From positions 124,001-188,000 of the forward strand of contig JAUIIL010000005.1 of the NCBI GenBank assembly GCA_030431635.1: a stretch of 64,000 nucleotides of DNA, in the 5' to 3' direction. Positions 1 to 64,000 of the stretch are shown piece by piece (positions within the stretch are counted from its first letter, which is position 1; each line of letters starts with the position of its first letter). Both the position numbers and the translations under genes were made by a program. Source of the stretch: Bacteriovoracia bacterium (GTDB lineage: Bacteria > Bdellovibrionota > Bacteriovoracia > Bacteriovoracales > Bacteriovoracaceae). Below the pieces are notes generated by a model. That model made no database searches. It was not told the origin of the DNA and worked only from the letters and a program-made list of their open reading frames with translations.

Positions 1-1270
1 TGGCCTTGGAGTATTTGTTTCCAAGTTGAAAAATATGACCAACTTCGATCCCTCGTTTAATTTCAATCTTGTATTTCCCACTCTGATCGTAATCACCTTC
101 TTGAGCTAGTCTTAGATCTGCTGTTTTAAAATTTTTCACATCTCTTGAAGGAGTTAAACCCTCAAAGTGAGTATCTACTTTATTAGCACCAGCAACGTAG
201 GAGCAATTAAGATCAACGGCTTCATCAAAAACAATAGGAAGGCTTGCTCCTATAGGACCGATATAACCAATGGGTAAATTAAGTTCCGTCAGGATACTGT
301 CTTTAGTAGGAGCAAGGTGATCGCAAGATAAGAATGACTTGAGTTTTACTTCGTTAAGTTCATCATCTCCTAAAAGAAGAATGAGATAGTGAACTTCTTT
401 TTCTCCATAAATGGCCGAATAAACTAAAGACTTTAAGCTTTGGTGCTTGGGCTTACCTAGAAGCTCACAAACTTCAGCAATAGTCTTAGCGTTTGGTGTT
501 GAAATTTCTTTTAACTCAGCTTCTGGTAAAAAATCGAGTTTTCCCCGTTTACTCTTAGCTTTTTCCACATTGGCCGCATAGCTTGTTTCATGACAAACAA
601 CAACAGTATCCTCTCCATTATCTGCAATCACTTGAAACTCGTGTGTTTTTTGGTCACTACTGGCCATCGCTCCAGCATCCGCCTCAACAACGATATAATC
701 AAGCCCTAGTGATTCAAAGATGTTGCTATAGCATTGGTAAAAATCGTTATAGACTTCATCCAGAGAATCTTTATCAATATGAAAGCTATAAGCATCTTTC
801 ATCAAAAATTCTCTTCCTCTCATAAGACCAAAGCGCGGTCTTAATTCATCTCTAAACTTGGTATTAATTTGATACAAACTTAAAGGCAGTTGCTTGTAAG
901 AATCAACAGTCATACGAAAAATATCAGTAATAGTCTCTTCGTTAGTGGGAGAAAGGCACATATCTCTTCCAGCCGCGTCTTTGAGTCTGGCCATTTCACT
1001 ACCCATGGTGTCCCAACGACCAGATTCTTTCCACAAATCTCCAGGAGTTACCATACTCATTTGAATTTCATGAGCGTTAATTCTCTTGTGCTCTTTTCTA
1101 ATAATGGCTTCTATTTTATGAATAGCTCTTAAGGCCATGGGTAGATAAGAATAAATTCCAGCTGCTGTTTTAAAAATGAGCCCTGCTCTCATCATGAGTT
1201 GATGAGAAGGAATCTCAGCATCACTTGGGATTTCTTTGTATGTTTTCCAATAACCTTTTGATAGCCTCAT
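1..1270 (-). CDS. proS: Prolyl-tRNA synthetase, C-terminus cut by window edge
   Basis: Charges tRNA-Pro with proline in the cytoplasm. About 423 codons are visible; the frame is open at base 1, so the end of the insertion domain and the anticodon-binding domain lie outside. The class II core is clear: RPRFGLMRGREFLMKDAYSF is motif 2 and the N-terminus (MRLSKGYWKTYKE) is typical of the long bacterial form. From about residue 230 the sequence enters the YbaK-like editing insertion (LGKPKHQSLKSLVYS). The ATG at 1268-1270 is preceded by AAGGGG at good spacing. It is the last visible gene of the minus-strand series after lpxC, 54 bases away. Confidence 0.95.
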   Translation of the reverse strand, partial: MRLSKGYWKTYKEIPSDAEIPSHQLMMRAGLIFKTAAGIYSYLPMALRAIHKIEAIIRKEHKRINAHEIQMSMVTPGDLWKESGRWDTMGSEMARLKDAAGRDMCLSPTNEETITDIFRMTVDSYKQLPLSLYQINTKFRDELRPRFGLMRGREFLMKDAYSFHIDKDSLDEVYNDFYQCYSNIFESLGLDYIVVEADAGAMASSDQKTHEFQVIADNGEDTVVVCHETSYAANVEKAKSKRGKLDFLPEAELKEISTPNAKTIAEVCELLGKPKHQSLKSLVYSAIYGEKEVHYLILLLGDDELNEVKLKSFLSCDHLAPTKDSILTELNLPIGYIGPIGASLPIVFDEAVDLNCSYVAGANKVDTHFEGLTPSRDVKNFKTADLRLAQEGDYDQSGKYKIEIKRGIEVGHIFQLGNKYSKA

Positions 1271-1324
1271 ATTTTGCCCCTTAATCGCTCGTTATCATAG
1301 CTTGGAAAAAAGCAAATGGCCCTT

Positions 1325-2242
1325 TTAATGTGATATGGAGATGGCCTGCGGAAGTGCAAAAGAGTTATGAACTTCTTCTTGAAGTGAAGTAGCAGACACA
1401 ATTTCATAAGCACTCGGATTTTCTAAGAGCTTCCGGCACAACAAATTATGAACATTATGTCCGGATTTGTAAGTGGTTATTTTACCAGCGATATCATAGC
1501 CCAGCAGACTAACATCTCCAATCGTATCGAGAATTTTATGACGGATAAATTCGTTCTCAAACCTTAACCCCTCTGGGTTAACAACATTATAATCATCAAG
1601 AACAATAGCATTATCGAGAGAACCACCCTTAATAAGGCCTTTTCTCTTAAGCATATCGACATCTTTAAGCATCCCGAAGGTTCTGGCCCTGGAAATTTGT
1701 TCAATATAATTTTCACAAGAAAAATCAAACCTAAAATTTTGTTTTTTGATTTTAGGATGGGCAAACACAATCGTTGATTCAATCGAGAGGTTTGGGTGAG
1801 GTTCTATTTCTGCCCATTTATCTTCAAATTCAACTCTGAGTTTCTCAAGAACAACGAGGAATTTTTTTGATTTATTTAGAATTTTTAATCCTGTCTCTTT
1901 TAAAAGAAAAACAAAAGAGGCTCCTGAACCATCCATAATAGGAACTTCAGGTCCATCGATTTCAATTTTAACATTATTAATTCCAAGTCCATAAAAAACA
2001 GATAAGAGGTGCTCTACTGTATAAATAGTTTCAATACCACTACCAATTGTTGTGTTATTTTCTGTGGCCCCAACTGATAAAGCATCGGCCTTCATCCAAT
2101 TGGAGTTTTTAATATCAACTCTCTTAAATTGAACACCCGTATCAGCTTCCGCTGGATACAAATGCATTGTTACCTTTTTTCCCGAGTGAATTCCTATTCC
2201 AGTAACAATAACATCTTTGGCGATAGTTCTTTGATAAAGCAT
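1325..2242 (-). CDS. lpxC: UDP-3-O-acyl-N-acetylglucosamine deacetylase
   Basis: Committed zinc-dependent step of lipid A synthesis, in the cytoplasm; its presence shows the organism makes lipid A-type LPS. At 305 residues it has normal family length. The catalytic Glu77-His78 pair sits in TVEHLLSVFYGLG, followed by DGPEVPIMDGS. The second zinc-binding segment HKILDTIGD is near residue 235 and the general-base region SGHNVHNLL near residue 262. The ATG at 2242 has an AAGGG-type ribosome site upstream. Here it follows ruvCAB rather than the usual ftsZ neighbourhood; a 160-base gap separates it from ruvB, so it may have its own promoter. Confidence 0.96.
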   Translation of the reverse strand: MLYQRTIAKDVIVTGIGIHSGKKVTMHLYPAEADTGVQFKRVDIKNSNWMKADALSVGATENNTTIGSGIETIYTVEHLLSVFYGLGINNVKIEIDGPEVPIMDGSGASFVFLLKETGLKILNKSKKFLVVLEKLRVEFEDKWAEIEPHPNLSIESTIVFAHPKIKKQNFRFDFSCENYIEQISRARTFGMLKDVDMLKRKGLIKGGSLDNAIVLDDYNVVNPEGLRFENEFIRHKILDTIGDVSLLGYDIAGKITTYKSGHNVHNLLCRKLLENPSAYEIVSATSLQEEVHNSFALPQAISISH

Positions 2243-2403
2243 GACCTAAACCCTTAATTTTACACTTCTCCCAGGGTCTCTCCTCAAAACAAATGCGTGT
2301 AGCTCAATTATATACGAACTAAACATAAAAACACGAGTAAAAAAATTGCCCCAAGAGTCATGTTTTTAAAGGATTTGTTCAGACATTACAAGAGTAATTA
2401 TTG

Positions 2404-3396
2404 CTATCGCAAAGCGTTGATATGTTCAACAGCTTGCTCAGATAGTGTTCTTCCTCGAGGAGTTCGAAGTATAAGACCGTTTTTCAATAAAAAAGGTTCA
2501 TAGACATCTTCAATAGTCTGTTTATCTTCACCTAATGTAGCGCTTAAAGCATCTATTCCCACTGGTCCACCTGAATAAAAATCGTGAATGACTTTCAGAA
2601 TTTTTCTATCCATTGAATCAAGGCCAAGGTTATCAATATCAAGGAGACTTAGCGCTTTCTCTACTTCTTTTTCACCTACAATATCTGAGTTCTCTACTAT
2701 GGCAAAATCTCTCACCCTTCTTAAAATTCTGTTGGCAATTCGTGGTGTTCCTCTGGCCCTTTGAGAAATTGAACTTAGTGCCTCATCATTGAGCTGAAGC
2801 TTTAGCTTATGCGAGTTATTCTTTAAAATTGTTGCCAGTTCTTTAGGTTCATAAAAATCAAAATGAAGATGGGCCTGAAATCTATCTCTTAAAGGATTTG
2901 ATAGAAGACCTGAACGAGTTGTTGCACCAATGAGAGTAAAAGGAACAAGATCTATTTGCATTGTTCTGGCGGAAGCTCCCTCGCCAATTAAAATATCAAG
3001 TCTGTAATCCTCCATTGCAGAATAGAGAATCTCTTCAACAGAGATATGCATTCGGTGGATTTCATCAATAAAAAGAACGTCTCTTGGAGAGAGGTTTGTT
3101 AAGACGGCAGCAAGATCACCTTTCTTCTCAATAGCAGGACCAGAAACAACATTGAGCTGACTACCTAACTCATCGGCAATAATCATGGCCAGAGAAGTTT
3201 TCCCTAAGCCAGGAGGACCAGAAAGTAGAACATGGTCCATAGCTGCTGAGCGTTTTAGAGCTGACTTCACCATAATATCTATATTATTAACAACTTTTTT
3301 CTGACCAATATATTCATTGAAACTTTTTGGTCTTAGTTGAACTTCTTGCTCATACTCAACATTACTTACTTGTGGGGAGATAAATCTCTCTTGCAT
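2404..3396 (-). CDS. ruvB: Holliday junction branch migration helicase RuvB
   Basis: AAA+ motor that drives branch migration of Holliday junctions together with RuvA. Walker A is GPPGLGKTS at residues 60-68 and Walker B is FIDEIHRM around 109-116. The sensor/arginine-finger region GATTRSGLLSNPLRDRF spans about 157-173. The C-terminal winged helix carries TPRGR near residue 314. The 330-residue length is standard. Four bases separate it from ruvA upstream, so the two are co-translated in a ruvC-ruvA-ruvB order. Confidence 0.97.
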   Translation of the reverse strand: MQERFISPQVSNVEYEQEVQLRPKSFNEYIGQKKVVNNIDIMVKSALKRSAAMDHVLLSGPPGLGKTSLAMIIADELGSQLNVVSGPAIEKKGDLAAVLTNLSPRDVLFIDEIHRMHISVEEILYSAMEDYRLDILIGEGASARTMQIDLVPFTLIGATTRSGLLSNPLRDRFQAHLHFDFYEPKELATILKNNSHKLKLQLNDEALSSISQRARGTPRIANRILRRVRDFAIVENSDIVGEKEVEKALSLLDIDNLGLDSMDRKILKVIHDFYSGGPVGIDALSATLGEDKQTIEDVYEPFLLKNGLILRTPRGRTLSEQAVEHINALR

Positions 3397-3400
3397 CCGT

Positions 3401-4006
3401 CTACCTCAACTCTTGTAAAACAAGTTTAATTAATTCTTCAGAAGATTCAATTTGTCTTTCATTAATAATCACTTGAGCTTTTGTTAAAATCTTTGATTCT
3501 TGAAATCCAAGCTCCTTACAGGCCAGTAAGACGTCTTGAAGATAAGTATTCTCATCACCTTTTATTTCTCTTGTGCTACCTAGAGGAACAGATTGTTGAG
3601 TTAAAGTTGGTGAAATCTTCTCCATTTTATCTTTTAGACTTAAAATGATTTGAGCCGCGGCTTTAGGGCCAATTCCAGGAGCTGACTGAAGAGCTTTCTT
3701 ATTTTCTAATAAAATAGCATTCACTAGAGATTTAACACCAAGGCTGTGCAAAAGTGAAAAAGCAGACTTTGGTCCAACACCGTTAACTCCTAAAAGAAGT
3801 TCAAACACATCTTTTTCTTCATAGGATTCAAATCCAAATAACTCGTGTGAAGTTTCTCTTACAATTTGAGCAATGAAAAGATCGGCTGGCTTTCCAACAG
3901 CTAACATTTTAGGGAAGTAGATCTCATACCCCATTCCTGTATTAAGCTTCATAAGGATCTTAACGCCATCACAATAAAGAACCTCTCCAGACAAAAAACC
4001 AATCAT
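3401..4006 (-). CDS. ruvA: Holliday junction DNA-binding subunit RuvA
   Basis: Tetrameric junction-binding protein that loads RuvB on DNA. The N-terminal OB-fold region is followed by two helix-hairpin-helix motifs, GVNGVGPKSAFSLL (about residues 74-87) and APGIGPKAAAQIIL (about 109-122). The acidic C-terminal domain III that contacts RuvB follows a linker. Length 201 residues is usual. Its start overlaps the ruvC stop by four bases (ATGA-type overlap), so translation is coupled. Confidence 0.96.
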   Translation of the reverse strand: MIGFLSGEVLYCDGVKILMKLNTGMGYEIYFPKMLAVGKPADLFIAQIVRETSHELFGFESYEEKDVFELLLGVNGVGPKSAFSLLHSLGVKSLVNAILLENKKALQSAPGIGPKAAAQIILSLKDKMEKISPTLTQQSVPLGSTREIKGDENTYLQDVLLACKELGFQESKILTKAQVIINERQIESSEELIKLVLQELR

Positions 4007-4551
4007 ACTCTTTTCACCTTATGTTCAAGCGACTTGGCATATGAGCCTTTTCTTTTTTTACTCGCCCCTGAAACCAATCCCTTATTTCTATTAATTGCAT
4101 GACATATGGCAATGGCCAAAGCGTCACTTTCATCATCTGTTTCAAAACTTTTAACACCAGTTAAGAGCGATATCATTTTTTGAATACTCTCCTTACTAGC
4201 ATGGCCATGTCCTGAAACACTTGATTTTACAAGGTTGGGAGAATACTCAAAAATCCTTCCTTTGTGGGTTTGAACAAAAGCACTGATCATCGCTCCTCTG
4301 GCTTGAGAAAGTTTAATAATTGCTGTTGGACTTTTGACATAGATAAGAGATTCAAGAGCTATTTCAATTGGACTTGTAAGACTCACTAGCTCTAGAGCTT
4401 TCATGTGAATTTCATGGAGGCGATCAAAAAAATCACCTTTCAGGTCGTACCTAATAACACCAGAGTCTTTGTGGTGAATTTTGTGGCCAACAACTTCGAT
4501 AAGAGCGTAGCCTGATTTTTGTGAGCCCGGATCTATGCCAAGAATGAACAT
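4003..4551 (-). CDS. ruvC: Holliday junction resolvase RuvC
   Basis: Endonuclease that resolves Holliday junctions after RuvAB migration. Acidic active-site residues are in place: Asp7 in GIDPGS, Glu67 in ALESLIY, and Asp140/Asp143 in TDDESDALAIA. The RNase H-like fold is complete at 182 residues, with a basic tail rich in Lys. No Shine-Dalgarno sequence precedes the ATG; instead a promoter-like pair ends five bases upstream (see 4557-4585), suggesting a leaderless message. Confidence 0.96.
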   Translation of the reverse strand: MFILGIDPGSQKSGYALIEVVGHKIHHKDSGVIRYDLKGDFFDRLHEIHMKALELVSLTSPIEIALESLIYVKSPTAIIKLSQARGAMISAFVQTHKGRIFEYSPNLVKSSVSGHGHASKESIQKMISLLTGVKSFETDDESDALAIAICHAINRNKGLVSGASKKRKGSYAKSLEHKVKRV

Positions 4552-4556
4552 GTGTT

Positions 4557-4585
4557 ATTCTATCTTTTTGAGCAGATAGAGTCTA
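4557..4585 (-). promoter_or_regulatory. Candidate leaderless promoter of ruvC
   Basis: On the minus strand TAGACT, a 17-base spacer and TAGAAT lie just before ruvC. The expected transcription start falls on the A of the ruvC ATG at 4551. No ribosome-binding site is visible there, which fits leaderless translation. The -35 box overlaps the stop codon of the upstream small gene. Inferred from sequence only. Confidence 0.35.
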
Positions 4586-4765
4586 GGAAGCAGATCTATT
4601 TTTAAAATAACTTCCCGTATAAAAAACTAAACTTCCGATAATAAGCTGGGCCAGTTCGATTTTTCCATAGTCTCCTTGGCTAATTCCTGAAAAAAAACAT
4701 AGACCAACTGCAGCGATACCAAAAAGCTGCATACCAAGACCAAAATAAAAAATAAAAGCGCTCAT
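4583..4765 (-). CDS. Small two-helix membrane protein of unknown function
   Basis: A 60-residue protein with two hydrophobic segments, about residues 3-25 and 37-54, joined by a short polar loop (ISQGDYGKIEL). It ends with KNRSAS. I do not recognise the family. It is the first gene of the minus-strand series leading into ruvCAB, 31 bases upstream of ruvC. Length, hydropathy and position make it a plausible real gene, but there is no functional evidence and the upstream ribosome site is weak. Confidence 0.55.
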   Translation of the reverse strand: MSAFIFYFGLGMQLFGIAAVGLCFFSGISQGDYGKIELAQLIIGSLVFYTGSYFKNRSAS

Positions 4766-4828
4766 ATGTAGTCATTTCTTAACTCATGTTTTATCGTTTG
4801 GGCAAGTTTACTTTTTTGAGATCACCAA

Positions 4829-5686
4829 ATGTCTGAAATTTTAAAGGCCAACCCCATTGTTGAAACAAGATCACAAGAGCTCAAGAGCAAATGTGATGAG
4901 CTGAAAAATCAAGGAATTGAACCTTTTATGAAAGTGATCTTGGTAGGAGATAATCCAGCCAGTCTCTCTTATATAAAAAATAAAAAAAAGTTATGCGAAA
5001 AAGTTGGTGCTAAGTTTGAACTTATACATCTAGACGCGACGATTACGGAAGATGATCTAATTGAAGTTACTCAAAATATTAATCAAGATCCACTTGTTCA
5101 TGGTTGTATTATTCAGCTTCCACTTCCAAGCCACCTTTCTCATATTGATGTTTCTCACCTTATAAATCCACAGAAAGACATTGATGGCTTTCATCCAGAA
5201 AACCTTTATTGTGCCATGGTCGGAGATTTCAATGGACTTCTCCCATGTACTCCTCAAGGAGTTCTCTCGCTTTGTGATTATTATAAAATTGATCTTAGTG
5301 GAAAAAACGTTGTGATTATTGGCAGGAGTATGATTGTTGGTAAACCTCTGGCCATCTTAATGACAAATAGAAACGCCACTGTCACTCTATGCCACTCTCG
5401 AACTCAAAACATGAAAGAATTAACCAAAAAAGCTGATATTATTGTTACAGCTATTGGTAAAGCAAACTTCCTTGACTCTTCTTTTCTTAATGAAAAATCA
5501 AATCAATATCTTATTGATGTTGGGATTAATAAATATAATGGAAAACTTTGTGGAGATATCAATTTCACAGAAGTAGAAAATAAAGTAAAGGGAGTAACTC
5601 CTGTGCCAGGAGGAATTGGACCACTTACTGTTTTAAGTTTAATTGAAAATCTTTTAAAAGCTGCAGGTAGAAATGAAGCAAACTAG
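4829..5686 (+). CDS. folD: Bifunctional methylenetetrahydrofolate dehydrogenase/cyclohydrolase
   Basis: Interconverts 5,10-methylene-THF and 10-formyl-THF in the cytoplasm using NADP. The family signatures are all visible: the YIKNKKKLCEKVG segment with the catalytic Lys, QLPLPSH, DGFHPEN, PCTPQG, the nucleotide-binding GRSMIVGKPLA, CHSRT, DVGIN and TPVPGGIGPLT near the C-terminus. Length 285 residues is normal. It overlaps gcvT by 14 bases, so folate interconversion and glycine cleavage are made together. Confidence 0.96.
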   Translation: MSEILKANPIVETRSQELKSKCDELKNQGIEPFMKVILVGDNPASLSYIKNKKKLCEKVGAKFELIHLDATITEDDLIEVTQNINQDPLVHGCIIQLPLPSHLSHIDVSHLINPQKDIDGFHPENLYCAMVGDFNGLLPCTPQGVLSLCDYYKIDLSGKNVVIIGRSMIVGKPLAILMTNRNATVTLCHSRTQNMKELTKKADIIVTAIGKANFLDSSFLNEKSNQYLIDVGINKYNGKLCGDINFTEVENKVKGVTPVPGGIGPLTVLSLIENLLKAAGRNEAN

Positions 5687-6725
5687 TTTATTTGAAGAAC
5701 ATAAATCTCTTGGGGCCAAGCTTGCGGACTTCGCGGGTTGGCAAATGCCTATTCAATACTCTTCTGTGAAAGATGAAGTTATTGCTGTTAGAAAAAATGT
5801 AGGTGTCTTTGATGTAAGTCACATGGGTGAGTTTATTATTGAAGGTGCAGAGACTTATGAATTTTTAAACTACCTTCTTCCAAATGAAATTGAAAAGCCT
5901 GCTGTTGGTAAAGCGGTTTACTCACCTTTATGCAACTCTCAAGGAACAATTATTGATGACTTGATTGTTTATAAACTTGAAAATCAAAAAGCTCTCGTTT
6001 GTGTTAATGCTTCTAATATTGAAAAAGATTTTCAATGGATAAGTGAGCAAATTAAAAACTTTAACTGCCAAATGACTAATAAGTCTGAGTCTTATTCACT
6101 CCTTGCTCTTCAAGGCCCAAAAGCTCAGGAAATCTTGAAGAAGTGCAGTCTTAAATATCCTGATGAATACTATTCTTGCTTAGAAACAGATGAATTTATC
6201 CTTGCACGAACTGGTTACACAGGAGAGGATGGTTTTGAAATTTTTGGGCCTCATGAAAAAATAAAAAAAATCTGGAAACAATTGATGGAACTGAATGTTA
6301 CCCCTTGTGGGCTGGCGGCCAGAGATGTTTTAAGACTAGAAGTTTGTTTTCCATTATATGGACATGAACTTAACGATGAAGTGACTCCTCTTGATAGCGC
6401 TCTTAAGTGGACTGTAAAGATGAATAAAAAAGATTTCATAGGGAAAAAACTTTTAAGTGAATATGCTCCAAAATATAAATTAATTAAACTTATTCTCGAT
6501 AAGGGGGTCCCAAGACAAGGTTATAGTGTTTTAAATGACTCCGGAGAAGTGGTTGGCGAAGTGACTTCAGGCACAATGTCAGTCTCACTTGGCAAAGGTA
6601 TTGCCCTCGCGAGAATTCTTGTTAACAAATACCCTCAAAATGATATATTTAATGTACAAATAAGAAACCAAAACTACCTGGCAAAAAAAACGCCAAAAGC
6701 TTTCATTAGCGGAGGACATAAGTAA
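5673..6725 (+). CDS. gcvT: Glycine cleavage system T protein (aminomethyltransferase)
   Basis: Transfers the aminomethyl group from lipoylated GcvH to tetrahydrofolate, giving methylene-THF and ammonia. Diagnostic segments are FAGWQMPIQY, DVSHMGEF, the folate-site GTIIDDLIVYK with catalytic Asp, LALQGPKA, ARTGYTGEDGFEIF, and GLAARDVLRLE. At 350 residues it is complete. The start lies inside the end of folD and its stop overlaps the gcvH start by one base, showing tight operon structure. Confidence 0.96.
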   Translation: MKQTSLFEEHKSLGAKLADFAGWQMPIQYSSVKDEVIAVRKNVGVFDVSHMGEFIIEGAETYEFLNYLLPNEIEKPAVGKAVYSPLCNSQGTIIDDLIVYKLENQKALVCVNASNIEKDFQWISEQIKNFNCQMTNKSESYSLLALQGPKAQEILKKCSLKYPDEYYSCLETDEFILARTGYTGEDGFEIFGPHEKIKKIWKQLMELNVTPCGLAARDVLRLEVCFPLYGHELNDEVTPLDSALKWTVKMNKKDFIGKKLLSEYAPKYKLIKLILDKGVPRQGYSVLNDSGEVVGEVTSGTMSVSLGKGIALARILVNKYPQNDIFNVQIRNQNYLAKKTPKAFISGGHK

Positions 6726-7114
6726 TGAGCTTAAATATTCCAAACGATTTAAAGTATACTAACGATCATGAGTGGGGAAAACTTGAAGGTGATGTTTTAA
6801 CCATTGGAATTACTGATTTTGCTCAATCCTCACTGGGAGATATTGTTTTTGTCGAGCTTCCTGAAGCTGGCTCACGCGTTGAAAAAGGTGGGGCTTTTGG
6901 AGTTGTTGAATCTATTAAATCAGTGAGTGATCTTTATAGTCCTGTTGGAGGTGAAGTTATTGAAAAAAACTCAGAGCTTGAATCTTCACCAGAGCAATGT
7001 AACGAAGATGCTTACGGGGCTTGGATGATTAAGGTTAAACTTTCAGACTCAACTGAACTAAATGACTTAATGGACAGCAAACAGTACGAAGAGTTTTGTC
7101 AATCATCGAACTAG
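6725..7114 (+). CDS. gcvH: Glycine cleavage system H protein
   Basis: Lipoyl carrier that shuttles the aminomethyl intermediate between GcvP and GcvT. The lipoylated lysine is Lys65 in VVESIKSVSDLYSPV, and the N-terminal YTNDHEW is a family hallmark. Length 129 residues is normal. It starts at the last base of gcvT. The expected partner gcvP does not follow in this window; the next gene is an unrelated small protein 164 bases away. Confidence 0.96.
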   Translation: MSLNIPNDLKYTNDHEWGKLEGDVLTIGITDFAQSSLGDIVFVELPEAGSRVEKGGAFGVVESIKSVSDLYSPVGGEVIEKNSELESSPEQCNEDAYGAWMIKVKLSDSTELNDLMDSKQYEEFCQSSN

Positions 7115-7278
7115 TTTATCCTACTATCTAATTTTTGTTTTATTCTCAAAAAACATTATTGGTTTTTATCTGATGTGTTAAATAAATTCATAACTTTTTT
7201 TTAGATCCTTTCATGAACGTCTTTACTATCAAAAAATTAATGTCCATACTCACTGCTGTTAATCTGTGACAGGGAATT

Positions 7279-7554
7279 ATGGACTCAATTCAACTTTTCA
7301 ATACAGCAATTATTAAAAGCAAAGAAAAAAAAATTAATCCATCATATGAAGAAAGGCTTAAGATCATATGTGAATCACCAGCTCTCGAGGCCATTAATAA
7401 AGCTGCCGGTCATCTTGCTGAGTCTCAACATATCTCTAAGGATCAAGCAGCGATGGAGATTATCGAAACAATTCGAGAACTCGATTCTATTTGGGGTGAT
7501 TATGTTACGATGGAAGGTATTGATAGAATTAAGAAAAGCTTAAGGCCTTCATAA
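7279..7554 (+). CDS. Small soluble protein of unknown function
   Basis: A 91-residue, charged and probably all-helical cytoplasmic protein. It has no signal peptide, membrane segment or cysteine pair that I recognise. The ATG is preceded by AGGGAATT, a fair ribosome site. It stands alone between gcvH and the convergent TonB-like gene, with a 164-base AT-rich leader that probably holds its promoter. I assign no function. Confidence 0.65.
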   Translation: MDSIQLFNTAIIKSKEKKINPSYEERLKIICESPALEAINKAAGHLAESQHISKDQAAMEIIETIRELDSIWGDYVTMEGIDRIKKSLRPS

Positions 7555-7563
7555 AAATAAAGA

Positions 7564-8493
7564 CTAGCTTTTAACGACAAAACCCCATTCAATAACAGCG
7601 CGACCGTTTTTAACCATTCCTTTGGGAGGATTAGGGAAAGGGCCTGCACTATTAAAGGATTCAACAGCGGCTTCATCTAGTTCTTTATAACCACTTGTTC
7701 CTTTAACTTTGACAGCTATAATTTTTCCAAGGCTATCTAGATGAATAATTAAAGACGTTGCATGGTTTTTCCCAGAAGCAAGGGAGCGACCACTTTTATA
7801 AATTTTGCTTACTTTACTTTGTATCGTTGCTCCCCAAAATTGCTCTAGTTTCTGCTTAATTCGGTGATAAAAACCGTAGAACTTGAATTCAGTTGTATTA
7901 AGTTGAGTAAAGTCTCCCATTGGTATTTCTTCAACAAAATCATTTGAAGCTGAAGCCCCATGAGAGTTTTTATCACCAGTTTTCAATCCCAACGCCGCAC
8001 CTGAAGAACTTGGTTTAAACTCTTTCATCGCGTTTTGGCTTTTGAGAGCTTTTAAGTCTGAAAGTGATAACTTTTGAGACTTTTTTTCACCTTTTTTTCC
8101 TTTGGATGTTCTAGCGACTTTTGAACCGTCTTTAACGCCAATCCCAGCTCTTTTAAATTTTTCAATATTTTTTGCAACTGTTTGTCTTGAAACAGAGTTA
8201 TCCTGTTTACCAAGAAAGGCTTCATCTAAAGGTTTCACTTTTTCGCCCCTATTGGCTTCAGTCTCAACAACTTGTTTTCTTTTTTGACTCTTTGGTGAAG
8301 GAGCAAAGGTTATTTTGATAACTTTTTCTTCTGGTCTAGACAATACAAAGTCTGAGTGAGTTGAAACCTTGCTAAGAAGAGCTATAAGGTGGAGAAAAAA
8401 TGTGAAAGCAATGATCAGCTTAAATAGTTTTTGACCATTTTTGAAAAAACTAAAATCATTGAATGAAATCTGCTTAAAGTTCATACTCTTCAT
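7564..8493 (-). CDS. TonB-like protein with C-terminal TonB domain
   Basis: A 309-residue protein with one N-terminal membrane helix (about residues 23-41), a long Lys/Ser-rich periplasmic linker (about 50-190), and a C-terminal TonB/TolA-type domain from about residue 235. The last part has ATSLIIHLDSLGKI, a conserved GTSGYKELDEAA and PFPNPPKGM. Such proteins transmit proton-motive force to the outer membrane or link envelope layers. No ExbB/ExbD genes are adjacent. It lies 62 bases downstream of the PBP1A gene on the same strand, suggesting an envelope job. The exact partner cannot be told. Confidence 0.8.
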   Translation of the reverse strand: MKSMNFKQISFNDFSFFKNGQKLFKLIIAFTFFLHLIALLSKVSTHSDFVLSRPEEKVIKITFAPSPKSQKRKQVVETEANRGEKVKPLDEAFLGKQDNSVSRQTVAKNIEKFKRAGIGVKDGSKVARTSKGKKGEKKSQKLSLSDLKALKSQNAMKEFKPSSSGAALGLKTGDKNSHGASASNDFVEEIPMGDFTQLNTTEFKFYGFYHRIKQKLEQFWGATIQSKVSKIYKSGRSLASGKNHATSLIIHLDSLGKIIAVKVKGTSGYKELDEAAVESFNSAGPFPNPPKGMVKNGRAVIEWGFVVKS

Positions 8494-8555
8494 TTATCGG
8501 CATAAATGAAGAAAAAGTAATACTAGAAATTATTATCGGAGATTTTTTCCTGAGT

Positions 8556-11318
8556 TTATTGTTCAGCGTAGTAATCTTCGTCTTCAAGCAATATCTGACC
8601 TGGATTTTCGTTAAATTCTTCTGTTGTCTCTTCATTATTTTCCTGAGCACCAGGCTCAGTTGAACTGACAAAGGATTCAAGAAAAGGATCTTGAGTGCTT
8701 TGATCGGCCAAGCGTCCCGTTTTTCTGTCGATTTTCACATTCACAATTCCCTCTGGGATTGTGAAGTCTTTTTCACCTCTCGATTTAATGGCCACTTCCA
8801 TAAAATCCTTCCAGATGGGTAACGCGGATTTCGATCCTGTTTCCCCCCACCCAAGAGTTTTATTATCATCAAAGCCTGTCCAAACACCCGTTACAACGTT
8901 TGAAGAAAACCCAACAAACCAAGCATCAACATAACTATTGGTTGTCCCTGTTTTCCCTCCTATAAAGGGGCTTACACTCTTGGCCCTTCTCCCTGTTCCA
9001 TTACGAATAACTCCCTTTAGTAAGTTCGTCATAATATAGGCCAAACGTTTGTCATAAACTTGTTCATTATCTAAATTTTCTAAATAAGGATTAACCTTCT
9101 CCTCTTTGTTCTCATCCTCTGCTTTTTCTGTAGTAGACACCACTTCTTCTTGTGCGATAACAGGGGTTTCTTCTTTTGCTAAAGGCTCGTCTTTAGTAAT
9201 TGTATAATTTCCGCCGTAACGATCTGTCACAGAAACAATGGACTTTAATTGCAGTCTCTTACCTCCACTAGGAAATAAAGCATAAGACTTCACTAAATTT
9301 GTCATTTTAATACCGAAGGAGCCGAGAGAAATACTCAAATCTCGAGGTAGCTCAACATCCAGGCCAACTCTTTGGACAAAGTCGATGAATTTTTCAACCC
9401 CAACTTCTTGTACGAGTTTAATCGTTGGGATATTTCGACTATTTTCAAGAGCTGCTCTGAATGTCATTTGTCCTTTAAATTTGCCATCATAATTTCTTGG
9501 TTTCCAATTTAGGCTTGCATCTGCTCCTCCCAGAGCTTGGGGAGAATCAAGAATAATACTTGCTGGAGTAAAGCCATTTTCTAAACTAACAGCAAAAAGT
9601 ATTGGTTTAAAGGCTGAACCTGGTTGTCTATTTGATTGTAAAACTCTATTGAACTGTGATTTTGCAAAATCAACTCCTCCAACAAGAGAGATGATCTCTC
9701 CATTAATAGGATCGATTGATAGAAGAGCTCCCTGGGCCTCAGGTTCTTGCTCAAGTGAAGCAAGAAAATATTTTTGAGTTTGAATTTGTTGTTTAAATTT
9801 AGGAGATAAATTTAACTTTCTAAAATCAGCATGAAGGTGTTCCCACAAACCAGTTTCTTTATCTAGCACATTAACCAAAATTTGATCTCCGGGCTTTAAA
9901 ATTGTGCTTGGATTTGTGACGTAAGGAAAAAACTGTCTATTTTCTTGGATATCTCTTTTATGGGCCCATCTAAAATGCTCGTAAGGAATAAAACCTCTTA
10001 CTCCTCCTATTGAAACATAAATAATTCTTTGAATATCGCTCACTTTAATAACATAAGCTGGGTATTCCTTATTTTTTTTCAAAAAACTAAAAAACTTATC
10101 TTCATCACTATTTCCAGGGACAAAATATTTTTGATATTTTTTTTCCACCTCACTTAAGAGCTCTTCTCTTCTCTCTTTTATTAAAGTGAGTTCTGGTTTT
10201 TCTGTTTCATTTTCTTTATAAGTATATTCATACGTTACATTTCCATCTGTATGAAAAATAAAAAAACTAGAGTCTTCTTTATAAATTTTTTCTCGAAGTT
10301 CTTTTCCAACGCTCTCTAAATCTTTATCTATATCAATGTGAGAAATGGCCCCTTTAAAACCTTGCCTTTTATCAAGTTCTTTAACACCATCAAGAACTGC
10401 TTTTTCTGCTTTTTGTTGAAGTCCCCAATCAAGAGTTGTTTTAATTTCAAAACCATCTCTAACAAGACGTTCGTCACCAACAATTTCACTCACTCTCTGT
10501 CTAACCCAGTCAGTAAAATAGCCTGCTTTTAGTCCCTCTCTTTGACGAATTCTCATTTTGATATCTTCTGTCAAAGAAGACTCATATTCTTCTTGGGTAA
10601 TTTTATTCGTATCTCTTAGCCTTTTAAGAACATAGAGTTGGCGAACTTTTGCATAACGAGGATTCACATAAGGAGAATATTTCCCTGGAGCAACTAAAAG
10701 TCCTGCCATTAGTGCACTTTCAGCAATTGAAATTTCTGTTAACTCCTTATCAAAATAACCATGGGCCGCGGCTTTAACTCCATAATAACCACCACCTAAG
10801 TAAACTTGATTGAGGTAAAGGTAAAGTATTTCTTTTTTTGAAAACTTTTCTTCAATCCTTTGAGCAAGAAGAAAATCTTTTATTTTTCTTGTAATCGATC
10901 GCTCGCGAGAAAGAAGAAGTTGTTTGGCCACTTGTTGTGTAATGGTTGATCCCCCTTGAACAACTCGTCCCGCTTTTATATTAGCAACCATGGCCCTAAT
11001 CACACCTAGATAATCAACACCATTATGATTATAAAAATTATCATCCTCAGCTGCCAGAAAAGAATTAATAACTCTTTCGGGGATAAGATCAATTGGTACC
11101 AACTCTCTGTTCTCAATTCCAATTTCCAGTAGAACATGTCCATCTTTTGATAAAATTTTTGATGGAAGTGGAGGTGAATAATCTTCTAGAGAAGTGACCT
11201 CTGGTAGATTGAACGAAATATAAATAACAAAAGCAAACGTAAGAAGTCCACCCATAAAACAAAGGGAGAGAAATCCAATAGCAAACTTTAATAAATTTGA
11301 AAAAAACTGATTACTCAA
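8556..11318 (-). CDS. mrcA: Class A penicillin-binding protein (PBP1A type)
   Basis: Bifunctional peptidoglycan glycosyltransferase and transpeptidase anchored in the inner membrane. A signal-anchor helix (about residues 12-34) precedes the GT51 domain with EDDNFYNHNG, GGSTITQQVAKQL and RKIKDFLLAQRIE. A central OB-like insertion follows (around IGGVRGFIPYEHF). The transpeptidase has the nucleophile motif SAFK near residue 567, SRN near 626 and KTGTT near 788. At 920 residues it is longer than E. coli PBP1A, with an acidic insertion near 700-740 and an acidic tail. The assignment to mrcA rather than another class A gene rests on this architecture. Confidence 0.93.
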   Translation of the reverse strand: MSNQFFSNLLKFAIGFLSLCFMGGLLTFAFVIYISFNLPEVTSLEDYSPPLPSKILSKDGHVLLEIGIENRELVPIDLIPERVINSFLAAEDDNFYNHNGVDYLGVIRAMVANIKAGRVVQGGSTITQQVAKQLLLSRERSITRKIKDFLLAQRIEEKFSKKEILYLYLNQVYLGGGYYGVKAAAHGYFDKELTEISIAESALMAGLLVAPGKYSPYVNPRYAKVRQLYVLKRLRDTNKITQEEYESSLTEDIKMRIRQREGLKAGYFTDWVRQRVSEIVGDERLVRDGFEIKTTLDWGLQQKAEKAVLDGVKELDKRQGFKGAISHIDIDKDLESVGKELREKIYKEDSSFFIFHTDGNVTYEYTYKENETEKPELTLIKERREELLSEVEKKYQKYFVPGNSDEDKFFSFLKKNKEYPAYVIKVSDIQRIIYVSIGGVRGFIPYEHFRWAHKRDIQENRQFFPYVTNPSTILKPGDQILVNVLDKETGLWEHLHADFRKLNLSPKFKQQIQTQKYFLASLEQEPEAQGALLSIDPINGEIISLVGGVDFAKSQFNRVLQSNRQPGSAFKPILFAVSLENGFTPASIILDSPQALGGADASLNWKPRNYDGKFKGQMTFRAALENSRNIPTIKLVQEVGVEKFIDFVQRVGLDVELPRDLSISLGSFGIKMTNLVKSYALFPSGGKRLQLKSIVSVTDRYGGNYTITKDEPLAKEETPVIAQEEVVSTTEKAEDENKEEKVNPYLENLDNEQVYDKRLAYIMTNLLKGVIRNGTGRRAKSVSPFIGGKTGTTNSYVDAWFVGFSSNVVTGVWTGFDDNKTLGWGETGSKSALPIWKDFMEVAIKSRGEKDFTIPEGIVNVKIDRKTGRLADQSTQDPFLESFVSSTEPGAQENNEETTEEFNENPGQILLEDEDYYAEQ

Positions 11319-11366
11319 AATGAACCTATCTATCTAAATATATTATATAATAAAACGTTTCGTGTG

Positions 11367-12299
11367 CTAATTATTATTTTCATCCCAGATTCTCATTAGT
11401 TGAACTATCTCTATGGAGTATAACTCTGCCTTCCTCTGCTCTTGACTAATATACTTTGATGTTTCTTTCCAATTATCTAAAGTTGTCTCACTTGCTCCGA
11501 TACTAAAACTATTTTCAAAAAGATTGAACTCTGACTGGATCCTATTTTTGACATTATTAAAAATCCCCCAAACAAAGCCGTCGTCGTTATTAAAAGCTAT
11601 CCTCTCTTTATAAGGATTATAAGTAATAACGATATCTGCTCCTAGTCTTTCTATTTCTTTCTGTGAGTAAAGAACAAGTTTTTGAGGAGGAATAACAATG
11701 AGTTTTTTAGCTGGGTCAAATTCAAAGTGAGACTTCAGGATAACTCGAGTCAATCCTTTTCTAACATAAATGACTTTATCGAGATCCCTACTATATAGAG
11801 GAAGAATAAGGGGAATTTCATATTTTTCAACTTTTTCGTTTTTAAACTCAGAATCAAGAAATTGATAGATGGCTTCCTTCCAGGAGTTGTCATAAAGCTT
11901 CATTGTCCCAATTTTTTGAAATAAAGAAAATATTTTCCATTCTACAAGTGATGTTTTTTTATATTTGGCATAGAGAGTACATATTAGGGCCCCAAAACCA
12001 GAAGCAACCAACATATTAACGGGAATATCTCTTTGTTCATACCTCTTAAGAATTCCTATGTAAGAAGACGAAAGATAAAGAGCATCAGGGAAAACATGTG
12101 CAACAACCGGCTGTCTTTTAAAAATCTCACTTGGAGGCAACTCTGCTACAACTGGACCGTACAAGTCTCCAGTATCTCTGGTATCAATAATGATTCCTGT
12201 TTCTTTAGAAGCCTGGATACTACCATCTGTAATTGTTTTTCTATCTGAAGAGCAACTACATAGCAGGATAATTAAAAGACTAGCTAAAATCTTCTTCAT
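11367..12299 (-). CDS. Lipoprotein with degenerate patatin-like domain
   Basis: A 310-residue predicted lipoprotein: signal peptide with lipobox LCSC and acylated Cys16. Residues about 66-125 follow the patatin phospholipase pattern (strand, helix IGILKRYEQRDIPVNML, then the nucleophile turn). Where patatins have GxSxG-A the sequence reads ASGFGA at 99-104, so the nucleophile serine aligns with Gly101. The glycine-rich oxyanion loop is replaced by DALYLSSS. It is therefore probably a catalytically dead relative, with a structural or binding role. Its start overlaps the end of xseB by 20 bases, so it is made with exonuclease VII small subunit. Confidence 0.7.
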   Translation of the reverse strand: MKKILASLLIILLCSCSSDRKTITDGSIQASKETGIIIDTRDTGDLYGPVVAELPPSEIFKRQPVVAHVFPDALYLSSSYIGILKRYEQRDIPVNMLVASGFGALICTLYAKYKKTSLVEWKIFSLFQKIGTMKLYDNSWKEAIYQFLDSEFKNEKVEKYEIPLILPLYSRDLDKVIYVRKGLTRVILKSHFEFDPAKKLIVIPPQKLVLYSQKEIERLGADIVITYNPYKERIAFNNDDGFVWGIFNNVKNRIQSEFNLFENSFSIGASETTLDNWKETSKYISQEQRKAELYSIEIVQLMRIWDENNN

Positions 12300-12495
12300 T
12301 TAACTCTTCTGTTAAGACTTTTATCTTTTTCTGAGCATTATCAAGGGTTGATTTACAGTTTTTATAAAGCTCAACTCCCTTCTCAAATTTTTTCAAACTT
12401 GATTCCAAATCTATTTTTCCTGACTCTAATTCTTCAACAATTTTTTCAAGCTCTTTTAAAGATTTTTCAAATTGATTTTTTTTTCCTTCACTCAA
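12280..12495 (-). CDS. xseB: Exodeoxyribonuclease VII small subunit
   Basis: Small helical subunit that coats XseA and limits its nuclease. The 71-residue sequence has the family pattern FEKSLKELEKIVEELESG followed by a second helix LESSLKKFEKGVELYKNC. The start codon is TTG at 12495, chosen because AAGGAG lies seven bases before it and no ATG is available. The xseA gene is not in this window. It overlaps the downstream patatin-like lipoprotein gene. Confidence 0.88.
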   Translation of the reverse strand: MSEGKKNQFEKSLKELEKIVEELESGKIDLESSLKKFEKGVELYKNCKSTLDNAQKKIKVLTEELNEEDFS

Positions 12496-12847
12496 GCTTA
12501 ATCTCCTTTAACTTTGTGCCAATATTTTGACATTTTAAGTTTTGGGCAGTCATTGATTCGCCATCAATAAATTTTTAATATTTTTTTCTCCCCAATATAT
12601 AACTCATTAATTTTATAGCACTATAAACACCAAACATAAATTTTTTTAAAATAAGAGATTAAGATACTCAGAAGAGAGTAAAACAAGCTTACTCAAGTAC
12701 TAATCTAATTTCTTAGGTTTAAAGCACTAGGTTTTTTTTTCCCAGTGACTATATTTTGGCACTAATATTGCTACAATTTTACCTGTGGAGAAGATGCTTT
12801 CATCAGGAAGATGGCTGCAGTCTCTTCAGAAGTTTTTGGAGGAAGGG
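12496..12847. other. Intergenic region between xseB and the flagellar operon
   Basis: About 350 very AT-rich bases between divergent genes if flgF begins at the TTG at 12848. It must hold the minus-strand xseB promoter, which I cannot place, and it carries the sigma-54 promoter of the flagellar operon at 12757-12771. The bases from 12785 to 12847 are open in the flgF frame but do not resemble the conserved FlgF N-terminus, so I treat them as untranslated leader. Confidence 0.6.
12757..12771 (+). promoter_or_regulatory. Sigma-54 promoter of the flagellar operon
   Basis: TGGCAC at 12757-12762 and TTGC at 12768-12771 give the GG-N10-GC spacing of RpoN promoters, close to the consensus TGGCACG-N4-TTGC. 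Transcription would start near 12783. Class II/III flagellar genes of many proteobacteria use RpoN, which supports the call. The dedicated activator is not recognisable next to it. Confidence 0.75.
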
Positions 12848-13687
12848 TTGAAAAATATTTGGGTACCTTTGTCCGGCCAAATTGCTCAACAAAGGAAGGT
12901 TGAGACAATTGCAAACAATGTTGCTAACGCAAACACTCCTGGTTTTAAAAGAGATGATGTTGCGTTTAAAGAGCATTTAAGTGCGCTGGAAAATGGTATT
13001 GATGATGTTGACTTGCCAAACAAAGAGTGGAGTCCGAAAGATTTTTACCATACTTATGGTTCTCAGAACTCTTATGTGAAGGTGGATGGTAGTTATACAA
13101 ACTTTCAACAAGGTCAGCTCACCCCGACGCAAAACCCATTGGACTTTGCTCTTAATGGCAATGGTTTTTTTGAGGTTTTAACTCCAAATGGAATTCGTTT
13201 TACTCGTAATGGAGCTTTTGCTTTATCCAAGGATGGAGAGCTGGTCACAAGCAAAGGGTACAAACTCTTAAGCTTGACCAACCAGGCACCGAATACTCAA
13301 GGAAGAGTTGAAAGTGCCTCATTATCACCGACAGATAGAATTATCAAAATTCCGTCTGCCAAAAGATTAGTTGTCACACCTGCGGGAGAAATTTTCTCTG
13401 ATGGACAACTTCTCAACAAAGTCTCTGTCGTTGAATTTAAAGATCCCCATGCTCTTAAAAAAGAGGGGGATTCTCTTTTTGTTAACAATAAACAAGAGAA
13501 TTTCTTAAAAAACGAAGAAATTAAAACAGCTGTTATGCAGGGATTCATGGAAGAATCTAATGTGAACGCTGTTGCTGAAATGTCTGAGCTTATTAAAGCT
13601 CATCGTCATTTTGAAAGTATACAAAAAGCCATTAATGCTTATGACGGTATGTCCGCTAGAGCTGTTAATGACGTAGCAAAATTCTAA
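12848..13687 (+). CDS. flgF: Flagellar proximal rod protein FlgF
   Basis: Rod component between the MS ring and the FlgG distal rod. The N-terminal conserved segment VETIANNVANANTPGFKRDD and the C-terminal MQGFMEESNVNAVAEMSELI are the flagellar rod/hook signatures. I start it at TTG 12848, because GGAGG lies five bases before it and the resulting N-terminus (MKNIWVPLSGQIAQQ) matches FlgF proteins. A longer in-frame reading from GTG 12785 would begin almost at the predicted sigma-54 transcription start, so it is less likely. First gene of the operon. Confidence 0.92.
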   Translation: MKNIWVPLSGQIAQQRKVETIANNVANANTPGFKRDDVAFKEHLSALENGIDDVDLPNKEWSPKDFYHTYGSQNSYVKVDGSYTNFQQGQLTPTQNPLDFALNGNGFFEVLTPNGIRFTRNGAFALSKDGELVTSKGYKLLSLTNQAPNTQGRVESASLSPTDRIIKIPSAKRLVVTPAGEIFSDGQLLNKVSVVEFKDPHALKKEGDSLFVNNKQENFLKNEEIKTAVMQGFMEESNVNAVAEMSELIKAHRHFESIQKAINAYDGMSARAVNDVAKF

Positions 13688-13706
13688 CTTTGTTCCAGGA
13701 GGGAAC

Positions 13707-14492
13707 ATGTTAAAAGCACTTAACACCGCCGCAACCGGTATGGCTGCTCAAGAGCAGAACGTTAACACCATTTCAAACAACATTTCCAACGTCAACACGG
13801 TTGGTTTTAAAAAGTCGAGAACTGAGTTTGAAGATCTTCTTTACGAAACAGTTGAAGAAGCTGGTGGACGCTCTTCTGCGACGACTCAATATGCTGTTGG
13901 GACTCAAACAGGATCAGGGGCCAAAGTGTCTGCTTCTCGCAAGGTTCTTACCCAGGGAGATCCCATTGTTACTGATAACCCTTATGATCTGATGCTAAAT
14001 GGAGATGGCTATTTTGGAATTATTGATCCTAAAGGACAACTCAAGTTCACCAGAGATGGAGCTTTTAGTGTTGATTCTCAGGGTAATATTGTTAATAAAA
14101 ATGGTTATAAGCTCTATCCAGGAATTACAGTTCCTCCTCAAACGAGTTATATCAATATTTCTGAAAATGGACAGGTTGAAGCTCAGTTTAAAAACCAACC
14201 AGAACCACAAAATCTTGGGCAGCTTCCAGTTTTTACTTTTGTTAACTCAACAGGGTTAAGGGCCGAAGGGAAAAATCTCTTCGCTGCGACTTCAGGAAGT
14301 GGACAGGCCATTGAGAATATTCCTGGAGAAAACAATGCTGCTGTCGTTCAGCAAGGGATGCTTGAATCATCAAATGTAAGCATTATGAAAGAGATGACAA
14401 ATCTGATTAAGGCACAAAGGGCCTATGAAATGAACTCGAAGGTTATGAGTACCGCAGACCAACTTTTACAGATTACAAATAATATTAGGTAA
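13707..14492 (+). CDS. flgG: Flagellar distal rod protein FlgG
   Basis: Builds the distal rod that passes through the P and L rings. The 261-residue protein has the usual start MLKALNTAATGMAAQ, the ISNNISNVNTVGFKKS motif and the C-terminal QGMLESSNVSIMKEMTNLI with KAQRAYEMNSK. Length matches the family. A strong AGGAGG lies just before the ATG, 19 bases after flgF. Confidence 0.97.
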   Translation: MLKALNTAATGMAAQEQNVNTISNNISNVNTVGFKKSRTEFEDLLYETVEEAGGRSSATTQYAVGTQTGSGAKVSASRKVLTQGDPIVTDNPYDLMLNGDGYFGIIDPKGQLKFTRDGAFSVDSQGNIVNKNGYKLYPGITVPPQTSYINISENGQVEAQFKNQPEPQNLGQLPVFTFVNSTGLRAEGKNLFAATSGSGQAIENIPGENNAAVVQQGMLESSNVSIMKEMTNLIKAQRAYEMNSKVMSTADQLLQITNNIR

Positions 14493-14494
14493 GT

Positions 14495-15370
14495 ATGAGA
14501 CTTTTTTTTGCTTTTCTTTTTTCTTTCCACCTCATGGCCAACGAGCAATGCCAGATACGTACCTCTAAGGCGCTGCTTATTATTGATAATAATTCAAGTA
14601 GTCCCAACCAAAGTATTCAAGACACTGACTGTGAAGAAAGCCTTATTAAAGAGTTTCATGCTATTGTTTCAAATGCTTCCGGTGTGCTTACTCAAGAAAA
14701 ATTAAATCTTTATCTAAAAAAATCAAAAATTAAACTTTCTCCTTCAAAAATTGAAATTCGTCAGTTTAGTGAGCTTTTAGAGAAAAATGTTATTAAAAAT
14801 GAAAACATGGTAGTAAAAAATATCAAACAACTCTCTAATAACAAAATCATCCAACTTGATAGCTTAGATAGCGTTGATATTATCTGTAACAACTGCAATG
14901 AAAGCGGAGCGAAAAACGTCCAAATTGTTTATGATTCAAACCTTAAAAAGCAAAGAAAACTTTGGATAACTTTTGATCTTTTAAGAAGAAGATTTGCTCT
15001 TGTTGCGCGAAAAACAATTAATACGTTTAGTTCAAAACTTAGTAAAGAAGACTTCAAGAAAGTAGAAGTCCCTTTAAATGAAAACATTAACCTTTTTGAT
15101 GATTTTGAAAATCTTAGATTTTATAAGACAAATAAATCTATTCATGCAGGACAAGTCTTAACTCAAGGGGATCTATCCCCTATCGACCTTGTTCGTTCAG
15201 GTAGAAAAGTTAAAGTTCTTATTTCTCAAAAAAGTGTCACCCTCAAAACAATTGGAGTTTCTAAAAGCTCTGGTAAACTGGGGGACTTAGTTGAAGTTTT
15301 TAACCCTAAATCAAAGAAAAAATTTGTTGCTGAGATTATAGATGAAAACACAGTTCAAATTAAATTATAG
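14495..15370 (+). CDS. flgA: Flagellar P-ring assembly chaperone FlgA
   Basis: Periplasmic chaperone for FlgI polymerisation. A signal peptide (about residues 1-15, ending LMANEQ) precedes a poorly conserved middle. The C-terminal SAF domain from about residue 205 contains FYKTNKSIHAGQVLTQGDLS, VTLKTIGVSKSSGKLGD and VEVFNPKSKKKF, all typical of FlgA. At 291 residues it is longer than E. coli FlgA. It starts two bases after flgG, between flgG and flgH as in related species. Confidence 0.9.
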   Translation: MRLFFAFLFSFHLMANEQCQIRTSKALLIIDNNSSSPNQSIQDTDCEESLIKEFHAIVSNASGVLTQEKLNLYLKKSKIKLSPSKIEIRQFSELLEKNVIKNENMVVKNIKQLSNNKIIQLDSLDSVDIICNNCNESGAKNVQIVYDSNLKKQRKLWITFDLLRRRFALVARKTINTFSSKLSKEDFKKVEVPLNENINLFDDFENLRFYKTNKSIHAGQVLTQGDLSPIDLVRSGRKVKVLISQKSVTLKTIGVSKSSGKLGDLVEVFNPKSKKKFVAEIIDENTVQIKL

Positions 15371-15381
15371 AGAGTGATTTT

Positions 15382-16140
15382 ATGAAGTTTTTTTTAAGTT
15401 ATGGTTTTATTTTTTTATTTTTTAGTTCTTGTGCAAGTTATATCAATAAACTTCACCGTCAAATTCAGTATAGTGAACAGCAAAATAGAAGAGCACATAC
15501 AAGACCTACGGAAGAAGATAAACCTTATAATCCTTTTGCAAGAAAGAGATATGATAAAAGACCTATTAATAACCCTGTAACTTTCCAGAACAGTAGAGCA
15601 AGAGCTCAAAGTGAACAAAATAATTCTCATCGTTCTCAATCTCATCGGCGTTACCAGGCTAATGACTTAGTTGACCATGGCCACAGTGGAAGTCTTTGGG
15701 CCGGTGAAGATAAGGAAAATTTCCTTTTTGCAGCAAATAAAACAAAAGCTTTGGGAGATATCATCATTATTGATGTTCTTGAAGATTTAAAAAACGATAT
15801 TGCTAATGAATTAAAAAGAGCTTTCCCTGTTGCAGAGAAAAAGAAACCTAAAACAGAAGGTAAAACTCCAGCTGGCGCTCAAGCAGCAGCCCCAGAACCT
15901 CCTGAACCAGCGAAGGCCGACAATCCTAACGACACTAAAATTTATGATAAAATTTCAAGCCAAGTGGTTGAGATTATCAGTAAAGACTATGTTTTAATCA
16001 GAGGGGAAAAAGAAGTTCTTTTTAGAAAGAAAAAGAGAATCATTGATGTCCAAGCGTTAATTTCTAAAAAAGATCTTTCAAATAACGACCGTGTAGATTC
16101 AGATAAAATTTTAGAACAAAAAATAACAGTTTTAAGGTAG
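15382..16140 (+). CDS. flgH: Flagellar L-ring lipoprotein FlgH
   Basis: Outer-membrane lipoprotein forming the L ring bushing. Signal peptide with lipobox FSSC places the acylated Cys near residue 17. The central SGSLWAGEDKENFLFAANK and KALGDIIIIDV match the FlgH core. There is a long basic, Arg/Asn-rich stretch before the core (about 25-90) and a Pro/Ala-rich insertion near 160-180 not typical of enterobacteria. Four bases separate it from flgI. Confidence 0.92.
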   Translation: MKFFLSYGFIFLFFSSCASYINKLHRQIQYSEQQNRRAHTRPTEEDKPYNPFARKRYDKRPINNPVTFQNSRARAQSEQNNSHRSQSHRRYQANDLVDHGHSGSLWAGEDKENFLFAANKTKALGDIIIIDVLEDLKNDIANELKRAFPVAEKKKPKTEGKTPAGAQAAAPEPPEPAKADNPNDTKIYDKISSQVVEIISKDYVLIRGEKEVLFRKKKRIIDVQALISKKDLSNNDRVDSDKILEQKITVLR

Positions 16141-16144
16141 ATGT

Positions 16145-17128
16145 ATGAAAAAAATTATTCTCTTATTTGCATTTCTTCAACTCGCCATTGGTTCTGAAAA
16201 TAGAATCAAAGATCTTGTAACCATTAAAGGAGTTCGAGATAATCCTCTGATTGGTTACGGACTCGTTATTGGTCTTAATGGAACGGGTGATAGCGGAGGG
16301 GAAATTACATCTACTTCATTAAAAAAAATGTTCCAAACCCTCGGTCTTAATCCTACAACAGAAATCAGTTCCGCCAACGTTGCTGCTGTTATCGTAACGG
16401 CCAAACTTCCCCCTTTTGCAAGATTAGGCCAAAAAATTGATGTCATCGTCTCTTCTATTGGAGACGCTTCTTCTTTAGCAGGAGGAACTCTTTTGATAAC
16501 TCCACTGAAAGGTGGAGATGGAAAAATTTACAGTGTGGCCAGCGGTCCTCTTTCTATCGGAGGTCTAACTCAAGGGCAAAGATTTGCAACTACAGGAAAA
16601 ATCCCAAGTGGCGCTACAGTTGAGAGAGAACTTCAAGTTGAATTTGATCAGAAAAAAGCAGTCAGAATGGCTTTAAAGCATCCGGATTTTACAACTGCTG
16701 CAAGAATTGAAAAAACAATTAATCAAGAACTTGGAGGAAAATTTGCTTCGGCCAAAGATTCAGCAACAATTGATCTGATTATTCCTCCCAATTATCAAAG
16801 AAAAGTTGTTGATCTCATTGCTATCATGGAAAATTTTAAAGTTGTCTCTGATGCAAAAGCCAGAATAGTTATTAACGAAAGAACTGGAACTATTGTGGCC
16901 GGTGGAGATATCACACTAAATCACTCGGCTATTAGCCATGGTGATCTCATTATTGAAATTGGTGGAGAAGAAGGCAAGAAGGGGTTTCATATACTTGATG
17001 AAAAAACTTCGCTTAATGACTTAGTTAAGGCCCTCAACGCAATTGGAACAAAACCAGAAGATCTTATCTCCATTTTTCAAACACTTAAGCAAAATGGTTC
17101 TCTCATAGCAGATCTAGAGTTCATATAG
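16145..17128 (+). CDS. flgI: Flagellar P-ring protein FlgI
   Basis: Forms the P ring around the rod in the peptidoglycan layer. It has a signal peptide (about residues 1-16) and the highly conserved IKDLVTIKGVRDNPLIGYGL, VIGLNGTGDSG, NVAAVIVTAKLPPFA and IDVIVSSIGDASSL. At 327 residues it is a little shorter than the E. coli protein but ends with the normal ILQ/IFQTLKQ-type segment. Co-transcribed with flgH. Confidence 0.97.
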   Translation: MKKIILLFAFLQLAIGSENRIKDLVTIKGVRDNPLIGYGLVIGLNGTGDSGGEITSTSLKKMFQTLGLNPTTEISSANVAAVIVTAKLPPFARLGQKIDVIVSSIGDASSLAGGTLLITPLKGGDGKIYSVASGPLSIGGLTQGQRFATTGKIPSGATVERELQVEFDQKKAVRMALKHPDFTTAARIEKTINQELGGKFASAKDSATIDLIIPPNYQRKVVDLIAIMENFKVVSDAKARIVINERTGTIVAGGDITLNHSAISHGDLIIEIGGEEGKKGFHILDEKTSLNDLVKALNAIGTKPEDLISIFQTLKQNGSLIADLEFI

Positions 17129-17177
17129 AGGTAAATTTATCAGTTTTTTTATTTATAAAGATATTAATTAAAGCTTA

Positions 17178-17186
17178 TGATATAAT
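17178..17186 (+). promoter_or_regulatory. Candidate extended -10 promoter before flgJ
   Basis: TGATATAAT is a perfect extended -10 element located in the 103-base gap between flgI and flgJ. No convincing -35 box is present, as is common with extended -10 promoters. It could start a secondary transcript for flgJ-flgM-flgN-flgK-flgL. A weak hairpin (ATCAA...TTGAT) follows in the leader. Confidence 0.4.
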
Positions 17187-17231
17187 GGTAGTGGGCATAT
17201 CAAGGATTGATGGCCTTTAAAAACAACTAGG

Positions 17232-17657
17232 ATGGTTGTCTTGAAAGCAAGTAACGTATCAGAAAAAAAATTTAACGTTTCATCAGAAAGTAAGCGTCAA
17301 CGAAATCGCGTTGATAATCTTAAAAATAAACCCTTATCAAAAGAAGAAGCAAGAAAACCATTTGAAAAAATAGCTGAAGGAATGGAAACTCAATTTGTCC
17401 ATCATATGTTAAAACAAATGAGACAAACAATTCCACAAGATAAACCTGATAGTAGTGAAGTTAGTTATTATAATTCTCTTACAGACTATGAAAGAGCTAA
17501 AATTTTAGCAACAGATCCAAAGGGTGGAATAGGAATAAAGAAAATGGTTCTTGATGAAATTCTTCCTCACTATCTAAAAAAACAGCCTAATCATAAACCA
17601 GCATCACAAGTTCATTCTTCATACATGAATGCTGCAAAGGAGAACTCCCATGAGTAG
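17232..17657 (+). CDS. flgJ: Rod-binding protein FlgJ, single-domain form
   Basis: Rod cap that guides rod assembly. The 141-residue protein contains only the rod-binding domain: FEKIAEGMETQFVHHMLKQM, then YYNSLTDYERAKILA and GGIGIKKMVLDEIL. The muramidase domain fused in E. coli FlgJ is absent, so another hydrolase must open the cell wall. The start is uncertain; TTG at 17241 has a better-spaced AGGA than the ATG at 17232. It overlaps flgM by eight bases. Confidence 0.87.
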   Translation: MVVLKASNVSEKKFNVSSESKRQRNRVDNLKNKPLSKEEARKPFEKIAEGMETQFVHHMLKQMRQTIPQDKPDSSEVSYYNSLTDYERAKILATDPKGGIGIKKMVLDEILPHYLKKQPNHKPASQVHSSYMNAAKENSHE

Positions 17658-17982
17658 AGAAGTAGACTTAAGCAATAGACCTGCTTTTTTTCCAAGTAAC
17701 AAGTCTTCTAAACAAGAGAGGACAGGAGGCGCTCAAAAAGTTGGAGTTTCAAGAAATTCATCTGAAAGAACACAGCAACTCAAAGGAAGAACAGCAGGAG
17801 ATGCAAAAGTTGAAATTAGCGATGCTATTAAAGATTTTTCAAGAATTAAAAAAGCTGTTGATGCTGCACCAGAAATTGATAATTCAAGTAAAATTGCAAA
17901 GCTAAAAGCACAAATTGCTCGAGGGGAGTATCAAATCGATTACGATGCTGTTGCTGATAGAATGCTTCAAAATGAATTTTAG
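17650..17982 (+). CDS. flgM: Anti-sigma-28 factor FlgM
   Basis: Binds and inhibits the flagellar sigma factor FliA until it is exported through the finished hook. The 110-residue protein is disordered and charged at its N-terminus; the C-terminal half holds the binding segment, with VEISDAIKDFSRIKKAV then SKIAKLKAQIARGEYQID and YDAVADRML. I chose ATG 17650, preceded by AGGAG, over an in-frame upstream ATG at 17629. It overlaps the end of flgJ. Confidence 0.88.
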   Translation: MSREVDLSNRPAFFPSNKSSKQERTGGAQKVGVSRNSSERTQQLKGRTAGDAKVEISDAIKDFSRIKKAVDAAPEIDNSSKIAKLKAQIARGEYQIDYDAVADRMLQNEF

Positions 17983-17990
17983 AGGACTTT

Positions 17991-18488
17991 ATGATTCAAG
18001 ATAGCAAAGATTTTGAAAGACTTTTGAAATATGACAACTTGATCCAGTTATGGAAAGAGTTTTGTGGTGCTCACACGACTCTTTACGATTTAACCTGTGA
18101 AGAGTATTTGAAACTACTTGAAAGTGATATCGAAAGCCTTGAAGGAATTTTAAAACGAAAAGAAACTGTTTTAGAACGAATTAATAAACTTGAACAAAAA
18201 AGACTCACTACAATTGATGAAATTAATCAAAAAAATCTCTTTGGGTTACATATCTCCAAAGTTTCTGAACTTATTGAAGCTTTGAGTGTTATTGAGCAAG
18301 AGAGAAATGGAAAACATTTACAAAAATTCAATCTTCTCTTGGTTGATATTATTGAAAAGATCCAAGAACAGAATAAAAAAAATCAAATCTTCCTTAATAG
18401 AGCGATGATTAACTTAAAAGATATGAAAGAGAGTTTTTCAGGAAAAAAGAAGTATAAAACTTATAGCTCCATTGGGGTAGCTAAATAA
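17991..18488 (+). CDS. flgN: Flagellar chaperone FlgN
   Basis: Cytoplasmic chaperone for FlgK and FlgL. The 165-residue sequence is almost entirely helical, with a coiled-coil run of heptads from about residue 30 to 140 and the family-like pattern LESLEGILKRKETVLERINKL. Sequence identity in this family is low, so the call also rests on position between flgM and flgK. The start follows flgM by eight bases with GAGGA before it. Confidence 0.82.
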   Translation: MIQDSKDFERLLKYDNLIQLWKEFCGAHTTLYDLTCEEYLKLLESDIESLEGILKRKETVLERINKLEQKRLTTIDEINQKNLFGLHISKVSELIEALSVIEQERNGKHLQKFNLLLVDIIEKIQEQNKKNQIFLNRAMINLKDMKESFSGKKKYKTYSSIGVAK

Positions 18489-18501
18489 TTAGGATAATGC
18501 C

Positions 18502-19965
18502 TTGGGTGTAGATGTTTTAAATGTTGGACGTTCAGGCTTAGCTGCTGCTAAGAAGTCTCTTTCTACGACTTCACACAACATTGCCAACGCAAACACCGAA
18601 GGATATTCGAGACAACGAGTTAACCTAGAAGCAAGTAACCCTATTTCTGAAGGAAGTCATGTTCTTGGAACTGGTGTCGATGTTAAAAGTGTCAAAAGAA
18701 TTCATGATCAACAAATAGAGAGAAGAGTTAACCAGGCCACAACGGTTAATGAATATAACCAAGAAAGATTTTTTCAACTCTCACAAGTTGAAGAAATCTT
18801 TAACGAAATCAACTCTGATGGAATGAATAAAGTTCTTAATCGTTTTTTTAACTCGTTTAGGGAGCTTGCCAACCAACCAGAGAATGAAACAGTTCGCTCT
18901 ATTGTAAGAGAGAATGCTCGTATCGTTGTAAGAGATTTTAAAGGAATGAGAAATACCATTCATGACATACGAGATAACATTAATAATAAAATCAGGGCCA
19001 CTGTTGATGATATCAATACAATGCTTCACCATGCTAGAAATCTCAACAATAAAATTGCTCAAATGGAAGCTTTAGCCGAAGAGACTGGAGACCTAAGAGA
19101 TCAGAGAGATAAAATCGTCAAAAATCTTTCAGAACTCATGGATATTGATACATTTGAAGATGAGAAAGGACGTTATGTTATTAATGTCAGAGATGTTGGT
19201 TCTTTAGTTGTTGGTGGAGAGATTAATGAATTAAAGTTTGGTTCTATTAATAAAGATAATAAAGACGTTGGAAAATTTGAAATATTTTACAAAGACGGTG
19301 GTACAGGACCAGTTTCTCCCAAAATTAAGGGAGGAAAAATTGGAGCCATGCTAGAGACGAGAGAAAAAGAACTGGTTAAAGTTTCAGATAGGCTCGATAG
19401 AATTGCTTTTGAATTAGCAAATACCGTCAACGCCATTCACCGGCGAGGTTTTGTTAACGCAAAAATCCCTGTTGATCAAAACGGAAATCCTCAAGGCCGC
19501 TACCTTGCTTCAGGTAAGCCTTTTACGGGAATTAATTTCTTCAAAGAACCTGAAGATCTTTATAGGGCATCTGAGTATTTAGATTTAAGTGACGAAGTTA
19601 AAGAAGATTTAAATAATATCTCCACTGGACTTGAACCTAACCGTTCGGGTGATAACAGAATTGCTATCGCTATTTCTAAGCTTCAACATGAAAAAGTTTT
19701 ACTTGAGGGAACAACCACCTTTGAAGAGCATTACCTAGAAGCTGTTGGGGATATTGGTTTATCTGCAAGTAAATCCAAAATAGATTCAGAACAATCAAGA
19801 GGAATTCTCGCTCAGGCCAGAAGCATTAAAGAAAGGGTGTCGGGAGTCTCCATTGATGAAGAAACTGCCAATATGGTTAAGTTTCAACATGCTTATGATG
19901 CTTCTGCCAAAGTAATAAAAACAGCAGATGAGATGTTTAAATCTCTATTAGATATGAAAAGATAG
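18502..19965 (+). CDS. flgK: Flagellar hook-filament junction protein FlgK
   Basis: First hook-associated protein, joining hook to filament. The N-terminus VDVLNVGRSGLAAAKKSL and SHNIANANTEGYSRQRVN are clear FlgK features; the C-terminus has NMVKFQHAYDASAKVIKTAD. Length is 487 residues. The start codon is TTG at 18502, supported by AGGA seven bases upstream and by the match to FlgK N-termini; no in-frame ATG is available before it. Confidence 0.94.
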   Translation: MGVDVLNVGRSGLAAAKKSLSTTSHNIANANTEGYSRQRVNLEASNPISEGSHVLGTGVDVKSVKRIHDQQIERRVNQATTVNEYNQERFFQLSQVEEIFNEINSDGMNKVLNRFFNSFRELANQPENETVRSIVRENARIVVRDFKGMRNTIHDIRDNINNKIRATVDDINTMLHHARNLNNKIAQMEALAEETGDLRDQRDKIVKNLSELMDIDTFEDEKGRYVINVRDVGSLVVGGEINELKFGSINKDNKDVGKFEIFYKDGGTGPVSPKIKGGKIGAMLETREKELVKVSDRLDRIAFELANTVNAIHRRGFVNAKIPVDQNGNPQGRYLASGKPFTGINFFKEPEDLYRASEYLDLSDEVKEDLNNISTGLEPNRSGDNRIAIAISKLQHEKVLLEGTTTFEEHYLEAVGDIGLSASKSKIDSEQSRGILAQARSIKERVSGVSIDEETANMVKFQHAYDASAKVIKTADEMFKSLLDMKR

Positions 19966-19976
19966 GTAATTAAAAA

Positions 19977-21098
19977 ATGTCGAGAGTATCTGAAAATAGC
20001 GCCACTAATGCCATCAACTACTCAGTAGGTCGCTCGAAGTCGCGCTTAGAAGATTTGCAAATTAAAGGCTCCAATCTTAAGAGAGTCCAAAAACCTTCTG
20101 ATGATCCTGTCGGAAATATGGAACTTATGTCTCTGCGCTCTGTTGAAGTTGATAACAAACAATTTTTAAGAAACTCAACCTACGCCAAAATGTATTTAGA
20201 ATATACAGAGCAAGCCGTTCAAGACTTAACAGAACTTGTGAGTAAGGCAAAAGAAATTGCTATCGGTCAGTCTTCAGATATCTACAATCCGGACGTAAGA
20301 AGAGCCGTTTCAAAAGAAATTGCACAGCTCAGAAAACAAGCTCTAGGAATAGCTAACCGACGTGTTGGCAACAGATACATTTTTAGTGGATATAAAACAC
20401 TAGAAAGACCTTTTGATAAGGAAGGTCAGTATGTAGGAGACAATGGAAGAATAAGTCTTGAAGTTTCAAAAGGTTTTTTTGTTCCTATCAATCTTCATGG
20501 AGCTGAAATTTTTTACTCAGACTTCGACAAAAGTGTTTCTTCCAACGAACCTCTTAATAATACACCCTTTGAAGATCTTAAAAACTTTCAAGAAGATCCC
20601 GAGAATGCTCCCGAGCTTCTTGAAACAACAAATAACCCTATTGAAAGAATGCCTGCGAACGAACAGGAAAAACTTCTCCAAGAAAAAAACGTTGAAGATT
20701 CAAATACTGGCCCCAGCAAGGAAGCCAATAAGGAAAGTCTTGTTAAAAAACTGACTCCACAAAATAAGAGTATATTCGATCATTTGAAAACTTTAGAAAA
20801 TGCTCTTTTAACAAACAATCCGGATATCATTCAAAATACACTTGAAAATCTCGATGATGATTTTAATAGATTAGTAACGCTAAGAACAAAAATCGGAGCT
20901 TTTCACAACTCTGTCCTTAGCACTGAAGCCGACATAGAAAATCAAAAAGTTTCTAACGAGTCTTACAAATCTAAAATCGAGGACGCGGACGTTGCTGATC
21001 TTTTCTCTAATATTGCAAAGCAGAATAATATCTTAATGGCCACTTATAAGGCCAGTGGTGGAATGATAAACAGGACTCTTTTGGACTTTATACGATAG
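19977..21098 (+). CDS. flgL: Flagellar hook-filament junction protein FlgL
   Basis: Second hook-associated protein and structural relative of flagellin. The flagellin-like N-terminus has KSRLEDLQIKGSNLKRVQKP followed by SDDPVG; the C-terminal helix is VADLFSNIAKQNNILMATYK. A variable charged region (about residues 180-270) replaces the usual mid-domain. Length 373 residues. It follows flgK by 11 bases and ends the structural part of the operon. Confidence 0.93.
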   Translation: MSRVSENSATNAINYSVGRSKSRLEDLQIKGSNLKRVQKPSDDPVGNMELMSLRSVEVDNKQFLRNSTYAKMYLEYTEQAVQDLTELVSKAKEIAIGQSSDIYNPDVRRAVSKEIAQLRKQALGIANRRVGNRYIFSGYKTLERPFDKEGQYVGDNGRISLEVSKGFFVPINLHGAEIFYSDFDKSVSSNEPLNNTPFEDLKNFQEDPENAPELLETTNNPIERMPANEQEKLLQEKNVEDSNTGPSKEANKESLVKKLTPQNKSIFDHLKTLENALLTNNPDIIQNTLENLDDDFNRLVTLRTKIGAFHNSVLSTEADIENQKVSNESYKSKIEDADVADLFSNIAKQNNILMATYKASGGMINRTLLDFIR

Positions 21099-21178
21099 AT
21101 AATATTTATAAACTCTAGAATTTTTTCTTGCCTTTTCTGTCATCTAAGACTATGAATTCAAGCTGGATACCATTGCAA

Positions 21179-21197
21179 GTGCCCTAATACTAGGCAC
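21179..21197 (+). promoter_or_regulatory. Hairpin in the csrA leader
   Basis: GTGCC and GGCAC pair around a nine-base loop, ten bases before AAGGA, which is the csrA ribosome site. GGA motifs also lie upstream (CTGGAT) and within codons 4-6 (ACAAGGA). CsrA is known to bind GGA motifs near start codons of its targets, so autoregulation is plausible. This is inference. Confidence 0.35.
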
Positions 21198-21217
21198 CAA
21201 CTTATTAAGGATAGACA

Positions 21218-21448
21218 ATGCTGGTACTGACAAGGAAGCTTGGAGAAAGTATTGCCATAGATGACCATATCAAAATCGTTGTAGTTCAAATTAAAGGTAA
21301 GCAAGTAAGATTAGGCATAAAGGCACCCAAAGAAACAAAGATACACCGCGAAGAGGTTTATCAAGCCATCAAAGATCAGAACGAGGAAGCCTCTCAAGCA
21401 GCTCCTGACCAACTGCTCCAACTAGACCAAGAGTTAAGAAAGAAATAA
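21218..21448 (+). CDS. csrA: Carbon storage regulator CsrA
   Basis: Small dimeric RNA-binding protein that blocks translation by covering GGA motifs at ribosome sites. The sequence MLVLTRKLGESIAIDD is the canonical N-terminus, followed by VRLGIKAPKE and the HREEVY segment; the RNA-binding residues are intact. A 20-residue acidic, Gln-rich tail follows the core, giving 76 residues. It sits directly before fliW, its protein antagonist. Confidence 0.96.
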   Translation: MLVLTRKLGESIAIDDHIKIVVVQIKGKQVRLGIKAPKETKIHREEVYQAIKDQNEEASQAAPDQLLQLDQELRKK

Positions 21449-21539
21449 ATTTCCTCCTTGCACATTCGTATCTTTGACTGATACCATCAATGTGTTATGG
21501 GATTGATATCCCTGACCTAATGAGGTTTCGGAGGAGATT

Positions 21540-22109
21540 GTGGAAATTAATACAACACGCTTTGGTGAGCTGAGTGTAAACAAGGAAGATATTCTAAGTT
21601 TTACCGAAGGGATACTTGGCTTTGAAAGTTTAAAGAGATTTTTTATTGTAGATCCGGGCGATAGTACTCTAATACTATGGCTTCAATCAATTGATGATGG
21701 TTCTGTTGCCTTTCCAATTATCGAACCAAAAATATTTAAACCAGATTATGTGGCAAAACTTATGCCTTCTGATCTTAATAGTATAGAACTGGAAGATATC
21801 TCTAGTTCTAGAATTTATACTGTTCTTACTATTCCATCTGATATAACTCAAATGTCTGCAAACCTAAAAGCACCTATCGTGATTAACAACGATAAAAAGC
21901 TAGCTAGACAAATTGTTCTTCAAGATAGCAAGCTCTCTGTTAAGTTTGAAATGTATAAAGAGTTGAAAAAATACATTGTTGGCTACAGTTCTGATGATAC
22001 TGTAAGAACAACAGTTTCAGAACCAACTCAACAAGCTACTTCTGAGAGTTCTTCTTCTGCTACTGAGCAAAGCAGTGAAGCTGAAACGAAAAAAGAAATT
22101 AGACAGTAA
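21540..22109 (+). CDS. fliW: Flagellar assembly factor FliW
   Basis: Binds CsrA and flagellin alternately, so free flagellin releases FliW to relieve CsrA repression. The core is recognised by TRFGELSVNKEDILSF, EGILGFESLKRFF and AFPIIEPKIFKPDY. The start is GTG at 21540 behind a strong GGAGGAG. A Ser/Thr/Glu-rich tail (about residues 160-189) extends beyond the usual 130-150 residue domain. A bidirectional terminator follows. Confidence 0.93.
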   Translation: MEINTTRFGELSVNKEDILSFTEGILGFESLKRFFIVDPGDSTLILWLQSIDDGSVAFPIIEPKIFKPDYVAKLMPSDLNSIELEDISSSRIYTVLTIPSDITQMSANLKAPIVINNDKKLARQIVLQDSKLSVKFEMYKELKKYIVGYSSDDTVRTTVSEPTQQATSESSSSATEQSSEAETKKEIRQ

Positions 22110-22133
22110 AAATTATGTTAAAAATTTTTAGAT

Positions 22134-22163
22134 AAAAAGGTCCTCTTGAAGGACCTTTTTTTT
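22134..22163. terminator. Bidirectional rho-independent terminator
   Basis: AAAAAGGTCC and GGACCTTTTT form a ten-base-pair stem with a short loop and T runs on both strands. It lies between the convergent fliW and TPR genes and can stop transcription from both sides. Confidence 0.9.
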
Positions 22164-22166
22164 ATT

Positions 22167-22907
22167 TTATAAAGATTGTACCGCTTCTAATGATGTTTCC
22201 GTTGCGCCACTGGAAAGACCTAAATACATTTTCGCTTCCTCATTAGCAGGATTAAGAGAGAGAACATTTTGCCACTCATTTTGAGCTTCAAGAATATTTC
22301 CATTTCCATAAAAAAGAAGACCTAAAGCCATTCTTGCGGGAACATATCCAGGATATTCGTTTTTTAGTTTTTTAAGTTCTTCAAAAGCTTTAGAGATAAA
22401 ACCTTTTTTAGCGTATGTTTTAGAAATTTTTATTCTTACTTCAAGATTATCTGGATCAAGACCAGAAGCCTTATTATATTCGAATAAAGCTTCATCATAT
22501 CTTTGGTAGGAAAAGTAAAGTTCCGCAAGTTCATGGTGCTTACTTGAGAACTTTTTATTGATGTGAGTATCTTCAATTCCTTGTGTGGTATTTTTCACTT
22601 TAGCATTAGCTGCATTGAAGATTTTCTGAGCTTCTTCATAGCGACCAATATCATTTAAAAGAACAGATAAACTAATAGAGGCGTCTGTGTGATTTGGGTC
22701 GAGTTCTAAAACCTTTTGAAAAGCTTTGATAGCTTTTCCAATTTGCCCCTGCATATGAAAAATATTGGCCATCAAAAAATAGCCTTCAGTATTATTTGAA
22801 TCAGAATCAATAACTTCATTTAAAAAATAAAGCGCTTTTTTAAATTCTCTTCTCTCAAAGCATTCTCTACCTTTTAATAAAATTTGTTCAAGACTTAATT
22901 TTTTCAA
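22167..22907 (-). CDS. TPR-repeat protein
   Basis: A 246-residue soluble protein built from about six tetratricopeptide repeats, for example GYFLMANIFHMQGQIGKAIK and AELYFSYQRYDEALFEYNKA. It has no signal peptide, so it is probably a cytoplasmic scaffold. Its ATG overlaps the stop of the BamD-like lipoprotein gene by four bases, so the two are translationally coupled; a shared envelope-related role is possible but unproven. Confidence 0.8.
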   Translation of the reverse strand: MKKLSLEQILLKGRECFERREFKKALYFLNEVIDSDSNNTEGYFLMANIFHMQGQIGKAIKAFQKVLELDPNHTDASISLSVLLNDIGRYEEAQKIFNAANAKVKNTTQGIEDTHINKKFSSKHHELAELYFSYQRYDEALFEYNKASGLDPDNLEVRIKISKTYAKKGFISKAFEELKKLKNEYPGYVPARMALGLLFYGNGNILEAQNEWQNVLSLNPANEEAKMYLGLSSGATETSLEAVQSL

Positions 22908-23698
22908 CTCTCCACCTCTTTTTCACTTTTTTGTTTTCCCATTTTTGACCTACAATCATTCTGTGTTTTCAACACAGCTTCTTTGTCTGCACCAGAGAGG
23001 TAGGAAATAAACTCGTCTGCAAACTTTACGCATCCGATATAGTCTTCCATCTCTAATGAACTGGCCACGGCCCTAATCATTGCATGGTTTCTTAAGTTTT
23101 CTTCCTTAAAACTTTTAATGATATCAAGGTAGCGAAACCTAGCAGCATCAAAAACTTCTGTTTTGTAATAAAAATCAGCAATATACTTCTCTTTTTGCCT
23201 AATCATTTCATTACAATAATTAATTTTTTTCTTTGTATCCGATAAATATTGAGAATTAGGGTAAACACGAACAAGCTCATTGAAATATTTTATGGCCTCA
23301 TGAGCTGAAGCCAAATCCCTATCATAGGTTTCTGGAATTTGCATATAGTAAGACTCTGCAATTTTAAAGAGAACATAATCACTCTTTTCATGTTTTGGGT
23401 GAAAATCTCTAAAAAGCAAAAAAGCGGCTGCCGCTTCTACATAACTTTCTTGAAGAAACAATACATCGGCTTGCAATAACTCTGCTGGAGTTGCGTAGAA
23501 ACTATAAGGATGCTCAGACTTTATTTTGTTCAGTTTTTCAGTAGCAAGAAGGTAGTGGCCCTCATCAATAAGGTTCTTTGCTTCTTTATAAAGGACTTCC
23601 GCCTCAGTTTTTCCTTCTGGTTTTTCAGAAGCACAGGATAAAAGTAATAAAAGAAAAACAATAATGTGTGGAACTCTCATAGAGAGAAAAAGTATCAT
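22904..23698 (-). CDS. BamD-like outer-membrane assembly lipoprotein
   Basis: A 264-residue predicted lipoprotein with lipobox LLSC at about residues 19-22. The mature part has TPR-like repeats in the order expected for BamD/YfiO: YKEAKNLIDEGHYLLATEKL, then ADVLFLQESYVEAAAAF and FNELVRVYPNSQYL. BamD is the essential lipoprotein of the BAM complex that folds outer-membrane proteins. Because TPR lipoproteins also serve in gliding or envelope scaffolds, I give no symbol. The start may be the ATG at 23680, six codons in. Confidence 0.78.
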   Translation of the reverse strand: MILFLSMRVPHIIVFLLLLLSCASEKPEGKTEAEVLYKEAKNLIDEGHYLLATEKLNKIKSEHPYSFYATPAELLQADVLFLQESYVEAAAAFLLFRDFHPKHEKSDYVLFKIAESYYMQIPETYDRDLASAHEAIKYFNELVRVYPNSQYLSDTKKKINYCNEMIRQKEKYIADFYYKTEVFDAARFRYLDIIKSFKEENLRNHAMIRAVASSLEMEDYIGCVKFADEFISYLSGADKEAVLKTQNDCRSKMGKQKSEKEVES

Positions 23699-23743
23699 CT
23701 CTAGGTGTCGGTCGTCAAAAGTTTAAACACTGCACAACAACAA

Positions 23744-24802
23744 TTATTCCTGTAAGCTGCTGGGATAGATCTCTTTATAAATTTCTAAGAATAATAATTG
23801 AACAAGAGCTGCCATTGGTATTGAAATAACCATTCCTACAACTCCCATAAACTGAGAACCAATAATAACACTTGTCACAACAAGCATTGGGTGCAAGTTA
23901 ACCACTTTAGAAACCATAATGGGAAAAATGAGTGCCAAATCAACAATATTGGCCACAATGTAGAGAATAAGCATGGCCCCCATGGAAGCATTTGATTGAT
24001 CCACTAGTCCAATAACGATAGCTGGAGCAATTCCAATAAAAGGCCCCAAGTAAGGAATCACGTTTGAAATGGCCGCAACAAGACCGAGAAGAACAGCAAA
24101 AGGATACCCAATAATGACAAGACCTATGGTTATAATAAGCCCCAGGATAGAAGCTTCCATAAACTTGGCAAAAATATAATCTCCAAACTTTTTATTAAAC
24201 TGGTGAACAAGATTGTAGGTTCTTTCAAAGTAATCATTGGGTACGATTTTTAGAAATAAATGTCTAAAAGCTTTACCATCTTTAAGCATGAAAAAAAGAA
24301 ATAAGGGAATAATAAAACTCCACTCCAACACAGAGGCCAGGTATTTAGGAAGAGAGAGAACAATATTTCTAAATCCACTACTCACTTCAGTAACAAAGTT
24401 TTTTACAAAATCAGTCTCAGAAAGACGAAAACCAGTCATCTCGAGTACTTGCTGCTGGAGTTTTTTATAAACATTATCAGCATAAAATTCAAATTTTTGT
24501 AAATATTGTTGAACGTTTTGTGATTCTTCTTGAATAGCATAAATAGCTTCAGTAAAAGGATAAAGAAAAAGAATAAACAAACAAAGAATACCAATGATAA
24601 GGACTATTTTTTTTGTCGTTGAAGCTCTAACAAATATTGGCTTAATAGGGCGTAGAACAAGCATTGAAACATAAGAGATACCAAGAGGGATTGTTAGTCT
24701 TGGAAGAAACGCAAGAACACAAACAGCACAAAGAAGTACTCCCAAAAAGAAAAATAAACGAAACTTATTAAAAGACTTTAAATTAACTATCGCCATTATC
24801 AA
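23744..24802 (-). CDS. AI-2E family (PerM/TqsA-type) transporter
   Basis: A 352-residue inner-membrane protein with eight or so hydrophobic segments and the family layout: two N-terminal helices, a polar segment (about 80-150), then LASVLEWSFIIPLFLFFMLKDG. The signature GLVAAISNVIPYLGPFIG and a late GVVGMVISIPMAA follow. Members export autoinducer-2 or ions, or act as Na+/H+ antiporters; the substrate cannot be told here. The start overlaps the cyclic-nucleotide-binding gene by 20 bases. Confidence 0.88.
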   Translation of the reverse strand: MIMAIVNLKSFNKFRLFFFLGVLLCAVCVLAFLPRLTIPLGISYVSMLVLRPIKPIFVRASTTKKIVLIIGILCLFILFLYPFTEAIYAIQEESQNVQQYLQKFEFYADNVYKKLQQQVLEMTGFRLSETDFVKNFVTEVSSGFRNIVLSLPKYLASVLEWSFIIPLFLFFMLKDGKAFRHLFLKIVPNDYFERTYNLVHQFNKKFGDYIFAKFMEASILGLIITIGLVIIGYPFAVLLGLVAAISNVIPYLGPFIGIAPAIVIGLVDQSNASMGAMLILYIVANIVDLALIFPIMVSKVVNLHPMLVVTSVIIGSQFMGVVGMVISIPMAALVQLLFLEIYKEIYPSSLQE

Positions 24803-25394
24803 ATCTCTTTAATTTCTCTTTAAGAATTTTCATTTCATTCGTGACTAGACTTAATCTATTCGCAACAATAAGAGAAATTGATTGTAGTAACTTAGCGGCA
24901 ACACGAGGATAACAATCAATTAAATCATCTAGGTCTGGTTTAAAGATACCTAACAAAATGGTTTCATCTTTAGTAACTGCAGTTGCACTTCTTTTACTGT
25001 TATCTTCAAGAAGTGCAAGTTCTCCAAAGTAATCGTATCTTTCAAGATGTCCTAATATGGTGCTATTATTTTCTGTTTCAAGGACATTTTTAACATTGAT
25101 CTCTACATGCCCCTTTAAGACTAAGTAAAAACCAAAACCAATATCACCTTCTTCAAAAATAACTTCATCTCGAGAAAAAACTCTTCGGTGAAGAAATTTA
25201 GATAAAATTCTTAGCTCGTTATCTGTGAAATTTTTAAGGACGTAGATATTTCGTAAAAATTTAGGAATCCCTTCTTTTCTTCTTGGAGAAAGAGAACTTG
25301 AAAGCCAAAAATACTTCAAAGTTCCGATATTAAGTTTACCATCAACTTCACCATTTGCTGATTGTTCTTTAACTTCATTTTCGTAAGTACTCAT
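24783..25394 (-). CDS. Cyclic-nucleotide-binding domain protein
   Basis: One cNMP-binding domain (about residues 45-165 of 201): FTDNELRILSKFLHRRVFSR, VIFEEGDIGFGFYLVLKG, and the phosphate-binding cassette YFGELALLEDNSKRSATAV. The helix-turn-helix of CRP-like regulators is absent, so it is a stand-alone sensor rather than a transcription factor. The start at 25394 forms a TAATG overlap with the preceding gene. Its place between a TPR/SH3 protein and a permease suggests it controls a membrane process. Confidence 0.85.
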   Translation of the reverse strand: MSTYENEVKEQSANGEVDGKLNIGTLKYFWLSSSLSPRRKEGIPKFLRNIYVLKNFTDNELRILSKFLHRRVFSRDEVIFEEGDIGFGFYLVLKGHVEINVKNVLETENNSTILGHLERYDYFGELALLEDNSKRSATAVTKDETILLGIFKPDLDDLIDCYPRVAAKLLQSISLIVANRLSLVTNEMKILKEKLKRFDNGDS

Positions 25395-25963
25395 TATAAA
25401 ATCCCTAATCTTTCTCTTTTCACCCAACCTGAAAATTGGGAGGGGTATCTAATATAGAACCATTCACCCTTTTGCTTACTCATAATAACTCTTATTCCCT
25501 CTGGAAGTTCTGAAGATTTTTCAAAAATATCTGAAGGACCTTCTTTAATATCTATTTTGGTTAAAGAAACTGCTTTTATAAGGGAATTCTCAATATATAT
25601 CTTGCTCAAAAAAGGAAGAAAGCTCAAAAGAAGCAATAAAGCTAAAAGAAATTGATGAAAATGCTTTTTGAAAAAGAAGAGGATTAAGGTTGTTGTTAGA
25701 GCAACAAAAAAAACTATATCTATAGATGTGTTGGCCAGATGCTGAACAATCATCCCTTCTGATGAAACAGGTTTTTCAAGAATTTCAGTATTTAGCTTTG
25801 CTTTTACAGCGAAAAGATTATGCTCAATATCACTATTATAAAAACCTTTTGAAAGGGCTTTTTCTAAATGATAGCGAGAAGCTGAGAACTCACCTTCTTT
25901 AAAAAGAACTGTTCCAAGGTTGTAATGAAAAACCCCTGGTTCAAAGCTCTCTTTATTAGACAT
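25394..25963 (-). CDS. TPR/SH3 membrane protein, BatE-like
   Basis: A 189-residue protein with one clear TPR (VFHYNLGTVLFKEGEFSASR), two membrane helices (about 78-95 and 101-121) and a C-terminal SH3b-type domain (EGPSDIFEKSSELPEGIRV, ending GWVKRERLG). This resembles the end of BatE-type proteins. The reading frame stays open upstream to about 26047 and encodes a convincing half-TPR (EFQKSYLEKDWKKSREIL), yet holds no ATG, GTG or TTG. The true start may be a rare ATC or ATA near 26033-26038, behind AAAGG. Confidence 0.75.
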   Translation of the reverse strand: MSNKESFEPGVFHYNLGTVLFKEGEFSASRYHLEKALSKGFYNSDIEHNLFAVKAKLNTEILEKPVSSEGMIVQHLANTSIDIVFFVALTTTLILFFFKKHFHQFLLALLLLLSFLPFLSKIYIENSLIKAVSLTKIDIKEGPSDIFEKSSELPEGIRVIMSKQKGEWFYIRYPSQFSGWVKRERLGIL

Positions 25964-26090
25964 AAGGATTTCTCTAGATTTTTTCCAATCCTTTTCTAAG
26001 TAGCTTTTTTGAAATTCTTCTAGTTTTGAGTCTATGATACGAATCCTTTGATTTTTCCTTCATTAAAATATAAAACAGGTTCATCTTTAA

Positions 26091-26888
26091 GTGAAGAATA
26101 AGAAGAAAACTATGTCACCAGAGAAAGTTACTCAAGAATACTACCAGTTATGGCAAAAGAGCAAAGAACTACCACTTTATTCTGGAGCAAAGAAACCTAA
26201 AGAGGATTACCTGCGGTGCGTTGGTCCTTATTATCTTTATTCCTCATTTAAAGTTTTTAATCTTGAGAATCCACCTCTCTTTGGATATTGCCCTCCTTTT
26301 CTAACTCTTCCGTCCCTGGCAAAAGAGACACAAGAACTTTTAAAAAAATATGGGTTTACTAATGCTTATGAAGTTGATTTTGAAGAAGCACAGAAATTAA
26401 GAGAAAAAAACAATTTTTTTATTGATAGACTAAAAGTAGTACAGACTACTCAAGAGCAGAACTTAGAATCTTTTGATGAATCTCAGACATTTGGCCATTC
26501 TCAAACCTCAATTCTTTCCTCAAATCATCAATTGAAAAACTATTTACTTAAAATTAATGAAAACTCTTTTTTATTTCTTACAAATGGAAACTATAACCTA
26601 ACACAGGCACCTGCGAACCTACTTTATTATTTTTTTCAATCAAACCTACTACAAGAACCTTCTCGAGTTACTCAATTAGAAAAACTCTATCAAAGTTCCC
26701 TATCATCAAATATTCATTACAATGGACGCTTTATTTTCATTGAAGGTAATATTAGTAATAGACTTATTCAAAAAGGAATACTTTCTCAATATAGTTTACA
26801 ACTCAACAAAACAATACTTTCACTTCCTCTTTGTTTAACTCATAATGAAGTAGAGTATATACTCTGTCAGATTACAGAAAGGTTCTAG
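26091..26888 (+). CDS. Protein of unknown function next to astA
   Basis: A 265-residue soluble protein I do not recognise. It has aromatic N-terminal motifs (RCVGPYYLYSSFKVF, FGYCPPFLTLP) and a polar Gln/Ser-rich middle. The start may be GTG 26091 or ATG 26112; neither has a good ribosome site. A promoter-like TTGATT/TATAAA pair lies at 26048-26074 with a short 15-base spacer. One base separates its stop from astA, so a shared role in arginine use is a reasonable guess, not shown by sequence. Confidence 0.65.
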   Translation: MKNKKKTMSPEKVTQEYYQLWQKSKELPLYSGAKKPKEDYLRCVGPYYLYSSFKVFNLENPPLFGYCPPFLTLPSLAKETQELLKKYGFTNAYEVDFEEAQKLREKNNFFIDRLKVVQTTQEQNLESFDESQTFGHSQTSILSSNHQLKNYLLKINENSFLFLTNGNYNLTQAPANLLYYFFQSNLLQEPSRVTQLEKLYQSSLSSNIHYNGRFIFIEGNISNRLIQKGILSQYSLQLNKTILSLPLCLTHNEVEYILCQITERF

Positions 26889-26889
26889 T

Positions 26890-27897
26890 ATGTTTGCCTT
26901 GCGCAGTGTTTGCGAAAATGATTTAGAGGATTTATTTGAACTTAGTTCACTTGTTTTTTTTATTAACCTTCCCAATGATAAAAAACTTATTAAACAAATG
27001 ATCGAAAGTTCTATAAAAGCTTTTGAAGATCCTTCTGAAGAGAAATATAAAAACTATTATATTTTTGTTTTAGAAGACATCGAAATTAATAAAGTTGTGG
27101 GGGTCTCTATGATTCATGCTCAGCATGGTTATGAACAAGAGCCTCATTTTTTCTTAAAAATTGGACAAGAGAGAAAGTTTAGCCAAAGTTTAAACACCGG
27201 CTTTATCCATGGGACCCTAAAACTTGGTTATGATACTGACGGACCTACAGAAATTGGAGGACTCGTTCTTCATCCTGATTATAGAGGAAGTAAAAATAAA
27301 CTCGGAAAACAGCTTTCTTTTTCTCGCTTTCTTTATATGGCGAAATTTCCGAAACAGTTTAAAGAAACTATTCACTCAGAACTTATGCCCCCCTTGGATT
27401 CCAAAGGGAACTCCCCTCTCTGGGAAGCCATTGGCAGAAGGTTTCTCAATATGAATTACCAAGAAGCCGATAAACTCAGCCGAGAAAATAAAGAGTTTAT
27501 TCTTAATCTTTTTCCTTCGGGTCTTATTTACCAAACTCTTCTCCCCCTTGAAGCAAGAGATGCTATTGGAAAGGTTGGAAGAGATACAGAGCCTGTAAAA
27601 AAAATGCTCGAAAAAATTGGTTTTAAGTATATGAAAGAAGTCGATCCTTTTGATGGAGGACCTCATTACCGAGCAGAGCTTAAAAATATCGATCCAATTA
27701 AAAAATTTTTTGAAGCCACTGTTAGTTTTGAAAAAACAAAAGAGAAAAAGCATGAGTTTCTCATTACAACAGAGCATGAAAAATTTAGTTTTGTTTGTTT
27801 AAAAGTGAAAGGAGTTCATAAGAAAAATAAACTCATTATTGAAGATAAGCATCGCTTATTAAAAGAGGGGGCCTCGATACAAGCAATTCCCTTTTAA
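26890..27897 (+). CDS. astA: Arginine N-succinyltransferase
   Basis: Transfers succinyl from succinyl-CoA to the alpha-amino group of arginine, the first step of the ammonia-yielding AST pathway. The 335-residue sequence fits the family: ENDLEDLFELS near the start, GPTEIGGLVLHPDYRGS in the acyl-CoA-binding region, SELMPPLDSKGNSPLWEA, and GKVGRDTEPVKKMLEKIGF. The other ast genes are not in this window. It belongs to the GNAT-like superfamily and is close in form to the betaproteobacterial AstA paralogues. Confidence 0.9.
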   Translation: MFALRSVCENDLEDLFELSSLVFFINLPNDKKLIKQMIESSIKAFEDPSEEKYKNYYIFVLEDIEINKVVGVSMIHAQHGYEQEPHFFLKIGQERKFSQSLNTGFIHGTLKLGYDTDGPTEIGGLVLHPDYRGSKNKLGKQLSFSRFLYMAKFPKQFKETIHSELMPPLDSKGNSPLWEAIGRRFLNMNYQEADKLSRENKEFILNLFPSGLIYQTLLPLEARDAIGKVGRDTEPVKKMLEKIGFKYMKEVDPFDGGPHYRAELKNIDPIKKFFEATVSFEKTKEKKHEFLITTEHEKFSFVCLKVKGVHKKNKLIIEDKHRLLKEGASIQAIPF

Positions 27898-28520
27898 AAT
27901 TGTTTTTTATTTAAAAGAATACCAGAACTTGAACTCGCTTTAGGTGCCTCACCGTCTTCTTCTTCTGGGGAATTTTCAAAAGAGGTAACAGAGGACTTAT
28001 AATTTTTCATCGCACTCTGACCTGATATTTTCTTGTTAGCACTATTTAATTTATTTCTTTCTTCAAGAATAAATACAGCTGCTGAAGGTTCTTTGGCCTT
28101 CTCTTTTTCTTGTCTTCTCTTTTCAATTTCAACCAATTTATCATTAGATAAAACTCCAATTGACTCGAGTTTATTTCCATGACTAAATACTGGCTTTGAA
28201 TCAACTGGCTGGGCCATTTCATAGCTTGATCCAACCGCTCTGGCTTGAACTTGATACTCTTCTTCATCTTCTTCTTGATGCAGAGGAATGACTTTTGGAG
28301 CGTATTCATCTTCTCGTTCGTGTTTTTGGTCTTGCTTTCTTTTCTTTTTTTCTTCAAAGCTCTCGACAAATCTCTGGCCTGTATCTTCAACATTAACCTT
28401 CATGGCAGTAGAGGCCTTTTGCTCTTTTTTAAGTTGGGCCAGTTGAGTGAGTTTCTCCACCCCATCAGGTGTTAAAACCCGAAGCATTTTCATGACAGCA
28501 GCGCCAATAGGTTCAAGCAT
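27894..28520 (-). CDS. Charged, low-complexity protein of unknown function
   Basis: A 208-residue hydrophilic protein, rich in Lys, Glu and Gln, with likely coiled-coil or disordered stretches (FEEKKKRKQDQKHERED). The N-terminus is a short helix-like MLEPIGAAVMKMLRVLT. I start it at ATG 28520, where AGGAG is seven bases upstream; a longer frame to 28598 has no ribosome site. It has no signal peptide and no family I recognise. The 3' ends of this gene and astA overlap by four bases. Confidence 0.65.
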   Translation of the reverse strand: MLEPIGAAVMKMLRVLTPDGVEKLTQLAQLKKEQKASTAMKVNVEDTGQRFVESFEEKKKRKQDQKHEREDEYAPKVIPLHQEEDEEEYQVQARAVGSSYEMAQPVDSKPVFSHGNKLESIGVLSNDKLVEIEKRRQEKEKAKEPSAAVFILEERNKLNSANKKISGQSAMKNYKSSVTSFENSPEEEDGEAPKASSSSGILLNKKQF

Positions 28521-28633
28521 AGTTCTACTCCTATCTCTTCTATCGGCATCCACTCCTAAAAACTTGAGTTTTTTGGTCAAAATTAGAGAAAAATCCACTG
28601 CTCTAAGTTACTAAATTTACGTTAAAAATAATG

Positions 28634-28662
28634 TAGACATTTTTATTTATTGGCCCTATAAA
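28634..28662 (+). promoter_or_regulatory. Promoter of tRNA-Asn
   Basis: TAGACA and TATAAA match the sigma-70 boxes at five of six positions each, with an exact 17-base spacer. Transcription would start near 28669, about 15 bases before the tRNA. Confidence 0.75.
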
Positions 28663-28683
28663 TGATCTCACGTTCAGAATTAA

Positions 28684-28760
28684 TGGGGTGTAGCGCAGTT
28701 GGTTAGCGCAGTAGACTGTTAATCTATTGGTCGGGGGTTCGAGTCCCCCCACCCCAGCCA
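28684..28760 (+). tRNA. tRNA-Asn (GTT anticodon)
   Basis: A 77-base cloverleaf. The acceptor stem is TGGGGTG paired with CACCCCA, then GCCA with encoded CCA. The D arm contains AGCGCAGTTGGTTAGCGC, the anticodon loop is CTGTTAATC with GTT, and the T arm holds GGTTCGAGTCC. It carries its own promoter and stands alone between two minus-strand protein genes. Confidence 0.97.
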
Positions 28761-28775
28761 TTTTTAAAAAACTCT

Positions 28776-29945
28776 TTAATTTCCACCGTTATCTTTGAGT
28801 AGTATTTCCAAATCGTCTATTATTGTTGAAAAATCAGCAGTGGGAACAATCCTTTGTTTGTAAAACTCTATATAAGGGTCTTTCTTCTCTAGTTTCAGAA
28901 CGAAAGAACTAAATTGCTCCTCTGTTAATTCAGATCTCGTTTGTTCTAAAAAGCTAAATTTAATTTCGTTAATGTGATTTAATAAATCTTCATTTTGTTC
29001 ACTGGTAAATGGTTTTTCCCAGCCTAGTTCTTTCGCTTGTTTTTGAGCATCGTCTTCAACCCAATTTATTAATAACTTGTATGCTTCAGTAAAAGCCTCT
29101 TCTTTGTTTATTATCTTTTCTACTTTGTAGCCCTTTGTTTTTAAAAGTTCTACAACTCCATAGTCTCCAATTAAATGGGCAGCCCCAAAAGTAGCAAAAA
29201 CACCTCCGTTTTGATGAGCCTCTTCTAAAATTGGTATCCAATTTTTATTTCGTTGAACATCATCCTCTGTATCCGTTTCTTCTATTTTCAATACTTGCGA
29301 AAATACGTCTAGATCACCCGATTTAAAAGAATTTTTTGTATCTTGAACAAGACTAGAAATTTCATCATAATTAAAATGACAAGCGATTGAATCAATCACC
29401 TCGTCTTTACTTTCTTCAATTGCTTGTTTTCTTAATATTTCTCTTGAAGTTTTATCAAGTTCTATAGGTATTTTGCCGTACTCTTCTGCTATGGAGGTCA
29501 ACTGCCCATCTAAAGAATTATATTCTTGAAAAGTTTCATTTTCTTTTAAAAGAATTGAATAAAGCAGGTAGGTTTGTAACTCATAATAATTAACAACACC
29601 AATAATAGAGTCTAACCCAGCATCTTTTAATAATTTTTCAGCTTTTTCAGTAAGCTTATAGTCATACTTCTCTATCGGTCTCAACAGATCGTATCTAGCT
29701 TCCATGGTACTTAACGGCCCTAGTTCGTTGGCAAATTGTGGTGTCAATTCCAAAAGATAAGCAATTGCTTGAAACTCATCATACTCATCAGCATGAATCC
29801 CAGCATGCATAGTTCCTAACAAAAAAGAAGTATTACCATCTTTCTCAAACTTATAAAGATGAGGCTTTGGAACGGTTTTCTGTTCTACTTGAGAGAAAGT
29901 ATAAGCACTCCAAAGAAGCAGCAAAGAGAAAAGAAAGAACCTCAT
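28776..29945 (-). CDS. TraB/GumN-family exported protein
   Basis: A 389-residue protein with a signal peptide (about residues 1-18, ending AYTFSQ). The TraB/GumN family is recognised by FLLGTMHAGIH near residue 41 and GAAHLIGDYGVVELLKTKGY near 250, the two His-containing motifs thought to bind metal. Family members are putative metalloproteases or erythromycin-esterase-like enzymes, with poorly known substrates. GGAGG precedes the start. It is convergent with nothing and starts a divergent pair with the HExxH gene. Confidence 0.85.
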   Translation of the reverse strand: MRFFLFSLLLLWSAYTFSQVEQKTVPKPHLYKFEKDGNTSFLLGTMHAGIHADEYDEFQAIAYLLELTPQFANELGPLSTMEARYDLLRPIEKYDYKLTEKAEKLLKDAGLDSIIGVVNYYELQTYLLYSILLKENETFQEYNSLDGQLTSIAEEYGKIPIELDKTSREILRKQAIEESKDEVIDSIACHFNYDEISSLVQDTKNSFKSGDLDVFSQVLKIEETDTEDDVQRNKNWIPILEEAHQNGGVFATFGAAHLIGDYGVVELLKTKGYKVEKIINKEEAFTEAYKLLINWVEDDAQKQAKELGWEKPFTSEQNEDLLNHINEIKFSFLEQTRSELTEEQFSSFVLKLEKKDPYIEFYKQRIVPTADFSTIIDDLEILLKDNGGN

Positions 29946-30135
29946 TTTTGCCTCCGCTTTTTGGCAATTGTTTAATCAGTTGACACTTTTAACGCCTTAC
30001 TCAGGGGTAAGACCCTAATAAATCATTATTTCATCATTTATATGAACAAAACTGATGCCAAAAATTGTGGATTTCGTTGCGAAAATTGACTTTAAATATA
30101 ATCTCAATTACTAAAAGTTTTTACCAGGTTGTATT

Positions 30136-31293
30136 ATGAATATTTTTAACTACCCTGAGCTGAAAAATGCTTTAATTCAAGAGTTTCATTTCAGGTTACA
30201 GTCCCTACCAACTTTTGAAAAAGGACTTCCAAAGCCGGAGTTTTCACCAGCTGCCTTCTTCTGGCTTGATCAGTTTTCAAACTACCTTGAACTCTTGCCC
30301 TTTATTGATGACTGCGAAGATGTTGATAGAGAGCCTTTAACTGAGAATCAAGATATCATTTTTAGTGTTCTATCTGAAAGTGAGTACGCCAAAATCTTTT
30401 TAGAAGAGCATAAAAAAAGATGCTCCATTAAACTTGCCGCTCAAAACACCAGCATTTTTATTAGAGAAAAACTCAAAAACTTTGAAAACCTCTACTTTTA
30501 TAACAAAAAAATTCAAGGCTTTTATGAACCCATTTTTGAATTTGCTGAATTTGATGATGAACAAATAGGGCCAAGAGAAGCTGATTTTATTTTTGATAAA
30601 GAGAAGATTTCTTTTTATACCTTTGATAAGGCCCAACAAAAAAAGCATGTCGAAAATATTCAAGATGCTTTTAAAACACTCAAAGAAGCCGCTCCAGAAT
30701 CCTATGAGAGATTATGTTTTTTCACCAATACTATTATTCCTTTGAAGGAAGAGAAAATGGTGAGCTATTCTGAGCAAAGTATTCCTGGGCACTCTATGAT
30801 TAATCTCTACCACAGAGACAGAGTCGACCTTCTTGACGATCTTCTGCATGAAAACGGCCATCATCATCTTAATTATATTCTTAATACGACTGAACTTATT
30901 ATCGAAGATGAAGAGAAAATTTATTACAGTCCCTGGAGAGAAACGCAAAGACCTTTAAGGGGAATCTATCATGCTGTTTTTACTTTCTATTGGGCCCTGG
31001 ATTTATTTCACTCACTCCTAAAGTGGGATCAATTTGAAACGTTTTTTAATATTGAAGAGAAACAAAAAATTAAAATGAGGTTCTTAGAAGAATTTATTAT
31101 GCTTTCATTTTGTGAAGGCTATTTAGAAGAAGCTTATGCTCAAGAAAAAATCACTCCAGAAGGAAAAGAAGTCATCGATAAAATTTTTCAGCTACTTGAA
31201 AAGAAAATTCCTCTTTTTACTAAGCTAAAAGACGATAGCATTAAAGATCTAGTGAATAAATTAAGAGAAGTTAGGTCAAAAGAGAATTCATAA
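30136..31293 (+). CDS. HExxH-motif protein, putative alpha-ketoglutarate peptide hydroxylase
   Basis: A 385-residue soluble protein with His238-Glu239-Asn-Gly-His242 (LLHENGHHHLNYIL), followed by YYSPWRETQRPLRGIYHAVF near residues 263-282. That combination, with SPWR...RPL.G..H, marks the HEXXH-motif family first noted beside radical-SAM and RiPP genes and later linked to iron/alpha-ketoglutarate-dependent peptide beta-hydroxylation. No small precursor gene is adjacent, so the substrate may be a cellular protein. There is no signal peptide. The end overlaps the convergent YgfZ-TPR gene by 23 bases. Confidence 0.7.
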   Translation: MNIFNYPELKNALIQEFHFRLQSLPTFEKGLPKPEFSPAAFFWLDQFSNYLELLPFIDDCEDVDREPLTENQDIIFSVLSESEYAKIFLEEHKKRCSIKLAAQNTSIFIREKLKNFENLYFYNKKIQGFYEPIFEFAEFDDEQIGPREADFIFDKEKISFYTFDKAQQKKHVENIQDAFKTLKEAAPESYERLCFFTNTIIPLKEEKMVSYSEQSIPGHSMINLYHRDRVDLLDDLLHENGHHHLNYILNTTELIIEDEEKIYYSPWRETQRPLRGIYHAVFTFYWALDLFHSLLKWDQFETFFNIEEKQKIKMRFLEEFIMLSFCEGYLEEAYAQEKITPEGKEVIDKIFQLLEKKIPLFTKLKDDSIKDLVNKLREVRSKENS

Positions 31294-32749
31294 GAGATTG
31301 CATTTCATTAGCAGGCATCATATCTCCCTTTGATGCCGCTATTTCGATACCTTTTTTAAAAACTTCCACTGCCTTTTGAGAGTCTTTGTTTTTCATATAA
31401 GATTTTCCTAATGCAAGATAGGCCACTGAATACTTAGGGTCCGATTCTAACACTTTTTCAAGATAAGAAATGGCATCACTATAAAGAGATCTCTCTAGCG
31501 CAATCTCTCCAAGTCCATAATTGGCAAGAGTGTCTTCAGGGTCTAGGTCAAGAACTTGTTTAAACATTCCCTCTCGCCTATTTAAGTCTTCTTCTTTCTG
31601 TTTATTAAGCTCTTCTACTCTTTTTTTCTCTTGGGCTTCATCGCCATATTTTTTAAACGTTTTAATAGTGGCCTTGGTTTTTTCTTCTTCGGCTTCTTCT
31701 ATTTTTCCCTGCTTCATATAATAAAGAGAAAGGTTTGTGTGGGCCATGACAGATGATTCATCTACCTTGATTAAGTCTTTCATTAAATTGATGGCTTTAT
31801 CATATTCTTCATGGCGTCCATAAATAACTCCTAAAGATTCATATGCATCAGCAAAACTGGGATCAATTTCAATGACTCGGTAAAGAATTTTTTTTGCCTT
31901 TTCTTCTTCATTTTTTTTTGTAAAAAGCTCCACTCCATAGTAGTAGAGAGCCTGAGCTTTTTCCCTGTTATTTGTTGGGACAAAAGGAAAGAGATGTACT
32001 TTGAACTTTTCTTCATTCACTCTAATTTCCTTACCTTGCACCCTTAAGTCTCTAAAGAGTAGGCATAAGGAATAAGTTTGAGAGTTAAAACAAAAACTCT
32101 TAATTACTTCCCCTCTTTTTCGACCTTCAATTACAATATCGCTCCTATCTATTTTCCCTTCTAAAAGCACTGGATAAAAACTAGCGCCACGATTGTTATG
32201 AATTTTAGAAACAATTTCTTGTCCTAGATAACATCCCTTAGAAAAACTTACACTTTCATGAAGAAGGGTTGATTCTGTTATCGATTTATTAACTTGTTCA
32301 GGAAAAAAACCAAAAAGAGCTAGGTATTGAAAAAAATCCTCTTCCGCTAAATTGGCTCCTGTCTCAAAGGAAAAAGAACAAGACTGGCCAAAAATAAGCC
32401 CTTTATATTTATTGTCTGCAGAAATAGAGAAATTGAGTGAGGCGGAGGATGCTTCTAATTCAACATCTTCCATAATAATAAACTTTTCAAGTCTTTGAAC
32501 TGTTTGCTCTGTTAATTCTTTCGGTACAAAAAGAGTAATACCATTATCCTTTAATAAGAAAAAATAAGACTCTATTTGTCCTTTTAAATTAAGTAAGGCG
32601 CTGAGGTGAAACTCTTTTTCTTTAAGAGTCGATACATCATTGGTTGTTTGACCCTGAATAAAAGCTTCTGAGTCTTTACCAATGAGTTTAATTTGAGTCC
32701 ATTCGAGTTCAAAGCACGCACCTAAATAATGCCAGTTAAAAAGATCCAT
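31271..32749 (-). CDS. YgfZ/GcvT-like protein fused to TPR repeats
   Basis: Residues 1 to about 245 are a folate-binding YgfZ/IBA57-type domain, with the hallmark KGCYLGQE near residue 174 and early QGQTTNDVS. YgfZ helps assemble or repair iron-sulfur enzymes. From about residue 268 the protein continues as four to six TPRs (ADAYESLGVIYGRHEEYDKA, LANYGLGEIALERSLYSDA), giving 492 residues against about 330 for usual YgfZ. I start it at 32749, where it forms TAATG with the ErpA-type gene; this coupling supports the iron-sulfur role. Confidence 0.85.
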   Translation of the reverse strand: MDLFNWHYLGACFELEWTQIKLIGKDSEAFIQGQTTNDVSTLKEKEFHLSALLNLKGQIESYFFLLKDNGITLFVPKELTEQTVQRLEKFIIMEDVELEASSASLNFSISADNKYKGLIFGQSCSFSFETGANLAEEDFFQYLALFGFFPEQVNKSITESTLLHESVSFSKGCYLGQEIVSKIHNNRGASFYPVLLEGKIDRSDIVIEGRKRGEVIKSFCFNSQTYSLCLLFRDLRVQGKEIRVNEEKFKVHLFPFVPTNNREKAQALYYYGVELFTKKNEEEKAKKILYRVIEIDPSFADAYESLGVIYGRHEEYDKAINLMKDLIKVDESSVMAHTNLSLYYMKQGKIEEAEEEKTKATIKTFKKYGDEAQEKKRVEELNKQKEEDLNRREGMFKQVLDLDPEDTLANYGLGEIALERSLYSDAISYLEKVLESDPKYSVAYLALGKSYMKNKDSQKAVEVFKKGIEIAASKGDMMPANEMQSLMNSLLT

Positions 32750-33081
32750 TAGATGGAAAAAGACTCGCCACAACCACAAGTATTTTTGGCGTTAGGGTTA
32801 TTAAAAACAAACCCCTTTCCTTTAAGACCGTCTTCAAAATCAAGCGTTATCCCTTTGAGATAAATTGATGACTTTGGATCAATAAAGACACTGATCTCTC
32901 CAAGAGAAATGACATTATCTTTATCATTTTTTTTGCTAAATTCAATTTTATAGGAAAGGCCAGAACAACCACCACCAACAACTCCAAGCCTAAGCCCATC
33001 TTTATCGGACGTATCTTCTGAGAAGATTTTTTTTATCTGAGATATTGCTTTATCTGTAATTGTTAATAGTTCTTCACTCAT
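32749..33081 (-). CDS. erpA: A-type iron-sulfur carrier (ErpA/IscA family)
   Basis: Carries or inserts Fe-S clusters into target proteins. The 110-residue sequence has the three conserved cysteines: Cys39 in VGGGCSGLSYKIEF, and Cys102 and Cys104 in NTCGCGESF. The start at 33081 is chosen because AAGG lies upstream and the product then begins MSEELLTITDKA like other A-type carriers. ErpA versus IscA cannot be separated with certainty. It is coupled to the YgfZ-TPR gene. Confidence 0.88.
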   Translation of the reverse strand: MSEELLTITDKAISQIKKIFSEDTSDKDGLRLGVVGGGCSGLSYKIEFSKKNDKDNVISLGEISVFIDPKSSIYLKGITLDFEDGLKGKGFVFNNPNAKNTCGCGESFSI

Positions 33082-33146
33082 GAGCCTTAATATAGCAAAA
33101 TTCTTCATTTTTTACCATTGTTATCGATTTTTGCTATGGCCAATAA

Positions 33147-33169
33147 TTAAACTCTTTTTTAGAGTTTAA
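33147..33169. promoter_or_regulatory. Perfect inverted repeat between erpA and grxB
   Basis: TTAAACTCT and AGAGTTTAA are exact inverted copies separated by five T bases. It lies between two divergent genes, so it is more likely an operator or leader hairpin than a terminator. No regulator is identified. Confidence 0.4.
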
Positions 33170-33201
33170 GTTATTAATATTACATTACCCAAAAGGAAGT
33201 T

Positions 33202-33843
33202 ATGAAGCTCTATCACTATGTTCACTGTCCTTTTTGTTTAAGAGTAAGAATGGTTCTTGGACTCTTTGGGATTCGCTACGAAAGCATTGTCCTTCCCTAT
33301 AATGATGAAAAAACTCCCATTGATATAATGGGGGTCAAAATGCTTCCTATTCTGACAGATGGTCATTTTAAAACAAATGAGAGTCTTGAGATTATTAAAC
33401 ACCTCGATTCAAATGATGTCCTTAAACTCAGAACACTTGAAGGCCTAGAAGAATTTAAACAGTTGGAAAATTATTTGAACCAACTTGGTAGTAATGTTCA
33501 TTCACTGGCCATGCCTTATTGGATATATACCAAAGAGTTTGATGAATCTTCTCGGAAATATTTTCAAGAAAAGAAAGAAATAAAAAGAGGGCCTTTCTCA
33601 GAGCTTGTTAAGAGAAAGGAAGAATTTATACTTGCTCTTCAGAAGGATTTAAAAGAGCTTGAAAATCAACTTAATCCCTTCTACGGAGCTTCTACTCTGC
33701 GTATTTATGATATAATGATAGCATCACATTTATGGGGTATGTATGTGGTGCCAGAGTTTCAGTTTTCAACCAAGATACATGACTATCTTCAAAAAGTGGG
33801 TAAGGAGTGCCATTTTGATTATCATAAAGATTTTTGGAGTTAA
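33202..33843 (+). CDS. grxB: Glutaredoxin 2
   Basis: Glutathione-dependent disulfide reductase of the GST-like type. The active site is Cys9-Pro-Phe-Cys12 in YHYVHCPFCLRVRMVLG, followed by VKMLPILTDG and ESLEIIKHLD, which bind glutathione. The all-helical C-terminal domain completes 213 residues, typical of GrxB. It has AAAGGAAG before the ATG and is followed after three bases by the FHA gene. Confidence 0.93.
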   Translation: MKLYHYVHCPFCLRVRMVLGLFGIRYESIVLPYNDEKTPIDIMGVKMLPILTDGHFKTNESLEIIKHLDSNDVLKLRTLEGLEEFKQLENYLNQLGSNVHSLAMPYWIYTKEFDESSRKYFQEKKEIKRGPFSELVKRKEEFILALQKDLKELENQLNPFYGASTLRIYDIMIASHLWGMYVVPEFQFSTKIHDYLQKVGKECHFDYHKDFWS

Positions 33844-33846
33844 TAA

Positions 33847-34380
33847 ATGATCGAAGTTATTGTCAAAGTCACTATGAAAGATAAAAAAACTGCTTACTTT
33901 AAAATCCAAGAAGGACAAAGCGTGACTGTTGGCAGAAGTAGTAACAGCAATATTACTCTTGAAGATAATTTTTGTAGCTCAGAGCACTGCACATTTCGAG
34001 TTGAAAATGGTTTTTTTATTGTAAAAGATCTTGATTCTAAAAATGGAACAATTGTTAATGGGAATAAGACAAGTGAAAGTCATCTCTTTATTAACGACGA
34101 AGTTCGTATAGGAGATACTCTTTTTGAAATTGCCAAAGACAAGCTTTGCAGAGAAATGAAGAAACACTTCCGTTATAAGAGTGAAAGGCATGGAACTGAA
34201 TTCATGACTTTGCCTGACTTAAGTGAAGAAAGTGAAACACCTGTTGAAAAAATTGACCTAGAAAAAAGTATTAAAAAAACTGGTCCTCGTTTCTCTGATA
34301 TGAAAAAGAAAAAAGATCCTCTTAAAGGAAGATCTGATGAAACGATTCTCCAGCGCATTGGAAAAGTTTTTAAAAAGTAG
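33847..34380 (+). CDS. FHA-domain protein
   Basis: A 177-residue cytoplasmic protein. The forkhead-associated domain (about residues 8-98) contains VTVGRSSNSNITLEDNF, SSEHCTF and DLDSKNGTIVNG, the residues that bind phosphothreonine. The rest is a basic, Lys/Ser-rich tail. It probably docks onto a phosphorylated partner; no Ser/Thr kinase gene is adjacent. It is the second gene of the grxB pair. Confidence 0.9.
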   Translation: MIEVIVKVTMKDKKTAYFKIQEGQSVTVGRSSNSNITLEDNFCSSEHCTFRVENGFFIVKDLDSKNGTIVNGNKTSESHLFINDEVRIGDTLFEIAKDKLCREMKKHFRYKSERHGTEFMTLPDLSEESETPVEKIDLEKSIKKTGPRFSDMKKKKDPLKGRSDETILQRIGKVFKK

Positions 34381-34479
34381 TTTTTGCTCCTTGTTAAAGC
34401 CTTCACTCTTCAAGTTCTTCATTAGTTGACTTACCTCTTCTGAAATAATAAATATTTAGAAACACATAGGGAGAGGATA

Positions 34480-35013
34480 ATGAAGAGTTTAATAATTGGA
34501 GTCACTTTACTTATTTCGTTAAACGTAATGGCAGGAAGCAGTCCAGAAACTTGGCAATGCCGAAATGAGTTTTATAGAAACTATGATTTTCAAAAAGAGT
34601 TTAAAAAGAAACTTCAAAAGAATGTTAAAAGAATGATTAGACGCGCCTCTCGAGACAAAAAATTTAAAGTTCTCAACAGAAGCATCGATATCTCTGAACC
34701 AAGAATTGTTTTTCATACTAATTCATACTTTCGTGGATTAGAAGTTTTTGTTGATGATTATTTCGAAATTAATATAGAGTTCGAAACTCGAGATGGCACA
34801 AGAGTTATTATCAAAGCTGATGACAAGTTTGATATTGATTATAGATATAGAACAACAGATAAAATGGGGAATAAACTTGATAAGATTGAGTGTGCTGTTT
34901 ACACTTATCGTTCTGCCACTTTTAAAAATGCCAATAACCTTGATTATGACATTGCTTCTGAGTATTTTTTTGATTCCAGTAAAGAAGGTGTTAATTATTC
35001 AGTTTCAAATTAG
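34480..35013 (+). CDS. Secreted protein of unknown function
   Basis: A 177-residue protein with a signal peptide (about residues 1-18, cleavage near VMA-GS). The mature part is basic at first (FKKKLQKNVKRMIRRASR) and then beta-rich, with two cysteines (about residues 27 and 138) that may form a disulfide in the periplasm. AGGGAGAGGA lies upstream of the ATG and TTGACT lies about 50 bases before that. I do not recognise the family. Confidence 0.75.
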   Translation: MKSLIIGVTLLISLNVMAGSSPETWQCRNEFYRNYDFQKEFKKKLQKNVKRMIRRASRDKKFKVLNRSIDISEPRIVFHTNSYFRGLEVFVDDYFEINIEFETRDGTRVIIKADDKFDIDYRYRTTDKMGNKLDKIECAVYTYRSATFKNANNLDYDIASEYFFDSSKEGVNYSVSN

Positions 35014-35036
35014 TTAATTTGTAGAAGACTGAAAAA

Positions 35037-35456
35037 CTAGCGACAACTATCGGGCTCTCCTTGAAGCCATAACTCTATTTTTTGGGGGAGCTTTCCTATT
35101 GGAGAGAAAAGCGAGTCCTTAGCGTAGAAGAAAACCTGAGATGTTTTTATTGTAAGGGCCTTAACTTCTATATAAAAATGAAGTGTTGAGGTCAGTAGTT
35201 TTGATTGAACTTGATGAGTAATAAAACCTATTTTTCTTTTTTTGTTCAAATCAAAAGTTGTTTTTTCCAAAAAATCGCTTTCTTTATTTCCGCTTTGTTT
35301 ATAGCACTCAAGAATTTTTCCTTGTAAAAACTTCGTGATACTTTCATAGTCATCATCAGCGAGATAGGTACGATAAAAATACTTCTCTTTATATTCATCG
35401 ATACTGTTTATTTGCGAGCAAGAAATTAAAAATAGAGAAAAAAGAAAAAGTCTCAT
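35037..35456 (-). CDS. Small lipoprotein of unknown function
   Basis: A 139-residue predicted lipoprotein with signal MRLFLFSLFLISC and acylated Cys13. The mature part is mixed helix and strand. I start it at 35456, where ATGA overlaps the stop of the cobalamin adenosyltransferase gene; the frame also runs six codons further up. It looks translationally coupled to the B12 genes, but nothing in the sequence shows a B12-related role. Confidence 0.7.
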   Translation of the reverse strand: MRLFLFSLFLISCSQINSIDEYKEKYFYRTYLADDDYESITKFLQGKILECYKQSGNKESDFLEKTTFDLNKKRKIGFITHQVQSKLLTSTLHFYIEVKALTIKTSQVFFYAKDSLFSPIGKLPQKIELWLQGEPDSCR

Positions 35457-36016
35457 GAGATTGCTGGCTTCCACAAAATTTCAGGGCTTTTATTTTTTTT
35501 ATTCAGGTAGCGTCCAAGAATAAAATAATAGTCAGATAACCTATTTAAAAAGATAAGGGCATTCTCTGGAGCACTCTCTTTGCTCAGTTCCACAAATCTC
35601 ACCAATTCAACCTCAACTCTTCTACAAACAGTGCGGCAAACATGAGAGTAGGCCGCCGCTTGACTCCCACCTGGAAGGACAAAATTCTTAAGAGGTTCTA
35701 ATTCTTTATCCATCATATCGATAGCTGTCTCTAGCTCTTTTATTATTGAAAGTGAGACTTGTGGAAGTTTAAATTTTTCTCGCATCAGCTCTTCACAAGC
35801 CAAGTTTGAGCCAAGATCAAAAAGAGCTGACTGAATTTTTTGACCTAAGTTGAGAATTTCTTTATCCTCTAAAAAACTATGAAGAAAACCAATATGAGAA
35901 TTTAACTCATCAAGGTCTCCATAAAGCTGAATTCGCTCACTTCCCTTCGAAATTCTTGTTCCAGAGACAAGAGATGTTTCTCCTTTATCTCCGGTTTTAG
36001 TGTAGACTTTGGCCAT
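35453..36016 (-). CDS. PduO-type cob(I)alamin adenosyltransferase
   Basis: Makes adenosylcobalamin from ATP and cob(I)alamin. The 187-residue sequence shows TKTGDKGETSLVSGTRISKG (ATP-binding loop), YGDLDELNSHIGF and the C-terminal FVLPGGSQAAAYSHVCRTVC with RRVEVEL. It is coupled by TAATG to icmF, which needs this cofactor, so the pair supplies and uses the same coenzyme. The function of repairing inactivated cofactor on the mutase is also likely, as the family is known to load mutases. Confidence 0.94.
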   Translation of the reverse strand: MAKVYTKTGDKGETSLVSGTRISKGSERIQLYGDLDELNSHIGFLHSFLEDKEILNLGQKIQSALFDLGSNLACEELMREKFKLPQVSLSIIKELETAIDMMDKELEPLKNFVLPGGSQAAAYSHVCRTVCRRVEVELVRFVELSKESAPENALIFLNRLSDYYFILGRYLNKKNKSPEILWKPAIS

Positions 36017-39000
36017 TACATATTCCTTCTGTATTTCCCACCGACTTCATACAGCACATGAGTAATTTGTCCGAGTGAGCAATAGCGAACAGTAGATAAA
36101 AGCTCTTCGAAAATATTTCCATTATTAAGGGCCACATCACGAAGTTTTTTTAAAGCTTCAGATGAGTGCTTTGCATGCTCTTTTTTGAAATGATTTAGTC
36201 TTTGAATTTGCTCTTCTTTTTCTTCTTGAGAAGCTCTGGTTAATTCAATTTCTTTATCCATTTGCTCGTTAATATTATCAGCTTTGTAAGTATTCACACC
36301 TATAATAGGAAGCTCTCCACTATCTTTTAACGTTTCATAATGAAGAGACTCTTCTTGAATTTGGCTTCTCTGATACATACTCTCCATCGCCCCAAGAACC
36401 CCTCCTCTATCAGAGATTCTTTCAAATTGATCTAGCACAGCTTTCTCAACTAATTCACAAAGCTCATTTACAATGAATGAGCCCTGTAAAGGGTTATCAG
36501 ACTTATTCATCCCAAACTCTCTATTAATGATCATCTGAATGGCCATGGCCCTTCTCACACTTTCAACTGTTGGAGTCGTAATCGCTTCATCGTAAGCATT
36601 AGTGTGTAGAGAGTTGCAGTTATCACTTAGGGCCAGGAAAGCCTGAAGAGTTGTTCTTATATCATTAAAATCTATCTCTTGAGCATGAAGAGAGCGTCCA
36701 GATGTCTGAATATGATATTTCAATTTTTGGGCCTTAGGAGAAGCTCCATACTTATCTCTCATAGTAACGGCCCATATTTTTCTCGCCACCCTACCAATTA
36801 CCGTATACTCAGGGTCAAGACCATTACTAAAGAAAAAAGAGAGGTTCTCACTAAATTCATCAATAGGAAGACCTCTACTTAAATAATACTCAACATAAGT
36901 AAAACCATTAGAAAGAGTTAGTGCGAGCTGGGTAATAGGGTTGGCTCCTGCTTCAGCAATATGATACCCAGAAATTGAAACTGTATAATAATTTTTAATT
37001 TTATTTCGAACAAAATACTCTTGAACATCCCCCATCATTTTAAGGGCAAATTCAAGAGAGAAAATACACGTATTTTGAGCCTGATCTTCTTTTAAGATAT
37101 CAGCTTGAACAGTCCCTCTCACTGTTCTCATTATCTCTAAGCATTTATCTTTATCCTCTCTTTCAGAACCTTTAAGGTTTTGCTCGATAGCGGTATTTAA
37201 AAACATCGCTAAAATAATAGGTGCTGGCCCGTTGATTGTTTTTGAAACTGATGTAAAGGGTGAGCATAAATCAAATCCATCATAGAGGTCTTTCATGTCT
37301 TCTAAAGTACAAATACTAACCCCTGACTCACCCACTTTTCCATAAATATCAGGTCTATGATCTGGGTCTTCACCATACAAAGTCACTGAGTCAAATGCAG
37401 TAGACAATCGTTTTGACTTATCATTTTGCGATAAATAGTGAAAACGTTTATTGGTCCGCTTAGGTCCTCCCTCTCCTGCAAACATTCTTTTAGGATCTTC
37501 ATCGGCTCTTTTAAAAGGAAAAATACCCGCAGCATAAGGGAAAAAACCTGGAAGATTTTCATCACGAGCAAAAAGAAACTTATCAGAAAGAAAATTTAAT
37601 TTAGGAGTCCCTACTCTTGAAATTTTTTGATGGGATAGAGAAGCGTATTTTGTTCTAACCTTTACTTCTTTATCTCTTACCTTGTAAGAAAATTCTTCTT
37701 TTGAGTAATTTTTTATCGTGCCTTCTAATGTTTCAACTAACTCCCAGTTTTCATGAGAAATCGTCTCTTTTATTTTTTGAGCTTCCTTTGAAAGTGAATC
37801 TTTGAGAGCTTTGTCATGAACCAACTCACTTGCTTTTTTGAGTGATTCATAGTTTTCGAAACTTTGAGCAATATCTTTTGTTTGCTCATTATATTTTTTA
37901 AGCGTTGAAGAAATATCTCTTAGGTAGTGAATTTGGCCAGCGGGTATAATCGTCTGCTTCACCACGGAAGCTTTTTCACAATTAAGTTTTTCCAACTCAA
38001 TTGTTAACTCAAAACCAATACTTTTTGTTAAATCTCTAAAAAGAGCATTAACTCCAAAATCATTAAATTTACTGGCCATTGTCCCATAAATAGGAAGCTC
38101 TTCATCCGTTGGAGCTCCCTCATGACCCGCAAAAAGTTTTTTATTTCTTCTGTACTGCTTTCGTACATCTCTGAGTGCATCTTCTGCTCTAGGCTTTTCA
38201 AATTTATTTACAACAATGAAGTTGGCAGACTCAAGCATTTCAATTTTTTCAAGTTGTGTAGCCGCTCCATATTCTGGCGTCATCACATAAATGCATTGAT
38301 CGGAGACAAGAGTGATTTCATCTGAGGCCTGACCAATTCCAGATGTCTCAACCATGATTAAATCAAAGTCCTGACTCTTTAAAAAAGAAACGACTTTTTC
38401 AATCTGAGGAGAGAGTTCCGTCTTTGAGTTTCTAGTTGCAAGTGAGCGTATAAAAAACTGATCATAGCTCGCGCTCCCTAAACGAATTCTGTCCCCAAGA
38501 AGCGCTCCTTGTGTTTTCTTCTTGGTCGGATCGACTGAGATGAGCGCAATTTTCTTAGACGGATAGTACCTGTTAAAACGCAGCAAAATTTCATCAATAA
38601 GAGAAGACTTACCAGCCCCACCAGTTCCAGTTATCCCAAGAACTGGAGTTTTTGATTCTTGAAATGAAAAAGGCTCTTCGCCCTGATCTTCAATAAAGGA
38701 GATCACTTTAGAGATTTCTTTAGCTGAGAGCTTTTTATCTTTAAGTGACTTTAAATTAACTCCCTCTAGTGTTGAGTATTGAGAGAGCTCGATCATATTA
38801 TCAATAATACCCTCTAACCCCATTTCCATTCCATCTTTGGGAGAATAGATACGAGTAATTCCTTTTTTATGAAGGGCCTCAATCTCTTTTGGAGTGATAA
38901 CTCCTCCACCTCCACCAAAAATACGAACCTCTCGGGCTCCGGCTTCATTAAGCAACTGTCTGATATAAGCAAAGTATTCGTTATGTCCGCCCTGGTAAGA

Positions 39001-39186
39001 ACTGAGCGCAATAGCATGAGCGTCTTCAGAGATGGCCGCATCAACAACTTCTTGAGCCGACCTGTTATGGCCAAGGTGAATAACTTCAACCCCTTTGGCC
39101 TGGAGTAATCTTCTCATAATATTTATTGAGACATCGTGCCCATCAAAAAGACTAGCAGCTGTCACAAATCTTAGTTTTTTCTCCAT
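36016..39186 (-). CDS. icmF: Fused isobutyryl-CoA mutase with G-protein chaperone
   Basis: Adenosylcobalamin-dependent mutase interconverting isobutyryl-CoA and n-butyryl-CoA. The 1056 residues hold a B12-binding domain (Asp15-Gly-His17), a MeaB-like GTPase with P-loop GTGGAGKSSL near residue 188, a linker, and the TIM-barrel mutase from about 490. The substrate-pocket segment AGIFPFKRADEDPKRMFAGE is the IcmF form and not the GPYPTMY form of methylmalonyl-CoA mutase. Length matches IcmF. It is the first gene of the B12 operon. Related members prefer pivalyl or isovaleryl-CoA, so substrate is inferred. Confidence 0.93.
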   Translation of the reverse strand: MEKKLRFVTAASLFDGHDVSINIMRRLLQAKGVEVIHLGHNRSAQEVVDAAISEDAHAIALSSYQGGHNEYFAYIRQLLNEAGAREVRIFGGGGGVITPKEIEALHKKGITRIYSPKDGMEMGLEGIIDNMIELSQYSTLEGVNLKSLKDKKLSAKEISKVISFIEDQGEEPFSFQESKTPVLGITGTGGAGKSSLIDEILLRFNRYYPSKKIALISVDPTKKKTQGALLGDRIRLGSASYDQFFIRSLATRNSKTELSPQIEKVVSFLKSQDFDLIMVETSGIGQASDEITLVSDQCIYVMTPEYGAATQLEKIEMLESANFIVVNKFEKPRAEDALRDVRKQYRRNKKLFAGHEGAPTDEELPIYGTMASKFNDFGVNALFRDLTKSIGFELTIELEKLNCEKASVVKQTIIPAGQIHYLRDISSTLKKYNEQTKDIAQSFENYESLKKASELVHDKALKDSLSKEAQKIKETISHENWELVETLEGTIKNYSKEEFSYKVRDKEVKVRTKYASLSHQKISRVGTPKLNFLSDKFLFARDENLPGFFPYAAGIFPFKRADEDPKRMFAGEGGPKRTNKRFHYLSQNDKSKRLSTAFDSVTLYGEDPDHRPDIYGKVGESGVSICTLEDMKDLYDGFDLCSPFTSVSKTINGPAPIILAMFLNTAIEQNLKGSEREDKDKCLEIMRTVRGTVQADILKEDQAQNTCIFSLEFALKMMGDVQEYFVRNKIKNYYTVSISGYHIAEAGANPITQLALTLSNGFTYVEYYLSRGLPIDEFSENLSFFFSNGLDPEYTVIGRVARKIWAVTMRDKYGASPKAQKLKYHIQTSGRSLHAQEIDFNDIRTTLQAFLALSDNCNSLHTNAYDEAITTPTVESVRRAMAIQMIINREFGMNKSDNPLQGSFIVNELCELVEKAVLDQFERISDRGGVLGAMESMYQRSQIQEESLHYETLKDSGELPIIGVNTYKADNINEQMDKEIELTRASQEEKEEQIQRLNHFKKEHAKHSSEALKKLRDVALNNGNIFEELLSTVRYCSLGQITHVLYEVGGKYRRNM

Positions 39187-39301
39187 AAAAACCTCAAATA
39201 AATTTTATTTAAATCAAATAGAATTCTCTTTAATGTTCAATACCTATCACATTTACACTATGAGGACTATAGTTTATAAGTTTAGTAGCGCTTACAAGTT
39301 A

Positions 39302-39329
39302 TTGAACTCTTTCAAACAAGGTTTATAAT
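39302..39329 (+). promoter_or_regulatory. Candidate leaderless promoter of the ferredoxin gene
   Basis: TTGAAC, a 16-base spacer and a perfect TATAAT end six bases before the ATG at 39336. The predicted transcription start is at the A of the start codon. An AAGG lies 13 bases before the ATG but would not be in such a transcript. Confidence 0.5.
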
Positions 39330-39335
39330 AGTTCC

Positions 39336-39749
39336 ATGAGTAATATTAAAGTCGAAAACCCTTTTCATCCCGCCCGCTTTAAGCCTGTGAGAAAAGGGAA
39401 AAGACCTCCTAAATTAATAGCTGTTGTTCACCAAAGTGGTTGTACTGGGTGTGAAGTGTGTATTGCTGGATGCCCAGTGGATTCAATCGAACTTGTCCCT
39501 GGACCAGATCCAAGAAATCCTGGATTTCAACAAATGGTTGAGATTGATATCGCAAGATGTATTGGATGTCAGAATTGCTCACAAGACTGCCCTTGGGAAA
39601 CTATCACTATGTACGAGCACGATGACGCTTTTTTGGCCTGGGGAAACGAAACCCTATCCTCGGAACTCTACGTTGACGAAGCCAAACTTCCCGAACTCTA
39701 CGATGCTGCTGGAATGAAAAAACCAGAAGATGAAGAAGAGTCCGCTTAA
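39336..39749 (+). CDS. Dicluster 4Fe-4S ferredoxin
   Basis: A 137-residue ferredoxin with two [4Fe-4S] sites, CTGCEVCIAGCP and CIGCQNCSQDCP, each completing the CxxCxxCxxxCP pattern. It has a basic N-terminal 25 residues and an acidic tail. It most resembles the ferredoxins linked to quinone or acetogenic-type electron paths, but the partner is unknown. It is monocistronic and its end overlaps the convergent secreted-protein gene by four bases. Confidence 0.9.
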   Translation: MSNIKVENPFHPARFKPVRKGKRPPKLIAVVHQSGCTGCEVCIAGCPVDSIELVPGPDPRNPGFQQMVEIDIARCIGCQNCSQDCPWETITMYEHDDAFLAWGNETLSSELYVDEAKLPELYDAAGMKKPEDEEESA

Positions 39750-40405
39750 ATCAAACTAGTATCCACTATTTCAATAGGTAATTCTAAAGGCGTGTGTCTT
39801 GGAATATATGTTCCATCTTCCTTAAGTTTTAAGAGTGGGAGTTGAGAGGGATAACGATTGGGGTCTTTATTGATTTCATCTAAAAACCAATCTCGCCATT
39901 TTTTGTGACCCAAAACCACAAACTCATCTCCTCCAAATTCTTTGATATGTAAAACTGGAATACCTCTGGGAATTTTAAAATCAACAAAACCTAATCCTCC
40001 ACTCTCTGCAACTTTTGTGGTTGTCATAAAAATCCCAGTAATATCACTATAAGTGACCGTTGTATGTGCATCACTTAGATTAGAGGATTTATGTCCAGCT
40101 ATTAATTTTTTCGCTTTTAAAATAGACTCTATTCCTTTTTGATCACTGAAATGTCTGAAAATCTCCTCTCCAGTAGAGTAAAAAACTTCAAAGTTTTCTT
40201 GGGCTGGCAAGCCTCTTCTAAGTAGATTGAGTTTTTTTTGGCTTTCAAAAAGTACCTCTTCTGACCTTGGTATTGCTTTCAACTGAGTAACGAACATCTC
40301 TACTTCTGAAGAGTCATAATGAGAAAACAATCCTTCACACCCAGCGAAGGAATTCAGAGAAAAAAACAAAAATAGCACGATTTGAATCACAGGTGTTTTT
40401 AACAC
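39746..40405 (-). CDS. Secreted protein with ADP-ribosyltransferase-like motifs
   Basis: A 219-residue protein with a clear signal peptide (residues 1-21, LNSFAG). The mature part has the weak three-block layout of ADP-ribosyltransferase folds: EIFRHFSDQKGIESILKAKK with His85 and Gly91, then GIFMTTT at 124-130, then EFGGDEFVVLG with Glu161. These blocks resemble the H-Y-E class (Tre1/PARP type) but are too degenerate for a firm call. It is exported and could act on other cells or in the periplasm. It follows lgt by 23 bases. Confidence 0.55.
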   Translation of the reverse strand: MLKTPVIQIVLFLFFSLNSFAGCEGLFSHYDSSEVEMFVTQLKAIPRSEEVLFESQKKLNLLRRGLPAQENFEVFYSTGEEIFRHFSDQKGIESILKAKKLIAGHKSSNLSDAHTTVTYSDITGIFMTTTKVAESGGLGFVDFKIPRGIPVLHIKEFGGDEFVVLGHKKWRDWFLDEINKDPNRYPSQLPLLKLKEDGTYIPRHTPLELPIEIVDTSLI

Positions 40406-40428
40406 AAAAAATGCATCGCGTCAACAAG

Positions 40429-41157
40429 CTAACTGTTTGTTTTTCTTTGAAAAGTGATAAGTAAAAGAACACTTGTAAAAACAACAAATGCCACCCACTG
40501 CGAAGTTGATAGGCCATAGTAAAGCCCTCTAATTTTATCTCCCCTGAAGAACTCTAAGGAAAACCTCAACAAGGCATAAGAAGCCATATAGCTTAAAATC
40601 ACTTTTATCTGAGGGACTTGAGAGTTAATAAGCCTTAAAAGAAAAAAACCAATAATAACAAGCCCAAAGCCCTCATAGAGTTGTACTGGATGCCTTAGCT
40701 CTCCATGTAGATGAATTGACCAAGGAAGTTCACAAACGGTTCCATAGCAACAACCGGCCATAAAACACCCGACTCTCCCAATTGCATGAGAGAAAGCCAG
40801 GGCCGGTAAAAAATAGGCCATTTTTTTTAACGAGAATTTTTTTAAAACCAAAGTATAAAATAAAGTAAAAAATAGACTGAAAACAAATCCACCATAAAAA
40901 ACAAAGCCCCCTCCTAACCAGAAAGTTGTATTTGTTTTTAAGTGTGTTTGCCCTGAAGTTAACAAGAAAAAAACTTTAGCTCCCACCCAAGAACAAATAA
41001 AAATACTCCAAAATAAAAAAGTAAATCCTTTTGAGGAAACATTGTTTTTTTCAAGCAGATATTTAGTGAAATGAAAAGCAAATCCCCAAGCAAGACCCAT
41101 CAATAAAGGGTAAGAATAAATAATAAGTTCTGAGGTTTTAAAAAGAACGGGCCACAT
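40429..41157 (-). CDS. lgt: Prolipoprotein diacylglyceryl transferase
   Basis: Transfers diacylglyceryl from phosphatidylglycerol to the lipobox cysteine, the first step of lipoprotein maturation, in the inner membrane. The motif HAIGRVGCFMAGCCYG holds the essential His and Arg, and the seven helices give 242 residues. The segment RHPVQLYEGFG is also standard. The start is taken at MWPVLFKTSEL (41157), which matches other Lgt N-termini; the gene overlaps the end of the upstream LspA-like gene by 20 bases. Confidence 0.94.
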   Translation of the reverse strand: MWPVLFKTSELIIYSYPLLMGLAWGFAFHFTKYLLEKNNVSSKGFTFLFWSIFICSWVGAKVFFLLTSGQTHLKTNTTFWLGGGFVFYGGFVFSLFFTLFYTLVLKKFSLKKMAYFLPALAFSHAIGRVGCFMAGCCYGTVCELPWSIHLHGELRHPVQLYEGFGLVIIGFFLLRLINSQVPQIKVILSYMASYALLRFSLEFFRGDKIRGLYYGLSTSQWVAFVVFTSVLLLITFQRKTNS

Positions 41158-41599
41158 GAGTTTTCTTCTTTTGGAGATAATCAATCAAGGCCAATAAAAA
41201 GCCTGAGGTAATAAAAGTATGTGCTAAGTTAAACTTAAGCTTAAAAGATGCAATTCTAAGCATAAAAAAAAGCGAAATATAATCATGGGTTAATGAATCA
41301 AGAAGATTACTAAATAAACCAGAAGAAACAAGAACAATCGCTATCACTAGCAAGAAATTTTTTTTCAAAAATTTGATTAAAAAAGCAAAAAGAGAAATCA
41401 AAAAAATAATCAACATGAGATTGTAAATATTTTGTCCTATTAGCAGAAATAAACTTCTTTCATTAGTTAAATAGAAGGTATTTTTAACCAAGGGCAGTTG
41501 TTCACCAAGAAAAAAGGTGCTTTGAATAGCACCTTTAAAAAGTTGGTCTGAGAGAATTAAACAAACGCTTAGAACTGATAACTGCCAGAACCGTCCCAT
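41138..41599 (-). CDS. LspA-like protein lacking a catalytic aspartate
   Basis: A 153-residue, four-helix inner-membrane protein with the layout of signal peptidase II: LSDQLFKGAI, LPLVKNTFYLTNERSLF, SNLLDSLTHDYISLF and FNLAHTFITSG. In active LspA the last motif is FNxAD and the two Asp residues form the aspartyl dyad. Here the first Asp (101) remains, but the second position is His127. The NxGaaF motif is also altered. It is probably not an active signal peptidase II; a true LspA should be encoded elsewhere. It lies between the response regulator and lgt. Confidence 0.75.
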   Translation of the reverse strand: MGRFWQLSVLSVCLILSDQLFKGAIQSTFFLGEQLPLVKNTFYLTNERSLFLLIGQNIYNLMLIIFLISLFAFLIKFLKKNFLLVIAIVLVSSGLFSNLLDSLTHDYISLFFMLRIASFKLKFNLAHTFITSGFLLALIDYLQKKKTHVARSF

Positions 41600-41607
41600 T
41601 ATTTGAC

Positions 41608-43095
41608 CTAATAAAAGTCTTTTGGAGTCAGTTCGTATTTTTCAATTTTTCTTAAAAGCGTTTTCTTGGGAATATTCGCGTTCAAAGCGGTTTGATTGAT
41701 TTTACCTTTATTAAGCTTAAGGGCTTGAGTAATGAATTCTTTTTCAAATTCATCTTTGGCCTTTTGAAAATCAAGCTTAACATCATCATCTTCAGTTTTA
41801 ATTCCAAAGGTGAACTGAAAATCTCTAAGAATATCATCTCCTTCAGTATCTAAAACAGAATCCTTAATGGCCTTAATATCAATAATGCTTTCGTCTTTCT
41901 CTTCAAAGCTCGGAGTATTTCCTAAAACACTGCCTGGAAGAGAGCCTTTTGTAATGACGTCACCAGACTCCATAATAAAACAATGCTCAATAACGTTTCT
42001 AAGTTCTCGAATATTTCCTGGCCACTTGTAGGCATCAAATAGTTTTTGAGCTTCAGGATCAAGTCCCTTCATTTGCAGGTTGTGAACATTATTAAAATAA
42101 TTAAGATAATAATTCACAAGGTGGGGAATATCAGAGGTTCTCTCCCTTAAAGGAGGGAGATAAACAGGTAGAACATTCAGTCTATAGAAGAGATCTTCTC
42201 TAAAAGTTCCATCTTTGATCATCTCTTCAAAAGGTTTATGTGAAGCTGCAATGATTCTTACGTCAGAAGAAACCTCACGGTTAGAACCAACTGGTGTAAA
42301 CTTCTTTTCTTGCAACACTCTTAAAAGCTTCACCTGCATAGCAAGTGGGATATCTCCGATTTCATCAAGAAAGAGAGTTCCTCCATCAGCATATTGAAAC
42401 TTACCAATTTTTCTTGCGTCTGCCCCGGTAAAAGCTCCCTTCTCGTGCCCAAATAACTCTGACTCAATAAGAGTTTCAGGAATGGCCCCACAGTTAATAG
42501 TGACAAACTTATTATCTTTTCTTGGCCCATTAAAATGAATGGCTTTAGCTACGAGCTCTTTCCCTGTTCCCGATTCTCCTCGAATAAGAACTGGAGTTTG
42601 AACTTTGGCCAGTCTTGAAATGATATCAAAAACTTTCTTCATGACATTAGATTCACCAACAAATTTATCATCTGAAGAGTTCTCATTGCTTAAAGAAAGC
42701 ATTGGTGCAGAAAACGCTGTTGTTTCAACGAGGGAGCGGGCTTTAAGAGCTCTCTTAATAAGAGCAACTAAGTTCTCTGAGGAAATCGGTTTTTCGAGAT
42801 AGTTATAAGCACCCTCTTTCACTGCTTTAACAGCATCAGAGACATTTGAAAAAGCTGTGAGAATAAGAACAATAATTGATGGATCGTGCTTTTTTATTTC
42901 TACCAAAGCTTCCAGTCCATCCATCTCCGGCATATTCACGTCCATGACGACGAGGTCATACTTCTCTCTATAGACAGCATTAACAGCTTCTTTTCCATTA
43001 TCAGCAACATCTACGACAAAATGATGATATTCAAGGGCCTGTCTAACAGAGCTCTGTAAAACCTTATCATCATCAACAACTAATACCTTATGCAT
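41608..43095 (-). CDS. Sigma-54-dependent NtrC-family response regulator
   Basis: A 495-residue activator. The receiver has phospho-acceptor Asp52 in VVMDVNMPEMDG; the AAA+ domain has GESGTGKELVAKAIH and GHEKGAFTGAD near residue 222, which contacts sigma-54; the C-terminus has a Fis-type helix-turn-helix (INQTALNANIPKKTLLRKI). It lies directly downstream of the CHASE2 histidine kinase, its likely partner. Its targets are unknown. It is 9 bases from the LspA-like gene, so envelope genes share its operon. Confidence 0.95.
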   Translation of the reverse strand: MHKVLVVDDDKVLQSSVRQALEYHHFVVDVADNGKEAVNAVYREKYDLVVMDVNMPEMDGLEALVEIKKHDPSIIVLILTAFSNVSDAVKAVKEGAYNYLEKPISSENLVALIKRALKARSLVETTAFSAPMLSLSNENSSDDKFVGESNVMKKVFDIISRLAKVQTPVLIRGESGTGKELVAKAIHFNGPRKDNKFVTINCGAIPETLIESELFGHEKGAFTGADARKIGKFQYADGGTLFLDEIGDIPLAMQVKLLRVLQEKKFTPVGSNREVSSDVRIIAASHKPFEEMIKDGTFREDLFYRLNVLPVYLPPLRERTSDIPHLVNYYLNYFNNVHNLQMKGLDPEAQKLFDAYKWPGNIRELRNVIEHCFIMESGDVITKGSLPGSVLGNTPSFEEKDESIIDIKAIKDSVLDTEGDDILRDFQFTFGIKTEDDDVKLDFQKAKDEFEKEFITQALKLNKGKINQTALNANIPKKTLLRKIEKYELTPKDFY

Positions 43096-43121
43096 AACGG
43101 CCCTCCTTCGAGGCTTTTCAT

Positions 43122-44996
43122 TTATTCATTTTTCAGCTTAACTGTAAAGGTTGTTCCTATACCAAGCTGAGACTCTACTCCAATCTTTCCCTGATGAAGC
43201 TCGACAAAGTATTTTACCAAATAAAGACCAAGGCCTGAACCTTTGATTTTGTGACTCGAGTCATTTTTAACCCGGTAGAACTTATCAAAAACGTGCTCGA
43301 GATCATCGGGATTAATCCCTACACCATTGTCTTTTATCTCAATATAGACCCATGTGTCATCATCCCATGTACTAATTTCAATCGTAGAGCCCTCTCCGGA
43401 GTATTTAATAGCGTTTTCCACAAGGTTAGAAATAACTCTGATGATTAACTCAACATCAACTGTTATTGGATAGAGTGGAGAGAGGTTGGTTTGAAAGGCT
43501 ATTCTACTTGAGTTGGCCTCAAATTTAAGTTTTTCAATGACATTCTCAATAATAGTGTTCACATCTTTTGAAGCCATTTTTAGTGTGAGTTCTCGACTCT
43601 CGATTTTTGTTAAATCAAGAATGGAAGTAATAAACTTATTAAGCTCTTTGGTAGAATTAATGATATTTTCAATCAATTGTTTCTGTTCTTTGGTGTTTTC
43701 GTATTGAACATTCAAGATATCAGCGATTCCTGCAATTTTGGCCACAGGGGTTTTAAGGTCATGGCTCATTAAAGAGATAAAATTTCTTTTAAGGTTATCA
43801 ACTTGTTTTAAAAGTTTGGCTTCTTCTTCAATGGCGTAACGAGTTTGGTACTCACCAATGGCCCTAAAAGGAACCCAAATATAGTAAACTACAAATATAC
43901 CTAATATAATGTGAGATATTTTTAGCCAAATACCGCCTACGCTAAAGAGGAGATATGTCCCTACAAAAGCTCCTAGCATAATCATAATAGTAATAAAGAG
44001 TCCCTTCGTAGGCCTAACCTTGGAAATAATGTAGGAGAGAAAAATAGCAATTAAAATTGAAAAAATATCTGAAACAAAATCAGGGACTTGGTAGATAGTT
44101 TTGCTTTGAGCAAGAGCTTCCATGATGACAGCATGTAAACTCATCTTCGCAGACTTCGTTCCTTCTTTTCTAAAAGGAGTTTTAACAAAATCAGCAGAGT
44201 TGGCCGCATACTTTGGGCCAATCAAAACGTACTTATCTTTAAAAAAACCAGAAGGAATCGCAAAAACACGATGAAAAGGTATCTTTATAATCTCAGATTC
44301 TTCTTCATTGGGATTAGTATAAAAACGATAAAGGGCAAAAGTAGCGTCAGCCTCTTCGTTGTAATAAGAACCTTTATAGGAGTGAGCTGTTAAAGAAGGA
44401 AGATCTCTTTTACTTCTTATGAAATTCCCCATTTGTAAATGAAACGAGTCCTCTCCTGATATGTTAAGAATAGCTCTTCTTGAAACTTCATCCTTTGCAA
44501 AAACTTGTCCATCCTGGTTAATATGTCCAAGGGCATAGCCAAGCTCTCTTAACTCTTTTGGAGGAAGTTGTTCCCCCCAGGAATCAATGTCTGTTGCAAA
44601 AAGAAATTGCCCGCCTTTTTTTTGGTAGTCTAAGACCAGATCTTTAAACTCTTTGTAGTAGACTGTGTCTATTTTAGAATCAGGTTCAAGAAGTTCAACA
44701 AAATAGTTAATGCTTGATGGCCCATCACTTATTATTTTTTTCAGTAATCTCGAGTGAGTTGCATAAGTATAAGGGTAGACTTCTCCTAGAAACTCATCGC
44801 TCTCTTCATCTAAGGTAATTACGACGTAGTTTTTATTCTCTTTTAATCCAAGGTCTGTTTTTATCCATAAATCATAAAAAATAGCATCTAGTGTTGAGAA
44901 GGAATATTGAATTAGAATAAGTATAAAAACAATTGTGAAAAACAATGGATAGTAGTTGTTATTCTCAATACTTTTTAACCTTGTTTTAAAATCCAT
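43122..44996 (-). CDS. CHASE2-domain sensor histidine kinase
   Basis: A 624-residue membrane kinase. A membrane helix near the start (about 16-33) is followed by a CHASE2 extracytoplasmic sensor (with YFVELLEPDS and VLIGPKYAANSADF) and three closely spaced helices near 310-380. The kinase core has H-box LMSHDLKTPVAK near residue 412, the N-box NLVENAIKYS, and DNGVGINPDDLEHVFDKFY with GSGLGLYLV. It is complete and sits one gene upstream of the response regulator. The CHASE2 ligand is unknown; the adjacent M48-like gene is a candidate partner. Confidence 0.93.
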   Translation of the reverse strand: MDFKTRLKSIENNNYYPLFFTIVFILILIQYSFSTLDAIFYDLWIKTDLGLKENKNYVVITLDEESDEFLGEVYPYTYATHSRLLKKIISDGPSSINYFVELLEPDSKIDTVYYKEFKDLVLDYQKKGGQFLFATDIDSWGEQLPPKELRELGYALGHINQDGQVFAKDEVSRRAILNISGEDSFHLQMGNFIRSKRDLPSLTAHSYKGSYYNEEADATFALYRFYTNPNEEESEIIKIPFHRVFAIPSGFFKDKYVLIGPKYAANSADFVKTPFRKEGTKSAKMSLHAVIMEALAQSKTIYQVPDFVSDIFSILIAIFLSYIISKVRPTKGLFITIMIMLGAFVGTYLLFSVGGIWLKISHIILGIFVVYYIWVPFRAIGEYQTRYAIEEEAKLLKQVDNLKRNFISLMSHDLKTPVAKIAGIADILNVQYENTKEQKQLIENIINSTKELNKFITSILDLTKIESRELTLKMASKDVNTIIENVIEKLKFEANSSRIAFQTNLSPLYPITVDVELIIRVISNLVENAIKYSGEGSTIEISTWDDDTWVYIEIKDNGVGINPDDLEHVFDKFYRVKNDSSHKIKGSGLGLYLVKYFVELHQGKIGVESQLGIGTTFTVKLKNE

Positions 44997-45005
44997 AAAT
45001 TCTCA

Positions 45006-45809
45006 CTAACGTGCTAATGGTATTTTTATTTCTGGAAAAGTTTCAAAAATAACAGGCAGATCAATTCTAAAAAACTCTTCTTTAACAATAAGATTCAAAA
45101 GACTATTATCCAATAAATCCCTATTGATATTTTTATAACTTAACTTTGTAATAACAGAACCGAGGTTGTGATTTTGATGAAGTTCATTTTCTAAAAAACG
45201 ATTAAGTCTTTCAACTTCCTTATTTGAATAGGCCATCTTAATCATGAGCTGCATGATTGGCCTTAATCCTAAAGAAACAATAAAAAGTAGAGATTGAACA
45301 ATTGGTGGATTCTTGATTATTTTTTGAAGAACAGACTGAATCATATGCAGGGTTCTCACGCACATGGCACAAACAAGATAACTAAAAGTTCTTTTTAATC
45401 CTCCCCCAATTTGATGAACAGAGAGCATATAAATAATAAGAGCATCTAGTTCATCTGAGTTAAGATCCTTAAGGATTTTTTCTTCAAAAACTAGAGTCAT
45501 ATGACTTCTTGATTGCAAAGCAAAAGCCCGGGAAAGCCTTCCCTTATAAAGATAAACCTGTGGTGTTGGAATCCCAAACTTATAGGAGAGGTGTTTTACC
45601 TTCTGAAGAAAAACTGTTCCTGGCCCAAGGAAAACCTCCCTGGATTTGAGTACATTAAGAACGATTCGATCAGAATAAACGAGGGTTAGAATAAAAAGAA
45701 CACTTAAAAGCAGTGTAAAAAGAACAAAGTAATCCTCGCTTAAAAGGCAGTAACCCAGTCCCACTATAAAAAAGTAAATGGTTGAAATAATTATAGAGAT
45801 AATAATCAT
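45006..45809 (-). CDS. HtpX/M48-like membrane protein with lost zinc site
   Basis: A 267-residue membrane protein with N-terminal helices (about 1-24 and 27-45) and the layout of HtpX proteases: GIPTPQVYLYKGRLSRAFAL, then MTLVFEEKILKDLNSDEL and a helix. At the place of HEXXH the sequence reads YMLSV (127-131), so the two zinc histidines and the catalytic glutamate are all replaced. A later hydrophobic pair (around residues 140-190) matches the HtpX membrane hairpin. Ten bases separate it from the CHASE2 kinase, so a sensory or chaperone role in that system is likely. Confidence 0.7.
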   Translation of the reverse strand: MIIISIIISTIYFFIVGLGYCLLSEDYFVLFTLLLSVLFILTLVYSDRIVLNVLKSREVFLGPGTVFLQKVKHLSYKFGIPTPQVYLYKGRLSRAFALQSRSHMTLVFEEKILKDLNSDELDALIIYMLSVHQIGGGLKRTFSYLVCAMCVRTLHMIQSVLQKIIKNPPIVQSLLFIVSLGLRPIMQLMIKMAYSNKEVERLNRFLENELHQNHNLGSVITKLSYKNINRDLLDNSLLNLIVKEEFFRIDLPVIFETFPEIKIPLAR

Positions 45810-46000
45810 GATTTCTATTATCCCTCTTTTTAAGCACTTAGAACAGGTTAAATCTTTTTGCCCCCGACAAGATCTTCCTTTTTACACTTTGCATTATTTG
45901 TAATAGACATTCTTCCCTCTCGGAGGTATAAGTCTAGGACCATTTTGGAGCCAATAAAATAAGATTGGGTAAGATAATAAGCCTTCCCAGAAGGTTAGTG

Positions 46001-46264
46001 ATGCCAAATGAAATTCATAATCAGATCGACTCATTAGGTGAGTATGTTGATTTGGATGAACAAATGGACGAAGCTTTTTTACTACCCGATGACCACCTCA
46101 TTTGCGAATGTAACTGCGTTAGCGCTGGTGACATTCGCAGAGAATTTTTCAGCAATAAAAAAATTGATACTGCTCTTTTGAAGAGAAAATATCAGTTTTC
46201 GACTGGCTGCGGTTCTTGTTTGAGAAACATTGAAGATTGGCAGAAGAAGATTTTTAAGGAGTAA
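46001..46264 (+). CDS. BFD-like [2Fe-2S]-binding protein
   Basis: An 87-residue protein with a BFD-type iron-sulfur site: Cys35 (or 37/39) in ICECNCVS, and GCGSC with Cys70 and Cys73. Such domains bind a [2Fe-2S] cluster and serve in electron transfer or iron release. The start at 46001 has AAGG six bases upstream; an earlier TTG at 45965 is in frame but without support. It ends three bases before the Nfo-like gene. Confidence 0.8.
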   Translation: MPNEIHNQIDSLGEYVDLDEQMDEAFLLPDDHLICECNCVSAGDIRREFFSNKKIDTALLKRKYQFSTGCGSCLRNIEDWQKKIFKE

Positions 46265-46267
46265 TGG

Positions 46268-47104
46268 ATGCAGTTTGAACGTATTTTGTTTGGTACAGCC
46301 GGTGTTCCTAATAGTACAGTGAAAAAAAATAACCCTGTTGATGGGGTTAAAAGAATTCACGAACTAGGGTTGGATTGTATGCAGCTTGAGTTCGCCCATG
46401 GGGTGAGAATGAAAGAAGAAGTTTCTTCGGCCCTAAGAAAAGTCTCTTACGAGTTAAATATCCCTTTAACTTCTCATGGTCCTTACTACATAAATTTAAA
46501 TGCTAGAGAGCAAGATAAAATTGATTCTTCTGTAGAGAGAATTATTCAAACTGCGAAGATTTCAGATCTTTGTGGGGCTGAATCAATGACATTTCACGCT
46601 GCTTTTTACATGAAAGACTCTCCCTATGATGTCTTTGATCTTGTTGAAAAAAGTATGAACGTTATTGAAGAAAGACTTTCTCGTTTAGATATTGAAATTG
46701 AGTTAAGACCTGAACTTACAGGAAAAACTAGTCAGTTCGGATCTTTAGAGGAGCTTATTTCTTTAACAAAATCGGTTGGAAGTTGTCAGCCTTGTATGGA
46801 CTTTTCTCATCTCTATGCAAGAACTGGTGAGTACAACTCATATGAAGGATTTAAGAATGTTATCTCTACTATCCAAGAAGAAATTGGAGCAAAAGCTACA
46901 GATAACATGCATATTCATATCTCAGGAATAAGCTGTAACTCAAAAGGTGATCTAAAGCATCTTAACCTTGAGCAATCAGATTTTAACTGGAGAGAGCTTT
47001 TAAAAGCTCTTAAAGACACTAACTGTCGTGGGTACATGATTTGTAATAGTCCTAATTTAGAGAAAGATGCCAAAATGCTTAAAGACTATTACATGTCTCT
47101 TTAG
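46268..47104 (+). CDS. Endonuclease IV-like TIM-barrel protein
   Basis: A 278-residue protein of the AP endonuclease family 2 fold. Metal-site blocks in order are LTSHGPYYINL, SMTFHAAFY, RPELTGKTSQFGSLEE, CMDFSHLYAR, MHIHISGI and GDLKHLNL, close to the archaeal-type deoxyribonuclease IV. The last metal-binding motif should be ESP/ETP but reads NSP, with Asn260 where the zinc-ligand Glu261 of E. coli Nfo would be. It probably processes abasic sites or a related substrate with an altered metal site. Paired with the BFD-like gene. Confidence 0.78.
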   Translation: MQFERILFGTAGVPNSTVKKNNPVDGVKRIHELGLDCMQLEFAHGVRMKEEVSSALRKVSYELNIPLTSHGPYYINLNAREQDKIDSSVERIIQTAKISDLCGAESMTFHAAFYMKDSPYDVFDLVEKSMNVIEERLSRLDIEIELRPELTGKTSQFGSLEELISLTKSVGSCQPCMDFSHLYARTGEYNSYEGFKNVISTIQEEIGAKATDNMHIHISGISCNSKGDLKHLNLEQSDFNWRELLKALKDTNCRGYMICNSPNLEKDAKMLKDYYMSL

Positions 47105-47107
47105 ACT

Positions 47108-47653
47108 TTAGCTGGCCCTTTTAAAAACCAAAGGCTCTTCAGTTAGAGGAGCCATTCCAGCGATACTCTCAAAGTACTTTTCGAATTTTTTAATATGAAA
47201 CTGGTCGAGGAAGACAAATAAACATTTTTCTCTCTCATGAAAACAATGAATTTTTTTAATTTTAATCATTAACAGACGACTTAAAACTTGAGGGAATAAA
47301 CTTTTATCATCATACTGCATACTAAAGAGGTGCCCTCTGTCCTTTTGATCAAACTTTAAAGGAAACGAGGCCCATGCTTGTGGGATATCAAGCTCATTGC
47401 CTGAAACTTTCAAGTTAAAACACTTAACCTCTTTTCGATAAGAGCCTTCAGAGTAGCGTATATTGTACTCATCACAAAAGATCTTTAAGCTTCTTAGAAA
47501 GCCTTTAGCGATAGGTTTCGCTTTATTTTGATACTCTCTAAACTGCAGGAGAGCATCCGTTTTTTTATGGTCGAGTTCTCCATGCTCAAGGCTTTCCTTG
47601 AGGGTCTCATCAACCAAAAAACTTATAAAATCATCAGATAATAAATCCTTCAT
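47108..47653 (-). CDS. Soluble protein of unknown function
   Basis: A 181-residue cytoplasmic protein with no signal peptide or membrane helix. It is helical at the N-terminus (VDETLKESLEHGELDHKKTD) and mixed afterwards, with FDQKDRGHLFSMQYDD in the middle. I do not recognise the family. It converges on the Nfo-like gene with a 3-base gap. A hairpin-like GATTTT/AAAATC repeat lies in the leader. Confidence 0.6.
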   Translation of the reverse strand: MKDLLSDDFISFLVDETLKESLEHGELDHKKTDALLQFREYQNKAKPIAKGFLRSLKIFCDEYNIRYSEGSYRKEVKCFNLKVSGNELDIPQAWASFPLKFDQKDRGHLFSMQYDDKSLFPQVLSRLLMIKIKKIHCFHEREKCLFVFLDQFHIKKFEKYFESIAGMAPLTEEPLVFKRAS

Positions 47654-47723
47654 ACCTAGTTATTTATCGGTTTGAAGAGGATTTTAGTTAAGAAAATCTT
47701 TAGTCAGGTAAAACGCTCAAGAT

Positions 47724-48155
47724 TTAAATAGATTCTTTTGAGTCGTGAAATGTTTTTAAATGGGTTATTTCTGAAATTCTCCATCCTTTTTCTGTGCTCA
47801 CCAGCTCAGCTATCTTCTTAGTCTCGGTGTTAAACTTCACTTCATTTCCCTCCACCGTGTCATAAGAAATGATATAAGTAATGAAGCACTTTGTTTTTTC
47901 ACATCTTTTAAAGGTTATTTTAAACCTCTTTTTTCTTAAATCATCAATTTCATTGTAGGAATTAAACTCCTCGGCCGACATGCTCGATAGTTCTTCAAGT
48001 AGCTTCCCATCAACAAATTCGCCCATATTTTCCTTCGTTATTTCTTTATTAAACCGCTTTTGAGCAAAACTCTGCAAAACTTTTTCAGGAGAATTCATCC
48101 CTGACGTACAGGAAAGAAGCAAAAAACTACAGAGTAAATAAGAAAAAAACCGCAT
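47724..48155 (-). CDS. Small lipoprotein of unknown function
   Basis: A 143-residue predicted lipoprotein: signal with lipobox LLSC, acylated Cys16. The mature part resembles a small SnoaL/NTF2-like or DUF4878-type fold, with SPEKVLQSFAQKRFNKEI, KITFKRCEKTKCFITYIIS and ELVSTEKGWRISEI; this is a weak similarity. It lies 9 bases after the PilZ-like membrane protein gene. Confidence 0.72.
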   Translation of the reverse strand: MRFFSYLLCSFLLLSCTSGMNSPEKVLQSFAQKRFNKEITKENMGEFVDGKLLEELSSMSAEEFNSYNEIDDLRKKRFKITFKRCEKTKCFITYIISYDTVEGNEVKFNTETKKIAELVSTEKGWRISEITHLKTFHDSKESI

Positions 48156-48164
48156 TCATCTACC

Positions 48165-48896
48165 TCACGTTAAATACCTAGGGCTAAACCCAAGGTCATT
48201 ATAAATACTAATAAGATCGCTCCATTTAAGTTCATTTTCTTCATCACGGACTTCAAATTTTACACCAATTCCGTTCAAAGTAGATGATTTTGAGATCAAC
48301 CTCACTTTTTGGGAAAAGAGAGCTCCTTTAAACTCAATAGAGAGTAATCCTGTATCTTTAGCAATACTAGCTACTTCAGAATCTTCAAAAAAAACAAAGG
48401 CACTATTTTGGTTCCAGTTTGTTAAAGTTGCTTTATATTGCTTATCTCCAAAAGAGAGATTTGTTTTTATCTCATAAAGCATGGGAGAAAATAAATTTTT
48501 TGTACTGTAATTCGGATTGTAATAGGGCTCTCTAAGCTCTTCATCCCATATTTGATAAAAATAGTATGAAATAACCACATAACTAAATAACAAGAAAAGA
48601 ATTAGCTTATTTGATTCTTGAAGAAGTAAAAATGAGCACTCCAAAACAACAATTGAAGAGATCAGAATCAAGAAATACCGAGAGTAAGACTTTATTTTAA
48701 GCACTAAAAAGATAGTCAAAAACTCTACTAAGCACAAAAACTTAAACCTTATTATGTTTTGATAGAGGTGCTGAACATTAAAAGCTGACAAATCATGGGC
48801 CAGACATGTAACAACATGAAGAAATAAAAAACCTAGTAAAATGTAACTAATAACATTGAGCTGAACTAGGCTCAGTTTTTGTAGTTTAAGTTTCAT
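48165..48896 (-). CDS. Membrane protein with degenerate PilZ-like domain
   Basis: A 243-residue protein with four N-terminal membrane helices (about residues 13-120) and a C-terminal PilZ-like beta domain (about 140-235). PilZ domains bind cyclic di-GMP through RxxxR and D/NxSxxG; here the first place reads FSPMLYEIKTNLSF and the second NWNQNS, so neither motif is present. The domain end IGVKFEVRDEENE is typical of PilZ-type folds. It may be a non-binding relative. Confidence 0.6.
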   Translation of the reverse strand: MKLKLQKLSLVQLNVISYILLGFLFLHVVTCLAHDLSAFNVQHLYQNIIRFKFLCLVEFLTIFLVLKIKSYSRYFLILISSIVVLECSFLLLQESNKLILFLLFSYVVISYYFYQIWDEELREPYYNPNYSTKNLFSPMLYEIKTNLSFGDKQYKATLTNWNQNSAFVFFEDSEVASIAKDTGLLSIEFKGALFSQKVRLISKSSTLNGIGVKFEVRDEENELKWSDLISIYNDLGFSPRYLT

Positions 48897-48951
48897 ACAA
48901 GGAAATTATATCCTTTTCACTCAAGACAAACAAATATTGTATAATAAAAAA

Positions 48952-49140
48952 ATGACATCTTTCCTTGAAATTTTATCTACCTGCACTAAGTGCGACAACT
49001 GTCGCTCTATTTGTCCTGAAAATGCGATTTTTTTAAAAAACGAAGAGTACTTTATCGACGATTGGAGCTGTACTCAGTGCTCGCTATGTATTGAGGTTTG
49101 TCCGGTTAACGCTGTCAAACTGGTTGAGGCTTCTGAATAA
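48952..49140 (+). CDS. Small 2[4Fe-4S] ferredoxin
   Basis: A 62-residue ferredoxin with CTKCDNCRSICP and CTQCSLCIEVCP, two full cluster motifs. I start it at ATG 48952, which gives MTSFLEILSTC; a TTG 15 bases earlier is also in frame. It has no adjacent oxidoreductase gene. Its last 26 bases overlap the convergent MurU-like gene. Confidence 0.88.
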   Translation: MTSFLEILSTCTKCDNCRSICPENAIFLKNEEYFIDDWSCTQCSLCIEVCPVNAVKLVEASE

Positions 49141-50086
49141 AGTGAACTTCTTCAAATAAATCTTTATAAAAAATACCAGCTTCTGTGCTATTAATACGAG
49201 AACCTTCACTGGAAATTATAATTTGTCCATCGCTCAAGGCTTCATTTTTTTTCGTTAGATTAATAGCATGCTCTTTTGAGTAGTAGCCCTTATTTTTAAA
49301 AGGTTTTCCAAACAAATCAACCGCTTCGTTATTAATAAGAAAGCTTGTAAAACTATATTCTCTTGATGAGATGTCATCTAAAATTAAAAACATTGAGTTC
49401 CAATAACGATCGATTGTTCCAAAATCCCAATATTCGTACTTATCTATTTTCATCATTTTTATTGGATTTTTTTCATAGTCAAAAATATCTTGATATAAAG
49501 AACTTGGACCTTGTTTTTGGGAGATTGAATTAAGTTTCACTAAGCCCAATCCTGAATAAGTGAGGATTTTATCCGCTCGCACCTCTATTTCAGAAGATTT
49601 TATAATTTTTTTCAAACAAAAATCTTCATCGACTTTTGTTTCACTATGACCAAATCGAGGATCAACTTCTACCGCCATCATCACTCCTTTATAGTTTTTT
49701 AAAGAGTTAACAGCTTGTTCTATTTGTTTGTAATCAAAAGTAATAAATTGATCTCCGTTTAGTATTAAAAGATTTCCTTCATATTGAACTTCATCTTTTT
49801 GGGCCAAGTTTTGAATAGCTCCACCTATATCAAGAATCTCTTCTTCAATTAAAAAGTTAATATCTTCATAATCTTCTTTTTGGTGAAAGTAATTCAGAAC
49901 TTGCTCAAATCGGTAGTGTAAATTAACATAAATGTTTTTTACTCCTAACATTCTCGTGTAATCTATTTGTAACTCAAGAATCGACTTCTCAAAAATGGGC
50001 CAAAGTGGCTTAGGTAGTACTTGGCCAATTGATTTCATTCTTGTGCCAAAACCAGCTGATAAAATAAGGCAATGATCAATTTTCAT
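49115..50086 (-). CDS. murU: MurU-like nucleotidyltransferase
   Basis: N-acetylmuramate-1-phosphate uridylyltransferase, second step of the bypass of peptidoglycan recycling that avoids de novo MurA synthesis. The GT-A core has ILSAGFGTRMKSIGQVLPKP, LILNGDQFI and YWDFGTIDRYWN. At 323 residues it is about 100 longer than P. putida MurU; the extra is C-terminal and unlike any domain I know. It overlaps amgK by 11 bases. The pair in this order is the diagnostic evidence; a heptose or other sugar nucleotidyltransferase is the alternative. Confidence 0.8.
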   Translation of the reverse strand: MKIDHCLILSAGFGTRMKSIGQVLPKPLWPIFEKSILELQIDYTRMLGVKNIYVNLHYRFEQVLNYFHQKEDYEDINFLIEEEILDIGGAIQNLAQKDEVQYEGNLLILNGDQFITFDYKQIEQAVNSLKNYKGVMMAVEVDPRFGHSETKVDEDFCLKKIIKSSEIEVRADKILTYSGLGLVKLNSISQKQGPSSLYQDIFDYEKNPIKMMKIDKYEYWDFGTIDRYWNSMFLILDDISSREYSFTSFLINNEAVDLFGKPFKNKGYYSKEHAINLTKKNEALSDGQIIISSEGSRINSTEAGIFYKDLFEEVHFIQKPQPV

Positions 50087-51098
50087 AATAGATCTTATAT
50101 AACATTTTCCTTAAAGAGTCATACCTCTCGTGTTTTAAAAGCGTTACACGGAGTTTCTCCATTCCAAAACCTATGTACTTTAAATAGCGGTGATCTTCCC
50201 TTGTGTGATAAATATAGCCAAAACTCCCAAGAGCTTTAAATACTCTTTGAATCTGCATGTCATAATAAAGATCTTTAAAAGATTCAAAACTTCCCTGTCC
50301 GTGAATTTCGGAAGGAAGATTATCATAATAGTATTTGATAAGGCGTTTTTTGTTCTCTCCATTCACTTTGTAATAACAATCATCCAGCAAAGAAACGAGA
50401 TCATACTGAGGGACTCCCATTCGCGCGTCTTGAAAATCAATAATAATAAAATCTTTGCTTTTAACCATTATATTCCTTGAATGATAATCCCTGTGAGTTA
50501 AAACCTTGTTTTTATGATCTAATCTTTCACAAATAGGATTAAATTCTTCGCTGAGTTTTCCTAATGCTACTTCGTCTGATACGTTTAAAAAATTTTGAAT
50601 AAAATATTTAATGGAAAAATCAATTTCTTCTTTGAGTTTTTTTTTATCAAAAGAGAGTTTTGACATATTTGTTTTATTGACATCATTTTTGTCTAAACGA
50701 TGGAGTGCAAGAATATGATCGATTGCTTTTTGATAGAGTTCATACTCTTCTTGTTTATTTTTAATTCCACCAAGTTTTTGTAACAAAGTTCTATCTCCTA
50801 AATCCTCTTCAAGGATATATCCTTTTTTTAAGTTATGATCATAGATTTGAGGAACTCTAATTTGTTTTGAATATAGAAACTTTTGAACTGTAATAAAGGT
50901 ATTTTCTTCATCTGAAGGTTTGTCTAAACAGACAACATAAGACTTTGTTCTCGTAAATAAGCGATAATACTTTCTAGTCGAGGCATCACCTGTTAGCTTT
51001 TCAACATCTTGTAGGTTTTCATCTGAAACTTTTCCATTGAGTCTGGATTGATTATAAAGTTCTTCAATTAAAAAACGTTCTGTTTGTTCTGGTTTCAT
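50076..51098 (-). CDS. amgK: AmgK-like amino-sugar kinase
   Basis: Anomeric MurNAc/GlcNAc kinase, first step of the MurU recycling path. The aminoglycoside-phosphotransferase fold is clear: KLTGDASTRKYYRLF, ILEEDLGDRTLLQKL, the catalytic loop LTHRDYHSRNIMV and IDFQDARMGVPQYDL. Length 340 residues matches AmgK. The overlap with murU and gene order match known recycling operons. It shares base 51098 with the upstream M48-like lipoprotein gene. Confidence 0.85.
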   Translation of the reverse strand: MKPEQTERFLIEELYNQSRLNGKVSDENLQDVEKLTGDASTRKYYRLFTRTKSYVVCLDKPSDEENTFITVQKFLYSKQIRVPQIYDHNLKKGYILEEDLGDRTLLQKLGGIKNKQEEYELYQKAIDHILALHRLDKNDVNKTNMSKLSFDKKKLKEEIDFSIKYFIQNFLNVSDEVALGKLSEEFNPICERLDHKNKVLTHRDYHSRNIMVKSKDFIIIDFQDARMGVPQYDLVSLLDDCYYKVNGENKKRLIKYYYDNLPSEIHGQGSFESFKDLYYDMQIQRVFKALGSFGYIYHTREDHRYLKYIGFGMEKLRVTLLKHERYDSLRKMLYKIYYEN

Positions 51099-51892
51099 CA
51101 GCTGTTCCTTGCTATCTCTTTTGTAAACCTATAAAAGTTTTTTGATGAGTTTGATTTAGATTTTCTAGCACTTTGAATTGTGCTCTCTTTAATGAGAAAT
51201 CTTTTAAACAAAGTCTCTTCCCTTGATATGCTAGAATAATCCCCAAGATGAAATGAGAAATCTAAGTTATTTCTGTTTTGAATTTGAATCCAAGCTAGGT
51301 ATTGATCAAAATCAAACCCTGCCTTTTTTATGCTGTGAAATGCCCATTTATGCACTTCTATTTTATTTTTTAAAGAGACTCTTAGAAGATTGACGACAGA
51401 AGGGGTTGAAATAAACCCTGTTGGTATTTTAATTTTCCTATTAAAGATTAATTTTTCACTTCTTACTAACTCATACGCAATTATTGAAGCCAGAATTCCT
51501 TCGTGTTTAATGTATTTCGCAATTAATCCAGACGAAAAAAATAGATGCCTATCAGGAAAAGAAAAATGAAAAGGTTGACTATCTTGGACAACATAAACCT
51601 TATTTAGTTTTTCTTGCTTGAAAAAAAGTTCGTTTTTTGAAATTATTTTTTGAATAATTCTATCTAAATAAGTCTGAGATGATGATGAAAGTTTGATGAA
51701 TTTTACACTTGAGTTTTTTAGATAAAACTTCTCTATTGTTTTTAAATGTTCTTCATAATCTTCTTGAGCGTAAGGAGTATATCCTTCTAAAGAAAACTCT
51801 TTGACTTCTTCATCTGATTGAAAAATCATCGAACAACTAAAATTTAGAAATAATAATAAAACTATATACATAATAAAAAAAAGCAGACCCAT
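51098..51892 (-). CDS. Lipoprotein with M48-like domain and lost zinc site
   Basis: A 264-residue predicted lipoprotein (signal ending LNFSC, acylated Cys20) with the layout of M48 peptidases such as LoiP/BepA: LNKVYVVQDSQPFHFSF, then PDRHLFFSSGLIAKY and a helix. At the HEXXH position it has YELVR (140-144), so both zinc histidines are gone while the Glu remains. It is likely a non-catalytic relative. The ATG at 51892 lies inside a terminator hairpin; the ATG at 51871 (MYIVLLLF) is the alternative start. It is coupled to amgK. Confidence 0.65.
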   Translation of the reverse strand: MGLLFFIMYIVLLLFLNFSCSMIFQSDEEVKEFSLEGYTPYAQEDYEEHLKTIEKFYLKNSSVKFIKLSSSSQTYLDRIIQKIISKNELFFKQEKLNKVYVVQDSQPFHFSFPDRHLFFSSGLIAKYIKHEGILASIIAYELVRSEKLIFNRKIKIPTGFISTPSVVNLLRVSLKNKIEVHKWAFHSIKKAGFDFDQYLAWIQIQNRNNLDFSFHLGDYSSISREETLFKRFLIKESTIQSARKSKSNSSKNFYRFTKEIARNS

Positions 51893-51929
51893 AAGGTCTG
51901 CTTATATCCTTACAAAAGCTTGTAAGTTC
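51873..51929 (-). terminator. Terminator with tandem hairpins after the LysM gene
   Basis: AAGCAGACC (51881-51889) pairs with GGTCTGCTT (51895-51903); on the minus strand a run of eight T bases follows. A second hairpin, CTTACAA/TTGTAAG, lies just upstream of it. It ends the LysM lipoprotein transcript and includes the first candidate ATG of the next gene. Confidence 0.8.
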
Positions 51930-52661
51930 TTATTTTGAAGCAACACCTCTATCTTCGTCTAGATAGTATAGCGTAAAACCCGCATAAATTTTATTGGGAT
52001 CTTTTATCATAGGCTTATTATTATCCCAAATTGAGCGCCATTTTGATTTTTTTCCGTAAACCTTACCGGAGATGAGTCCAAGAGTATCTCCCCATCTGAT
52101 TAGGTATGGATTTCCCTGAGGATTCCATTCAAATACTTCACCATTATCAATATAACTAATCTGCATTCCAGCTTTTAACTTATCAGCAGAAAGTCCTTCA
52201 TTAATCTCTAGTAATTCTTTCCACTTTTCATAGTCACCATAAAGTTTAAAAGCCACAAGCATCAAGGTATCACCTTTTTTAATCGTGTAGGCCCCATATT
52301 TATGCTCACCTTCTACAAAAGAGAGTTTTTTTGTTAACTCCTTTGAATTTTCAGTCGCATCCCTTAAAACTTCTTCTTCTGGCTTATTTTCAACGACCTC
52401 TTGAACCTCTTCAGGTTCCATCATTTTCTCTTCCGCCAAAGGTGCGTTTTCTTCTGCGGCCATAATTTCTTGTTCAAGATTTTCAAGACCCTCTTCTGCT
52501 GCAACTTTTTCTTCAGACAAATCATCTAAAACTTTGTCATTTTCAGAAACATCTACTGCTGCGGCTTCATCTCCAACATCATTACTTTTCTTTGGTGCTG
52601 AACAAGAAGCGAGTGCAAAAAGAAGACTTAAGATAATAATTAAAAGGTTTTTCTTTTTCAT
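51930..52661 (-). CDS. LysM-domain lipoprotein
   Basis: A 243-residue lipoprotein with signal MKKKNLLIIILSLLFALASC and acylated Cys20. An acidic, Glu-rich region (about 30-100) precedes two LysM-like repeats: YTIKKGDTLMLVAFKLYG and YLIRWGDTLGLISGKVYG. LysM binds the glycan of peptidoglycan. The start at 52661 follows GGAG by eight bases; a GTG at 52670 is the longer alternative. The ribosome site overlaps an inverted repeat (see 52672-52710). Confidence 0.88.
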   Translation of the reverse strand: MKKKNLLIIILSLLFALASCSAPKKSNDVGDEAAAVDVSENDKVLDDLSEEKVAAEEGLENLEQEIMAAEENAPLAEEKMMEPEEVQEVVENKPEEEVLRDATENSKELTKKLSFVEGEHKYGAYTIKKGDTLMLVAFKLYGDYEKWKELLEINEGLSADKLKAGMQISYIDNGEVFEWNPQGNPYLIRWGDTLGLISGKVYGKKSKWRSIWDNNKPMIKDPNKIYAGFTLYYLDEDRGVASK

Positions 52662-52671
52662 TTTTCCCACT

Positions 52672-52710
52672 CCGATAATTTTTCTTTAAAGGGTCTACAA
52701 ATATTATCGG
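52672..52710 (-). promoter_or_regulatory. Inverted repeat in the LysM gene leader
   Basis: CCGATAAT and ATTATCGG are exact eight-base inverted copies 23 bases apart in the 62-base gap before the LysM gene. The arm nearest the gene runs into the GGAG ribosome site, so folding could hide it. An operator is the other reading. Confidence 0.4.
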
Positions 52711-52732
52711 ATGAAAAAAAATAAAAATGAGA

Positions 52733-53404
52733 CTAAAGATAATTAAACATTGATTGTTGCTCAATGGAGTCATGGATCTTCATAACTAACTTATCAAAAT
52801 CACTCTCGTTTTCCAGAAAATCTAACTCATCTGTATCAACCAGCAATCTTTTCCCAAGGTCATAAGAGTCATACCATTGATCGTAGTAGTCGTTTAATTT
52901 TCTCAGGTAATCAACAGGGATTGTTTGCTCGTATCCCCTTCCTCTCATTTTAATTCTCTCTAAGAGTTTAGGAATAGAGCGTCTGAGGAAAATCATTATT
53001 GTTGGAGCGTTTAGATAAGTAGTCATTGATTCATAAAGATTAAGATAGTTCTCATAATCTCTTTGATCGATATTACCCTGTTCAAATAAAGCTCTAGCAA
53101 AAATATTAGCATCTTCATAAATCGATCGGTCTTGAATAGAGCTCATAGAAGAGCTTTCAATCATTTTATGAGTGTTAAATCTATGTGTTAAAAAATAAAC
53201 TTGCAGAGGAAAAGACCATCTATCCATATCATCATAGAAATCAGATAAGTAAGGATTATCATTTACTGATTCAAAATGGGGATTCCACTTTAGTTTCTCA
53301 GCAAGCTTTTTTGTGAGGGTTGTTTTTCCACTACCAATATTTCCAGCGACAACGACGAACATTTTTTCTGAACTGCGCAATTGGTTATATGCAGACTCTC
53401 TCAT
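52733..53404 (-). CDS. Deoxynucleoside kinase
   Basis: Phosphorylates deoxynucleosides for nucleotide salvage, in the cytoplasm. The P-loop is GNIGSGKTT at residues 21-29; the DRSIYEDANIFARALFEQG substrate/ERS-like motif and the LID segment MRGRGYEQTIP are typical of dCK/dGK-family kinases. Length 223 residues. The start at 53404 has GGGAG upstream at eight bases. Salvage of nucleosides fits a predator that degrades prey DNA, though that is inference. Confidence 0.9.
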   Translation of the reverse strand: MRESAYNQLRSSEKMFVVVAGNIGSGKTTLTKKLAEKLKWNPHFESVNDNPYLSDFYDDMDRWSFPLQVYFLTHRFNTHKMIESSSMSSIQDRSIYEDANIFARALFEQGNIDQRDYENYLNLYESMTTYLNAPTIMIFLRRSIPKLLERIKMRGRGYEQTIPVDYLRKLNDYYDQWYDSYDLGKRLLVDTDELDFLENESDFDKLVMKIHDSIEQQSMFNYL

Positions 53405-53468
53405 CTCAATAACTCCCAGGTGTTAAGCAATTAACAAATGGTGATACCGAGCTTAGAAGAGGAGGTCA

Positions 53469-54512
53469 ATGAAATCTTTAGAAAACAAAAATGCTTCTTT
53501 TAATTGTCAATGGTTTACGGAACTGCGTTATTTTATTAAGATCATGACTATGAGAGTAAAAATGAAAATTCCACATTGTTTATTGTATTTTGCTTTACTT
53601 CTGATTCCAGGACAAGGATTCGCTCAATCAGTCATTCAGGAAATCTCTTCTTATAGTAACGGGCCTGAGACAAGTGAGCTTTTCGTCGAAAAAATTAAAA
53701 CCATTTCTAATTCTAAAAGAATTTTTATTCTGACTAACGAAAACAAACTTATCCAAAAGGGAGATTTTGTTTCAATCCTTATTGAAGGAAATTTAGTCAC
53801 AAGGGCCCTGGTTGCCAAAGCAACAGAGGAGAGAGTTGGTATTAAAATGCTTAAAATATACTCTCTCGCTCTTTGGAGACAACTACGTCGTGGTCTTGAT
53901 ATTCAAATTATCAGAGGAGATGACAGCTATTACAGAAAAGCGATGGCCAAAAAACAAAACGTCAAAAAATCAGACGAAGCTTTCCCTAGTATAACTGAAG
54001 AAGAAGATCTTTTTAATAATAAGCTCATTGGAGAAGTTGATGACGAAAAGAAGAGAGTTCTTCCCAACGATAATCTCGTTGGAGTTAGTTATGGTTTTTA
54101 TAGTGCAAAAAACTCAGATGGAGGAAATCAAAACTATGGCCACTGGGGTTTAACTTGGGCCTATCAAGCTTCTGCTAATATTTTTGTTGAAGGTCTCTTT
54201 GGTTACTCAAGCATGTCTCAATTCCCTGCTAGTGGGGTTAACTCCACATTAACAAATCTCACGGCAAGATTAAAATACACTTTTGCGCTCCCATTATATT
54301 CTTATGCTCAGCCTTATGTAGGTTTTCAAAATACAACTATTGCAACATCCACTGATAGTCTTTTAGACAGTGAAGCTCAACTTGTCTCAGATAGTGAAAA
54401 CACAGGAATTATTCTTGGTGTGACGTTTTTAAGAAGGCTTGTTCCTGGTTGGTTTGTTAAAGCAGACCTGGGAACAGATCTTATCAATGTAGGTTTTAGT
54501 GTTGAATTTTAA
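53469..54512 (+). CDS. Outer-membrane beta-barrel-like protein
   Basis: A 347-residue exported protein. The hydrophobic signal (LLYFALLLIPGQGFAQS) lies at residues about 36-53 because the strong GAGGAGGT site favours the ATG at 53469, leaving a long N-region; internal ATGs at 53544-53562 are the alternatives. After a periplasmic-type region (residues 55-180), the C-terminal half is a series of amphipathic strands with Gly and aromatics (GVSYGFYSAKNSDG, WAYQASANIFVEGLFGYS), ending in VGFSVEF, a barrel-closing pattern. Function unknown. Confidence 0.72.
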   Translation: MKSLENKNASFNCQWFTELRYFIKIMTMRVKMKIPHCLLYFALLLIPGQGFAQSVIQEISSYSNGPETSELFVEKIKTISNSKRIFILTNENKLIQKGDFVSILIEGNLVTRALVAKATEERVGIKMLKIYSLALWRQLRRGLDIQIIRGDDSYYRKAMAKKQNVKKSDEAFPSITEEEDLFNNKLIGEVDDEKKRVLPNDNLVGVSYGFYSAKNSDGGNQNYGHWGLTWAYQASANIFVEGLFGYSSMSQFPASGVNSTLTNLTARLKYTFALPLYSYAQPYVGFQNTTIATSTDSLLDSEAQLVSDSENTGIILGVTFLRRLVPGWFVKADLGTDLINVGFSVEF

Positions 54513-54654
54513 TTTCATTGTTCTATTGATTTTATGTTTTAGCTGTGGAGTCAAATCACCCCCTAAACCTCCTCCTGAAACTCAACTCCCTTCTTTGATT
54601 AAAAAATATCAAGAAGACTATATTCAAAAAAAGAAACAAAAGAAGAAAACTTAA
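54499..54654 (+). CDS. Tiny LptM-like lipoprotein
   Basis: A 51-residue predicted lipoprotein. Reading from GTG 54499 gives a hydrophobic signal (LNFNFIVLLILCFSC) with Cys16, then GVKSPPKPPPETQLP and a Lys-rich end. This pattern (Cys-Gly-x-Lys-x-Pro just after the acylated Cys) resembles LptM/YifL, a small lipoprotein that helps LptD-LptE assembly. It overlaps the previous stop codon and its TAATG overlaps folK, indicating coupling. The lipobox (CFSC) is imperfect. Confidence 0.65.
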   Translation: MLNFNFIVLLILCFSCGVKSPPKPPPETQLPSLIKKYQEDYIQKKKQKKKT

Positions 54655-55124
54655 TGTCTCTTATTATTGCAACGGGTTCAAACCAGGGAGACAGTTTGTT
54701 GACGCTTGAAAAAGCCATTCAGGAATTATCCAAACATTTTACATTCATTGCATCAAGCCGAGTCTATGTTTCTAAGGCTATTGAATATGAAGATCAACCT
54801 GATTTTTTTAATCAAGTGCTTGAGTTCAAACTTCCCTCAATTGAACCTTGTGAAACGATGGATACTCTTCTGCAAATTGAGAAGTCTATGGGTAGACAAA
54901 GAAATATCCCCAAAGGACCGCGCACAATAGATCTTGATATTCTTTTTTGGGGAACAGAGTCATTTACAAAGGAAAATTTAACCGTCCCTCATCCTCGTTG
55001 GCAGGAGAGATCTTTTGTCTGCCTTCCCTTAAAAGAACTTCCCTTCTATGAAACTCTCAAAAAATGTTTTACAATTCCTAAGTCGTTTACAAATAATGCT
55101 TTTCCTTGTGAGGGTGCACAATGA
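54654..55124 (+). CDS. folK: 6-hydroxymethyl-7,8-dihydropterin pyrophosphokinase
   Basis: ATP-dependent step in folate synthesis. The 156-residue sequence shows TGSNQGDSLLTLEKAI, QPDFFNQVLEF, the ATP-binding GRQRNIPKGPRTIDLDILF, and VPHPRWQERSFVCLPL. It is complete and of normal length. Its start overlaps the tiny lipoprotein stop by one base, and it overlaps the acyl-CoA dehydrogenase gene by four bases. Confidence 0.94.
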   Translation: MSLIIATGSNQGDSLLTLEKAIQELSKHFTFIASSRVYVSKAIEYEDQPDFFNQVLEFKLPSIEPCETMDTLLQIEKSMGRQRNIPKGPRTIDLDILFWGTESFTKENLTVPHPRWQERSFVCLPLKELPFYETLKKCFTIPKSFTNNAFPCEGAQ

Positions 55125-56257
55125 ATTTCGATTTATCCACTGAACAAAAAGAAATTATAGATATGGCCAAAAAATTTGTGGCCAATGAAATTATCCCTGT
55201 TGCTCAAGAGTTTGATGAGAAAGGAAAATTTCCACGAGAGATTTTTCAAAAAGCTTGGGAACTTGGTTTAATTAACACTTCTATTCCTTCTGAGTACGGT
55301 GGAGCAGGATTTAGCAATCTTGATGCTGTTATTATCACAGAGGCTCTAGCTTATGGCTGTATGGGAATGAACTCAAGTTTTATGGCCAATGACCTTGCTC
55401 TTCTTCCTATCGTGATAGGTGGATCGGACGAGCAAAAAAAGAAGTGGTTAACTCCCTTCACTCAAGAATTTAAAATAGCAGCTTTCTGCCTGACTGAGCC
55501 TAATAATGGTTCAGATGCTGCTGGTATTAAAACAACGATTAAAGACGATGGCGACCATTGGGTTATTAGTGGAAATAAAATGTGGATCACTAATGCTGGA
55601 GAAGCTGATCTTTATGTTGTCTATGGAACTGTCGATCCAGCTCTGAAACACAAGGGAATTAGTGTCTGCGTGGTTGAGAAAGGAGCTCAGGGTCTAGAAA
55701 TTGGGAAAAAAGAAGATAAAATGGGTCACCGTGCTTCTGATACCAGAGGGCTGACTTTTAATAATGTCAGAGTACCAAAAGAAAATATGCTGGGAAAACC
55801 AGGTGATGGTTGGAAAATAGCCATGGGAACTCTCGATCACTCAAGACCACTGGTTGCTTCCTCTGCTGTGGGAGGAGCTCAAAGGGCCCTTGATGAAAGC
55901 ATTACTTACGCAAAGCAGAGGAATCAATTTGGAGTTCCAATAGCTAAACACCAAGCTATTCAAACGATTATTTCTGATATGGCCATGAAGGTTGAAGCCT
56001 CAAGGCTTCTGGTTCAAAAAGCAGCTGTCATGGCCGATCAAGGACAAAGAAATACTCTTGTGGCCAGCTATGCAAAAGCATTTGCAACTGACTCTTGTAT
56101 GCAAATCACAACTGATGCGGTACAAGTTTATGGTGGTTATGGGTATTCAAAAGAATATCCCGTTGAAAAACTCATGAGAGATGCAAAACTTCTTCAAATT
56201 TATGAAGGGACCTCTCAAATTCAACGCTTAGTTATCGCAAGAGAAGTATTAAGTTAA
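55121..56257 (+). CDS. Acyl-CoA dehydrogenase, short-chain/butyryl type
   Basis: FAD-dependent alpha,beta-dehydrogenation of acyl-CoA thioesters. The 378 residues show AFCLTEPNNGSDAAGIKT, WITNAGEADLYVVYG, GHRASDTRGLTFNNV and the C-terminal YEGTSQIQRL, whose Glu is the catalytic base of short-chain enzymes. It precedes etfB and etfA, which take its electrons, and together they suit butyryl/isobutyryl-type substrates such as those of IcmF. The exact chain length is not determined. Confidence 0.94.
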   Translation: MNFDLSTEQKEIIDMAKKFVANEIIPVAQEFDEKGKFPREIFQKAWELGLINTSIPSEYGGAGFSNLDAVIITEALAYGCMGMNSSFMANDLALLPIVIGGSDEQKKKWLTPFTQEFKIAAFCLTEPNNGSDAAGIKTTIKDDGDHWVISGNKMWITNAGEADLYVVYGTVDPALKHKGISVCVVEKGAQGLEIGKKEDKMGHRASDTRGLTFNNVRVPKENMLGKPGDGWKIAMGTLDHSRPLVASSAVGGAQRALDESITYAKQRNQFGVPIAKHQAIQTIISDMAMKVEASRLLVQKAAVMADQGQRNTLVASYAKAFATDSCMQITTDAVQVYGGYGYSKEYPVEKLMRDAKLLQIYEGTSQIQRLVIAREVLS

Positions 56258-56282
56258 ATTATTGTCATCGAAAGGAGATATC

Positions 56283-57068
56283 ATGAATATTTTTGTCTGT
56301 GTAAAACAAGTTCCTGATACGGAAACAAAAATTCAACCAAGTGCTGATGGCACTTTTATTGAAACAAGTTCAATTAAATGGATTCTTAACCCTTATGACG
56401 AATTTGCTGTTGAGCAAGCTCTTCTCATTAAGCAAGCCAATAGTGGTGCCACTGTTACAGTCGTAAGAGTTGGGGGAACAAAAGATACTGAAGCGCTAAG
56501 AACTGCTTTAGCGATGGGAGCTGATGAAGCTATTCTTGTTGAAGCTGAAGATAATCTTGATTCTTATATGATTGCTAAAGCTCTTAAAGGGGCCATTGAA
56601 AAGTCAGGAAAAAATCCAGATCTTATTTTAACTGGAAAACAAGCAATTGATGATGACTGTTTGCAAGTTCCTCAGCTTTTAGCTGCTATGATGAACCTTC
56701 CTTCCGTTTCAGTTATTGTTGGCTTTGAAGATGGTGAAAAGCTGACTGTGAAAAGAGAAGTTGAAGGGGGCGCGATTGAAGTTTATGAAGTTTCAAAGCC
56801 AGCAGTTATTGCTTGTAACAAAGGATTAAATACTCCTCGTTACGCTTCTTTACCTGGAATTATGAAAGCAAAAAGAAAACCACTGGCAACTCACTCTCTT
56901 GCAGACGTCGGCGTTACTGCTGATGATAGAAGAGTTGTTTATAGTAATTTTCAATTACCTCCAGAGAAGCCACCTGGAAAAAAATTCGATGCAATGGATG
57001 AAGGGGCCCAAAGAGGAATTGTGAAAGAAGTTATTGGTCTATTAAGAAACGAAGCAAAGGTAATATAG
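56283..57068 (+). CDS. etfB: Electron transfer flavoprotein beta subunit
   Basis: Carries electrons from acyl-CoA dehydrogenases to the quinone pool with EtfA. The 261-residue protein has MNIFVCVKQVPDTETKI, the adenine-site TGKQAIDDDCLQVPQLLA and VKREVEGGAIEVYEVSKPAV. I start it at ATG 56283, where AAGGAGAT is ideally placed; an upstream in-frame TTG at 56262 is not needed. It follows the acyl-CoA dehydrogenase gene. Confidence 0.96.
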   Translation: MNIFVCVKQVPDTETKIQPSADGTFIETSSIKWILNPYDEFAVEQALLIKQANSGATVTVVRVGGTKDTEALRTALAMGADEAILVEAEDNLDSYMIAKALKGAIEKSGKNPDLILTGKQAIDDDCLQVPQLLAAMMNLPSVSVIVGFEDGEKLTVKREVEGGAIEVYEVSKPAVIACNKGLNTPRYASLPGIMKAKRKPLATHSLADVGVTADDRRVVYSNFQLPPEKPPGKKFDAMDEGAQRGIVKEVIGLLRNEAKVI

Positions 57069-57070
57069 TT

Positions 57071-58030
57071 ATGGCAAAAGTATTAGTATTTACAGAAACA
57101 ACTGCTAACTCAGTTAAAAGTGTTACTCTTGAAATTTTAGGCAAACTCTCAGGTCAAAGCATTGATGTTGTGGCCATTGGAGATGTTCCTGAAGAAGGAA
57201 TTAAAGCTCTTGCTGCTCATGGTGCAGAGAATATTCATAAACTTAAAGGTGATAACCTCGATAAGTACTCTCCTGAAGGATACGCCAATGCTCTTAAAGG
57301 GTTTATCTCTTCAGGAAATTATGATTACGTTTTCGCTGGTTCAACCGCTTTAGCTAAAGATCTTTTCCCACGTCTTTCAGGTCTTCTTGATTCTGGAATG
57401 GCCAGTGAGGTTACGAACTTTATTATGGAAGGCGATAACTTCAATGGAACAAGACCTCTGTTTGCGGGGAAGTGCTTAGCAAAGGTTACCATTCAAGGGC
57501 CAAAACCACATTTTGTGACAGTAAGACCAAATGCTCTTGGAATGCCTGAATCACCTTCTTCTGGTGCAGGAAATGTTCAAGAAGCTTCTGGTTCCGCTGG
57601 AGAAATTAGAGCTGCTATTAAAGAAATTATTAAATCGGCGTCAGAGAAAGTTGATTTAACAGAAGCAAATATTATTGTTTCTGGCGGACGCGCGATGAAG
57701 AATGCTGAGAACTTTAAAATTTTAAATGAATTAGCGGAAGTTATTGGAGCAACAGTTGGAGCTTCACGTGCTGCTGTTGACTCAGGATATGCTCCACACT
57801 CAATGCAAGTAGGACAAACAGGGAAAACCGTTGCTCCTTCTCTCTACATTGCTTGTGGTATTTCTGGGGCCATTCAACATTTAGCAGGAATGAGAACATC
57901 TAAGTGTATTGTTGCGATTAACACTGACCCTGATGCTCCTATTTTCACTAAAGCTGACTACGGTATTGTTGGGGATCTTTTTCAAATTGTCCCCATTCTC
58001 ACTGAAGAATTTAAATCCTTTCTTGGATAA
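57071..58030 (+). CDS. etfA: Electron transfer flavoprotein alpha subunit
   Basis: FAD-binding partner of EtfB. The 319 residues contain VSGGRAMKNAENF, GASRAAVDSGYAPHSMQVGQ, TGKTVAPSLYIACGISGAIQH and IVAINTDPDAPIF, the conserved FAD site. It follows etfB by two bases and ends at a strong terminator. Confidence 0.96.
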   Translation: MAKVLVFTETTANSVKSVTLEILGKLSGQSIDVVAIGDVPEEGIKALAAHGAENIHKLKGDNLDKYSPEGYANALKGFISSGNYDYVFAGSTALAKDLFPRLSGLLDSGMASEVTNFIMEGDNFNGTRPLFAGKCLAKVTIQGPKPHFVTVRPNALGMPESPSSGAGNVQEASGSAGEIRAAIKEIIKSASEKVDLTEANIIVSGGRAMKNAENFKILNELAEVIGATVGASRAAVDSGYAPHSMQVGQTGKTVAPSLYIACGISGAIQHLAGMRTSKCIVAINTDPDAPIFTKADYGIVGDLFQIVPILTEEFKSFLG

Positions 58031-58036
58031 AAACAT

Positions 58037-58065
58037 AGGCCCTCTTTGAGAGGGCCTTTTTTTTT
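58037..58065 (+). terminator. Rho-independent terminator after etfA
   Basis: AGGCCCTCT and AGAGGGCCT form a perfect nine-base-pair stem with a three-base loop, followed by nine T bases. It ends the folK-acd-etfBA transcript. Confidence 0.93.
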
Positions 58066-58080
58066 GCTATTATCTTACTC

Positions 58081-58719
58081 ATGACTAGCGAAGAAGAATT
58101 CGAAAACTTTATTCCCCAAAAACTCATTGGCCTCATTATTGGTTTTCTCTATAAAATTTACGGCTCTACCTGGCGTTACGAAGTTGTTTTTAAAAATGAA
58201 GAAGACAGAAAAACTTTCTATGAAGATCTTTACCATACGGAACCTCATGAAAATAACCATCTTTATGCCTTTTGGCATCAAGATGAACTTTGTCTGATTA
58301 AATACTTTAGCGAAAAAAAAATTAATATTCTCATCTCAATGTCAAAAGATGGTTGGATTATTAATTCCCTGGCCGAGTATTTAGGTTATGAACCGATTCG
58401 AGGGTCAACTAATAGAAGAAAAATCGCGGGTTTTCTTGAAGCCATAAAAAGAGCTCGAGAGGGGCGAAGAATTTCGATGGCCGTTGACGGGCCCAAGGGA
58501 CCTATTTATAAAGTTAAGGATGGCTTACCAACCATTAGCACCAAATATAGCAAAAAAATTGTCCCCATGCGTGTTCATACAAAAGATGCGTGGATATCAC
58601 ATAAATCTTGGAACAAAATAAGAATTCCCAAACCTTGTGCCAAAATAAAAATTGTCATTGGAAATATTGCTATTTATGACAAAGAAGCTCTCGAACAAGA
58701 GCTTCTATCGCTTGGTTAG
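58081..58719 (+). CDS. DUF374 lysophospholipid acyltransferase-like protein
   Basis: A 212-residue protein of the LPLAT superfamily, DUF374 branch. Motifs are LYAFWHQDELCLIKYF, ISMSKDGWIINSLAEYLG, PIRGSTNRRKIAGF and MAVDGPKGPIYKVK, in the order of acyltransferases. It probably acylates a glycolipid or lipid A intermediate at the inner membrane; the substrate is unknown. It stands alone behind the etfA terminator and converges on the metallopeptidase gene. Confidence 0.82.
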   Translation: MTSEEEFENFIPQKLIGLIIGFLYKIYGSTWRYEVVFKNEEDRKTFYEDLYHTEPHENNHLYAFWHQDELCLIKYFSEKKINILISMSKDGWIINSLAEYLGYEPIRGSTNRRKIAGFLEAIKRAREGRRISMAVDGPKGPIYKVKDGLPTISTKYSKKIVPMRVHTKDAWISHKSWNKIRIPKPCAKIKIVIGNIAIYDKEALEQELLSLG

Positions 58720-58721
58720 AG

Positions 58722-61058
58722 TTATTCAATTTTTCCTTTAAGAACAAGAATTAATTTTCTAACGAAAAGAGCTTTTGCCATTCTAGAAAAATCATCTTTC
58801 ATTGGATATTGATGAAAGAAAAATTTTATCTCCTTATCCGTAGTTGAAGAAGAGATATTGGAAACTTCTCTCACCTCTTCTAAAAAAACCGCCAGATCTA
58901 TTTCGCCTTTTTTTAATTTCTCAGAAAGAGCAAATATATCATTATAAAGTTCTTCATAGACCAACAACATTGGTTCATCTTTTGTTTTTTCTTCAGGAAA
59001 ATAAGAAGGGATTCTTTTTTGTGCTTTTCCTTTCTCATAATATTTCTCAAACATTTCTGGTGCTTTTTTTAATCTCTCTTTTGCTGGTATATTGATCTTC
59101 CCCTTCTTATTATAGAGCTCTTCATAGGTACCTTCTTTCTCCATTAGTCTTAAAAGCGCCTCATAAGAGTCTTCACCATTTCCAATACCTATTTGTTTCT
59201 TTTGAGTTTTATAAAGTTGTTCTATTTTTGATCCATGGTTATATTTCTTTAAAAGCAATTCATATTTTTCAAGGAAATCTTGTAAATCTATACTTTTTTG
59301 TTTCTTTTTAAAAACCTTCAATTCTGAAACATAGTAATCATCGTTTATTTTTTCGTGAAATTCACCCTCCATCTCACAAGAATGAGGTTGAGCTTGATGA
59401 ACTGGTGTTTCTGTTTCTTCATCAATACATCCAAGATTTTTTCTCACTTCCTTATCTTGTGCCAAAATCCTACCGATTCTAAATTTATCATCTGGATGCA
59501 TAAATTCTTGCACAAATGGCTCTTCTTGAGTTCCACAAATTAAGGCATATGATTTTTTAATGAACTCTAATCTTTTTAAATAAACAGCAGTGGCTCCATT
59601 TTCAAAGTCTTCATTTTTTGAATCGATTTTACCTATCTCTGATATAATACTAGCTAAACTTTGGCTACTCGCATAATCAGAACTAATTTCACTCATATAA
59701 TTATCAAAATGAAGAGGCTTTTTAAGTTCTAGAGCAAACTGATAAAAACAACCATTAAAACTTTTCCATAAACCAGGTGTTTCATAAGAATCATAATTAT
59801 GAGCTATTTCATGGCCTAAAATAAAAGACAAGCGTTTGAAAATTTCTTCAGGATCTTTTTTAAAGCCAACAATAAAACCTGGGCAAACAACAACTCTTCT
59901 TGAAAACTTCTCTTTTCCGTCTTCATAACCAGTGAGAGTTTTAAAAGTCATCGCATTCGGTAATAACCCGCTGTCTCCACAAGCAGTTTTATAAAGGTTC
60001 AAATCAAGATTGTTTTTTTTATATCTATCATAAATAGTCTTGAGAGACTCATTTTTTTCTATTTCTTTTTTTAAGGCAGCAAACTCATCTCTTACTTCAA
60101 CTGAAGGAATAGATCCTTCTCCACCACAATCAAATACTTTTTTCTCTTTTGGGTCAATATATGTTCCCATGACGTCTATCTTTACGAGAGGATCATTAAC
60201 AGGGTTATTCGAAGGATTATTTGAATCTGGCACAAAATGTAACTGTCCATATTCACCAAGAAAACCCGCATCATTAATAACCAAACAAGTATATTTATCA
60301 TCCATTATTTTTTTCAAAGGAGAATCTTCTGGTATTGTTTCTAGCTTTTTTTCTAGATTCTTTTCCTCTGAATAGAGGTTTGAAAGAGAGAACGCTTTAA
60401 CTTCATCTATCCTTTGTTTTAGCTCTTCTTTATTTTGAATTTTATCCTTTCCATCAATCACATTTTTGGCATAGCCTTTCATTTTTTCAACTAATCCGGG
60501 AACAACTTGGTCATTTAAATTTACATTAAATTTAAGCAAAAGCTCAAAAGATTCGCTTCTAGTCATTACTGTTATATCTTTTTCTGTAAAACCATCAGGG
60601 TTTCCGCCAAGCCCTAGACCTAAATCTTTACTTGGTGTTGTAAGGCTCATTTCAAGAGCATTTGCCCCACCTCCAGATTCGTTCGTCATTTCTAAAGACC
60701 TGTCCTGAGAACCTTGAGGGATTTTGGCACGAATATTTTCAAGAGCTAAAGATTCAATCTTTAATATTTCTAGTTGAATATTTTTATTAATTTCATTTTC
60801 TAAATTTTGCTTTTCTTCATCTCCATTACAAATAACGGTTGTATCTCCGTTGCAAAACCTAGCTAAGTCTTCAATTTCAAGACCTTTTTTTTCTTTTTCC
60901 TTTTCTTGCTCCTTATAACCTTCATAACAAAGACCAGCAACAGGTAGAACTAATGAATTTAAGCGTTTTTGAAATTTATCTAAATAAGAAAATGAGCTGG
61001 CCCAGGCATTAGCTAAAACCAACATTGAAAAAACAAATACTATTCGGACCCCACTCAT
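58722..61058 (-). CDS. Large secreted gluzincin-type zinc metallopeptidase
   Basis: A 778-residue exported protein with a signal peptide (about residues 1-20, ANAWASS). The zinc motif is His416-Glu417-Ile-Ala-His420 in FILGHEIAHNYDSYE, and Glu457 in MSEISSDYASS fits the third ligand with a following Asp461, the ExxxD order seen in M13 (neprilysin/PepO) enzymes. The rest is not recognisably M13: the N-terminal half has eight Cys and coiled-coil stretches, and the C-terminal region is highly charged. It could degrade prey or host proteins. Confidence 0.7.
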   Translation of the reverse strand: MSGVRIVFVFSMLVLANAWASSFSYLDKFQKRLNSLVLPVAGLCYEGYKEQEKEKEKKGLEIEDLARFCNGDTTVICNGDEEKQNLENEINKNIQLEILKIESLALENIRAKIPQGSQDRSLEMTNESGGGANALEMSLTTPSKDLGLGLGGNPDGFTEKDITVMTRSESFELLLKFNVNLNDQVVPGLVEKMKGYAKNVIDGKDKIQNKEELKQRIDEVKAFSLSNLYSEEKNLEKKLETIPEDSPLKKIMDDKYTCLVINDAGFLGEYGQLHFVPDSNNPSNNPVNDPLVKIDVMGTYIDPKEKKVFDCGGEGSIPSVEVRDEFAALKKEIEKNESLKTIYDRYKKNNLDLNLYKTACGDSGLLPNAMTFKTLTGYEDGKEKFSRRVVVCPGFIVGFKKDPEEIFKRLSFILGHEIAHNYDSYETPGLWKSFNGCFYQFALELKKPLHFDNYMSEISSDYASSQSLASIISEIGKIDSKNEDFENGATAVYLKRLEFIKKSYALICGTQEEPFVQEFMHPDDKFRIGRILAQDKEVRKNLGCIDEETETPVHQAQPHSCEMEGEFHEKINDDYYVSELKVFKKKQKSIDLQDFLEKYELLLKKYNHGSKIEQLYKTQKKQIGIGNGEDSYEALLRLMEKEGTYEELYNKKGKINIPAKERLKKAPEMFEKYYEKGKAQKRIPSYFPEEKTKDEPMLLVYEELYNDIFALSEKLKKGEIDLAVFLEEVREVSNISSSTTDKEIKFFFHQYPMKDDFSRMAKALFVRKLILVLKGKIE

Positions 61059-61101
61059 AATGGCTTTATCGGCTAAAGCATCGCTTTACTTGAGTATTTT
61101 C

Positions 61102-61953
61102 CTAGAATTCGTAATCTTTTTCTTCTTTCTGCTGAAATTCTTCGACTTCAGCTACTTCTTCGTCGTTATACTGAGCTTCGTTTTCAAACTGCTCTACAGC
61201 CTCATCTGTGATTTCTTTATACTCTTGGGCCTTATCAAGCTCTCTATTTTCATCGTTGGCAATATTTCTATCTGCTTCAACCTCTGATTCTTCTCCAACA
61301 AACTTCATACGAGTGTCAGCAAAAGGACCATTAGTTAAATTTACCATATAGTTACCTTTGCCTGCTTCATATATCATCCCACTGTATTGCTCTCCATCAA
61401 CTTCATATTGAAAAATATTTCCTCTCATTTCTGCATAAGAAACATTAATAGACTTACCACCAGGAAGACTTACTTCTAAAGACTCAATCATTCCATCATT
61501 TGTATAGAGAGAACCACTAAACTGAGCGGCTGTAAGTGGTTTTTTGAAAAGCTTAGCATTATAAAATTCTTTCAAGCCAAGATCGAGTCTCTTTCTAATG
61601 ATAGGCTCAGCAGAAACAACTTGGTTTTCTAGAGGCTTAACAGCTCTGACTGTTTCTTGGATAGGTTTTTCTTCCACAATTTTGCGCACTGGAACTGCTT
61701 CAACAATCAAAGGTTTCGCTTTAATAACTTTATTGGCCTTTGCTACTGTAAGGTCTTTCCAATTATTCTCTCTCTTCCCTTTAATAACCTCACCCTCAAG
61801 CTCATCAAGCCTTTTCACAAGTTTAACACCTGCATGCTTTGAAAAAGACTTAGAGTTAAAGATAAAAGTATTATAGGTACCACTTAAGAAAAGGGCCCCA
61901 CCCATAATAGTAAGAGTTACTTTTGAGAATTTTTTGGCATTTAGTTTTTTCAT
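61102..61953 (-). CDS. Membrane-anchored protein of unknown function
   Basis: A 283-residue protein with one N-terminal membrane helix (about residues 11-29, VTLTIMGGALFLSGTYNTFI) and a periplasmic part. The middle (about 125-215) is beta-rich (SLYTNDGMIESLEVSLPGG), and the last 60 residues are very acidic. Two bases AGGA and spacing support the ATG at 61953. I do not recognise the family. Its minus-strand neighbours are the metallopeptidase and secreted proteins; a common export theme is likely. Confidence 0.7.
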   Translation of the reverse strand: MKKLNAKKFSKVTLTIMGGALFLSGTYNTFIFNSKSFSKHAGVKLVKRLDELEGEVIKGKRENNWKDLTVAKANKVIKAKPLIVEAVPVRKIVEEKPIQETVRAVKPLENQVVSAEPIIRKRLDLGLKEFYNAKLFKKPLTAAQFSGSLYTNDGMIESLEVSLPGGKSINVSYAEMRGNIFQYEVDGEQYSGMIYEAGKGNYMVNLTNGPFADTRMKFVGEESEVEADRNIANDENRELDKAQEYKEITDEAVEQFENEAQYNDEEVAEVEEFQQKEEKDYEF

Positions 61954-62064
61954 AAGCTTATCCTTTTGAGCTTATGAAATGCAATCACAATGCCAGACTT
62001 AACTTCCCCCAAAAAAGCATAACTTATTGAAAAACAAAAGCTTTTGTAACTCAAAAGAGAGAAT

Positions 62065-62175
62065 AGAGTGTGAGTGTCTATAAACAAAACACTCTACTGT
62101 CTAAAATTTAGACGTAATTTTTTATAGAGAGCAAAATTGTCAAAGGCAGGTAGTAACCTGCCAATACTCTCTATA
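62065..62175. repeat. Cluster of three hairpins between two secreted-protein genes
   Basis: Three inverted repeats sit in a row: AGAGTGT/ACACTCT (62065-62095), the palindrome GTCTAAAATTTAGAC (62099-62113), and a nested structure with outer TATAGAGAG/CTCTCTATA (62123-62175) around inner GGCAGGT/ACCTGCC. On the minus strand they follow one gene and precede the next. None has a clean T run, so they may be regulatory rather than a standard terminator. Confidence 0.5.
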
Positions 62176-62199
62176 AGGAATATTCTGTTTTCTTTTTGG

Positions 62200-62814
62200 T
62201 TAGTGGCAGTTTCTATAAATCATATAGGTGATGACAAGATTGGTATTTTGTATCGAATGAGTACTTTCTTCATCAAATTGTGAATGACTAGACTTCGAAA
62301 ACATTAAATACTGAGGATCAATTTTCTTGTTTCTTGTCTCGTTCTCTCCGGCCTCAGAGTAAAGAAGAAGAGGGCGAGCAGGGGCATTTTTTTGTTTTAA
62401 GTCTCTATATCCAGCAATAATAGGTGAAAGAGTCATTACTTCACCTTTGCCTAAAAGAAACGGTTCTTTTGAACTATTTTCAAATTTTATCCACTTATTT
62501 GAAGTTGATTCATTTAATACATATTTCCAATGAACTCTTTCTTTGGAATATTGGTTTTGATTCTCTATTATATAGAATTGGATTTTTTCACCTAACTCGT
62601 TTCGATCTTTAAAAGTGTCCTTAAATTTGACTGAAAATGGTTTAGCAAAATATTCACATGTCTTTTCTTTTCCGACATGCAATTGCTTAACAATATTTGC
62701 AACCTCAATACTCGGTGATAAATTTTCTTCTAAATCGTCAGAGCAATAAATGCTATCTGCACTAAAAACTGCTGTTTGAGTCATGAGAAAAATAATCGTC
62801 ATTAATACTTTCAT
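62200..62814 (-). CDS. Secreted protein of unknown function
   Basis: A 204-residue protein with a signal peptide (MKVLMTIIFLMTQTAVFSA, about residues 1-19). Three cysteines lie near the two ends. The start at ATG 62814 has AAGG nine bases upstream; a TTG two codons earlier is in frame. No family is recognised. It belongs to a run of three exported-protein genes on the minus strand. Confidence 0.7.
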   Translation of the reverse strand: MKVLMTIIFLMTQTAVFSADSIYCSDDLEENLSPSIEVANIVKQLHVGKEKTCEYFAKPFSVKFKDTFKDRNELGEKIQFYIIENQNQYSKERVHWKYVLNESTSNKWIKFENSSKEPFLLGKGEVMTLSPIIAGYRDLKQKNAPARPLLLYSEAGENETRNKKIDPQYLMFSKSSHSQFDEESTHSIQNTNLVITYMIYRNCH

Positions 62815-63019
62815 TACCAAAACCTTTTTGCTGAAACTTTTTCATCAAAGGTTTGCAATATCTTTGCCAAAAAAAGAATGAGGGATATTTTTTGTCTTTT
62901 GAAGCTTATATTTAATTTTTTAAATAGTTAGAATGAAAGTATGAAATTTATAAAAAAAGAATTTTCCTAAAAAGAACAACAATTGTTTATTAATTTGTCA
63001 CATTTAATTGATGAGAAAG

Positions 63020-63065
63020 GGGATAATCTTATTATTAATAAGATATCCCATCTCTCATAAGAGAT
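63020..63065. repeat. Two adjacent hairpins after the terminal secreted-protein gene
   Basis: ATCTCT/AGAGAT (63050-63065) and, next to it, GGGATA...TATCCC (63020-63049) form back-to-back hairpins in the 3' part of the minus-strand gene at 63077. A long alternative pairing (ATGAGA with TCTCAT) would swallow both. No T run follows, so the role is uncertain. Confidence 0.4.
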
Positions 63066-63076
63066 ATTCCTATTGG

Positions 63077-63829
63077 TTATTTTACAAGATCACTCACGTC
63101 TGTCTCTTCACAACTTGTCATTGTAAACCCTTCTTCTGAAACACCACTTATTTGACAAAAAGTGACATTGGCCAAATCCAACTTTTGTAACTCATCCTTG
63201 GTTCGAGATTTATGTACTTCAGTTAAGATTTTTATACTATCGGTCTCTTCACCAGATATGACTTTACCGTTCACAGATTTATTGGCCATATAAGCAGGTT
63301 GATTCACATCTAATTCTAATTCCATGATTGAGGAGTAGTTTTGTTCGCTACCTTTGAAAGAGGAAACCATTTGAATTTTATAAACTTTATCACCAACCTC
63401 CTGGATTTCAGATGATTGTATTGTCGAAAAATCTTGAGGATTTACACTAAACTGCTCGCTCACAAGTTTTTCAGTGACTTGTCTAGTGTTTAAACTGGAA
63501 ATATTATTTTGGATATAATCCTGGCACTCTTTTAGTGAATTATTAAAATCATATTTGTTTTCTTCTAGAATGTAATAGGCACTATTTCTTACATTTAAAA
63601 TAGTATTGATTGTCTTTATTGAACCAGAGCAATTGATATCTCCTGCACCGTAATTTAAAACAAAAACGGATTCATTTGTTTCTGTCCAAGAATCTCCTAC
63701 TCGAATTTGATTTAAAGTTAGAACATTCTCCAATAAAAGATCGAAAACTTTTTTTTGAGGCTCTGTTAGTTTAACAGGACCATTGATGAGAGTTGCTGCC
63801 GTTAAAAATGTCATTCCTAAATTAAGCAT
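63077..63829 (-). CDS. Putative exported protein of unknown function
   Basis: A 250-residue protein with a weak hydrophobic N-terminus (MLNLGMTFLTAATLING) that may be a signal peptide; the rest is polar, mixed helix and strand, with four Cys (about residues 67, 102, 229 and 241). AAGGAC lies a few bases before the ATG. It has no recognised domain. It lies at the window edge and its upstream promoter region continues beyond 63829. Confidence 0.65.
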   Translation of the reverse strand: MLNLGMTFLTAATLINGPVKLTEPQKKVFDLLLENVLTLNQIRVGDSWTETNESVFVLNYGAGDINCSGSIKTINTILNVRNSAYYILEENKYDFNNSLKECQDYIQNNISSLNTRQVTEKLVSEQFSVNPQDFSTIQSSEIQEVGDKVYKIQMVSSFKGSEQNYSSIMELELDVNQPAYMANKSVNGKVISGEETDSIKILTEVHKSRTKDELQKLDLANVTFCQISGVSEEGFTMTSCEETDVSDLVK

Positions 63830-64000
63830 TTTGTGTCCTTATTTTAATGACCCAATCTTTATGAGCCATTATTTTCAATAAATTTAGTACACGAATAGTC
63901 TCAGAGTTTGAGATTTCAAGCTAGACACCTTGAAACCTTTATAAAAGACTGTCTAAGATTTTGACAGAGAGTAAGCTCAGAGCTTGAAATAGATGAGTTT

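What the first reader, a model, noticed from the sequence alone, without database searches (positions are those of the whole stretch)
41138..41599. LspA-like protein with His in place of a catalytic Asp
The FNxAD motif reads FNLAHTF, so the second Asp of the aspartyl dyad is His127, and the N-x-G-a-a-F motif is changed. An essential enzyme would not tolerate this, so a second, canonical LspA is expected elsewhere.
Basis: partly seen in the sequence, partly recalled or inferred. Interest (0 to 1): 0.55.

Follow-up and report, generated by a model that had tools for sequence, protein, structure and literature searches.

The report
Worn-out spare copy of LspA peptidase
This gene is the old copy of an essential lipoprotein-cutting enzyme; it has lost both catalytic acids while the same bacterium carries a second, intact copy elsewhere, so the anomaly is real but has an ordinary evolutionary explanation.

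Summary
The essential Arg after the conserved Asp is Ser. In purified S. aureus LspA, D118N, D136N and R110A each give 0% activity, so this protein is almost certainly not a signal peptidase. As predicted, the genome holds a second LspA with a full motif set (contig 16).
The gene sits in a family-wide cluster: CHASE2 kinase - NtrC-type regulator - lspA - divergent lgt. In 100 of 100 scorable relatives lacking the second LspA type ("x"), the copy at this place keeps its motifs. In 23 genomes with x, it is degenerate in 10 (this one included) and absent in 4. So a resident LspA erodes or is lost where another LspA can do the job. It still has an open frame and a confident predicted LspA fold, and a related genus keeps a motif-altered copy under purifying selection, so a non-proteolytic role beside the Lgt-like protein remains possible but unproven. 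Moderate to low interest.

The parts
41138..41599 (-). degenerate LspA (Peptidase_A8), 153 aa, both catalytic Asp replaced; stop codon included
41270..41272 (-). codon CTT, Leu110, at the place of the first catalytic Asp (Asp118 of S. aureus LspA)
41219..41221 (-). codon CAT, His127, at the place of the second catalytic Asp (Asp136 of S. aureus LspA)
41294..41296 (-). codon TCA, Ser102, at the place of conserved Arg110
40429..41157 (-). Lgt-like gene (N146C class), likely ATG start at 41157, overlapping the lspA end by about 20 bp; the mechanical ORF 40429-41184 starts at TTG
   Evidence: PF01790 120 bits; sequence; a match at E<=1e-8 in 105 of 129 family genomes
41608..43095 (-). NtrC-type response regulator (receiver, sigma-54 activator, Fis HTH), conserved upstream neighbour
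43122..44996 (-). CHASE2 sensor histidine kinase, conserved upstream neighbour

Best explanation
The gene is the resident lspA of this bacterial family, still in its ancestral place between an NtrC-type regulator and an Lgt-like gene (shown by synteny). A second LspA lineage ('x', NxGAWG type, here on contig 16) is present and keeps the whole catalytic site (shown), so it most likely does all lipoprotein signal peptide cleavage (inferred). Freed from that duty, the resident copy evolved quickly and lost both catalytic aspartates and the active-site arginine; it cannot cleave by the LspA mechanism (inferred from published mutants). It is still an open frame with an LspA-type predicted fold. I read it as a catalytically dead relic on the way to loss, kept open partly by residual constraint and perhaps by overlap with the downstream lgt-like gene (inferred). 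That it is dead and displaced I hold at about 0.9; that it also has no important present role, about 0.6, which is the confidence given here.
For: Both Asp and the Arg replaced. In S. aureus LspA, D118N 0%, D136N 0%, R110A 0% (passages of PMC6952399). Canonical second LspA in the genome. Of 125 family genomes tabulated, 100 without x have an intact copy at this place and none a degenerate one; with x 10 degenerate, 4 absent, 9 intact; 2 not scorable. By genus 6 of 11 with x against 0 of 37 without, Fisher p 3.8e-5. All 21 x sequences form one side of a branch, SH-aLRT 99. End branch 2.42 against 0.47 for the relative G034's copy in the LspA tree, but 0.30 against 0.37 in the neighbouring regulator.
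Against: The tree-aware paired test does not reach significance (5 starred pairs, median p 0.5); the state needs only 5 changes on that tree. The frame is fully open: under neutral drift to 47% identity only 1 of 300 simulated genes was stop-free, so pure neglect over the whole branch is unlikely. Conserved columns are kept more often (15 of 32) than variable ones (22 of 81). The predicted fold is confident, though the alignment itself carries that fold.
Confidence: 0.6

Rival explanations
1. Functional pseudoenzyme: the dead LspA is kept as a membrane protein that binds lipoprotein precursors or the neighbouring Lgt-like protein, for example as chaperone, specificity factor or inhibitor.
For: Open frame, confident LspA fold (Z 19.4), neutral simulation against pure drift. 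In genus g61 (7 genomes) the copy at the same place keeps both Asp where readable but has Asn133 to Ser and other motif losses, yet pN 0.20-0.34 for the pairs listed against near-saturated pS 0.71-0.88, so it is under purifying selection, close to that on Lgt2.
Against: LspA and Lgt2 are separable: g8 (3 genomes) and G033 keep Lgt2 without this LspA, G003 keeps the LspA without Lgt2. The window lineage has no close relative held (genus search: 1 genome, its own), so selection after the loss of the Asp cannot be measured.
Confidence: 0.3
2. Active protease with a new site, using His127 and another residue in place of the aspartate dyad.
For: The Asn of FN-x-A, D18, K22, N98 and D101 are kept; a His sits exactly where Asp should be.
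Against: Both Asp and the Arg are lost, each essential alone in S. aureus LspA; no other copy among the 159 tabulated shares the His replacement; a canonical LspA is present.
Confidence: 0.04
3. Decoy or regulator for LspA-directed antibiotics (globomycin, myxovirescin), as proposed for extra LspA copies in a producer.
For: M. xanthus has four lspA paralogues, two in the myxovirescin cluster and thought to limit self-harm (passage of PMC8689077).
Against: The antibiotics lodge between the two catalytic Asp and bond to Asp136 and Arg110 (PMC6952399 passages), all missing here. Antibiotic clusters were not searched for.
Confidence: 0.03
4. Sequencing or assembly error, or a non-gene.
For: An A8 homopolymer lies beside codon 110.
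Against: Motifs on both sides of the homopolymer read in one frame; Asp to Leu needs two base changes; the cluster is syntenic in relatives and similar decay recurs in G059 and G003. Reads were not available.
Confidence: 0.03

Closest known systems
LspA, lipoprotein signal peptidase II (Peptidase_A8; PDB 6ryo/6ryp, 5dir)
   Same: Sequence family (46.8 Pfam bits); four helices plus beta-strands predicted, Z 19.4 and 2.4 A over 151 residues to 6ryp; DQxxK, N-x-x-D and FN-x-A kept
   Different: Both catalytic Asp, the essential Arg and the Gly of the N-x-G loop replaced; below the TIGR00077 cut-off
Myxococcus xanthus lspA1-lspA2-lgt operon and lspA3/lspA4 (PMC8689077, passages read)
   Same: Several LspA paralogues in one genome; lspA in one operon with an lgt
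   Different: Those are described as housekeeping peptidases or as having peptidase activity; here one copy has lost its catalytic residues
Divergent Lgt with N146C (Leptospira interrogans Lgt, M. smegmatis MSMEG_5408; PMC13251419, passages read)
   Same: The neighbour P0002 has GRVGCFMAGCCYG (Cys at N146 and at E151) and Tyr for H103
   Different: Here it is a second Lgt-like gene next to a dead LspA; the genome also has a canonical Lgt on contig 15
Pseudoproteases arising after gene duplication (general concept, recalled)
   Same: Fold kept, catalytic residues lost, active paralogue present
   Different: I found no described LspA pseudoenzyme in the searches named in Tried and rejected

Membership tests
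LspA (functional lipoprotein signal peptidase) | Sequence membership of Peptidase_A8 | tested here: met
   PF01252 46.8 bits, cut-off 25
LspA (functional lipoprotein signal peptidase) | Catalytic aspartate dyad (Asp118 and Asp136 in S. aureus numbering) | tested here: not met
   Leu110 and His127
LspA (functional lipoprotein signal peptidase) | Remaining 12 highly conserved residues | tested here: not met
   9 of 12 kept by the alignment (lost G54, R110, V116), 8 of 12
LspA (functional lipoprotein signal peptidase) | NCBI equivalog TIGR00077 cut-off | tested here: not met
   29.3 against 73.95; the contig 16 copy scores 105.5
LspA (functional lipoprotein signal peptidase) | LspA fold | tested here: met
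   pLDDT 94.5; Z 19.4 to 6ryp; the input alignment contained LspA homologues
LspA (functional lipoprotein signal peptidase) | Peptidase activity on prolipoprotein | not testable with these tools
   needs an assay
Pseudoenzyme (pseudoprotease) | Catalytic residues lost, fold kept, intact paralogue present | tested here: met
   (all by sequence or prediction)
Pseudoenzyme (pseudoprotease) | Kept by selection for a non-catalytic role | tested here: inconclusive
   neutral simulation against pure drift; no close relative to test; loss in parallel lineages

The most novel reading that the evidence does not exclude
A conserved, non-proteolytic LspA-fold protein works with the N146C-type Lgt in the kinase-regulator cluster, as a precursor-holding partner or gate of a second lipidation route: in g61 the same-place protein keeps the dyad but has changed substrate-site residues under purifying selection, and in the window lineage it has gone on to lose catalysis altogether.
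Probability: 0.22. Interest if true: 0.55.

Novelty: new variant of a known kind. Interest (0 to 1): 0.33.

Why it matters
It also gives a readable natural series of an essential membrane protease being replaced: intact copy beside another, altered but selected copy, dead copy, empty place. That series helps annotators (such genes should not be called lspA) and offers a candidate pseudo-LspA next to an unusual Lgt.

Tried and rejected
Reading as an essential enzyme with a new site: rejected because a canonical LspA is present and three essential residues are gone. Frame or sequencing error: no support in the sequence. Horizontal origin of the x copy: not settled; LspA sequences similar to x (E down to 1.6e-31) occur in other families of the phylum, and x neighbours are partly shared among G081, G059 and G016, so either old duplication or transfer fits. 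Tree-aware association test: not significant. dN/dS for the window gene: not possible, no relative close enough; within g61 synonymous sites are near saturation, so only pN below pS is claimed. The LspA tree places the window row weakly (support 45, long branch); orthology rests on synteny. Terminator-like hairpin in the gene: the scan found 4 sites against 4.8 expected by chance, and 5 of 118 same-place genes have any such hairpin; treated as chance. Literature: searches listed no paper on an LspA homologue lacking the catalytic Asp, judged from the titles and abstract starts shown (each matched more papers than were listed); one search matched none. Not examined for the copy at this place: 4 of 129 family genomes (G029, G091, G126, G130); G025 and G138 not scorable. 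The RR tree used 58 of 120 genomes with a regulator of 300 aa or more; that left out G001 and G148. G148 carries an x gene that matches G089's in score and motifs, probably contamination, and was left out of the genus count but not of the genome count. G085 was counted as having x from a partial fragment.

Full report
Observation. The ORF at 41138-41599 reads on the minus strand and encodes 153 residues. Pfam Peptidase_A8 covers residues 11-142 at 46.8 bits, and phmmer finds only LspA structures among its significant matches, best 6ryo at 1.8e-6. The alignment to S. aureus LspA shows FNIAD as FNLAH and VVDF as ISLF. So His127 replaces Asp136 and Leu110 replaces Asp118; Ser102 replaces Arg110.

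Consequence. In purified S. aureus LspA, D118N, D136N and R110A each have 0% relative activity and N133A 3% (Table 1 of PMC6952399, passages read). Loss of the first three residues in one protein makes cleavage by the known mechanism very unlikely. This is inference from a homologue; no assay of this protein is known to me.

The predicted second LspA exists. A whole-genome search with PF01252 gives two matches at E<=1: this one and contig 16, 1155-1586, 115 bits, whose ORF has DQLTK, ENRGAWG, GNIIDR, YVIDF and FNIAD. It passes the TIGR00077 equivalog cut-off; the window protein does not. The next gene on contig 16 is an FtsK homologue. The genome also has a canonical Lgt on contig 15 besides the Lgt-like gene next to the window LspA.

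Place and relatives. The order CHASE2 kinase - NtrC-type regulator - lspA - Lgt-like gene, usually with a ferredoxin and an IcmF-like mutase (the mutase name is recalled) nearby, recurs in the 17 genomes inspected for it (18 loci), with the losses told below. I fetched LspA loci from 125 of 129 family genomes and read the 14 conserved residues in 159 distinct copies, 3 of them from outside the family.

Pattern. Copies next to the regulator or the Lgt-like gene are intact (at least 13 of 14 residues, or the part present in one cut gene) in 100 genomes that lack the x type of LspA. In the 23 genomes with x, the copy is degenerate in 10, absent from its place in 4 and intact in 9; 2 genomes could not be scored. 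The degenerate set is this genome, G059 (first Asp lost), G003 (first Asp lost) and seven g61 genomes (both Asp kept where readable; G086 is cut by a contig end before the second; Asn106 and Asn133 to Ser, Val116 to Thr or Ser). By genus 6 of 11 with x show decay or loss against 0 of 37 without (Fisher p 3.8e-5). Against this, the genera are not independent: on the regulator tree decay or loss needs 5 changes, and the tree-aware pair test has too few pairs to be significant.

Tempo. The window row has an end branch of 2.42 in the LspA tree, against 0.47 for G034, its nearest row by path. In the regulator gene next door the two branches are 0.30 and 0.37. So the LspA sped up and its neighbour did not. 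The place of the window row in the LspA tree is weak, and I rest orthology on synteny. All 21 x sequences form one side of a branch (SH-aLRT 99).

Is it just junk? The frame is open. In a simulation that let the gene drift neutrally, 97 of 300 runs were stop-free at 90% identity, 18 at 75%, 2 at 60% and 1 at 47%; 47% is the share of highly conserved columns the protein still keeps (15 of 32). The AlphaFold model is confident (mean pLDDT 94.5) and matches LspA structures (TM about 0.8; Z 19.4), although the alignment that fed it was of LspA homologues. In g61, pN of 0.20-0.34 for the listed pairs against near-saturated pS shows purifying selection on a motif-altered copy. A role therefore cannot be excluded. 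But three g8 genomes and G033 lack the gene at this place while keeping the Lgt-like gene, and G003 lacks the Lgt-like gene while keeping a degenerate LspA, so an obligate LspA-Lgt pair is not general. The end of lspA overlaps the likely ATG of the Lgt-like gene by about 20 bases, which could keep the frame open by coupling; this is an idea, not a result.

Comparison. Extra LspA copies are known: M. xanthus has four, two in one operon with lgt (PMC8689077, passages read). Divergent Lgt proteins with Cys at N146 are known (PMC13251419, passages read), and the 80 loci kept of 313 in the scan show relatives of the Lgt-like gene in many phyla. I found no description of an LspA pseudoenzyme in the searches listed. 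Verdict: observation confirmed, prediction of a second LspA confirmed, explanation ordinary in kind (replacement and decay of a duplicated essential enzyme), with a modest open question whether the dead copy still does something.

Noticed in passing
L087 1450-2325, also L088-L092: A long LspA type (273-309 aa open frames): Peptidase_A8 at the N-terminus followed by about 150 residues with a conserved stretch (LSHKxxGPxYAFE...) that looks HAMP-like to me (recalled; Pfam names nothing there in the one tested). Seen in several genera of the family, not found in this genome.
   Followed up: partly
L095-L102 (genus g61): The LspA at the same place keeps both catalytic Asp where readable but has Ser for the Asn of FN-x-A-D and of G-N-x-x-D-R, under purifying selection: possibly an LspA with altered specificity.
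   Followed up: partly
window 41536-41513, minus strand: Perfect 9-bp hairpin followed by a T run inside the dead lspA, terminator-like; not more than chance by number.
   Followed up: partly
L204 (G078) and L248 (G133): Tandem lspA-lspA between the regulator and the Lgt-like gene, reminiscent of the tandem lspA1-lspA2 of Myxococcus.
   Followed up: no
G110 contig 22, 3088-3555 (L226): A further LspA-like match listed with two stop codons inside the match.
   Followed up: no
window 40429-41157: Lgt-like protein with GCCYG motif; relatives in Clostridia, Bacteroidota, Aminicenantes, Acidobacteria and Elusimicrobia among the 80 kept loci; role beside a canonical Lgt unclear.
   Followed up: partly
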